64,000 nt of DNA. Source: Bryopsis sp. KO-2023. Taxonomy: Eukaryota > Chlorophyta > Ulvophyceae > Bryopsidales > Bryopsidaceae. Positions within the stretch are counted from its first letter, which is position 1, and every line of letters starts with the position of its first letter. The notes under the pieces were generated by a model. It did not search any database, was not told the origin of the DNA, and saw only the letters and a program-made list of their open reading frames with translations. Where the stretch lies: assembly GCA_030272585.1 (NCBI GenBank), contig BSYQ01000007.1, forward strand, positions 4,964,001-5,028,000, in the 5' to 3' direction. Positions 1-64,000 of this stretch are shown piece after piece. The translations under genes and the position numbers were made by a program.

Positions 1-207
1 CCACCATGACCGCTGGCTCAGAATCGGTGTCTCCTTCCTGATCTTGCTTGTAACTATCCTCAATGGTAGGATTTGCAAGATTCGTAACGCCTACCAGTTT
101 ACAAACAGCATGTTTCGTCAGCCCACGATCGAATTTCTCTTTCTATTTTCTCAAAGAAAAAAGGGTTTGTCGAAACCACCCATACAGCAGCTATTGTAGT
201 ATTGTAC

Positions 208-2708
208 CTTGAGAAATGAAGGATCTGGCCAATTCACGTGTAGTGCAGTTTCCATCACGAAAGGTTCTCCAAAACTGTTGCAGCCTACGGCTGCACCCTT
301 GCCTTCTGAGCTTTTCCCTTTTGGCAGCTTGCCGCTTCAAAAACTGAGTTTCTGATTTCTGATGGTCGGGAAATGAAGTCAGGAAATCGATTAGTATCGT
401 CAAGATATGTACAAATATTGGTGAATGCATTCTGGAACCATACTGTTTCAATTGCAGATGCACTGACTGTTTCACTGGCACATCCTTGCCTTTTTTTCCT
501 GACTTTTTTATAAAAAAAAATTGTAGTTTTTTTATTGTTTTTTTTTGGGGGGGGGAACTTCTTGCGAAGGGGCTTGTTTGTAGATAAGCAGCAAATGGAA
601 ATGACACAAGGCTGCAAAATCGTCCGACATTCAATGATGCACACCTCTGCGTTCACTGCCGATCTGACGGTGACATCCTCTCTCCTTCGGTCTGCTGCAG
701 TCTGAAGCTTGCTGTCCAAAACTCGTCTTTTCATTTTGGAGCAGCGCTCTTCATTCAGACGCCGCATTTTGCTGACGTGTTTTGCATGGCGGACCTTGCT
801 TCCAGCTTTAGCGGCAGCTGCTGCAAGCCTCGCCTCACGAAGGGCATCAGCCTATGAAATTACCAATCAATGCCATTCAGCCACTTTTGCTTCTGGGCCT
901 TTGTTTACTTATTTTTATTTTATTATACCTTTTTTTTTTGGGGGGGGGGTCACTTTTTTCTTTTACGAGTTTTTCAAGTGTTGATTTATATTCCTTGTTT
1001 TTAGTGAAGGAAAAAATCTGGCAATATGTTCCAGAATTGTCTGGAACCTAATTGAGTTGGTTGGAAGCACGGGTCAGCCCCCCACCGAATGTGGGCATAG
1101 AAATGTACATATGTATGTAAATAAATATATATTTCCAATATACGATGTCCACATTTGTGTCGAGGGCTTTGGTGCTTCCAGGAACTGAAAATGTTGAAAA
1201 ACCAACGGCTGAATCATGGGGAAAATATAGCTCCATTGCACAAGCGAAGGAAACTCACCTGGACCATTTTGGCATCGAGGCATTCCTTGACGATCTCTCT
1301 GGTTTTTTCTTCCTTTTGTTGAATCTGGCTCTGGAAAAACAAAACGGCCGCGCCAAAAAAATAGAAAATCAACATACCATCAAGTTGAAAAGAAAATCCA
1401 AACCAAGACAAGACGAAGCAACCCAGATTCTTCATTCTTGGAATATGGACTTGCCAAAAGGTAATGTTGGGCAATGCTCACGAACGAGCCAGAAACGTAG
1501 GTAGCGCAACGAGCGTCGCGCGCGGCTGGAGCTTACCAAGCGTGCGAACACGAGTTGATGGGCCGCGCTCAAGCGTTCCTTTTCGGCCTCTTGAATCGCC
1601 AGCCTCCTCATCTCTGCGGCTTGCAAAGTGCCGAACAGTTTCTGTGCCAGCAAATCCTGCCTTTCGCTGATCCGCTCAGCGACCACCTCCGTTCGTTGGT
1701 GCATCGCAGCGGCTTTCAAACGCACCGCCTCCAGCGTGGACAGACGGTTCTGCTCCGCGAGGGCCATCTTTTCCTGTTGACACACAGGGAGGCCATCGAA
1801 TAAGCGGTCGACAAGAATCGGGAAAGTCAAACGTGGCGTGCTTAAGAAAGGTGCACTTTGTATTTGTGAAGCCGTGTGGATTGAAATGAAAAGGCCGGAA
1901 GCGAGCAAGGTGCAGACCACGAACTCGGGACATCGTATCGACGCGAAAACGTCCCCCCCATAGCAACCAGGGTTTTCGTTCATTGTAAGTGCGGAAGCGC
2001 CTGACGACCCCAAGACGCCAAAGCCCATTGGACTCCAAAAAGACACCTTCCATTAAAGGCGTTCCAGTTCGCCAACGAATTTCGCGCGAACATGCGCCTC
2101 AAGAAGCATAAGTGTTTCTCTCTGCTGCTGTAATTCGAATTTCAAGGGGGGGGGTACCAAACGGCAAGGATAGAGATGCGAATTTCGAATTGCGCTGGTG
2201 GTGTTGTGTACCTCCAGTTTTTTCGCACGAACCGCCCTGAGCTCCTCTTGGCTGGGCCTCGTGTGGGACGAACGCACTTGTTTCCGCATCACCCATCTCT
2301 GAAAATCCTGCACGTCACATACACCCACGAAATGAAAGCCCTTAGTCCCCGTCGAAGGGAAAAGCCGAGCTCGCCAATGCCCCTTCCCTCCTCCCAATCG
2401 GCACCCTCCGATACGGTTGACACCCGAAGCCCCAAGTTCACCCAGAGTTTCCAGAACTTCGACCCGAAAAGTCGCACCTCTCGCTTCTGCCTTGCACGCT
2501 CCAACCGTGCTGTTATTTCTTCGAGGCTAACGTCGCGCTCGGATTCGCGGGTGGACTCCCATCCGTTCCAACGCTCGCGAACTTGTTTTGGCAAAGGCGC
2601 GACTTCGCACACCTCATTCACGTCGATTTCGAACACCGCGGCGCCCTTCTTCGGAGACGCAGCGCCGCGGTAAGGACGTCTGCTCGCAAAAGTCGACTCG
2701 CGACCCAT
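208..2708 (-). CDS. TCP11-like (plant-type T-complex 11) coiled-coil protein, 5' part
   Basis: Exons read on the minus strand: 2708-2478 (start ATG at 2708), 2307-2212, a provisional one near 2130-2060, 1773-1537, 1330-1259, 851-645 and about 358 (or 343)-208. Phases close except around the third. The product is long, charged and helical (runs such as EEITARLERARQKRE and EAEKERLSAAHQ). Near residue 300 it has a block with RRLQQFWRTFRDGN followed by TTRELARSF. The order of charged coiled coil and then an (R)RL..(F/C)WR.F....TT..LA motif is what I know of plant TCP11-domain proteins; their molecular role is poorly defined. The last exon ends in a GT donor (207-206) and no further exon is visible in 1-207, so the C-terminal half lies outside the window. 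The third exon runs into TAA before a good donor, so its boundary is unsure. It is divergent from BBIP1. Confidence 0.6.
538..555 (+). repeat. T9G9 composite homopolymer tract
   Basis: One of many T-run/G-run junctions in the window; see the finding on polarised tracts. It lies in an intron of the TCP11-like gene, antisense to it. Confidence 0.95.
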
Positions 2709-3617
2709 TCTGGTTTGTGTGTGTGTGTTTTCTCTCTCTTCGATCTTGTATTTTTTCAGACAGCTCCAAAATTCCAGCGGCGCGCTGCACGCTGAACAGA
2801 AAATATATAACTCGACAGCCAACTGGAACCAGCTGGTTGTAAACGGAACACGCCACATCCGTGACGCAGATTTGTAAGAAATTCGGTGGGCCCTTCGCTG
2901 CCAGGGTTGACTCACCACCTTTCCAGCAAAAGAAAATCTTTCTCAACGATGGGTCAGACCACAACGCCAAGGCCCACCGTCCATTCTTTGTGAAAAATGT
3001 CCATCCAGTGAGCAACCTTCGAGCTATTTCGAAAAAGTATTTTTTTATATTATGACTTATCGAAGCCAACTGGATGGAGCACTTGCAATGTAGTTTTGCT
3101 GATATTTCTTATTTTGTCAGGCGGAGCCCTGGGCTCAGCACAATTGCAGATGCATAGAAAATTGTTTTGTGTGGCTGGACTCATAAAATTTGCAGGATTT
3201 GTAGTATATGGATTCTTTCACATCCCTGCTGTCTGTTGCTGTCAACCAGCAGTGTGAAGGATTCACAGTCTGCTGCCAGTTTGACACATGCTGCATGAAA
3301 CGAAACATGCTGTTTCGCTGACTTCACTCAGTCCACAACAGCAAAGAAGAAGTTTCGAGCGTTTCCAGGATGATTGTTTTGTTTTGTTTTGTTTTGTTTT
3401 TTATGCATTGATTCCATGGCAGTGAGAGGACCTCATCGATTTTGATGGCACTGTCAGACCCACGGACAAGAAACAGCAACCTTATGTGCACAACGTGTTG
3501 AAAGCATATATATTTCCGGTTCCGCCAGGGATCTCGTGTGCATGCATCCACGAAGCGTCAACATTTGCGTCATTCCTGGAAAAGAAGACCTCGACAAATT
3601 CCAAAATTTTTGGCCGT
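2709..3617. other. Divergent intergenic region between TCP11-like gene and BBIP1
   Basis: About 0.9 kb between two start codons facing away from each other, so both promoters should lie here. It holds a (GTTTT)n run at about 3378-3402 and short T-rich tracts. I see no convincing coding exon on either strand. Confidence 0.5.
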
Positions 3618-3857
3618 ATGGCGGAAAGCGGCCAGATGGAAGTGAAGGAAGTGCTGGCAAAAGCGGGCCTGGTGGTTTCGGAGAAGGGCAATCTGACAGA
3701 GGTGCTGTGCAAACCGAAATTGCTGCCGTTGAAATCGATCACCCTAGAAAAGCTTGAGCAGATGGAACGGGACATCGCCAATTTGAACGCGAGACAAGCT
3801 TCGGAGAGTGCGGAAGCCATGGGGTTTGGCAGACCAGGGACGTCGCACAGACAATAA
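3618..3857 (+). CDS. BBIP1: BBSome-interacting protein 1 (BBIP1/BBIP10/BBS18)
   Basis: A 79-residue protein in a single exon starting at ATG 3618. The family hallmark is unmistakable: EVLCKPKLLPLKSITLEKLE at residues 28-47, matching the VLCKPKLLPLKS-TLEKLEKM core of animal BBIP1. In known systems this small helical protein is needed to assemble the BBSome, the coat-like complex that moves membrane cargo in cilia. The N-terminal part (EVKEVLAKAGLVVSEKGNL) also follows the family pattern of VL.K.G.L..E. Length is close to the usual 70-90 residues. Its presence implies the organism builds, or recently built, cilia or flagella. It stands alone between the TCP11-like gene and the J-domain gene. 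A gene this small is easily missed by automatic annotation. Confidence 0.88.
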   Translation: MAESGQMEVKEVLAKAGLVVSEKGNLTEVLCKPKLLPLKSITLEKLEQMERDIANLNARQASESAEAMGFGRPGTSHRQ

Positions 3858-4482
3858 TCGTCGCCTGTTGACGACTTTGATCTCTTTTTTGGGGGGAAGG
3901 GAAGGGGGGATGGGTTCGAGAGCTTCTCTAGGGGGTTGGGGTTCGAGGAAGTTGCTGGTTTTCGTTCGAGGGGATTGGGAGGGCGTGTACATTGGCAATT
4001 TTGTTTTTTTGCTTTTTGCGGGGGCGCTTGTTGAACGAAGTCTGAGACGCGCGACTTGTTTTGCAACCGCCCTCTCTGCGATTCCAATCACTGACTCCCA
4101 ATCGCAACCACAAGCCGTGGAAAAAACGAACACCACGCCAAACATCCTCAACACTCAACCTTTTTGGCATCAGAATTTGGACAAAATGACATGTCCTGCA
4201 ACATTGCAAGCGATAAAGTACGGGATGGAGCCAAGCTGCTCAAATACACCTGAGGGCGTGGAAAACAAAAAGCTTGCGCGCTGTTCTGTATCACAAGAAA
4301 AGCTGATTTTTTTTGGATCATTCGGTCGCCACGTCGCACCAAAAACCCCTTCCTCCCCGTCATTCCTGTGAGCGCAGTTGGTGCGTTCGAGAGTAGTGTT
4401 CCGCCGTGGCAGTCGCGACCAGACAAAGGCTCCGCCAGCTCGCGTTGAAACCGAGCGTCGCTGGCTTTCAGTAAGCTTGCCG
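3858..4482. other. Intergenic: BBIP1 3' end and J-protein promoter
   Basis: About 0.6 kb. It begins with a short T-then-G tract (3884-3896) followed by G-rich sequence. Open frames here lack family similarity and usable splice sites, so I read it as the BBIP1 3' UTR plus the promoter and 5' leader of the next gene. Confidence 0.4.
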
Positions 4483-7400
4483 ATGGTGATGTCCTCCACG
4501 GACAACGCGAGGCCGATGGGCGCGGATTCTGACACTTCTCGTCCGCGGATGGTGCCTGCGCGTTCCAACGCCACTTGTAAGTGCTGAGAAATTCACCCCC
4601 TGGTACAACTCGAGACGCGCGCGCGTGGTGGATGTATCGGGCTCCTGGGCACTACAGGGGGATCCCTGGCTTTCACTTTTTCTGCTTGAGAGGGGTCGGA
4701 CGCGTTGCGTTGGGTTTTTTTCGTGGGGCGCTTGTTTTTGTAGGGTCCTGGTCTAATGTTTCTGTCGAAGGCGGAGTGGCAAGAGCAGAATGCCTTGGTT
4801 GTGGTCTCGAGTCGTCACGCGCGACGTCAGGTTTTGTGTGTTCTTTTTGTTTTTTTTTTAGAAGGGGAGGAATTGTGGGTTTTTTTGGTCGCGCTATCGA
4901 AGGCTCGTTTTTACCAAGTAGCTGCTTCGACAACACACCTCTACTCGTGGCTCGCTGTTTTTTTTTCCTGACAACTATAGAACAAGAAGAAAAAAAAACA
5001 TCTGTAGCGCGCGAGGCGCGAGAAATTTCACGCAGCGTTTCCACCACGTTGCAGACAGCAACGACCTTCGCTGAGCGGTTTCCTGTGATTGCAGCACCGC
5101 ACACCAATCACCGCACAATCACCCCCGACCGTGGCAACGTGAGGCGCCCCACCTCAGCTGGAAGGTCTTTCAACGGCATGCGTGAGCCCTCCCCGTCCCA
5201 TGACGAGTGCCGCCGAAGCCCTCTTCGCCAGTCTAACTTCCCCTCACCTAACTTCGCCTACTCCAAATCCTCCAAGGGCGCATGTCGACGAACCTCGACC
5301 ACGCAGTTCGCCTACCCGGGCCACTCCACAGGGCTCACCGACTGCGTTTCGGAGCAGTTCAGGGATTTGAGCTTCGAGGACTTCGGAGCTCGGAGCTACA
5401 CTCGCTCCATGGACTTGGGTGGCATGTTCGCCAAAGTGAAGGAGAGCCCTAGGGGAGGTGGTGGGGAGAGGCATTCCAATGGGAGTTTCTTGATGAGGAC
5501 CATGCCCGAAGATATGGAAAGAATGCACAGCGCGGAGGTGCAGGAGAACCTGGCCCCACAGCCCAGGAAAACATCTGCAATGCTGGACCCTCACTGGCAC
5601 AGACACCAGGTGCGAAGGGGGGAGAAGCAAAGAAAAACCTTGGGAAAGATAAAATGGAACTCCCTGAAACCAGTTTGAATAAATGAATCCCCGCCCCCCC
5701 CCCAAAAAAAAGATAGAAAAGAAAACGAAAGGAATGTTTGGGGGTTAATCGCTGCGATGGGTTGGGTTAGCTCCAGGGAAAGTAATGGTCGAAAGGGAGG
5801 GAGCTTACCAACATCAAGAAGAAGAAGAAGAAGAAGAAGAGGGGAAAAAAAAAGGGGTTCGCCTTCGCATCCAGAGTGGTTTCGTCTTTTTTCCCATCAT
5901 TTTTGTTGTTTTTTTGAAAATCTCTGATTGCAGGAAGAGAAGAACACAACGGAATTCAGTCCAACAAATAGGGTATCTGGGCCTACGCCGGTTGAACGCA
6001 ACTCACCCAACGTGTTTCGATCGAGCCTTTATTCTGGGGATTTGCAGGGGGAGGCGAGGCGAGAAACTCAGGCCAGTCCGTCGCCGGAGGCTCAAGGCAA
6101 GGGTGGAGCGATGAGGCCGAGCTGGCAGGAACGGGAGGGGCCTCCCAGAAGCGAAATGGCCTCCAACATGCATTCGCCTCGGCCGGAGCATGGAGGGGGG
6201 AGGGAACGCAGCGAGGAGGAGGAGTACATCACGTGCAATCGGGAGACCTTGCGCAGGATGCGGGAGAAAATGGTGCCTGCCGGAATGTAAGGCCTGGTTG
6301 GTGGCTTTCGGAGCCATCTTTTTTTTTTTGAAGAAACGGAAATGCACTCGACAAAGGATGAAGCTTCGAAAAGTTATTGAACAGATGGAAAATTTGCCAT
6401 TCAATTCCGAGCCTCGGGATTGGGTTTGGGTGTCCTCCATTCATTCTTATATATAACATGCATGTCTAAGCATATATATATTTTTTTGAACTGCACCATG
6501 GCCCCTGTTTGGAATAGAACCTTAACGTGTGACTTGCCCCCTCCCTATTCTCGTCCCACCAACTGGATGTCATATTCCATCAAAAGAAGATCTGCCTTGT
6601 TCGTTTTGGATCCCCGAAAATCGCTGGCTGTTTTTTTTTCACAAACCTTATGCTGGTGTTTATAGGGAAGACATCGAAGCTTCCGTTGCTGGGCTCATGA
6701 AGAGGTGCCAGTTTTTGGAGGCAGAAAACGAATTCCTGCGTGAAAAGGAGATCGATCTCCGTGGGGATCTGTGCAGGTCCAGGGCCGAGAATGCTGCCAT
6801 TTCTTCGGAGCTCAAGAGGACGCACGACTTATACAGGGAGGCCCTGGGTGCTCGACGAAACGCCAGGGAAGCCCTCTCCGAAATGGCGCAGCAAAATGCG
6901 AGGCTGGTGTCAGCCTATGTTGAGAAAAAGCAAGAATTCAGGAGTATACAGGTGTGTTTTTTCTTTTTTTTTGTGGAAGAAAACTGTAGTGACAATGTAC
7001 AGAAAAGAAGTAAAAGAAATTACCATGTTACTGCAGTTTTTTTGATTTTTTTTTAATATATGGCTCGGATTGATTCATAAGTGGGGGTATTTTTGTTAGT
7101 TGGGAAGCAGGCAGAGAAGAATGTTACAGGATCTGCTTAATAAGCAACCAGTGGATTAGAAAAGAACTGAAAGGAAGTTTAAAAAGATGACTGATGATTA
7201 GTGTGTTGATTTTCTCGCTTATTAATCACTTTTTTTTGGGTTGGGGGATATTTCTTTCATGAAGGATTCTTTTGAGGAGGATCGTCGGCGGTGGCAAGCA
7301 CAAATTGAGCATTTGGAGCACGAGCTCAATGCAGCTAGACAAGTTCAAGCAATGGAGTCCCCCCTATTTTCAGACAGCGACACGCTTACTACAGGTGGGG

Positions 7401-9726
7401 TGTTATGCGGATCCATATCGACTTTTAAAAAAATTAGCTGGTTTGAGCAAGCACTCGTAAAGAAAAGAAAGGAATGGAGTAGGCCCCATCCAAGCAATAT
7501 TTCAGGTTTATTGTCAACAAAGCGAAATCAAAGCTACTTTTTTGGGAAAGTGGGGCTATTTTTGTGTGCGAGCTGAATTTGGCCCGTGCTTACTTCCAGG
7601 CGTTTTTCCACTATTATTTTTGTAGTTTTGAATTTGAGGAGTAAAATTCCATCGTCGTATAAATGAGTGATCTGGGGTAAAACACATATAGTTTGCATTT
7701 TAAATTGAATTAAATTAAGACAAAAGAAGCCCCTCCTCCACCCCTCCTGCCTGGAATGCCCCAACTCTGGAAATCACCCTCCAGCTGTATGTATACAAAC
7801 TCCGACAGCAACAAAAGTGGATATTTTTTGTCTATTTGTAAGCAGGAGTATCAGGTACGAACAGTTCCGACGAAGAGGAGTCTTTTTCGATGAGCTTTGC
7901 CAAACTGAGCCCATCTAAACAGGAAAACGGCACGAGGAATGGGGTTAGTGGATCACCAGAGGGGACGAGCGGTCGAGAAATTCATTCCAGGGCTTTTCAA
8001 GAAATCCAGCTGGAAAATTTGAGGCTTCAAGAAGAAAACAAAAAACTGAAGCAACACTGTGCGGATGCTGACAAGGAGAAGAAGCAGGCCGATCTTGCGT
8101 TGAAAGAACAGCAAGTCGAGGATATGAAACAGGCAAGCATTTCCAAAATGAGGAATCCTTGCTGCTTTTCACCCCCACCCCCTCCCCTGTATATATTTAT
8201 TATTTATTTATTTTTGTTCGTCATCAGTCATTCCTGGCTAGTTTTCAGGATTTGCTGCTGTAATTAAAAATGTATTTATGTTGAGCAGTAGTTTTCTCTG
8301 TAACGATTTTTCCAATAACTTTCAGTATTAAATAAAAAAAAAAATTGTTTCTTCATTTAATTAAACTTTTGGAATAAAACCAGAGGAAAAAAATCTTAAT
8401 TTAAATATAAATATAAATGTGCAAACCCTGTTTTCACATTTTCTGGGAGGTTTCCCTCAGCTAATCTCCCAAAAAAAGATTGTTTTTAAACGTCTTTATT
8501 TGATTTTTTTATTGATGCTGTGCATGCAGAGGGGAAATGAAGCCTTCAGGGAAAAGAAATGGGAACAGGCGATCAAGTTATACACCCAAGCTATCCTGAT
8601 GGGCACAGAAAATAAAAAAATGAATGCCGTCTTGTATTGCAACAGAGCTTGTTGCCTTATGAAGATGGAAAGGTATGCTTACATTTATTATTATATATTT
8701 AATTGATATGGAAAATGACACACAAGGCACTATTCCATTGGTCGATTTCTTTCCCTGTGTAATTTTTTTTATTTCAATTTTTATTTTTTATTTTATTTTT
8801 TTTTGGGGGGGGGGGTGGGGTGGGGTGGCGCCTTTCGATTGTGTGGGTTTGAAATCCCTGGGGGTAAATCAATCCAGAAGTTGAAATTTCTCGTTTTCCT
8901 TTTCAGTATTGTTTTTGGGCATTTCTATTTATTTATTAATTTTTGTTGCGGGGCAGCAGTAACCATCGATCCCTGTCTGAAAATTTCCCCTTCCCCGTTT
9001 CCTTGATTTTTAAGTAATTCCTGCACAATTGTTTTACGCCAGCAGTAATGTTCAGTCGTTTTGTCAATTTGCAGACTGCTGGAGGCTGTTTCGGACTCTC
9101 ACATGGCCATTTCATTGGACTCTGACTATTACAAAGCGTACATGAGGAGATCAGAAGCCCTCTCCAGTCTTGGTAAGCATTTATGCATGCTGTGTGTGTT
9201 TTCTCCCATATGGGGTCCAGTTCCCTGCTTCAATTCTGTGCGATGTTATCGCACGGGTACCTGAGGGGTTAAAAATGAAAATAAAATAAAATTCTGGACT
9301 GCATGCTGGACAGCAGGCTTTTTTTAAGGATGTGTTGAGGAGAGAATTTGATATGTTGCATGTACAGGGGACCATGCCGGGGCCTTGCAAGATTTGAGGG
9401 CTGTCGTAGCGGCGAAATGCTCAGAGAGTTCGGAGGCTCACGAAAAAATGAAGGTTGCCCAGGTCAGGCTCCGTTCAGGCCACCCATTGGAGGCGTACAA
9501 GGTGTTGTCCGTTCCAGAAGACGCGAGCCCGGCTGAAATCCGGGTGGCGTACAAGCGTCTGGCTCTGAAGTACCACCCCGACAAGGCGGAGTGCAAAGAA
9601 ACCTCGGCCATTATTTTCAAGATGATCGCCGAGGCCAACACCATCCTGTCAGACATAGACAAGAAGAGGGAGCACGATTTGACGAGGGCTGTTCTGAAAT
9701 CGCGGAGGAGCCAGAAACGAGGTTGA
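4483..9726 (+). CDS. Coiled-coil + TPR + DnaJ (J-domain) co-chaperone
   Basis: Nine exons: 4483-4576, 5095-5609, 5934-6286, 6666-6951, 7265-7394, 7846-8132, 8530-8672, 9075-9172, 9368-9726. All phases close, giving 754 residues. Residues 1-320 are low-complexity and Ser/Pro/Arg-rich. Residues 320-460 and 500-560 are coiled coil (e.g. LMKRCQFLEAENEFLREKE, LENLRLQEENKKLKQHC). Then come TPR helices (RGNEAFREKKWEQAIKLYTQ, CNRACCLMKMER, YYKAYMRRSEALSSLG, ALQDL) and a C-terminal J domain with intact HPD (LALKYHPDKAE). TPR plus J resembles DNAJC7/DNAJC3-type Hsp70 co-chaperones; the long N-terminal coiled coil is not part of that usual plan. The junction of exons 6 and 7 uses a GC donor. The fusion rests on one continuous phase through the junction; two separate genes remain possible. 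Confidence 0.8.
5817..5841 (+). repeat. (GAA)n microsatellite
   Basis: About eight GAA/AGA units inside the second intron of the J-domain gene, followed by an A-rich tract. Confidence 0.9.
8133..8529 (+). other. GC-AG intron
   Basis: Exon 6 of the J-domain gene ends ATGAAACAG followed by GCAAGC, and exon 7 follows a normal ...TGCATGCAG acceptor. The reading phase is 0 on both sides and the joined protein enters a TPR repeat directly (KQ then RGNEAF). No GT donor in frame serves as well. GC-AG introns are a known minor class; this is the only clear one I met in the window. Confidence 0.7.
8796..8815 (+). repeat. T9G11 composite homopolymer tract
   Basis: Inside an intron of the J-domain gene, sense orientation. 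Confidence 0.95.
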
Positions 9727-12644
9727 AAAAAAGAACGTAACTAGGCGAATCGTTGAGAATTAGGAAAGGGGGAAGGGGAAAGAACGGCCTCGGAATGGGG
9801 GGGGTAGTTGTTCAAGATATCAGGAAGGAGAACTATGTATATATATGTATATATATATACAAAGAGGGGATGAAACTGGGTAAATAGAAATTGCAAGAGA
9901 ACTCTAGGACAGGTGGGTTGGTATGAATGTCGATTAACGTGTTATTGGATGGCGAGCGGTATGGTGACTGTGATTTGGTGTTGTATGTTTCTTTTGTTTT
10001 TGTATGTTTTTTTTGTTTGTTGCTTTTTTTTTGGACTGGGATTTGGGATTATGGGGAGGGAAATAGGGAGGGGGGGGGTCGAGTCCCATCGAGTATTGTT
10101 TTTCGGTAAGGGGGGGTTTGAGGAGAGAAGAACAAAACCAAAGTTAGAAAAAAAAATCATCAAACAAAAATGATTTCTGTTCGTGGTCTTTTCGGTCTTT
10201 TTTTTTTTCTGGTGGTGGTGGTGGTGAGATTCCGAGTGTGTGTGGTTTTTCTCTTTCTTTTTGTTTTTTGTTGTTCATATGGACCCATTCAGATTCCATT
10301 GTTGTTTGATATCGATTGAATCAATGATTTTCTGTAGTTTCTCGACACAAAATGGTACCTCCTGGAGGAGGAGTGGGTGAAGGGAAAAAAAGAAAGAAGT
10401 TGAAAAAAAAACAAAAAAAAAACAGGGAGACTTGCTCAAGAAAATCTATATTTTTAAAAAAACTTTTTTAAAAAAGGTTGAGAAAAGGAAGAAGAAAAAA
10501 AATTACATAATAAGACCTCTTCGTGAGTTGAGCGTGAGCACGTAATTTATTTTCTTTTTTTTATTATTTTTCGGGTTGGAAGATGGTCGATTCAATTTTG
10601 CATTTGGAACAAGACTTGACAAAAGAAAACGAAAGAAATCCTGATATAGTTCAAGCAAGACGGAGATATTTATCTACATAGATATCTTAAATATATGTAC
10701 ACAAATCTATTTATATACTCTTGGCAAATTTGGCCCGATGGGAGTCTGCGGCCTGTGGAGGATGATAATAATATTATGGGATTTCCCCTTTTGACAGAAA
10801 AAAGTGTTTTGGCGTAAATGGACTTGATTGTAACGAGATCTCTGGGTCGCGATAATTAAAATAAAATAAAAAATTCGTCCCGAGTTGCTTTTAATTCCAA
10901 GAAAAAGTTGAAATGAAGCAAAAGGTGTCGGTGGTGTGGGGTCCAAAGTTTCAAAAAGAGGGGACTGTAGAAGGAAAAAAATAGAAATCGATATTTTTGT
11001 AGAGTTGTTTGAATATGTCTGCTGTGCGTCCGTAAAGTACATTCATGGTGGATAGATATCGATGACTTTTTTTTTGTTTTTTGGGAGGGGTGTTCTTCCT
11101 GGAAAAATCTTCTTTTGTCGTTTTTCGCTCTGTTTCGTTTTCCTCTCTTTTTTGGTAGGGCATTTTCTGGGATTTTTTTTTTCCTTTTTCTGTTGCTGTA
11201 TTTCCTGCTTTGGCAAGGTCATCCAGGGAACGAGAAAGGAGGGAATGCAGACAAAGGCTGCAAAAGCATCTGAGGTGTTGTTCGACTGAGATCCTCCTGA
11301 CCTTGGTTTATATAAATATATATATATTGGCACTTTTGTGGTTTACCCACCCCCCTCTTTTTTCCTCATTATCTCCCTCACAATCGAACAAAAGATTACA
11401 CTGAGGCTCCATGTAGGATTTGAGAGCACTGGGTAGGAAACACTGGGAGTCAAGGGGGACCCCCCCTGGGCCCGCCACCCACAAGGGTTGGACACAGTTA
11501 TCGATTTTCTCTCTCCAGCCATATTCTTCTCATCATCTTCGCAATAAGATGGAAGGTCGCACTGTTACAATGATTATACCAAAAAGCCCAAACACACCCA
11601 AAAACTGGCATTGCGCGGACATGGGCAATGGACGTAGGCACCGTGTTTCCCCAATCATCAGTCATTTGCCCAACCCCTAACGAAATCTCATTTCTATCCT
11701 CAATTACCAACCCCAAAGAGAGAGACAGAGAGAGAGAGAGAGAAAGCAGCTTTCCTGCCTTGTGACAACATTGTTGGTTTGGTTCGAATACAGTCCCCCC
11801 CAGAGACAACCGCACAAAGTATAAGTATTTTATATATTGAAAAATGATACCAATGGCAGTATCATGCAAGTCTATACTCTTGTGTTTTTCCACTCACACC
11901 AGTTATGATGCACCAGTGTGACTGCTTACCACGGTGTCGTGACTTTAAAAGCAACTCATATATATCGCATGAAGCCCCTGAGGTTGAGGTTGAGGTTTGA
12001 GGCTAGTGCCAGCAAGCACAAAGAACAAGATGACGTACGAAATTGAGCTCCCTTGTGAAAAGAAAGCTACACGTATCTGTAGCAGATGGTCTTTGTGAAT
12101 TATTGTTTTGGATGAAATTGACAAACCTGATGATGTGCCAAGTAAAGTTACTGAGCTTGGCATATCACTAGGTAGTTTCAAAACAAGTGCGTTTTCCCTG
12201 CAGCACGGCCACAAATCCTCCATGGAGGATATTGATTCAAGGTGGCAAGGGGGTCCAGTTTTGTTTTGTGTCTTAACTAATTCTGTGACCAACGAACACA
12301 GGGAGCAAAGTCTCCTGTTGTGTCTTCTATTCAACAATGGTAAACCAATTTGGGTCTTGAAAAGTCTCGACAAGGTCTCGACTTTGGAAGCAACCGTCGG
12401 GTCAACAGCCGCCTTCGCAGGCGAGTTCTATTCTTGTTCGTAGATCTATTGGCACCCATATCATTCGTGGCCGGGAGGCTTTCGGTGCTCGAATCAGCAT
12501 GCCCAGCTGTGACGTGGTGGGTTCCCCATTCTCCTGAAGTCCCCCACAAGAGTGGCGGCTGTGTCGACTCTTGCCCTGGGTTCTGGGGTTTGAATGCATG
12601 GGTGAAAACAGGAGGTAGTCGGGGAACAGGTCGATCACTTGACG
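9727..12644. other. Long intergenic region, no supported gene
   Basis: About 2.9 kb between the J-domain gene and the Pumilio gene. It holds T-rich and A-rich tracts, a (TA)n-type run at 9837-9860, an (AG)n run at 11716-11743 and an AT-rich box near 11308-11327. Overlapping open frames on both strands at about 11945-12640 look slightly protein-like but carry no family I recognise and no clean splice framework. They could be a 5' UTR or a decayed repeat. Confidence 0.4.
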
Positions 12645-15547
12645 ATGGAGGTACCCCCCCAGGAAGCCTCTATGCCTTCGATAAGAAAACTATGTCCCGA
12701 ACAGCGAAAGAGAGCAACCCCAATCTTCGGAGACCCCAAGTCGCCTTTCGCCCCACCGCCAGGATCCTATAGGTCGCTTCCAGCTGATTCCACGGTGCCA
12801 GGCACGAAAGCCATGGCCCCTTTCAACGCTCTCGAGTTTTTCAGAAAACTCAGAACCGAACTAAGTTCAGCTCGAGAATCACCCTCCTCAATGTCGCAAG
12901 GGGACGAAGTACGTTGGATGCCTCTCGAAAATCGCGACTTTTTTGTTCAACAGTGTTTTTTCCTGTTTCTTACGAGAACTGCATGTCTCTAGTTCAAGGA
13001 AGAAAACATTCCGTGCGCTATCGCGGAGCTGAAAATTGACGATTCCTACGGTAAAACCAAACAATTTGAGCTTTCAGATGCCTGCAAACCCACTCAGCCC
13101 GCCGTTCAAACAGTCGGAGCGGAGATCAAGCTCCAAACCACCCCCAACCGGAAGGTTACTTTTCAGTCCGTTTGTGTCCAGCCACTTATCTTTGGAGCGC
13201 CCATGGTAAATGTTAGTAGCCTTGCTGTCCGAATAATTTCTCTTGAGCTATGGACCGCAGGCGGAGAGCCACGTAAATTCAAGGATCCAACTGGGCGGCA
13301 TATTTGATGTTGCTTCAAGCACAAGTCCCAGAGCTGTGATTCAAACCGATGTGGAGATACAGAGCGCAACAGAACGTCTGGACCAAAACCTTGAGCCAGA
13401 TGCATGTCGCCCCCCCTTCGACAGCATATGCTCCCTGCGAGAGTTGAACCCAGGAAAACAGAAAGAGAAGTTCGAGCTGTCGGCTGACGCCCCGTCCTAT
13501 GAGCTGCCGACAAATAATTCCAATCCACTGAATCGTTTCACCGCATCACGCAACAAGGAAGGACACCACCTGAAACCCGTCCAACATGTCAAGCAAACAC
13601 CCCGCTTCGATCCTGAGCTTTCCGTTCAAATGCAATATCACATGCACCGCAACCAGCTGATGAGAGCAGCCACGAATCAGCAGATAGACGTGTACAATGC
13701 CCAGGTAAACGCGAGAAACCAGCTAACGGCCTTGCTCCAGACTTGGGCCTCGGCAAGCTCCCAGACGTCAAATGTGCCGCCAAGTCGATACATGGGGTTT
13801 CAGGCCCCCAGCGCACCCGTGCCCTCTTACATGGGGATCTCGCTCTCTCCTGGCGGAATGGGAAACATAATGCGCAGTGGCTTTCAGTCGCAGACGTTCC
13901 AGGGGGGGCTTCCTGGAACATCGGGTTATGTTTATCCACGCAGAGCCATGGACACAGCAAGTCAAGCTCAAGCTATGAGCGCAGCCCAAGCCTTGATCAA
14001 TGCTGCGGTCCAAGGAGCACAGATGGCCCTTGCAAGAGACACAGCCTGCACGTACAAAGAGGTATTTGAGTGGGCAGTTCTTGTTGCTATTTGTTTAAAA
14101 GGGACCAATTCAACGTTGAGCTTCAAGGTAACGAATTCTGCAGGAATCCCCCCTTGCTTCGGACTCTGCGGAAGAGTACGAGGAGCGTTGCGCCTACAAC
14201 GAGAACGGTGTTGAAAGAGATACACCCCCAGCCCGTAGCCTTCTCCTCGAGGAGTTTAGATTGCACAAGCATGCTACGCTGCGCTTGAAGGTAAGGGATG
14301 CTCGCCTTTAGTTATTTCTTGGATTGCATGCAGTGATTGGTTTCAACAGGGGTTGAGGCGGGTGCGATTGCTGCGCAGGACATTTTTGGACATTTAGTTA
14401 TGTTCGGTCAGGACCAGCAAGGAAGCCGTTTCATTCAGCAGCAGTTAGAAGTCGTGTCGCCACAAGATTTTTCGACAGCATTCGACGAGATACTTCCCGA
14501 ATGCCTGGTTCTGTCTAACCACGTGTTCGGGAACTACGTCATCCAAAAGCTCCTGGAACATGGAACTCCCGTGCATGCATCTCTGCTAGCACATTATTTC
14601 AAGAACAACGTCCTAGACCTGTCGCTGCACATGTATGGCTGCCGCGTGATGCAAAAGGCACTCGAAGTTCTCGACCTGAAGGGGAAAATGAAGCTCGTGC
14701 AAGAGCTCGAGGGACACGTCTGGACTTGCCTCAGAGATCAGAACGGGAACCACGTCATCCAGAAATGTGTTCAGTGCATTCCCTCGAAGCTGATTTCCTT
14801 CATAATCGATTCTTTGCTGCACCAAGTCCGACCCTTGGCAACGCACCCTTATGGCTGCCGCGTGATTCAAAGGCTTCTGGAGTACTGCGATGATCCCATG
14901 AAAAAACGAATCGTCGTGGAGGAGATTCTCCATAACACTGAGCTTCTGGCACAAGATCAGTATGGCAACTACGTGGTTCAACACTTGATTGAGCACGGAG
15001 CTCCCCACGAGCGACAATGCGTCATCCATCGCTTGAAGAACGATATCGTCGCATTCAGTGTTCACAAGTTCGCAAGCAACGTGGTTGAGAAATGTCTCGT
15101 CTTTGGCACTCAACACGAGCGATGCATGCTGCTGACCGGGATGTTGCGCTCGGATTCCCAATCCACAGAGAACAGCGAGCCAATACACGAAATGATGAAA
15201 GACCAATACGGCAACTATGTGGTCCAAAAACTTCTGGAGGTAGGTGTTGCAGCAAAAAGCCGATGGTTTTAAATTGTGTAATTCCAGTACTGGCCGTCCT
15301 GATCTGTCACGCAGCCGTGACTCTATGAGTACCGAAAGGCAGGCGCGATCGGGTATGTTAGCAGGCCACCGATAGATTCTCGTGTTTTGGTCAGGTGTGC
15401 AGCGATGCTCAACGTGAGACGCTTTTGAACTGCATTCGAAGCCACTTGCATGCTCTAAAGAGGGTGACGTATGGAAAGCACATTTTGGCGCGAGTGGAAA
15501 AGCTTCTGGCGACTGGAACTCGTCTGTGTGTGTGTAATTCCGATTAA
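12645..15547 (+). CDS. Pumilio/PUF-family RNA-binding protein
   Basis: Six exons: 12645-12908, 12993-13205, 13261-14061, 14144-14290, 14379-15239, 15395-15547. Every phase is 0 and the product is 812 residues. The C-terminal third is a Pumilio homology domain. It opens with a RSLLLEEFR stretch, then PUF repeats with the usual recognition helices: [90 protein letters not shown] and [13 protein letters not shown], ending in [13 protein letters not shown]. That is the canonical set of eight. Such proteins bind UGUA-type sites in mRNA 3' UTRs and repress or localise the mRNA. The first 400 residues are Gln/Ser/Pro-rich and probably disordered. The start codon is the first ATG of the open exon; an upstream exon cannot be excluded. 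Confidence 0.93.
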
Positions 15548-15709
15548 AATATAAAGTACCCCAAACACATTCATAAGGTAGAAATCCCGTGTCCACAACT
15601 AGGTGATGTCAGAAAATCCCCTTTTTCGAATGATATATCCGGACTAGCAAAATGAAAACGTAAATCCCGACCTCGCCTAGATGCTCCCTCATATGGCAAA
15701 TTCAGCAAA

Positions 15710-15731
15710 AAATAAAAATAAAAATAAAAAG
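15710..15731 (+). repeat. (AAAAAT)n simple repeat
   Basis: Short A/T-rich tandem run close to the 3' side of the LINE remnant. In element orientation it reads as T-rich, so it is not an obvious poly(A) tail. Confidence 0.6.
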
Positions 15732-15759
15732 GAATGACGAAAATATACTAAGACCCAAA

Positions 15760-17640
15760 CTCAAATCCATGCACTGTCCGAAAAGTCAGTGAAAAATCCA
15801 ACCTCGTCCAAACGAACCCTCCCACGATCCCGATAAAAGAAACGAACATAAAAATATAGAAAAGAAAGTTGAAAAGAAAAATAACCCAAAACCCCAGAAA
15901 ATGCTACTGTTTCAAGATAGTAAGAATTAATTGCCCCCAACTGCCAAAGCTGAAAAAAGAGCCCAGTAGTTCCCGTCCCCGCAGTGAATTTGTAAGAAAT
16001 CCCAATCCCAGTGTTCCGACTCCTTAAGACTTTCTGACAGTGAAATCCGATGTGCCCTAAAAGCCGGGCACTCCATAAGTAAATGCCATCTGGATCCAAT
16101 CACTCCCTCCTCACAATGTTCACACGTCGCATTATCATTTATCCCTATTCTGTGAAGATATTCGTTAGTTGGGAAATGACCACTAAGAAATCGAAGAGCA
16201 CAAACAGTAGCCCAATTGGAAAGAGCCCGTGCCCACTTTAGATTAAACAAGAAAGAGGGAGTTTCCCCATTCACCAAGAGAAGGCCTGGATCCACTTGGG
16301 CAGACTGAGTGTCCCATACTTGTAGTGTTTCCAGACCAGTCCTTTAATCAATGCAAGATTCGCTGGAAAATCCCATTTAGCCAAAAGTTCGCTTCCCTGT
16401 GCGGGAAACCAAACAGAGGCTGCTTTTGCTGCCTCATCCGCTGCTTCGTTTTCCTCCACTTCGCAATGGCTTGGTGTCCACACAAAAGTCATATTTGTGG
16501 TTGCACTCACCTCTCTCACCATGTTACGAACTTGCGTCACTGACTTGAGAACCCCTTTCAATCCTTTCAACGCTCGAAGTGCTCCTTGAGAATCGGAGAC
16601 AATATTCAACTGTGCACAGGTCATTCCTTCAGTTTGAAACACAAATAACGCCAGCTTAATCGTGCTGCTCCCCAGTCCATTGAGATTGGCCTGGAAAACT
16701 CGACCCGAGCTTTCGTTTCCTCGAAATAGTATCGCACCAGCACCTGCCACTTGTGTTGTCACAGATCCATCTGTAAAAAACCAAAGGGTGTTCTCTGGCG
16801 AATCCCTCCTGAGATTGAAATTCAATAGTTTATATTGCCCTCTCCATATTTTCCGCGCTCCGACCCAACTCCGCAATTGAAATTCGCGCTGGCAAGTCAA
16901 ATGCCCATGATGGTGAGTCAAACTGGGTGACACAATCAATACCGTCCCACAAATTCTGCGCTACTGAAGTCCTCGAAAGTGCACGCACTTCTCTCTGTAT
17001 CATATCTAAGAATCCACCATCACTCAGCCCACTTGGTGCCAAGCCCTTCCCGTGTTTTAGCGAATTACAATGATGGAGGACGACCATTGCACCCATGCGC
17101 AAAATTCTGTCGAGTTGTGTTAATATTCCTCCATTTGCAGTCACCCCACACCATGCGACTATGCCATAGAAGAGTTTTTGGACTACACACGCATGGACAA
17201 TCTTGGACAATTGTTCAGGATGTATCCCCCACCTTGCTCCACGGAGCTTCCGAAGTATCATCAAACGAGTCATACACTCCTTCGAGGTTATCCGAATATG
17301 ATCTTTCCAAGATAGGCGTTCATCAAACCATACTCCCAAATACCTGAGTGTCGAGACTTTTGGAATTATTTGGCCCTCCAAACGTAAGTTGCCGGGAGAA
17401 TCACATTGATTTCTCCTTGTAATCAACATCCAACAACTCTTTTCCGGAGAAAATTCCAATCCCCATTGTTTGCTCCAGCTCCCCACTGTGTGCAAGGCCT
17501 CATGTATGGACCTCCAACTAGTCTCATTATCAACCTCCATTTACCCAAAGCATCTCGTGGACGACATCTTCGCCAGTCAGACTTTCCGTCCACTAACAGC
17601 GGAATTGAGTGGAACCCCAAAATTCGAGTGCTGATTTATC
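15760..17640 (-). mobile_element. Decayed 5'-truncated non-LTR retrotransposon (LINE) with RT end, RNase H and CCHC
   Basis: Minus-strand blocks in order. 17540-16830 is the thumb end of a reverse transcriptase (SWSKQWGLEFSPEKS, LRYLGVWFDERLSW, then many RT C-terminal features). 16939-16271 is an RNase H domain (WFFTDGS, IVSDSQGALRAL, WTPSHC and NEAADEAAK). 16295-15927 is a CX2CX9HX4C knuckle after FPTNEYLHRIG. The three blocks lie in different frames, so at least two frameshifts are present, and the RT fingers/palm and any ORF1 are missing. The RNase H catalytic Glu position appears as Lys (STIKLAL where A/S..E.LAL is expected). The RT-RNase H order fits I-like LINE clades. It lies between the convergent side of the Pumilio gene and the gene at 18.1 kb. 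The exact element ends are not visible. Confidence 0.85.
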
Positions 17641-18079
17641 AAAGATTTTTTTCTTCTTGCATATCTTTCTTATATTCTCTAATCCACTGCTCTGGACGGA
17701 GGACATCGGGTTGCGATACAACATGAGAAACTACCGACTTGGAGCAAACAAAACACACAAAAATTCGAAGTGTGCGTGCAGGAAAGCGTGCCGCCTTGTT
17801 GAACGAAACGAGACAAACCGACGCCCAAGAAATGCTGTTGAATACGGCAGTTTCGGAAAGCGCCAGAAAGTAAAATCTCGTCCGACAGGAATTTGTGTGC
17901 GTGTGTCGACGTCAGACCTCCAGGTTGTGATGGGAGGGAGCAAAACAGGTGGGTGAGGCGGAAAGAATAGGTTCTGGGGACAAATATCGCTGAAAGAATT
18001 TTGTAGACAAGGGCTGGTAGCAGTCGAGAGTTCGTGTTTGTTCGTTTGAATACAAAAGAGTTCCTTCCGTGCGCTGATA
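17641..18079. other. Promoter-side region of the 18.1-kb gene
   Basis: About 0.4 kb between the LINE remnant and the start codon at 18080. No supported coding sequence on either strand. Confidence 0.4.
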
Positions 18080-19659
18080 ATGGCAAGAGGTGTGACTGCC
18101 CCAAGCAATCATTCTGCTGCGACTGGAGAGAAGACTGTCCCTAAAGTGAGTTTTCGTTTCCTAGATATAGATGTATGTTCCAAGTTGTTGATGCGCGCTT
18201 GCGCTACCCAAGGTGAAGGAATTCTTACACTTTTTGTTCGCATCGCAGAGGCGTTTCCGTGGAAAGATTCCGTTGAAGCCCAAAGGGGCGCTTTGTTCGC
18301 TGCTTCCTGTTGAGGTCAGTCTGGGCGTTGGCGAAGATCCTATGAAAAAGCTCGTTGTCGGTCCGGGTCAATACGTTCTTGACACATGCAACCGTTCCGT
18401 GTGGCATTTGTTTGCGTCAGGCATTTCCTCCCTCTGTAAACCTCGCATCGCTCTGAATTGTTTCTGTGTGTGTGTGTGTCTTTTGGGGGATTTGCAGAGA
18501 CAACGGCCCACGACTGGACACAGTCTCGCGGTATGACACTTGGCTTCTTTTTCTAGGTCGCTCTGATTGCTTTTCAAGTTTCTTTCGACGTTCGTTCGAT
18601 ATCTGTGTGTTACCCAAACGTACATTTTTAACGGTGTTTCAGGCGAGCGTCAACCCTTTCAGCAGCGTCCCTCGAGTGATTCGCACGCGGATCGAGCGTG
18701 CGACGGAGCCCCGTCAAACCCGAAAAGCGAAGAAGGTCGCTGACGTGGGAAACGTTGAACAGAAAAACCAACCTCTCGCGCGTAGTTCTAGCGGCAAGGT
18801 CGCCCTTGGGCCGTGGTAAGATTTCGGAAATGAACTTGGAACGTCAAGATTGAGAACCTATACTTTGGGGGCTATTTTATTTATTTTTTCTTGGTTTCAC
18901 CACAATCTTTCATTTATCCAAGTTTTAACCTCACTTTTGGTGATCGCAAATGGATTTCCAAATCAATTAGCCACTGTTGGGTTTTCTTGCATTATTGCTG
19001 CTTTGCTACCAACCCGGTTCATTATTTCGAAGAAAACAGCTATCCATTTTGTACTCGAAAAAAACCCAAATACTTTGGAAACCTAATGGGGAGACGATTT
19101 GAAACGCAGCATGTATCTACACCAACATTGCATTCAATAAAGAATCGAAGCATCGTAGGGTGCGGTTAGAAATTTACACCTGGGCATCTCGCTAATCACT
19201 GATTGGGTAGTAAACAGAAAGATTTAAACTAGCTCCTCTCAAGATTTCCCAACCCAAAAGGGGGGACTTGGGCCGTATTCGCTCATCAGAGAATTTTGTC
19301 GCAGGAGTGGGCCTTTTGGAAGTACCTCTTTTTCGGACGAGGAGCTACCTGTTTTGTACCTTGACAGGTCTGGCAGTGCCCACTTGGATCTGGACGACAA
19401 AGCCATGGGGGATGCCCAACAGCAAGAAGCCAAGAAACAAGCCAGCAGTGGGGCTTCGAAAAAGGCAGGTCACATCGTGGCCCAGGCAGCCGCGCTGCAA
19501 GTGCCCTTGTCAAACAAGGAGCATAAGGTCCATTCGATGGAGATTTCGCATTTGCAGTCAAAGCCACTTGCGAGGGACACCGTGAGGGGGGGGGCTCACT
19601 CCAAAAAGGGTCACGTCAGCAACAGGGTCGGAGTTATCAACCAGCCACGAAGGAGTTGA
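18080..19659 (+). CDS. Unrecognised five-exon basic protein
   Basis: Exons 18080-18145, 18249-18314, 18498-18530, 18643-18815 and 19305-19659 chain with matching phases and good GT-AG sites to a 230-residue protein starting MARGVTAPSN. I do not recognise it. The first 115 residues are strongly basic (e.g. RRFRGKIPLKPKG, RTRIERATEPRQTRKAKK). The middle has a short acidic patch (FSDEELPVLYLDRSG..HLDLDD). The C-terminal part is Ala/Gln/Lys-rich and ends in a basic tail. There is no signal peptide or membrane segment. The profile would suit a small nuclear or nucleic-acid-associated protein, but that is inference from composition only. Codon structure and splice sites make it a real gene rather than a chance frame. 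Confidence 0.6.
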
Positions 19660-21130
19660 AAGCGTTCAAACGAGAAATGGGGGAAAAAAAACCGTCGATG
19701 TGTATACTAATATATGTTTTAGACTGCACACTTTTGAAGCCAAAAAAGAAAGAGATATATATATATATATCAGAGGAGTTTCTTTGAAAACAAAAAAAAG
19801 AAACTGACGATGGCTGGAAGTGATGAAATTTTGAGTCGGATGGATGGATGGATTTTCATGGGGAAAATATGAGTGTGTATTTGTGTGTATGTGTGTGTGC
19901 GTTGAAAGAACGTCCCAGGGTTTAAAAAAAAAAAAAAAAGCAGCCCGCAGAGCAGGAGGAAAATCATCAGTCGGAAAAAAAACTAAGTGTGTATCCTTTT
20001 TTTTTTTTTTGCTTTGTATGAATGTGTCGTTTTATCTTTTTTTTCCTCGATTGGTCCCTTTTTTTTGTGGATTCTCTCGAGATTTTCCGTTTTTAGCCAT
20101 GGCCGGGGGTGGAGCATTTTTTTGTTCACACTTGCTGGTTTGGTTGTATGAGTAATGTATGCAAAAAAGACAAAAGAAAAAATGCTTCGTGTGTAGGTTG
20201 GGCTATGATGAGAGTTGTTTTTGTTACATTCTTGAATATTTGTTGGGAGGGCCTGGGTGTTTTTTGCCAATCAGAGGAAAAGGAGTTGATATTGGATGGA
20301 CTTTTTGGTGTATGGGTTGGTAAGATAAGGAAGATAAGATGGGCTGTGTGAAGGACAGGAATATGTGGAACATATTCACATCATGGATGGATATGATGTA
20401 TCTGTTTCAAGCATTTTTTTGAAGTGCTAACCAAAAAAATATATCTTTTAGTCTACTGCTGAAGAAATTCTTCCTGTCCAATATCTTCCTTTTTGTGCAG
20501 ATTCATTGCCAAAACATCCACATAATCCCCGAAGGGGTTTTTTATGCCACATCCACATAATACCCAAAGGGGTTTTTTATGCCACACTCTTTATGTGACC
20601 CAAACCCTTGACCAATGGTTTCTTTGGGGGGGAAAAGTTCAACAGCACTTCACAGCAGGTTGAATACTCAGTAACTTTTCGTACTCTTCGTAGATGATTA
20701 ACTGAACCGAACAGCGGTGTGTTTTCCTCGCGGCTCAAATAAAACTTCGATCAGCAAGCAGCTCCAGGAGCGACGAAAAAGAAAATCCAACAAAATAAAC
20801 TGTGATTCCACAAACTCACAACACCATTTCCAATGACTAAGTGAATATATTTACAGGGGATCTATCAATGTTGTGTTCTGAACCTTTCTGAACTTGAATC
20901 GTTGAAAATCTTTTCCTTTTTCCCTAAAAATTGGGCCACAGACAGTGTCCAGAGCCAATTTTAACCTAGAAAAATGAAAAACACACTGCCCAACAGCACA
21001 AAATCAGCACCAAATCAAACAATGGCCCCCCAAAATGGCCCCCACTGTCCGGTGCTATGAAAAACTGCCGACAGCTAAGAACCAAAAGCATGCATTGCCA
21101 TTCTCCACCGGACGGTACCGTCTCCGAGTC
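19660..21130. other. Intergenic region between converging genes
   Basis: About 1.5 kb between the 3' ends of the 18.1-kb gene and the 21.1-kb gene. It holds a (TA)n run (19753-19770), GTGTGT-rich sequence near 19870-19900, A17 at about 19923 and T runs, and the tandem pair at 20515-20584. I see no gene. Confidence 0.5.
20515..20584 (+). repeat. Two 35-bp tandem units containing CATCCACATAAT
   Basis: Two adjacent 35-bp copies differing at two positions (CATCCACATAATCCCCGAAG against CATCCACATAATACCCAAAG, then an identical GGGGTTTTTTATGCC part). The first 12 bases recur almost exactly in the duplicated repeat at 51957-52177, which suggests a dispersed family. Confidence 0.75.
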
Positions 21131-22828
21131 CTAGAAGTGCTCCAATTGTTTGACTGGGTTTGGGAATTGGTGATTTCGGTCCATCATGTCGAATACTTCG
21201 GTCAGTCCTGGATCGGCTTTTACCTTCTCCGCGATCCTGGTTAACACCTGATAGAAGTCAGACCCCTTGTCCACCTGCACTGCACCGCCCCGCACGATGC
21301 CCGGATTTTCTTCCATAGCCCTCAGCTTTGCTGTCTTGCACATCTTCAAAATAGCGAAAGTCTCCGCAGCTTTGGGATGATCCGCCACAGCGAGGCCGTC
21401 TGTCAGCGGCGGCATCATGAAGGGTGGCAAAACTGCGTCGAAGGGAGGAGAACACAGCTTCCTGATTCCTTGCACGAACTTTTTGTCCTCAAAGAAGCTG
21501 ACCGTCATCTTTCCACTCATCAATGTACTCCATGCGTGAGCCAAAACCGCGTCTTTTTTAAGAGCCTTGGAAAAGGCTGCCGCCGCCTTTTTAGGCACCG
21601 GCTTCACACTGTCTATCTGCTCTTCGATTGCCCTGCTCGCCTTCTGCACCCGCTGGAAAATCTGCTCGAAAGACGAGTATTGCTTCCTCGTCGTTAGACG
21701 AACACAGTTCGTCTTTAGTTTGAAGGGGTTGCCAACACCGTCGACCCAAACAGGCACGCGATCAGTGGGCGGCTCGAGAATAACAGACTCGTGTACACGA
21801 CCCTTTCGCCCGTTCAACTCAGGCCTCTTCTCCAAGTTGCATACCACAAATCCAGTACCTGGCGGGGTGATCAGGACGAGCTCATCCCGCAGAGCTGCGA
21901 CAAGTCGAGACCACTTCGCACCCAAGACGCCGTTTTTGTTCCTTCGACGAACGAACGTTTCAAGAGGCGTGACCTCAACACTGGACCCATCTTTGGCATG
22001 GAAAGAGCGCAGGTGACGAACGGAGAGCGGCTGCAAGAACTTTATCTTTCCCTCTTTGGTCGAAACGTTCGGCTCCATGAGGAACTTGTGGCTGAGATCC
22101 TGACCCACCATCCTCTTGGGGAGGGACTTGCAAAGCTCGTACACTGGAGTGGTGAACACCAGCAATGACACCAACTCCCCATCTTGCCGACGAAATCCAC
22201 TGTCTCCATATGCTGCCCCACAGACGTCAACATGCACCATACGCCTTTCACCTTGCCCTTCGACGATTGCGGCAACCCACCAGTGCGGGGCTGACGTCAT
22301 TGCCGCCTTTGGTGCGGCAGAAGCTTCTGGCACCCCGAAACCAACTCGTCGACAGACGTCGGCCCCGACTGAGCGCAGCATGTCTTGGTCCTCGTATGTG
22401 CTCAACACACGGATGGTGACACCGGATATTGGATCCCTGAGCTTGAGGATGCTGGTCGATGGGAGGTCTGAGACGTCGAACATGGTGGTGTTCATCACCC
22501 ATATATCAACAACGCGATCACCTTCGTAAGATAGTGGAATGCCGCTGTCGCACAGTTCTTTGAGGCCTTCTGCGACTGCATGGACGTGTCCGTCACAGCC
22601 TATAGCACGGTGGAGCTTAAGATGGCAACGCTCCTTTTCCTCTGGGCTGAGGATAACATGGTCGAGGTCGTCATACCAGAGGTCGTTGGCGGCGATGGAA
22701 CTTGCACTGGGGGCTGTCTCAAAGGTGCTCTTGTCGACGACCTTCGTTATGTGGATATGCAGGTTGTTATACTCCAGCAGCATTCGAGACAGCTTCGCTG
22801 ACACGTCGATAAGGTTAAAGCCCTCCAT
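21131..22828 (-). CDS. Uncharacterised intronless 565-residue protein
   Basis: One uninterrupted frame from ATG 22828 to the stop at 21131. It stays open about 75 bp upstream of this ATG, with no better start. I do not recognise the family. Visible features: a GHVHAV segment and many buried-strand-like stretches in the first half; a segment with ELNGRKGRV then PVWVDG and FKLKTNCVRL at about residues 340-385, like the small beta modules that carry LNGR-G-V patterns in unrelated algal proteins; then an Ala/Lys-rich helical C-terminus. There is no signal peptide or membrane segment. An intronless 1.7-kb gene is unusual beside neighbours with up to 27 exons. A retrocopy, a transferred gene or a member of a lineage-specific family are all possible. 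Placed next to a CACTA element, it might also be element-borne, but it lies outside that element's ends. Confidence 0.6.
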   Translation of the reverse strand: MEGFNLIDVSAKLSRMLLEYNNLHIHITKVVDKSTFETAPSASSIAANDLWYDDLDHVILSPEEKERCHLKLHRAIGCDGHVHAVAEGLKELCDSGIPLSYEGDRVVDIWVMNTTMFDVSDLPSTSILKLRDPISGVTIRVLSTYEDQDMLRSVGADVCRRVGFGVPEASAAPKAAMTSAPHWWVAAIVEGQGERRMVHVDVCGAAYGDSGFRRQDGELVSLLVFTTPVYELCKSLPKRMVGQDLSHKFLMEPNVSTKEGKIKFLQPLSVRHLRSFHAKDGSSVEVTPLETFVRRRNKNGVLGAKWSRLVAALRDELVLITPPGTGFVVCNLEKRPELNGRKGRVHESVILEPPTDRVPVWVDGVGNPFKLKTNCVRLTTRKQYSSFEQIFQRVQKASRAIEEQIDSVKPVPKKAAAAFSKALKKDAVLAHAWSTLMSGKMTVSFFEDKKFVQGIRKLCSPPFDAVLPPFMMPPLTDGLAVADHPKAAETFAILKMCKTAKLRAMEENPGIVRGGAVQVDKGSDFYQVLTRIAEKVKADPGLTEVFDMMDRNHQFPNPVKQLEHF

Positions 22829-23876
22829 TTCGGACACCCACTCGAGACTCGTACCCTCCGGTTGATTCTGAGCAAACTCTAAACCTAGCTTTCGAAAGCT
22901 TTCGTCGAAAATATGTCTGCCAGTTCAGTTCCACCCGGTGATATATATGAGATGGTGGGACGTCCGTGTCCGACACGGAGACGGACACAGAGGCCTGCTT
23001 GTTTGACTGATCGATGGGTGTTGATGGACTCGTCACCTCTTTTTTTCGATTAAACACGAAATTTCGCAAGTGTTTGAATAAATCAACACAAAATCACAAT
23101 CCTCCATCAGTCACTGAGTGGCACTCCTCCATGTGATGTCCTTCTTTTGGGATTGTTGGCATTGGCGTTTATCAGAAAATGCAAAAACGATGAGAACTGA
23201 ATTTCCAATGAATTTCAACATTAAAATACACATGGTCACTTTTGGTTTTTTACTGATCCTTGTAATAGGAGAATGCCTACACAATGTAATTGATGTTTGT
23301 TTGTTTGTAAAAGACTTTCCGGTCCGGTGCCATAACTTCGAGGCAATGCAAATCCAGAGATGCCCGTTATCACATTCACGTCGACATACAGGTGCCCCTC
23401 CGCAGGGGCCAACCATTGCTTTGCTGACCTCTGCCAATTCATCCTGGGAAAAACAAACATCTCACAGGGAGGAAAGCATTACTCATCATTATCAAAAGAG
23501 CAATGCTGGGGCCCCACACAGGGTTTATTATCCTGATGAACAAAAGTATCGAATCATGATTCGAATTTGAAGAAAAAAACAAAATTGCAAAGAGATAGAA
23601 ACGACACTTTTGTCGCATGCACATACATTTGTAGAACTGTATGTTTTGACAAAAAGCTGGTGCTCAACTGAGCGTACATACATTCATTCATTTTCCCTAT
23701 CTTTCATCATGATGAAAGCCCAGAGATATCTCGATATATATATATCCATATGATTTTCCGAAGAAACTTCCTCTCACTACCTGACAATCTCACCTAAAAC
23801 AAGTTTTAGTTGGAGTGAATCTTGGAGTGAAGCTGAATGAAAAAATAGTGTTGGCTCCACTGACCCAAGCTCCAAC
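22829..23876. other. Gene-poor stretch left of the CACTA element
   Basis: About 1 kb with no supported coding exon. It should contain the promoter of the minus-strand 565-aa gene. A (TA)n-type run lies at about 23734-23746. Confidence 0.4.
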
Positions 23877-23914
23877 CTGCACTAGTAAAAAAACGCCTAA
23901 AAAACACACTTTTT

Positions 23915-24296
23915 AAAGTGTGTATTCATATCGAAAAATTGTGTTTTGTTGTGTATTTTTCGGAAATTGTGTATCTGAAAAATTGTGTAACACAATTAAA
24001 ACCGTGTATTCTTGACCGCTTTTCGTGTATTTAATTGTGTATTCTAAGGGTTTTAATTGTGTATCTCCGTGTATTTACAGGAAATTGTGTATGTTCCTGG
24101 TGTCCATGAAAATGTGTATTTAAAGTGTGTATTCTTGTGTACAGCGACGGGAGATTTGGTGATCACTCGAAAGTGTGTATTTAATTGTGTCTTTCTGTGT
24201 AGGTGAACGGGAGATTTGTTGGGCATGGGAAATTGTGTATTCAAGTGTGTATTTATGTGTATGACAACTGGGATTGTGTATTTCTGTAGTGAAACC
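23915..24296 (+). repeat. Left subterminal GTGTATT array of the CACTA element
   Basis: About twelve copies of GTGTATT, with further GTGTATC/GTGTATG variants, irregularly spaced at 10-40 bp. All are in the same orientation. Confidence 0.9.
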
Positions 24297-24659
24297 GGAG
24301 ATATTCTTTCAAAACAATTTACAAAGATTGAATCCACTAGCCAAAAACCACCACCACCCAACTCACAAGATCCACAACACCCCTGCTCCAAACTTTTCGA
24401 GTCAAAAGCACTCGACAGAGGCGGAGCTGGCAAAACTGCAATGACCCTCTAAGACAGAAGCCTCTTCGGATTCCTTCGCTTCCAGAGCGATTCCAATCAC
24501 TCCAATATGGAGGCCCTCCTTTGCCAAGCTTGTGCAAGGACTTGCTGTCAAACAGGGTCATTGGAGGGATCAGCCAATGATCCCCCCAGCCCCCCTCCTC
24601 CACACACACACTATCTCCTCTTCTGTTTTCCCATAACATGGTGCTGATTGGTTTCTAGA

Positions 24660-24867
24660 GCAAACAGTGTTATCGACAAAGCTCGAAACGGTGGGATCGT
24701 CCAAGGAGTCGGTGCTACAAGGGCTGGATGTTTTGGAGTCGGTGGAGGGGATTCATGGCCTTTCGGCCTGGGAGGGGCTTCTCATCCTCCATGCAACAGT
24801 TGTCAAGCTGGGTCATTCGGAACTGAATTGGCCTGGGAGGGCCACCTATTCACAAACACAGATGGAT
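24660..24867 (+). other. Exon-like open segment inside the CACTA element
   Basis: A pyrimidine-rich stretch ending ...GGTTTCTAG is followed by about 0.2 kb of open frame with good codon structure (it includes SSKESVLQGLDVLESVEG and WEGLLILHATVVKLG) and then AGC followed by GTGAGT. Acceptor, open frame and donor together resemble a host exon. It may be a captured gene fragment or the relic of an element-encoded exon. I cannot name the family. Confidence 0.4.
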
Positions 24868-26083
24868 AGCGTGAGTACAGCTGCAACCTTGGGGAAAAGA
24901 CGAAGGGAATAGTGAACGTACGTCGGGGAAAGACCTTTTCCTTCTACTCACCACAGTAAGCGTTGCAGTGTAAGTTGTACATCCAACCCAGCCTGTGGCA
25001 GCCAGGGTTGGGACAGTAACTAGGTCCAACAGGTTCTCTGGTATTTTGCATTGGCCAGGATTCTGTGCCAATCGCACGACCAACCGAATTGTTGGGCTGA
25101 TTTTTTTTCTAGGGACACTTTTCACCAACCTTTTCACTGGCAGTGTAGGTAGAAACCACACCACACTTCTTTTTTACAGGAAGGATTCTCTGATCAGCAA
25201 AAAGTTGCGTTGCGTAATAGGACTAAAAAGGCAGGACATCTGCATCAATCTTTTTGCAAGCTTTTTTATTGAACCCAGCAGATTTCACATCAAAAAATAT
25301 TCCAAGTGTACAAGGGACTTGTATGAATGTCTCTCACACACAAATATATCTCTTCAGCTGACCAATTAGGAAGAACATACCTTGGACAACGAAGCAACCG
25401 ACAAGCTCACTTGTGTTAGAATCCCAGTGGATGATGGCGGCTATTTCTTCGGGGCTTCTCCAATTTTTGAATAGAAGGGGATTGGAAACAGGAGTATTGA
25501 CTCGGCATTTCCTAGTGCTTTTCCCACTGCTTTCTCTCTCTGCCTTTCGAGTGGTGGTTGCCTGGGCGGCCTCTTTTTCAGCCTGAAATACAAAAAACAG
25601 ATTGCTGGGAAGTAAAGAATCACGTTTTGAACATCACCAAAATAGTTGATTAGATTAACTGTTAATACCAATACAAAAGTAGTGTGAAAATACAGAAAAA
25701 CTGTCCAACACTCTTACCAAGCCAAGCACACTCCGACCAAGGAAAGGCAGCGATTAAATCTGACGACCCCAGGGTTTCGATCTCGGTTGTCGGCCCCCCC
25801 CCCGCCCGTCAGTAAGCATGGTCGTGTGCGTTGGGCGCTTCGTTTATGATCTCGCGTTCCTCTTCTAAAAAAAAAATGAAGAGCACGGTACAACAGCACA
25901 GCACTCCGCCCAACCTGTTCACTCAAACTGAGCACGTCCTCAGTTCCATCCGCGCGTCTTTTTCTCACGTCCAGCGCCAGCGCCAACGCCAACGCATGGG
26001 AACCTCGGCCCGCAATCACATCACGCTTGCGATCTGACAAGGAAAAGTACGGCTGATCCAGCAAGATACACAATTTTGTCTTC

Positions 26084-26195
26084 ATGAAATCATGAAACGG
26101 AAAGCTACACACAAATACACGCAAATACACAGTTTTTCTTGCTGAAATCATGGTACAACGGAAAGCTACACGCAAATACACACAAATACACAATT
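26084..26195 (+). repeat. Right subterminal repeat pair of the CACTA element
   Basis: Two tandem units of roughly 55 bp, each with TGAAATCATG, then ACGGAAAGCTACAC, then two AAATACAC motifs. These are the reverse complement of the left-end motif, as expected for subterminal binding arrays. Confidence 0.85.
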
Positions 26196-26251
26196 AAAAA
26201 CTGTGTTCAAATTTGAAATTGTGTTTTCTAGCGTGTTTTTTACTAGTGCTG

Positions 26252-26470
26252 AGTTTCAAACCCCGCTTGAAATTCAACCTCATTTTCAAATTACCTCCTT
26301 TGTTTCCTGGTATTCAGCCCCCTAGTTTACATTGACCTACTACAGTTTTACAGAGCTCCAGGAAACTGGATTCCCAACTCCACACCTATATATCAGAATA
26401 TGTGATCACAAAACACCACCAGTACCTCGAACAAATTTGAACTTATCTTTTGCAACCCCTTGCCAATCTC
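26252..26470. other. Flank between CACTA element and LURP-one-related gene
   Basis: Short non-coding stretch that includes the 3' UTR of the minus-strand gene ending at 26471. Confidence 0.4.
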
Positions 26471-27052
26471 TTAATCGGCTTGTTCCAGGTCGAGAAGAAC
26501 AATCGCTATCGAAACCATCAACGCCAAGTCCACCCCCGCAGCAACTTCCAGCACCGAAGCGCAGCCCCACCGGCCTGGCAAGATCAAATACGCTAGGGTT
26601 CGGCTGCCGTTCACAATGGCGAGTTCTCGATTCGAGAAGCTCCCCTTGACCTTCAATAATTCGCAACTCCCCTCTTGGCCAGACGCTCCCAACCGCAACT
26701 CTATCCTGATGGTTGACCGGGAAAACAATTTGAAGCGCTTCTCCACCGCCGCCACCTTGCTTGGATCGTTCCAGCGGAAGATTTCTCTACGATAATCCCC
26801 GACAGCTCTCAACATGAACAGGGGTTTATTGTCCGCGCCGAGAACAGCCTGCTCCTTCGTGAAGCTGCAACGCTGACGTTGAGATTGAAATAATTGGCGG
26901 CCCTGAAGATTTCGAACATTGAAATCGATACCTAGGGAAGATTTCTTAGCCTGCAAGAGAACCCTCGATTTTTCTTTGGCCGCCAATCTCGGCGTGCCGT
27001 TGGACGGGGATGCATCTTGAGACGTCAGGGTCCTGTCGGAACAATTTGCCAT
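26471..27052 (-). CDS. LURP-one-related (LOR, tubby-like fold) protein
   Basis: Single-exon gene of 193 residues starting at ATG 27052. The C-terminal half has the order of features seen in LURP-one-related proteins: a strand pair with LFMLRAVGDYRREIF, a KVKGSFSNRELAIVNGSRTL segment (family pattern: a K.G....R...I....G), and a final hydrophobic helix in EVAAGVDLALMVSIAIVLLD, matching the (P/A)GVD.AL...L.VV.D signature. The fold is a beta barrel around a central helix, related to Tubby and to phospholipid scramblases. Plant members act in defence responses but the biochemical activity is largely unknown. The first 60 residues are basic and poorly conserved. It sits between the CACTA element and SepSecS, on the same strand as SepSecS but 1.1 kb away. 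Confidence 0.7.
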   Translation of the reverse strand: MANCSDRTLTSQDASPSNGTPRLAAKEKSRVLLQAKKSSLGIDFNVRNLQGRQLFQSQRQRCSFTKEQAVLGADNKPLFMLRAVGDYRREIFRWNDPSKVAAVEKRFKLFSRSTIRIELRLGASGQEGSCELLKVKGSFSNRELAIVNGSRTLAYLILPGRWGCASVLEVAAGVDLALMVSIAIVLLDLEQAD

Positions 27053-28169
27053 GGATCGTCTCTCCTTTGATTTCGGACGCTTTCTTTTGAACTAACACGG
27101 AGAACAAACTTTGGAAGGGCACACAGACTTTGAAAGCTATTCACAACAGCGTATCCTGCGTTTGGTGTGGGGGCAGGAGTTTTTCACCTCAAGTGAGGGG
27201 TGGTTCTGTCATCACCTCTGAGGCCGAGAGATTTGATGCGACCTCTAGGGGTACCTCTTGGAGAGAACATAAAACGGCAGAAACTTTTTTGAAGACTGGG
27301 ATTGAAACAATTGTTTGGTTTGTGACGGTTTGTGGATTTTGGAAATGGTTGGCTGCTGGATTGATGGGTTGTGAGAGTCGGTCTGGTTAGAGTGGTTAAT
27401 GGGTTGACTGAAGGACTTTGGTATTTAGTTGGTTCTAGTCTTTGTTTGGGACATCATCTTTTTGTTGGTATTTGTATTCTGGCTTGAGGCTGGAGACGCT
27501 TCCCTGTTCGTGTGGGGAGTGTATATTATCTCCCGACTTCTATTTGACTCTCTCGAAACATTGCCACCTCATATCTCGAGCAAGATACAATGGTCAACAC
27601 AGATCAACACATTACAATTTGCGGGAGGTCATATAATCAATCAATCAATCGATGCTTACATGTTGCATGAGGAGCCAGGTGGCACTCTGCTCCTATCGCA
27701 ACCTGAGACCAAACAATAACCCCATCAAAAACAAACTGAATCCATAAGCCCTTCAACAAGAAACAACCAAAAACACACCAACTGCACTCATCCCAATTCT
27801 GTTCAATTCTGCCCATCCTGGAATCGATTCCACAATAAACCGAGTCACACTGACCTCTAATTTAAAAAAGTGCCTTCTCCATTCAGATGGATTGACAAGA
27901 GTTTTTGCAACAGACGAGGATGTTTTTTCTCCAGACAAATTTGTGTCAGTAGTAAACTTTACCAGAATCTGGTAAGAAAAAGCTTGGAAAACGTGTAACT
28001 CGGTTGCGTCTCTCAAAACGCTAACGTTTCCACTACACCTGATTTTGTGGGTACAGTATTCGTTGGAGTCCCCGATCCAAGAAGCAATCATGTCCGTCGA
28101 GTGAAATGCAAGTGGCACATTTTCTTTTCTTCGTTGAGCGGACTGTTTTCTGGCAGTTACGCTGCGGCC
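27053..28169. other. Intergenic region, LURP-one-related gene to SepSecS
   Basis: About 1.1 kb covering the SepSecS 3' UTR and the LURP-one-related promoter. Some open frames run through it but none shows family features or splice structure. Confidence 0.4.
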
Positions 28170-30997
28170 TTATGTTTCGACCCGGGGATCAGCTGCATGG
28201 TCCACCAGATCTTCCCCCAGGACAACCCCCTTTTGCTTGCGCCATTCTTTGAAACATTTACTGAGTCGGGAGACAAATTCGTCCACGTCGCTCCTCGCAG
28301 TTCCGAGGGAGGCGGCGGCGGTCATGTAATCACATGGGTACGTATCGTGGTGGGCACCGTAGCCATCAAACTCGACACCCGCGACACTTTGGCGTTTCCC
28401 CCTAGCCACCACACGAGTGCCCGAAACACACCTGAAGCAAAAACAAGCCACGTTTCATGAGGTCCCCAACCAAGATACAGGCATCGAATTCCACTCCCAT
28501 TAACGTGCAGAAACGGGCCTGTCACGTGGGGTCGGCGTCCCTACCTCGACCACAGCATCGATCCAAAGTAGGTAACGTCTTTTGATGCAGTTTGACCTTC
28601 ACGTGCCTCAGTTTTCAAAGTGCTGAGTGTCAGTCCCAGCGAAATGGGGTTGTTGGGGGTGGACAACACTCTTTCACCCATTTCTTCGGCAAAACCCTCC
28701 AGGCTCGATTTCATGTACTCATAAACAGTCGCCCTCTCTTCAAGAACCTTACAGGAAATATCACCAGTTTTCACCCCCAAAAAACACCACCATCTTTTCT
28801 TTTGGGCGATGCTTGCCCAAAAAACGTACCAAACCATCAACCAGTAAATTCACAACGAAAAGGAATCCTGGGGTGCAACATTTTACACAAAATGGTTGGC
28901 TTCATGCCTCACCTTTTTCCACCCAGACACCCCCCAATGGAGCAAGGTCATCAACAAATCCAAATGGGAAGATACCGCTGCTCGTCCAGGATACGATTTA
29001 TTGACCGCTTGGACAAGGTCCATGTTTGCCTTGGGACTTGCAACAACGGAGCCACCGACCGGCACCATGAAGTTCTTGTCCGTGGACTGAATGATAGCAT
29101 CCACCCGTCCTTTCCTCAGTGCACGCGTCACCTCCCTGGAATCGAGAGTCCAGACCACACCGTTTCAGATGCTATGGTGTCATTGATTGACCCCGAAACA
29201 TCGGCAGAAAAAAACAGAAAAGAAGACAGAAAATGGAAAAAAAAACAGAAAAAAGAAAGAAATGGAAAGATGTGAGGTACCGACAGATTTGGGCCGCCTG
29301 GACTCCGTAGGCATTGTTGATGATGTGGGGGACGCCCGATGCCAAGCACAGCGTTGCAACATCCACTATCTTGTCCGTTCCTCTGGGGGCAAAGCAGCTG
29401 GTAGTGGTGGCCACACACACAATATTGTCCGACCCTAACTCTTTGATTTTGTTTTCCACAGCGAGGAGGTCAGTTCGAAGCTCGTCCCCTTCGAAGATGT
29501 TCTCGATAACGATGGGGATGAGGTTGGCAGAGGCGATGGCTTTCAAGCATGTCTTTTGGTCTATGCGTGACCACAAAACATAACGAGCCTGAAAAAACCA
29601 AAATCAAAACATTGAACATCCATGATTTGGAAAACATTATTCTTTGAAAAAGTGGATCGGCCACACCAGGTGTCCGGAATAATGCATGTGGCATTCCAGG
29701 CAAAAAACAGACCCAGAAAATGAAGCAGCTAGCTTTTTCTTGCTGGAAGGGACTATGGTGTTTATTTTATTTTTTTTCTGGAGAGAAGATCCAGTGGATG
29801 CAAAGCTTGCACTCCAGGCTCCATACAAGCAAGCATGACGTCTGTTATTCAGACATTCTACCACATCTCAGATTTCCATTATCAAATCTGATCCCACAGC
29901 CGACCAATGCCATCAGACGATGTCGGAAGGAGGGGGGGGTTCCAGTCTGACACTGTTTCATCACATTCACCTGAGGGGGCCTCTGAGCCTTCAAAGCAAG
30001 CAGAGTCATTGTGATGGCCATTCCGGTCGCCAGAGGCAGAACTGTGACTATCCCCAAATCCTTTATGCCAGCGATATCCAATGCATGGCCTGCAAGTAGA
30101 TTCGCCAGTTTTGCAATTACAGAAGACCCGGCAGCCTGGATGGAACAGTACGTAGTGATTATGGGATTGTTTCAGTTGATCAAGATATCGTCATGATGAT
30201 GCTGCATTCATTGTTGGCATTTTGTTTCTGGGAATTGAAAGAGCCTTTGAACAACAGTGAAGGGTGGAAGTCTGTCAGAGCACCTTGGGTTGTTCAGCAG
30301 ATATATCCCCAGAGCGTCCTATTCCATGGGCCAGCCTGAAGGTTCAACATCAATGCGGGCATCTTGAACTCAGGAAACAGAAAACTTATTGCAAGGGTAT
30401 GCGTTCTACGAGCAGAATCGTCGGTGATGGACGTATCGACCTGACCTCAAATATCGCCGGGATACCAAATCGCAGGCAACCCTTCCTTCACGTTCACCCA
30501 CCCCAACATTGTCCAAGAAATTGTTGCTGTCCATCAAGGCCAGATCCTACCCAACAACAAAAAAAAAGTTGCTCTTTATAATCATCAACCATCAACTTTG
30601 CATCTGAAGGAACGAAATATCAAAATCGCAGCTTAATCATCAGAGGGAAATCCAGAATAAAAATCGACCGAAAATGTGGTGACATGCAGAGGTGTCGAGG
30701 GCGCTTTGGAAAGTGTCAAGATCTATTGCCATATATATATATATATATATACATACATATATTATATATACCCACAATGTTATCTGGATCTCATGGAGCA
30801 ATTTTGCAATGAGGTGATGTCATCGTCACCTGGACAAACGTTTCGATGGTGACGTCATCCCAGCCTTCCGCTGGGATCTTCCTTTCGGACAACAGCGTTT
30901 TGATCTTGCGCTGGCGGCGGGCCAGAGCTTGCGACCCTTGCGCCACATAAGATTTCGACACCAGCTGACACGCGATGTCGCAATTGTCGGAATTCAT
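28170..30997 (-). CDS. SEPSECS: O-phosphoseryl-tRNA(Sec) selenium transferase (SepSecS, SLA/LP)
   Basis: Eight exons: 30997-30830, 30546-30446, 30335-30284, 30135-29971, 29588-29281, 29135-28913, 28747-28545, 28431-28170. Phases close exactly, giving 493 residues against about 500 in animals. This PLP enzyme turns phosphoseryl-tRNA(Sec) into selenocysteinyl-tRNA(Sec) with selenophosphate, the last step of eukaryotic Sec synthesis. Clear landmarks: [10 protein letters not shown] near residue 45, [39 protein letters not shown] (phosphate-binding loop), [20 protein letters not shown], and the PLP-lysine segment [27 protein letters not shown] and [14 protein letters not shown] follow. The match runs the whole length with no break. 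It is divergent from SF3B5 with 194 bp between start codons. The start is the ATG giving [18 protein letters not shown], which lines up with the animal N-terminus. Confidence 0.96.
30738..30772. repeat. (TA)n run in SepSecS intron 1
   Basis: About 16 bp of perfect TA repeat followed by interrupted TA/CATA sequence, 60 bp inside the first intron. Confidence 0.85.
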
Positions 30998-31191
30998 GGC
31001 CGGGATCGCTGTCCAACCCACCAAGCGTTTTTTATGATGCCAAAATTAACCGCGTTTCGCAATGTTCGTACAACATCGACGAAACTCATCGCGCAAACTG
31101 GGTTCCAATTTCCTGTTCAGGGAAAGTTGGTTTTGGTTGTTTCACCTGCAGGCGTTGCGAGAATTGAGGGAGGAAGGGGGAACAAGGTCCG
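30998..31191. promoter_or_regulatory. Probable bidirectional promoter SepSecS/SF3B5
   Basis: Only 194 bp separate the two start codons, which face away from each other, so core promoters and both 5' UTRs must fit here. No TATA box stands out; CG dinucleotides are frequent for the region. Confidence 0.55.
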
Positions 31192-31467
31192 ATGGCGACT
31201 CTGCAAGATCGGTTTAATATCAACAGTCAGTTGGAGCACCTGCAGTCGAAATACGTCGGGACCGGCCACGCGGACGTCAATCGCTTCGAATGGGCGCTGA
31301 ACACTCACAGAGACAGCTATGCGTCTTACATAGGGCACCACTCGCAGCTGTGCTACTTTGCCGTCGCCGAGAACGAATCCATAGGGAGGGTGAAATATAA
31401 CTTGATGCAAAAAATGCTCTTGCCTTGTGGGTTACCCCCCGAGAGAGACGACGACGCTGGAGACTAG
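31192..31467 (+). CDS. SF3B5: Splicing factor 3B subunit 5 (SF3b10)
   Basis: Intronless gene of 91 residues, usual family length about 86. The N-terminal half is nearly invariant across eukaryotes and is seen here as NSQLEHLQSKYVGTGHAD, followed by EWALNTHRDSYASYIGH. Then come YFAVAENESIGRVKYNLMQKM and LPCGLPPE. SF3B5 is a small helical subunit of the SF3b part of U2 snRNP that contacts SF3B1 and helps branch-site recognition. The ATG at 31192 gives MATLQDRFN, aligned with the animal start. A core spliceosome subunit fits a genome with this many introns. It is divergent from SepSecS. Confidence 0.97.
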   Translation: MATLQDRFNINSQLEHLQSKYVGTGHADVNRFEWALNTHRDSYASYIGHHSQLCYFAVAENESIGRVKYNLMQKMLLPCGLPPERDDDAGD

Positions 31468-32730
31468 GCTGGTGGTTGGGTGTTCAGCGGAGAACTCGCA
31501 TGGAGCCAATTTCAATTGTGTCTGTTGGAAGCAGGGGGGGGCTGTAGAATCAATGATAGAAGGGGTTGGAAAATAGTGAAGGGCAGTTTGCCTGAGTGGC
31601 ATGATCAACATGTGTTTGACGGAACCAGGGAGGGGTTGTGCATGTAATGATTGGGGGCATAGTTCTTAAATTTGAGGGCTGAGATATTCTGTCTTGGTCC
31701 ATTTTGATGCAAGCATTCTAACCATTATTCCCTTAACTGCACTGGATGCAACACCTGACTGCCTTGGAACGTTGATGAATGGATTTCAAAGCAAGAGGTT
31801 GGCCACTCCCCCCCCCTCCCCACACTTCCTAATTTGAAAGCTGTCATTACTACAGGATTCCCACTACAAAAATAGAGTAGGCAACATTGTGGATTATGCA
31901 ATTCTTTGACAGTATGTCTCTTGATCTGCATTGCAAGTTTCTTTTCAAAACAGAAAGGAACAAGGCGATCAAAAATACTGACTTCCCAATTAAAATGAGC
32001 TGCATCGGAAAAAAAAAATAGACCCTGAATAATTAATAAAATCAAGAAACCATCCATTAGTGTAAGGCAAAAATGGGCTACAACGAAATGAAGTGGAAAT
32101 CCCTGCACTGAAAATAAACCTCTCCCCTTTCAAATTCCCTCCCCCCTCCGCCCCGTTGTACCCAATTTCAAAAATTCTGAGAGGAATCAAGTCACTTGTG
32201 GAAATACAGTTTGTGAACACAATTTGCAGGTACTGTGGGTGGTTGAGCATTGGTTTCGATCTGTCTGTATATTCTTTGCATGATTTTCTGTTTGCTTGGG
32301 TCTTCCCAGAGGCTCTACGTTTGATATGCATAGATTTTTTCCCATTACCCTACCTCAGAAGCTTTGATTACATCATTTTTAAGAATCTAGCCAAAGAATT
32401 ATTTCATTTTCTCCAAGGAAGAACCAATCCCCCATCCCCCAAAGTGCTGAGACACCACTCTTTCTGCATCACAACTTGCTAACTTTGAGCTGTACATAGC
32501 CTAAGAATTTCCAAATTCTACCCCCCCCCAACACAACCAAGAAAATATATCGCTACCCAACAGAATGCCGTCCCTCCTCCCCCACTCTAAACCAACATCG
32601 CCACGAAACCCATGTTATCAATTCAAAAACCCACTCGACTTGGATTTAAACCTGATGGAAGCACCACCGTCCCCTCCTTCAACCCCCCCCCCCAAAAAAA
32701 AAGGAAAGAAAACAATCATCGCATTCCAAG
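31468..32730. other. Intergenic region between SF3B5 and PI4KA 3' ends
   Basis: About 1.3 kb between two converging genes. It has A/T-rich sequence and a C-run/A-run tract (32683-32703) just beyond the PI4KA stop. Open frames here look like chance. Confidence 0.5.
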
Positions 32731-35700
32731 CTAATACGTGTAGTTTTGGATCTTGTCGTAGAAGCCGGTGGTCCAATGGCAATACGAGGATTTGATCATG
32801 TCTTTGACCATGGCAGCGACTTGGGCTTCGGTTTTGTCCAGGTGGAGGCGAGCCAGCATGTTATCGACGGCTTTGCCGATATAACAGGGGAGGCCTGAGT
32901 TTTTCATTAGAGCTACGCATGCCATTATGGGATCAGCGACCGTTCTTGCGGCCAGAAATCCCCGGATGCACAATTCCTCAAATTGATGGAACAGGTGAGA
33001 TGTCATCATGCCTGAAAAAGAGTGTGGCCATCATTATATATATCTAATGAAAAAATATATATCTATATATACATTTTTTTTTAAATCCAAAAACCACCGC
33101 ATGTCGGCTTTTCTGGACGTAACCTGCCCACCATAGATAGACCCTCTGTGTTTATTCATTTGTAATATTGATGGACAATCGATATGGTGCAGTCCAATAC
33201 AAAATGCACGATTTGCAATTTCGTGACTTGTGCGACTTACCACCAGGATCCACCAACTGGGCCATTTCATGACTGAGCTTGAAATCGGCCGCCTCAAACT
33301 TCATGTTGCCCCCAGGGGAAATCTCCAGAATGAATCCGAAATCGATGTGCACAATATGACCCTCAGAGTCTATCAGAATATTTCCGTTGTGTCGATCTTT
33401 GCATTGCAGCAAGTAGCTGGCCACGCAGTATCCAGCCTCCGAGCGCATGAACTCTCTTCTGGCCGACTCAAATTGAGGGTTTCCGGGGGCTCCGAATTCT
33501 CGTTGGAAGATTTCGTACAGCCCGCCATCAGTGGTTTCCCCCAATGCAGATCGGGACTTGCTGTTCGGGACGACCTCGATGATTCCTGCACACACAGAAG
33601 TTGGGGATGATTTGAGAACCCAATCACATTCAGATTTTCAACCCCCCCCCCCCCCCAAAAAAAAAAAAAAGGGCATGAGGGGAATATAAGAAACCAATGT
33701 TTTGAAATAAGCTCGTTTTCTTTCCTTTTCTTTCAAATAAAACAAAATCATAGTAAATATGAAACAGAACAAGCTCCCCTCAAAATACCTTTTTCGTAGT
33801 CTGTTGGGATGACACCATATGGGCAAAGGTACAAATCCAATCCTGCCTTCTGGAATGCATCCCCCAAAATTTTGATCACTTGGAGCGCCAGGACGTCTTG
33901 CCTGACATCGTCCCCAACTTTGAAAATACAAGCCTGGTAGAAAATTGACACTCACTCATCCATCAATTTGAAAACATCACACACACAAATCAAGAACAAT
34001 AGACTTAACACTCCAAATCTTTAAATATGACTAATAAATGGGCACCCCTCCCTTTTTTCATTTCCAGAATGAGCTTTTAAAACAAACACAGAAAGGATCT
34101 CAATGTGTCAGGAGTACGATGCATAAACCACCAAACCCTCCAAACGAGGGCACAGTTGCTCGATTCTTGTATCTCCTCAACCAACCTGTTTACAGAGTCG
34201 GTAGCCTTCCGGATGATGCTCCTGCACAGCAAACTGTACGAGGATTGGCATTTTCTCTTTGCTGGGCATCGGTGTGCCGCTTTCGGGAATCGATTCCAAC
34301 ACCCTTGCATCAGGATTCGTGGGTAAGTACAGATCCTTCCGTGGAAGCTCTATTTTTCTAAGCTCCTCAGCTATTTTGGCACGCCTCTCGTCTTTTGCAA
34401 TATCGAACAACTCTTCAGATATATTGGTGACCTGTACATACAACAGACCAGAGACTAAGCAGAAACATAGGCATATATTTTTTTGGGGGTGGGGAGGAAA
34501 TAATGTGCCGCAACATGCAAAAAGAGAATCACCATCATGCCAAAAACCCGTGCATCCATCCAACATTCACGGATGATGTGGTCCCATTATATTCCCCCCC
34601 CCCCCCGGGACATTCACTGACAAAAACGCATGCATGCAAGGATTGTGTCTGCCATAATGCATACAAATGATGCTAAGCAGTCACAGATGCATGCATGCAT
34701 GATGTGATGTGAATGTACATGCATGCATGTGGACCCTCTTCTTCTAACCTTATCAAAGTAAACGGTTTCTGCCTCCGTGAATGCTTTCTCCTCAGTGTCT
34801 AGGGATGCCAGGATCGACCCATACACGCGTTCGGTGTGCCCCCAAAGTCCAGTATCGCCTGGAGGCTTCCACCCAGATCTTTTGATGGCAGGATTGAAAG
34901 CTTCAGAGGGGGGTTTGAATTCGGACCTCAAGTACCACAGCAGTCGATGGCAGAATGTTCGAGATGTGTGGCACACTGTCCGCAAGAAATCCTCCAAAAT
35001 GTGGTTGCCATCCTCCCTCAAGCATTGCACCAATTGTGGTAAATAAAAAGCCAGCTGCAAGGACACACACAGAGTGGTTTGATTTTTTTCGTTATTTCCT
35101 TGCATGTTGAAAAAAACCTTTAAAAAAGATAAAAAATGAATAAAAAAAGAGTAGAAAATTTGAACAATGAGTGTAGGAATCAGGGGTTGAAGAAATCAAG
35201 TTACTGTAAAACAAAACAAAACAAAAATTAACAAAAAAGGGAAAACAAAATTGTGAAAATAATTTCCATGGGTTCGAAAACGATCAGGTTGACACAAAAA
35301 ATGAAAAAAATAATCAACCTCTTCTGGATCGACGTTCCGGAGCGATTTGACTGCATATTCTTTGATGGCGCTGTGCTTTGCAGCATCTGAAGACATCAGC
35401 ATCAAAGCATTTGCAGTGGTGGCTGGCGCCCAATGTCTCAAGGCATCGTATTTCCCTTGCACCGTCATTCTCCTTATCGAATCGCAAGTTGTGATGATCA
35501 TGGCTGCCATGGGCAGAGCTTGAATCGCAGGGTCCGATATATTTTTGGACACCAGCGTGAACAGCTCGCTGATGATCGCCTGGACCCCCAGGAATCGCTG
35601 CGACATGGATAGTGCCATTTTGGGGTCCACCGCCCAAGCCACCCGTGTAAGGCGCTGCCAGTCGGAGGTGGTTTCTGTTCGTTGTCGATTGGGATCTGCG

Positions 35701-38700
35701 TTTGGTAATGGACAAGCCCACACCTGAAAGAGAAACCATGGCGTTGGATTCAGCAACGGACTTGGATTTTGTTGTAGACCTCTTTTTCCCTGAAACTGTG
35801 GCTCAGTAGTCCATCCTTTAACTGTGCAGATGACTGATACAGGATTCCGTTGAAACTAGCCATTGTTCTTCTTAATTTCTCACCACTATTTCATATTTTT
35901 GTTCCAGGAATCGCAGCCTACCTTGAGGCGGTGAATTTCTGCTTGGCACAGATGAAGAAGGAGCTCCTTCCGTTGGCGGCCCAACAATGGCTCCCACCCA
36001 GCACCACCCCATACCGAAGCCAAAACTGGGGCGATCCGCTTTCGATCCAAGTTATCCTCCCAGGAATTCAAGATGCTTTCGAAAACATCCACTGCCAGAG
36101 CTTCTTCCTCGTTTTCGGTTCTTGTCCATCCACCATACCATGCAGGGGGGCACTCAAACCTAGTCAAGCCAACAGGGAAGTTACATTGATAAATGACTAA
36201 TCATCCTGGAACAATGATTTGCCAATGCCAAGTGTCTGGAAGGTGTCAATAATCCATGCATCGATGTCTGTCCATGCATATTCCCCCCTCAAGAAAAAAA
36301 AACAAACACGAAAACATGCGTTTATATATTACCAGGTCAGTCCAGCTTTGATGATCCGTTCATAGAGGACCGCTGCTGAAACCGATTCCACATGATCCTT
36401 CAAGCAGAACTCGCAATACCGGAGGCCAAGAGTCAACAGTTTGAACAGCGCTCCGGCGGCTGCGGGATGATGACTCAGCACAGAGGGGTCCCCCAAAGAC
36501 TGCTGCAAAAGGCGGCCATAGATCGCACAAAAAGCCCCTGTGCTGGGTTCATTCCTCACAAGCTCCCACTGTTCCAGTAAAAAAGACAGCCACAGAGTGT
36601 GGGCGTTGATCCCTTCCAGACACTTGGCATCTGCAGAAGCATCTGTTTGCAAAAAAAAAAAAACACCACCGAAACGAAAAAGATAACTCAATGAGCTTTT
36701 CGATTTCTCTTGCAACGACTGATGAAACTTCCTTTGAAATTTTTGAAGCTGAGAAAATATGGTAAGAAGATTGATTACCTTGTTCTGATTTCGTTCTGCT
36801 GAAAAGCCCCAGATTTCTCTGCACAGTCCACAGCCACGCATCCACCACTTCCCCCAGCAACCTAACCATCGATCCAGGAGACCCCGTGGCCAGCCACTCC
36901 CACGAAAAAGTCGCCATTTTCATCATGTCAGTTCCGAACCTGCACGCACTCAGTTTTCAGCCCCAGTTTTCGAACCATAAATCCTCTTGTCTCCTTTTTT
37001 TTTCTGAGTTACTTTTGAGGGAAGGGGCATCTCTGTTGCTCACCGTTTCACTGGCACCCAACAGATCGACCGAAGCAACCGATGGGGAACTTTGGAGTCT
37101 TCGCATAGCAGCAATGTGGCGACCGCCTGCACAGAAAATCGTAACCTATGTCTTCCATCTATTTTGTATGTTGAGTACTTTCGATCCCACATCCTCAAAA
37201 TAAAAAAAAAGCAACGATTTCACGACTAGAAAAAAAAAAAAAAACACACGAAATATTATGCTCTTGACTGCCCATTGACTTCGACATGCGAGAACGTCAA
37301 TACATTTGAAAACAAAAGAAACCAAATAATCACCAGACATTTCCAATTCTAGATTCCATATCAATTATCCACGGTCGATTTCACAAGATTTTTGGGATAG
37401 GGCATGCCCCAACCTGTAAATACAACTCCTCCAGATCCTTCTTCGAAACCTGCTCCTGCAACCCCTTCTCCAGCATATCCACCACCTGCCAGCCCAACAA
37501 ATGAAAACTCAAAAAAAATTTCAACTCCCTCACTAGAACTTGAGGGATCGCAACTCAGAAAGGTCTGCAGCGATTGTTTACCCCCTCAGCCATGGAAGAC
37601 CCCATCCCGTCCCGTTTTCCATGAAGAGCGTCTTGAAATCCGGATACTCTGCCAACGTAGTAAGACTTTCGGGATAGGGCTCTCATGAAATCATTGGATG
37701 TGTCGATATGCACAGCCGGGGATTTTTTTTGTCTTGCACTCGAACATACAGCCAACAGATCTCCAGCACGACGTAACGTTCCCTCATCGAGGGTGTGCCC
37801 CCGGACCCTTTGATCAAGAAAAAGAGAAAAAAATATTTATTCTAATGCATCGAAAGAAAGGTAATTTTTTCCTTTTTTTTTGGGGGGGGGGGGGATCCAA
37901 TCTGTCTGCATCCAAATTTCTTGCAAAATTCCCAACACTGAATTTTCATCCCACATGGGAGCAGCAGTGTGCTGAACTTGAAATGCATGCACAAACCGAA
38001 CAGAGACAGCATCAACTGGCAGAATTACAGGGGGTTTGGACAGAGAACAAAATTAAAAAAAAGCCAGAAAAGGTAAAAACATTTCAACACTTCATGGATT
38101 GGATACCTGAGGTGTTCCTGTAAGAGGGCTTCGGCCCTGGCTGGGGCTGCGGTGGCTGCAGCATCTATCCATGCCACAGCCCATTGCCAGACTAGACCAT
38201 GATCATCTCTGGATTCGCCCCCCATCATTACATTCGCTGCCTCCTCCTGCTCTAGGCTGGCTAAAAACCACACCCCAACACAGACGGTCAACAAATTATG
38301 GGCCACCCTTTCACCATAGGGGTTCCAGCCACACAAAACAAAAAGCAGTTATGCAGCTTGGTATTTAGGGATGGTGGAGAAGGTGAAAGCAAGCAACGCC
38401 CCACACTGACAATGTGCAGCCTGTGGAAGAGAAAACCTTGAAAAACGATTGGCCCTTGTGCATTTACGTGTTGTTTTTTTTAGCTTGTTCCACTTACTCA
38501 TGAGTTTATTGAGGCATTTATGGCTCCAAATCAGCGAGGGGCAAGCCTCCAACAGTTTCTTTAGTAGTTCGGATGACACTTCTGCCACCTCGGGCAACCC
38601 TCCGACGGCTTGCCCACTCTGAGCAGCGACGTTCGTTATCAAAACCTCAGCTAGTCTTTCCTGGAGCCAAGAAAACCGCACCTGAGAGTAAGGACCCATG

Positions 38701-41700
38701 AATAACAAAAAAAGAAGAAAAAGGGGGGGGGGGGGTTGCAGTACACAATGCACACCTGCTTGCTTCTTCCACATGTATTGTTCACCCGCAACAAAATCAT
38801 TAACTTGACATTTCTGATAGGAATCCATGAGAAATTCTGATTGGGCCACTCATAGACAAAAGACAAAATCATACAAGCAAGAAACGTTGCCGCAGGAAAA
38901 AAAAAACGCTAACCGGAATTCCAATAGTTCTTTGCTCCTTCACTACCAACCCATGAGCATGCATCGGTTTTCTGTGGTGTTTCGCCAGTACCTGGCAGAG
39001 TTGGAAATCCACATTTTCCCCAGGAATGGCCCCCGCAAAACAAACCCCCATTGAAGATTTCAATCGATCGATGTGGAACTCAAAAACTTTCCTGGCGATG
39101 GCTCCATACCAAGGAGCCTCCACGCTCGTGGATGGAACAGCAGAAATATGTGCCATTATTGACACTAGAGGCGACGGATCATCTGTACAGAAGCATCAAA
39201 ACAAACCTATTTATGTAACCAAGCAAACGCCCCCTCCTATCCCCCCCCCCAAAAAAAAGCCCTCAAAAATTACCTCCACAAGGCAATGCACCCAGCGCTG
39301 CTCTGCATAATTCAACAGTAGCCACCGCCAACAAATAAGGAGTCAGAGCGGACCATTGTGGAGGCACTGTCAGAATCCCTCCGTAAGGTGCAACAGTTTC
39401 CTTGAGCAGCTCTTCTAAATACTCCGGATTGGCAGCACTGCCCGCACTCTCCAGCCGGTCCTTGAGCTCAGCTCTAAGGGTTTCTTGCATTTCGTCTGTT
39501 CGATTGGGGCCCTCGATTGCAATCAAGGCGGGGGTGGATGTTGCGATTTGGCCCAGAGCTGTTCGCCAAGCCACAGGCCATGGGTTTTCTTTTGCCCCTG
39601 TCAGCCCCACGAACTTGTACAGAGCTGTGTATATCCAGAAGATCCTGAAATGCTGAAGCCATCAAAAGAGCAACAACATTAGTAAGCAAAATCTTGATAA
39701 AAAGCCAGGATGGAAACCATACCAAATCAACCAAAAAAAATACTGGAACATGGCTGTTTTTCTTCTGTGGTCGAAAAAGAAAAAGAAAAACTGGGTGGGA
39801 AGGGGGGATCTGGAAATAGTGCAAGCCACTGTTATTCCATCAGATCCTATCGATGATTGAATTTTCCATGGAGAAAATTTGGTCTACCTTGATCAACTGC
39901 CGATCGCGGTGCAAGGGCTCCAAGCTTCGAAAGCTATTGTTGCCCCTGTTCTCCAGCATCGAATAGAAAGACTTATCCAGCCCTTCACAGCTGGCTGCGA
40001 TTGCAGGCAGAAGGGCACCGAGATCATAAATCACCCCATGCTCGCTGGCTTTCAATCCAAAATCCGAAAACAGGGCCAGTAGTTTCAGCCTGAGCTCTCT
40101 CCGGATGCTTTCAGGTCCCTTTTGGCAAAGCTTGGTCATTTGTAGGATGGCGTCGGCCATCGCACCTTTCACGGAAAAAAAAAATCAAAAAGATTTATGA
40201 ACAGTAAGCCTGTGCGATCTTTAAAAAAAAAAAAGGAAAAAAAAAAGGTTTGTTCAGTGTGTAGTTTCACTTACAGGGTTTTACATGAGCCTGTCTTCCT
40301 TTCTTGGAAAAATTGGAAAAAATCTTTAGAACCAGTCGATGAAGACCCCCCCCCCCCCCAAAGCCGACTGTATGGTTCCAAGTTTTCTCAACCAAATGAA
40401 CAACCGAAATACGGTTGTTTACGTGGGGAATAATAGATAAGGATGTTCACCTTTGCAGCTGTCCTTTGTTCCACTGACATACATCAGGCCACTGCATCCT
40501 GCGGCCCTTGGGTCTTTGTACAGCTTGATCAGCTGTTCCACAACTTGATCATGGCCCCACAAAAACTTCTTTTGCCCACTGACGCCACCAATGGTTGCCA
40601 TAACATGAACCAGACATGCATACACCTGCGTAAAAGGGGGGCAAAAAATATCAAAACTGAGAAACCCTGCTGCATATTTTGTGGAAGCAATTGGATGTGT
40701 GCAATCCTTTCATCTCGACAGTGACGGTTTCGGGTGTTGAAAGGACCACCCCCCCCCCAAAAAAAAAATAATAATGATAAAAAAAATCGTACATAGCAGC
40801 ACAACAGAAAAAGGGGATCCAATGCAAATCGTGAACAGAGAAGGAAAAGAAAAACAGACTTCGATGATGTGGATGCTCTTTACCTGAGTGGGGGCTTTTT
40901 CAGATCCCAGCATTCCGTTGATTAACAACGGCAGCAGGAGCCTGGCCATCTCTGGGTCGCCATCCACCAAGACAAAGAGCCTCCCCAATGCCATTGTCGC
41001 CACTTGCCTTTCGGCACACGTGGTCAAATCTGCCTTTTTCAAGGTCATCATTTTGTTACCCAGAGGCACAGCAATATCCCTAAAGAAGAAAAACAAAATA
41101 ATTTTTTCTTTTCTTTTCTTTTTTTTTTTGGAAAATGTATGGATACCATCAGAAAGCTGCACACATAACAAGAAGCGGAAAGGAACAAAAAAAGAAACGA
41201 GCGAATTGGAAAAAAAAACCAAAAAAAACGCTGAGAAAACCGACCTTACAGTTTTCCTGTGCCCCGCCTTCCACCCAGCAGCCAACGTACAACAAAGAGC
41301 TTCCGTGGCAACTTGACACAAAGCGATCGGAGATGCTGGGTCCTCCACCTGAAACAGAGAGTTTTACGTTACATTACATATGCTGCCCCCCTGACACATG
41401 CTTTCAACATCAAAACCTACAAAAACGTCTGCTTTAGTCCTGACCGACACATTTGCTCCATTGCTTTCAGTGTAATGTACCATATCATATCTGCGCGCAA
41501 TCCCCCTTAATGATCACAATTCCAACCCCGGCCAGACAGCACCATGATCCCCTGCCCTGCCTAACCTTGTTGATGCTGTGTGCGGTGAACTTCTGACTGA
41601 CATCCCACCCACAAGCAACGTCGCAATCGGCCATGGCCATGGACCTCAAGGAGGTCCTGGATCGAAACGATCCCTGGCTGGACGCCGCCTCGGTTTCCGG

Positions 41701-44378
41701 CTGGGCATGGTCCTCTATGAGTCGAGCCGACGACATCATCAAGGACCGCAACCTGCTCAAAATATCATTCATCGGATTTCCACCGAATCGAGCAGATGCC
41801 GCCGTCAACTCCATGCATTCGTAAAGCATGTGAGTTGCGATTCCCAGTACCTACCGTGACAACCGACCATTATGCTATCTAAACAAAATTTGTGTTTAAC
41901 AATAAAAAAGGGCAAAACCTTGCAAGGCTACCCCCCCCCCCCCTCTAAAGCTGTTGAATGCAAAGCCATTGGTCGGGATTAGAAGGGGTTCTGCACTATG
42001 TTCAGTCTTTTGAACAGGAAGTGAAAAAACCGTTTGAAAAAGCAAAATCTGGGTGGAAGCAAGGATGGCTGTAGCTGCTTTGCACCCTCACGTTATCAAC
42101 TCCGCACTCCCATGTCGATTTAAGGCAGGCCTCCGAAACCTCCAGCATCATGTTGAGAACTTTGCTCACTTCCTCCTTCAACATTTGATACTCCATGGGG
42201 GTGGAGGACTCCTTGTCGCTCGCCTTCCACAGCCTAGTCACCAAATGGGATGCCAACCGAGAAGCAGACCTCACCACAGCTGCCGAAGGGGATGATTTCG
42301 GCCTGTTTCTTATGGCGTTTTCTGGGGTGGGAGCCTCGGACAACGAATCTCCACACACCGCTGATTGCAGCAATGGCCTCAGTGCCAATCGAGCAGCGTC
42401 ACAGGAGAAAGAGACGATTTGATGCAAGGTGGATTCGTCGACATGGACGGGGGTCGACATGAGGGCGGCTCCTGTGGCTTCCTCGTGGCTGGAGGAAGCC
42501 ACAGGAAAGGTGGAGGAAATGATGGGCAGTGTCAATGCCAGGATTTTCTCTTGATCGATGTGGACGATGGCCTGGGTTTCGCCGTTTTCAGACACACCGG
42601 AGTCTTCATCCCCGGAGCGTGAACCTGAACATAAAAAATTGAATCGAACCTCATGACTAATAGCGATTTCGGGAGGGGGGGCTCCAGCGCTGGATGGACA
42701 TTACACACACACACACCTTCCTTGTAGTAATGGACTCGCAGCCAATCCAGAATTTCATTCGCATGGGAGGGGATGAGGGGGAGCCCATTCTGAAGCTTCT
42801 GGTTTCTTGAGAGCACTCGGATGATGCAGTAGCACACATTGAATCCATGGGGGAGCTCCCGCTCGGGGGACAAACATTTCATGACTAAATTATGCACTCC
42901 TCGGCTGAGCAGTCTGACATCCTCCGATCCCAACACTTGTCCACGCAGAACCCTGTGGAAACCCAACCCCATGCAAGAACGACTCATCGGCCCTATCGAA
43001 TGATGTCTAAAACCTGTTGAACATGCATTCCTTCATGCTGAACACGGTGTGTGGTGTCTTATTTGGAAAGGGGGGGGGGGGAAAGCAGCTTACGAGGTGA
43101 GTTCTTGCAGTAGCGTGGCTACAGCGCTTTGGAACTGAGATGCGTTCACTGGATCCGTGGAATCCTCCACTGGAAGGTGCAAGAAATTGCAGACATGCTC
43201 GAGATGAGCCACGATTTCTGGAACAAGGACGTCTGCATACTGACGGTGGTGAACACCAAAAAAAACAGGAAAAAGAGAAAAAAAAATCAGAGTCGACAAG
43301 AATTGACCCAATCCAAAGATATGTATTCACCATAAGCAAAGCGATCGCATTTTGAACACAGCTCGTGGATTTCTGCGATACATTTGTTGTGCGTCTGTCA
43401 TTCAAATTGATTAGACCTCTGGTGTGGTTAATTGAGGGAAAGACAGGATTCGGCATTCTGCCCAGGATTGTTGCAACGATAACTGGGGAGGTCACCGTAC
43501 AAGCATAATTAATAAATTGATTGATTGATCACATCAAACCTTCTGTCATTCCAGAACCATACTTCAAAGTTTCTTAATATCTGATGTGTTTTTACTTAAA
43601 AAGAAAAAATGACCACACACAGCTCACCAAGCCACCAGATTCCTGTAGAAACTTGCAAATCGGTAAAAGGCACAAGAATTCGGATCCTGGAGAACACAAG
43701 CTGAACGTGTTGCACTGATCATTGATGACTCTCAAATCTGAAAAATCCAATCCATTGAAGATGGCATTCCTTTGTGGGGATGTCGGCACACAAAGAGCTG
43801 CCTCCCACAACTTTTACATCTTTTGGTAAGGCATATTTTGCAATTGAGGAATTGTTTTTTTCCTTCTTGGGGATATTTTTAAGTGCAGGTTTCAGTATCA
43901 ATCCATTGAGTCCCTCAAATCACATGAAATCCCCAAGCCTAAGATATTTTCCTTTGTGGAGAATAGCAAAATGCCTCCCCCCCTTTTTTTGTTAGATTCT
44001 TAAGTGCAGGTTTCAAAAGCGATCCATTGAGGCCATGATGAGGATTTCACCAGAAGCTAAATAAACTCCATGGAAAATGGAGCTGAACACAAATCCGAAA
44101 TCATCGACGAGTTGGGAAAAAACAAATCCAAAATGTCACGGAGGCTCGTTTCGAACAATTCACGACGGGGAAAGGCAAATTAGGCACCAACCGTTCACAG
44201 CGGAGGTGGCCTTGCTGGCGTTCGACGCTGCGGATTCTCCGTTCGATTTTCTGGATCCCTTTCTTCCCGAAAGGCAAGCTCTAACTATGGCGTGGGCGTC
44301 GTCGCGTCCTTTGGAGCCCACAGCGAGCGTTCCAGCCCAGTCGCACTGGATATCGATCTCCTCCTTGCTCAACCCCAT
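32731..44378 (-). CDS. PI4KA: Phosphatidylinositol 4-kinase III alpha (PI4KA/STT4 type)
   Basis: Exons 4-27 close in phase: 43239-43094, 42952-42717, 42624-42092, 41850-41566, 41348-41245, 41079-40884, 40625-40451, 40165-39888, 39652-39274, 39164-38992, 38681-38498, 38260-38107, 37807-37582, 37485-37414, 37126-37044, 36939-36779, 36642-36333, 36159-35922, 35723-35319, 35054-34749, 34431-34186, 33933-33789, 33585-33241, 33011-32731. Exons 1-3 (about 44378-44192, 43737-43621, 43482-43331) are less sure. Total is about 2038 residues (human about 2100). The C-terminus is diagnostic: [17 protein letters not shown], the catalytic loop [14 protein letters not shown], activation loop [15 protein letters not shown] and [12 protein letters not shown]. 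An accessory helical PIK region ([13 protein letters not shown]) precedes it. The enzyme makes plasma-membrane PI4P. Upstream exons are helical HEAT-like scaffold. The start codon is the first in-frame ATG and is tentative. Confidence 0.93.
33642..33670 (-). repeat. T-run/G-run composite tract (C15A14 on the plus strand)
   Basis: Longest such tract, inside a PI4KA intron, reading T then G in the direction of transcription. Confidence 0.95.
34620..34733. repeat. GCATGC-rich cluster in a PI4KA intron
   Basis: At least four GCATGCA-type self-complementary blocks in about 110 bp, between the exons ending at 34749 and beginning at 34431. Confidence 0.75.
37873..37894 (+). repeat. T9G13 composite homopolymer tract
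   Basis: Inside a PI4KA intron, antisense to the gene. Confidence 0.95.
42471..42505 (-). other. Perfect 14-bp inverted repeat in PI4KA coding exon
   Basis: CCTGTGGCTTCCTC, a 7-nt loop, then GAGGAAGCCACAGG. It lies within the 533-nt exon 6 of PI4KA (in the segment encoding [13 protein letters not shown]), so the mRNA could form a stable hairpin. Confidence 0.85.
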
Positions 44379-45111
44379 GGGCTCAAACGCTTCATTCACA
44401 CGACGGTGAATTCTCCGTCTGCTTGTCGATTCTTTCCTGTCTTGGGTGATGTTTTTTTTAATCTGGTGCTCGAGGCGAATGTGTTTAGAATCGACCTCGA
44501 AAGGAAGATATTAGTTGATCGTTTGTGGCAAGGCGACGCCCAGCCCACAGAGTGAGACCCAATGACTGTTCAGCGACGATTCCAAGCTTCCCACTTGCTG
44601 AAGAAGGCCAAGGTTGAAAGGGTGCAATGTGACGATGGGCAACCCCCCAAAAAGGGATATACTCTCCACATGTTTGTTTGTGTGGCATACATTGAATTGA
44701 GAAATATGTTTCACAGAGATCCATTTGTCTTGGTTCAGCATTTCCTCAGGTGTTCACAGATTTCGAGCCAGTTTTTTTTTCGTCAGTAGGAAAGGATTCC
44801 TTAGAAGATTTGCTCTGGATCAAATGATAATGCTGTCAGTTTTCAGTGTTTAACCGAAACGAGGAAGCTTCGAATGGAGGGGTTAATTTTCAGGTGGAGG
44901 TGGGGTGCGATTCGCTTCGTGTCGAGTTGGGAAGCTGAGCGGTTTTGAATTCGCCTAGACCGGCAAACCGACATTTCACGTTTTGAGACCGGCACGAAGT
45001 CGGCGTTTGGGAGAAAATGAGTACATGTCTTTCTGAAAATCACTAAATTGACAGAAACAACAAGGGTTCCTTCATCTGGTGGTTTGGTTGGGGGGTTATT
45101 TTTTAGGGAGA
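44379..45111. other. Divergent region between PI4KA and POP4
   Basis: About 0.7 kb between two divergent start codons. A pyrimidine/T-rich ...TTTTTAG just upstream of the POP4 ATG could be a splice acceptor in a 5' UTR intron. I see no separate gene. Confidence 0.4.
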
Positions 45112-45867
45112 ATGCTGGGAAAACGAAGCTCAAGGGGTGGACGCCGAGAAGGGTCTCGCAAGAGACGAAAGTTGCCTGGTCAGAGTTCGTACGCGAATTA
45201 CGATGAACCGCTGCCTGGCAAGCTCGCCGCCACTTGCACTCTTCCATCCCCCAAAAGCGTCGACACGTTTTTGAGCGACGTATTCAACAGCGGGCGATTC
45301 GAAGGTCGGGACAACTCGAACATGATAGACTGGACGAGGAAGAAGGTCGTCACTGTGAAAGGCTGGGCGAAGAACTCGATGGAAAACGCACGAAAAGAAG
45401 TGGACGCGAGGAATGGCGCGAAGCTGCTGACTTTGAAGAGGTCGTTCGGCTCGAAAGGGTGGCGGCAGAAGAAAGGACTGGACGAGTTGAAAAACGTGCA
45501 ATACTCGACCGTGGAAAAGCTGCATCGGTTGTGGGGGGAATACGCCGAAAACGTGCTGAAAATGTACAGAAAACCAGAAGAAGCGATCGTGGAGATGGAC
45601 ATGCATGGGGCTCGCGTAAACGTCGAACGAGCAAGAAACCCGAGATTCGTGGGTCTGACAGGACTGGTGTTGAGGGATCGACCGGAGCACTTCGAATTGG
45701 TTTTCCCCGATAATCACAAGACTGTGGTTGGCAAGCGGGGGACCGAATTCTCGATGCAGATTGGGAGGTACAGAGTGGTGGTGAACGGAAGTGAACTGTT
45801 GGATGTTGATAAAGGGACGAATTCGAAAATCAAATTCCATGTAGAGGGGGTCACAGTCAGATCTTGA
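45112..45867 (+). CDS. POP4: RNase P/MRP protein subunit POP4 (Rpp29)
   Basis: Single-exon protein of 251 residues starting at ATG 45112. The C-terminal 90 residues form the Rpp29/UPF0086 beta-barrel: DMHGARVNVERARNPRFVGL, then GLVLRDRPEHFELVFPDN and KRGTEFSMQIGRYRVVVNGS. The pattern (h.G....V..S.N...VG..G.V..ET...F.I......V..IPK...VF.......V.I.G) is retained. POP4 binds the catalytic RNA of RNase P, which trims pre-tRNA 5' ends, and of RNase MRP, which cuts pre-rRNA. The first 30 residues are very Arg/Lys-rich, suitable for nucleolar targeting. The middle (HRLWGEYAENVL, about residues 135-150) is the usual helical linker. It converges on POLR1A, whose stop lies 311 bp downstream. Frames open just upstream of this ATG, but this one follows the possible acceptor. 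Confidence 0.9.
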   Translation: MLGKRSSRGGRREGSRKRRKLPGQSSYANYDEPLPGKLAATCTLPSPKSVDTFLSDVFNSGRFEGRDNSNMIDWTRKKVVTVKGWAKNSMENARKEVDARNGAKLLTLKRSFGSKGWRQKKGLDELKNVQYSTVEKLHRLWGEYAENVLKMYRKPEEAIVEMDMHGARVNVERARNPRFVGLTGLVLRDRPEHFELVFPDNHKTVVGKRGTEFSMQIGRYRVVVNGSELLDVDKGTNSKIKFHVEGVTVRS

Positions 45868-46178
45868 AACGCTCAGTGGTTTTTGTGTGGGTGGATACTG
45901 GGGTGTGAGTTTCATTTTTTCACCAACTTCAGCTAATTGGATTTTAGTTGGGGAGCACCATCGGTGCATCCCTTGAATTGGGAAAAAAACAATAAAAAGA
46001 GTCTCATCAGGCAAACATTACATCGCCCCTCCACTTTTTCCCCAAACGCTTCGCTGCTCTATCCAATTTCCTGTTGGAAATACTATATGTTCTTCTAGCC
46101 TAGTTTTCACCGCCCCAAGCGACCCCACTAACTCGCATTGCGTATCATTTCCTTTAAAAAAAAATCCTGTACATCCTC
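45868..46178. other. Shared 3' region of POP4 and POLR1A
   Basis: 311 bp between converging stop codons. AATAAA (45989-45994) lies downstream of POP4. Nothing coding is supported. Confidence 0.5.
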
Positions 46179-58627
<12,449 letters not shown>

Positions 58628-58916
58628 GTTTGCAGCTCACAGATTCTCCAAAAATCCTGTATCAAGAATCTATGCTTTTCTTTTCTGATCCGCCACCTGC
58701 CGCCGCCACCAACTCAACACCACGACTCGCTCGTCAAGATTACTCCGCTGCCACCTCCCAACCTCGAAGAAATATCTCATCGATTCTCCAGGAAACTATT
58801 TTGTTCGATCACCGATTCGACCATGTCTGTCTGGTGACTCATCTGCCCCCAAAGAACCCAAAAAAAGGTTGAATCGAAAATGAAAAAGCTTGAAGGAATC
58901 GGGGTGGGATGTTTGC
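58628..58916. promoter_or_regulatory. Probable bidirectional promoter POLR1A/uL4m
   Basis: 289 bp between divergent start codons. An open frame on the plus strand crosses it but shows no family features, so I treat it as promoter plus UTRs. Confidence 0.5.
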
Positions 58917-61856
58917 ATGATGTTGGCTGGCGTTTTGTCGAGGAATGGCTTGCGCGGGGCAGCGCAACTCTTGAACAATGATCTTGGACGATCGCGTGTC
59001 GCGCGTTTGTGTGGGGTTTCCAGTCCGGAGCCCATAGTTACCAAAGAAACGGCTCCTCAACCGACGAGCCCACCTTCGACTTCAACACCACTACCAAATT
59101 CTCCCGTCAAAAAACAAGGTGAGGAGGGGGGATGGCATCCATTGAAATATCCTGCACCAAATGGAAACGAATGAATGTCTATTGATGCATGTGGGTTGGA
59201 TGCCATTGTGATGCACAACCGAAAATTATTCATTAATGTGTCAAATTTCTTATTTTTATTCAGTATTATTGTTGTTATTATTAGCATTTTTAATTCTTTT
59301 TTGAGGGGGGGGGGGGGGGGGGTAGCATTGGTAGGGAGGGAATGGACGATGTCAGTGCGTGTTGATCAAGGCTGGTTTGATGGACAGGTGGTAAAACTCC
59401 TTTGACGGTGGCACTATACAATTTCTGGAAAGAAAAGGTATCGACATCGATGAGAAATTAAAATGTGACTAGAAAAAAACCTGAGATAAATCAGCCATGT
59501 ATTCAGACTGGAATCATGCAATCTGACAGGCATAAATTGACCATACTTATTGATATACATCAGTGTATGTGTGTTTTTCCTGTTTTTCTCATTATATAGT
59601 GCTTATTTTTCTTAAGAAAGTATACCTTTGTTTTATTTATTATTTTATTTGTGTTGAGATGAGCGCGGATATCATGAATGCAGTATTTTTCTGCTGCCAT
59701 TTTGTTGATTGAATTTCCTCTAGTCAAGTGAATGCCAAAATTGGTTCTGTTGGTATGAGAAGCTTCCTTGATCACTGAATGACTAATCCATTCTTGTTGT
59801 GTGCAGATAGGCACTGTTCAGTTAGATGCAAACGTTTTCGGGACGCCTGTCCGAAAGGACATTTTACAGCAAGTTGTGAGGTGGCAATTAGCAAAGAAAC
59901 AACAGGTATGAACAACTGGAACAACCTCAACGCAATTCATCTTTTTATTTTATTTTCATTTTTTTGCTTTGTCTGTTTCGTGTTTTCCTTTCCTTTCCTT
60001 TCCTTTCGTTTTTGCTTTTGGGGGTGTAACGATATGATCTTCTGCTCTTGGTTGAAGGAAATACCTATACCTGTGCAGAAAAAATAATACCTGTGGCCAT
60101 CTTTCTATTATTTATTTATTTATTTATTTATTTTGTAGGGTACTCACAAGACAAAGAAAAGAGGGGAAGTTTCTGGAGGCGGGCGAAAGCCATGGGCTCA
60201 AAAAGGAACCGGTCGAGCTCGAGCAGGAAGCATAAGACCCCCCCATGTCAGTCACACAACTATTTTTTTTTTCAGTTTCTTGTTTTTGTTTACCCCTCTT
60301 GATTCTGATTTGCTTTATTTTTTTTTAACCCCCCCCCCCCCCTTTTTTTTAAAGGGGGGAGGGGGTTTGCATCACTCATTCAAGATTCCTTTTTAGTCTC
60401 AATTTTCTTAATCGCTGCAAGAATTGAGATGATTTTCTCACTGTTGCTTTCGTTTGATTCAGTTTCGAGGGGGTGGAGTTGCACATGGCCCCGTCCCAAG
60501 GTCACATGAATACAAATTGAACAAGAAAGTCAAAAGGCTGGGCTTGAAATGTGCATTATCGGTGAGTCAACCCCCCCCCCTCCCTCCCTTGGCAGATATA
60601 TACTTGCCTCAGATACATGGACATCCCATTGCTATTAAGTCCTTTCAGAATATTCTCACACACATGATGCGACAAAAATTCTCAAAATAATTTTCATATG
60701 ATTTCTTATGCATCTTTTTCTCCTACATCACCGGAGTTTGAGCAGCCCCCCACCAGCTCGCTCCTCAGGAACGAGACATTACATGGGCATATTTTTCTAC
60801 GAGAATTAATTGTGCATGTATTGCTTCCCTTTTCTCCAAATCGATTGTCTCCATCCCCTTCGGTATGTGTGTGTATGCGCTCAGGCAAAGGCATCAGAGG
60901 ATCGATTGCTAGTCGTGGATTCCCTCAAAATGGAGGATGGAAAAACTGTAAGCTACTTCGCATTCCCTTTTTCCACGCACACACATGATTTGAAATGAAA
61001 GTGCTGTTGGAAAACACATTGTTGTTATTATTATTATTATTAACACAGTGTTATTGGACATGATTTGCTCTTTTCAAGCTTTTTTACCCCCTAAAAGAGG
61101 TCGACCCCTCGCATGTCGTATTTTTTTTTTATTTTTTTTGGGGGGGGAGGGCAGGGGTTGTGAAATTATACTATTCCTATGCAATGTAGAAAAATTTGCA
61201 TGAGCGATTGAGTGCTTTGCTGGGGGGGACTCCACGAACATCAGTTCTGATGATCGACACTGGCAAAGAAGCAGATGATGGCGGGTACGAGTAGCAAATC
61301 CAACGGAAATTGCTAATGAGATTCTGATTTTCGAGAGAAGGGTCATATTGTTCGAACAGGTTTTGCAAAAGAATTAATCCTGTTTTTCCTGTTAAATTTA
61401 ATGTGTGTGTTTCGATGACTCTGGAAGCCTTGCAGCGCTGGTCGATATCAGCCCATCGTTTCTGCAAGCAGTCAAGAATTGAAAAGAAATGAACAATGGT
61501 TGTATATAATATAATGTTATATTATGTATATAATATCCCCTAATGTATTTTTGTCAATCTGAAATGCATTGAACTTGTTCTGTCAGGGCTCTGGTTCGTC
61601 AGGCGGGGGGTAACATATCTGGAGTCGAAATTCTGCCAGTGGAGGTATAGTAACATTGCATGCAAAACATGATTTTCAAAATGCAGACTTCGTCCATCAA
61701 GGTGAGGTTATGTGCGCATGCCTAATGTCGGTGGCTTGTGTGCTTTTTTGGCAGGGTTTGAATGTCTACAGTGTGTTGAAGCGAGATACGTTGGTGCTGA
61801 CCAGAAATGCTGTGGATATCGCTACCGAAAGGTTGACCCGACCCATCAAGAGATGA
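58917..61856 (+). CDS. MRPL4: Organellar (probably mitochondrial) ribosomal protein uL4
   Basis: Nine exons: 58917-59118, 59335-59387, 59807-59905, 60139-60246, 60463-60561, 60885-60947, 61190-61284, 61587-61644, 61755-61856. Phases close to 292 residues. The uL4 core is clear: [38 protein letters not shown], the extended-loop signature [19 protein letters not shown], then [17 protein letters not shown] and [14 protein letters not shown], ending in [18 protein letters not shown]. This is the bacterial-type protein that lines the peptide exit tunnel, not cytosolic RPL4. The first 35 residues have Arg, Leu and Ala and no acidic residue until about 22 ([17 protein letters not shown]), like a mitochondrial presequence. 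A plastid location is less likely but not excluded. Exon 2 is inferred from phase and a VDQGWFDGQ joint, and its acceptor follows a long G run. Confidence 0.9.
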
Positions 61857-63567
61857 CCTTCGGTTGTTAGGGGAGGCGAAATTGGATCGATGGATAGAAA
61901 GGAAAAGTAAATGGGTTGGTGCACCTGGCTGGAGGTTGGTCTGTAATATTTGGGCAGGGAAAAGACGAGTGCTTTGTGCCATCCCAAACGCCTGTTTCAT
62001 TCATTAGTTCTATTTCCATAAAGCAGTCTGGTTATCGAAGAACACTGCTTTCCTCCCTTTTCTTGTGAATAAATCGCGTCTTGGTTGACCAGTTCCATTG
62101 CACAGTGGTCTTCTCATGGAATGTGCTTCTGCTTTCATTCACCAAAACATCCTGCAAAATTACCCTGGCTCGATGGCATTCTTGATGCAATGCTGGTGTT
62201 GGAATCTTGTCAAATTGATTGCAAATGTCCACCAAATGTTCATTTTTTCACCAAAAAACTTCTTTTAGACTGCTTCTTTTGGGCAAAAGAAGTCAAAGTC
62301 ACACTCCTCCCATGTCTGTCTTTAAGGGAATCTCAATGTGGCCGACCTCATTGGAAATAATCAGGGTATTGGACCTCATTTGTCCAATATATTATAGGCT
62401 AATGGACTACCACCCAGAGAACCAAACAAATTGAACAGAGATGGGGAGGGATAGGAATAGGAAAACAAAACAGAAGGGCTAGGCTGGTGCATTCCAACCG
62501 AAACACCTCATAAGATCACCACAATGAATTCTCAGTAAACTTGCAAACTCGATTCTGTTGGAAATTTTAGCTCCATACCAGGTAGCTTTAATAGGTTAAG
62601 GTGGTCAGTTGACCCTCCCTTTCCCTATCAAAACCTTGCCACCCAAATACTCAAAGTTTTTTGGAATTATCAGCGTCCAGGCTGAACTTGTGTTGATAAT
62701 GTAAGGAGTCAGTGCGAATGAAATGCAATATCATCTATTGGAGTCTTGGGATTATCGGGCAAAAATTATGTCTCATGCATGAGGAAGATTCCAAATGACA
62801 ACAGGCATCAAAATCCAAGAAAGACTGCAACAGAATGATTTTAAATTGGTACCCGACCAGTGAGATGAAACTAAACATATGCCATTGACCCCAGCAGACA
62901 GATGCGCAATGCGCAGATCCCCCTTGAACAACAATTGCCCAGCCCAGGTCTATGAACATACGGGATTTCCCAAATATGCAAAAAAAAGAAAGAAAGAAAG
63001 AAATGCACATCGCATCAGAGAAAAGAGCTCCACGAACGATGGATGGCAAAAAGTCTCAGCACGTACCCTTGCCTCATATTGTTTATAGATGAGGACAAAA
63101 AACCCAAAAAAAACCACAATACTTCGCTCCACAATATACACTCACCAATCTCTCTTCGCTCAAAGACATAAAACCCACCCAAAAGGATTGGAGCAACCCA
63201 TCTGAGAAACCCCACAACCAAAGATAGCACCCCTACATCTCAAGCCTCGAAATGCTCCCCAACCCAGGCTTGTAATACTTCTCCCCCCCTTGCCCAGTTC
63301 AGGGAAAAGTCCCATCTATGATCCATACATACAATGATACAAAAGAATTTTTCGGATTGAACAAAAAGATACATAAAAACCATAGACAGAAAAAAACATT
63401 AGTCATCACCCCACAGGTTGGATCTTGTTAGCCACCTGTTCTTTCCCCCCCCCCTTTTTTCATAAAGAAAAGCAGCCCGTGCATAAAAACAGCGTAAACA
63501 ACCACAAAGTCAGTGTCCCATTTGTATGAGATCATGCATTTTCAGTAGCTATTTCAATTCTACCCCC
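61857..63567. other. Intergenic region uL4m to DUR3-like gene, no gene seen
   Basis: About 1.7 kb between converging 3' ends. It contains short tandem AAAG units (62983-63000) and a C-run (63446-63456). No coding exon is supported on either strand. Confidence 0.5.
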
Positions 63568-64000
63568 CTACTCCATCCCCTCCTTCATTTCAACCCCCTC
63601 CTTGAAATTGGCGCCATGTGCAGTGTCATCAACAACTGGAAGGTCAGCTGGAGTCGTCTTGCCAGACACAATGTTGGTCAGGACCTTGCCCAGAGTCTCC
63701 CTTGCTTCCCACAATGGCAAGAAGATGATTGCCACGGAAGCAATGATACCCCAGATGATGGACAGGATCACCCAGAAGGTGAAGTAACCCTTCGAGAAGA
63801 CGCCAGCTGGGAGAGCCAAGAGAGGCCAGAAGATGACCAGCACAGCGGTGGCAAGGCCACCGTATCTAACCGTCCACTTCAGCGCAGCATCCATAGCCTC
63901 AAGGGAGTCTTCTCCCTCCTTAGCCAGGTGGGCATTGGGGTCATCCTCAAGCATGGTGATCTTCTTCGTCTCGCTCCAGTCAGTCACTTCCGGGGAGATC
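63568..64000 (-). CDS. Urea/polyamine-proton symporter DUR3-like, C-terminal part
   Basis: Partial: the frame enters from the right edge and stops at 63568, about 143 residues. It has a charged stretch (ITMLEDDPNAHLAKEGEDSLE), then two membrane segments: GLATAVLVIFWPLLALPAGV and YFTFWVILSIIWGIIASV(A). The link WP.LALPAGVFSKGYFTFWV and the ending FLPLWEARETL are what I recall from the C-terminus of DUR3-type sodium:solute-symporter-family urea transporters of plants, algae and fungi. A hydrophilic cytosolic tail with VVDD follows. The two segments would be the last helices of a 14-15-helix carrier that imports urea as a nitrogen source. Codon use is strongly biased to C/G third positions, suggesting a highly expressed gene. 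Confidence 0.72.
   Translation of the reverse strand, partial: ISPEVTDWSETKKITMLEDDPNAHLAKEGEDSLEAMDAALKWTVRYGGLATAVLVIFWPLLALPAGVFSKGYFTFWVILSIIWGIIASVAIIFLPLWEARETLGKVLTNIVSGKTTPADLPVVDDTAHGANFKEGVEMKEGME

Follow-up and report, generated by a model that had tools for sequence, protein, structure and literature searches.

A probable complete, non-autonomous CACTA/EnSpm-like transposon with opposed subterminal GTGTAT arrays in an intron-rich eukaryotic genome

Non-autonomous copies exist for the En/Spm element of maize. CACTA elements as a whole are described as ranging from algae to animals, with CACTA/TAGTG ends and a 3-bp target duplication (PMC4158355), and their subterminal repeats as extending over several hundred base pairs (PMC8978399). 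In these accounts the ends are recognised by the transposase, whereas an accessory protein has been proposed for the subterminal motifs (PMC4158355, PMC8978399, PMC2613891). EnSpm elements are already known outside land plants, namely from brown algae and, by citation, from red algae, the giant red-algal elements being referred to within a paper on the brown alga Ectocarpus (PMC12477816).

The locus described here occupies positions 23880–26248 (2369 bp) of a window of 64,000 nucleotides, the window being the whole stretch of DNA that was analysed. The span given in the original prediction, 23877–26251, takes in the two CTG copies of the target duplication, which lie outside the element proper. 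The ends read CACTAGT...ACTAGTG, and the left terminal inverted repeat (23880–23912, plus strand) pairs with the right one (26216–26248, minus strand) without mismatch over the first 13 of 13 bp and imperfectly thereafter, 27 of 33 bp being identical in all; the predicted imperfect repeats of about 30 bp are therefore retained with the qualification that their initial 13 bp are perfect. Comparison of the flanks places the 3-bp duplication CTG at 23877–23879 and 26249–26251. Flank identity is found at 3 bp and is lost at 2, 4, 5, 6 and 8 bp, a 3-bp match by itself having a chance of about 1/64. Of the 167 pairs of CACTA and TAGTG that lie 100–20000 bp apart in the window, only that of the element is perfect over 13 bp or more. 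When the window was shuffled 200 times with preservation of dinucleotides as a chance control for the ends, a 13-bp CACTA inverted pair arose in a single shuffle and such a pair combined with a 3-bp duplication in none. The window contains one copy of the element.

Inside the terminal repeats lie two arrays of the hexamer GTGTAT, restricted to both ends of the element and opposite in orientation. The left array (23920–24281, plus strand) comprises 16 forward motifs and the right one (26066–26191, minus strand) five reversed motifs; counted as forward/reverse, the left 440 bp have 16/0, the right 190 bp have 0/5 and the middle of the element has none. Outside the element the density of GTGTAT is 0.44 per kb, and a 440-bp stretch there has at most 4 on one strand. 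The sequence GTGTATTT behaves similarly, with 16 occurrences in the window, 11 of these inside the element, against an expectation of 1.55 per whole window and a shuffle maximum of 5. The predicted ends, CTG duplications and inverted arrays are thus all borne out at their places, with one correction: the arrays are of unequal length, GTGTAT spanning about 360 bp on the left vs. about 125 bp on the right. Elsewhere in the window, an array-like stretch is found at about 19874–19898 (25 bp, 92%).

The arrays have a regular internal organisation, for which Tandem Repeats Finder returns a unit of 60 bp on the left and of 61 bp on the right. With the looser motif (T/C)GTGT(A/C), triplets with a spacing of 10–13 bp and a period of 60–61 bp can be made out from the positions, and these take in 9 of the 20 sites on the left and 6 of the 7 on the right. 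Three such triplets occupy 24114–24262 in the left array, where they recur every 60–61 bp (element positions 235/248/258, 296/308/318 and 356/368/378); the right array holds two, with a 61-bp period (58/68/78 and 119/129/139, with the right end as position 1). Since the spacers between triplets differ from one arm to the other, the arms share only the motif and its spacing. With one copy at hand, differences between the arms may be a family trait rather than a signal of age, and the predicted recent origin of the element is not supported. Helical phasing of the left-array motifs is not significant, the observed value being reached by 160 of 601 random sets. The triplet spacing common to both arms leads to a testable prediction on the assembly of an end-binding protein.

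The original prediction also stated that no transposase is visible, and this stands: the element is overlapped by 35 stop-to-stop frames of at least 45 aa, not one of which matches a Pfam family at its curated cut-off, so that no transposase is recognisable among them, and the longest open stretch measures 159 aa. Seven Pfam matches with E-values of 0.09–0.24, located in 5 of the 35 frames, were dropped as all fall below their own cut-offs. The Transposase_21/TNP2-type transposase that an autonomous CACTA/EnSpm element would encode is not found, nor was a relative of TnpA or TnpD detected in the element. What is found are the features expected of a non-autonomous member, that is, inverted CACTA/TAGTG ends, a 3-bp duplication and opposed subterminal arrays. 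The class assignment rests on these matched ends, the flank repeat and the arrays, with no transposase tying the element to the superfamily. On this basis we read it as a complete, non-autonomous CACTA/EnSpm-like cut-and-paste transposon, with a probability of about 0.87. Because the cis-acting parts are present and a transposase is not recognisable, the element would need to be mobilised in trans: a transposase supplied from another genomic locus would cut at the CACTA ends, insertion with a 3-bp stagger would produce the CTG duplication, and a TnpA-type partner protein might bind the GTGTAT motifs and draw the ends together.

The element may not be devoid of genes, and in this respect the original prediction is incomplete: the minus strand carries a candidate spliced frame whose start falls in the right array. 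Its first exon (25915–26085) starts at an ATG at 26083–26085, between the two innermost motifs of that array, and includes one of them; it is joined in phase to a second exon (25381–25582), which has an AG acceptor and a GTATGT donor. The junction between the two is the same in an earlier hand reading and in the output of a simple gene finder, which used generic splice scores and had as its training set eight open frames from other parts of the window (2173 codons). The gene finder assigns 33.7 to the minus strand of the element, a value that refers to its whole six-exon model and not to exons 1 and 2 alone and that exceeds 100 of 100 shuffles (mean 16.8, maximum 27.4); the plus strand scores 12.4, under the shuffle mean. 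Exons 3–6 of the model disagree with the hand reading and are not claimed here. Hand-read plus-strand exons were set aside, having no Pfam match and lying on that low-scoring strand, and so was a cysteine-rich piece on the minus strand (about 24947–25108), also without a Pfam match.

Taken singly, the two exons are unexceptional in codon score, that of exon 1 being matched or beaten by 4.7% and that of exon 2 by 13% of open frames in a control region at 56–64 kb. A score of at least 33.7 on one strand is also reached by 20 of 33 other 1.8-kb stretches of the window, some containing training genes, which is expected as the window is gene-dense; the four stretches that start past 56 kb score 10–16, like shuffles. 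For the candidate protein, no relative was found in Pfam, NCBIfam, PDB sequences (best E-value 1.1), viral contigs or prokaryote genomes. Indeed, tblastn returned no relative either for the exon-2 peptide in 53 pattern stretches from viral contigs or for the two-exon peptide in 316 pattern stretches from prokaryote genomes, and a single-sequence fold of exon 2, of low confidence (pLDDT 64.8), matched no PDB fold at an E-value of 0.001 or less. A minus-strand gene is thus plausible, though unproved, and any function given to it would be inferred from its position. As the only spliced frame outscoring shuffles starts at the right end, the promoter probably lies on that side of the element.

How this frame came to lie in the element can be read in more than one way. 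It might be host-derived, the interior of a CACTA element having captured a host gene, a reading compatible with the preferred one. The minus-strand score above all shuffles, the candidate peptide without a Pfam family and an interior GC content near that of the window all agree with such a capture, which we nevertheless regard as unlikely, given that the window holds no donor copy and that the frame starts inside the right array. Indeed, with its start within the array and an array motif in exon 1, the frame is more natural as the element's own gene, and could be what is left of the gene of the element family, or a short version of it. A bolder form of the same idea, in our view quite improbable, is that the element represents a compact 'helper-only' CACTA form, which carries no transposase and retains an intact spliced gene for a predicted subterminal-binding protein. 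It would then be moved in trans and yet supply its own end-binding factor, a protein without relatives in the libraries searched.

Target duplications of Transib and Chapaev elements measure 5 and 4 bp, respectively, and the flanks of the present element differ at both lengths. Membership of another superfamily with CACTA ends, be it a CMC branch of other duplication length, a Transib/RAG-like group or an undescribed one, appears highly improbable: a transposase that could decide the matter is not recognisable among the 35 frames compared with Pfam, and some CMC elements with CAC/GTG termini are reported to give 2-bp duplications (PMC6004678), but the flanks agree here at 3 bp and differ at 2, 4 and 5 bp, and the classical CACTA layout as described combines CACTA ends, subterminal repeats and a duplication of 3 bp (PMC4158355, PMC8978399, PMC2613891). 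That no transposon is present and chance ends merely flank GT-rich simple sequence is scarcely credible, as the array-like stretch at about 19874–19898 is outweighed by the absence of ends with a duplication from all 200 shuffles and by opposite-strand arrays found only inside both ends.

The window comes from the nuclear genome of a eukaryote and its genes are rich in introns; host genes for Pumilio repeats, SepSecS, PI4K, RNase P/MRP p29 and DnaJ were identified, together with a frame most similar to the RNA polymerase I largest subunit. The earlier designation of the host as a protist is no more than plausible. The SepSecS (selenocysteine synthesis) exon lies at 29175–29603 (minus strand, E-value 4e-33), and selenoproteins are therefore probably synthesised by the host. 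The element is bordered by two minus-strand frames, one of 597 aa (21131–22924) and one at 26474–27091 with a LURP-one-related match below cut-off. The former, which adjoins the element, is uninterrupted in a region otherwise rich in introns and matches no Pfam family at an E-value of 0.001. Further away, overlapping frames at 15930–16960 (minus strand) match RNase H (E-value 5.5e-07) and zf-RVT (27.0 vs. a cut-off of 27.5 bits) and are read as a remnant of a non-LTR-type retrotransposon. Two repeat pairs of about 110 bp were also noted, one direct and imperfect (51957–52192, 75% identical), the other inverted (49448–50502, 72% identical, with about 845 bp between).

Relatives of the element were sought in viral contigs and prokaryote genomes, two collections in which a eukaryotic element is not expected, and none was found. 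Exact DNA patterns for the left end, for both ends and for the right array had no match in the viral contigs, an unlikely place for such an element. The end pattern occurs at 27 bacterial or archaeal loci; these were taken as chance because all 27 lack GTGTAT in the next 450 bp and a partner end of more than 6 bp within the available stretch.

Comparison with described elements shows a known superfamily layout, and knowledge of the superfamily is unchanged by it; what the locus adds is a CACTA-type element with precisely defined ends, from an intron-rich eukaryote that may lie outside land plants, and these ends give a handle for finding the active family. En/Spm of maize and its deletion derivatives resemble the element in their CACTA ends, 3-bp duplication (PMC4158355) and short subterminal motifs, whereas the motif of En-1 is described as a 12-bp sequence with a TCTTA domain (PMC2613891) and that found here is based on GTGTAT. 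In soybean Tgmt*, too, imperfect CACTA repeats of 13 bp are combined with asymmetric subterminal repeats and a duplication of 3 bp; Tgmt* is however reported as 20.5 kb long with a transposase gene (PMC2613891), as against 2.4 kb, no recognisable transposase gene and another motif here. The viral CMC MITEs are likewise non-autonomous, with CAC/GTG ends, and were assigned without a transposase, but the duplications described for them are of 2 bp (PMC6004678) instead of 3 bp. Finally, the EnSpm elements of Ectocarpus exemplify the superfamily outside land plants, a likeness that holds if the present host is an alga or protist; compared by description and not by sequence, they include giants of up to 15.2 kb (PMC12477816).
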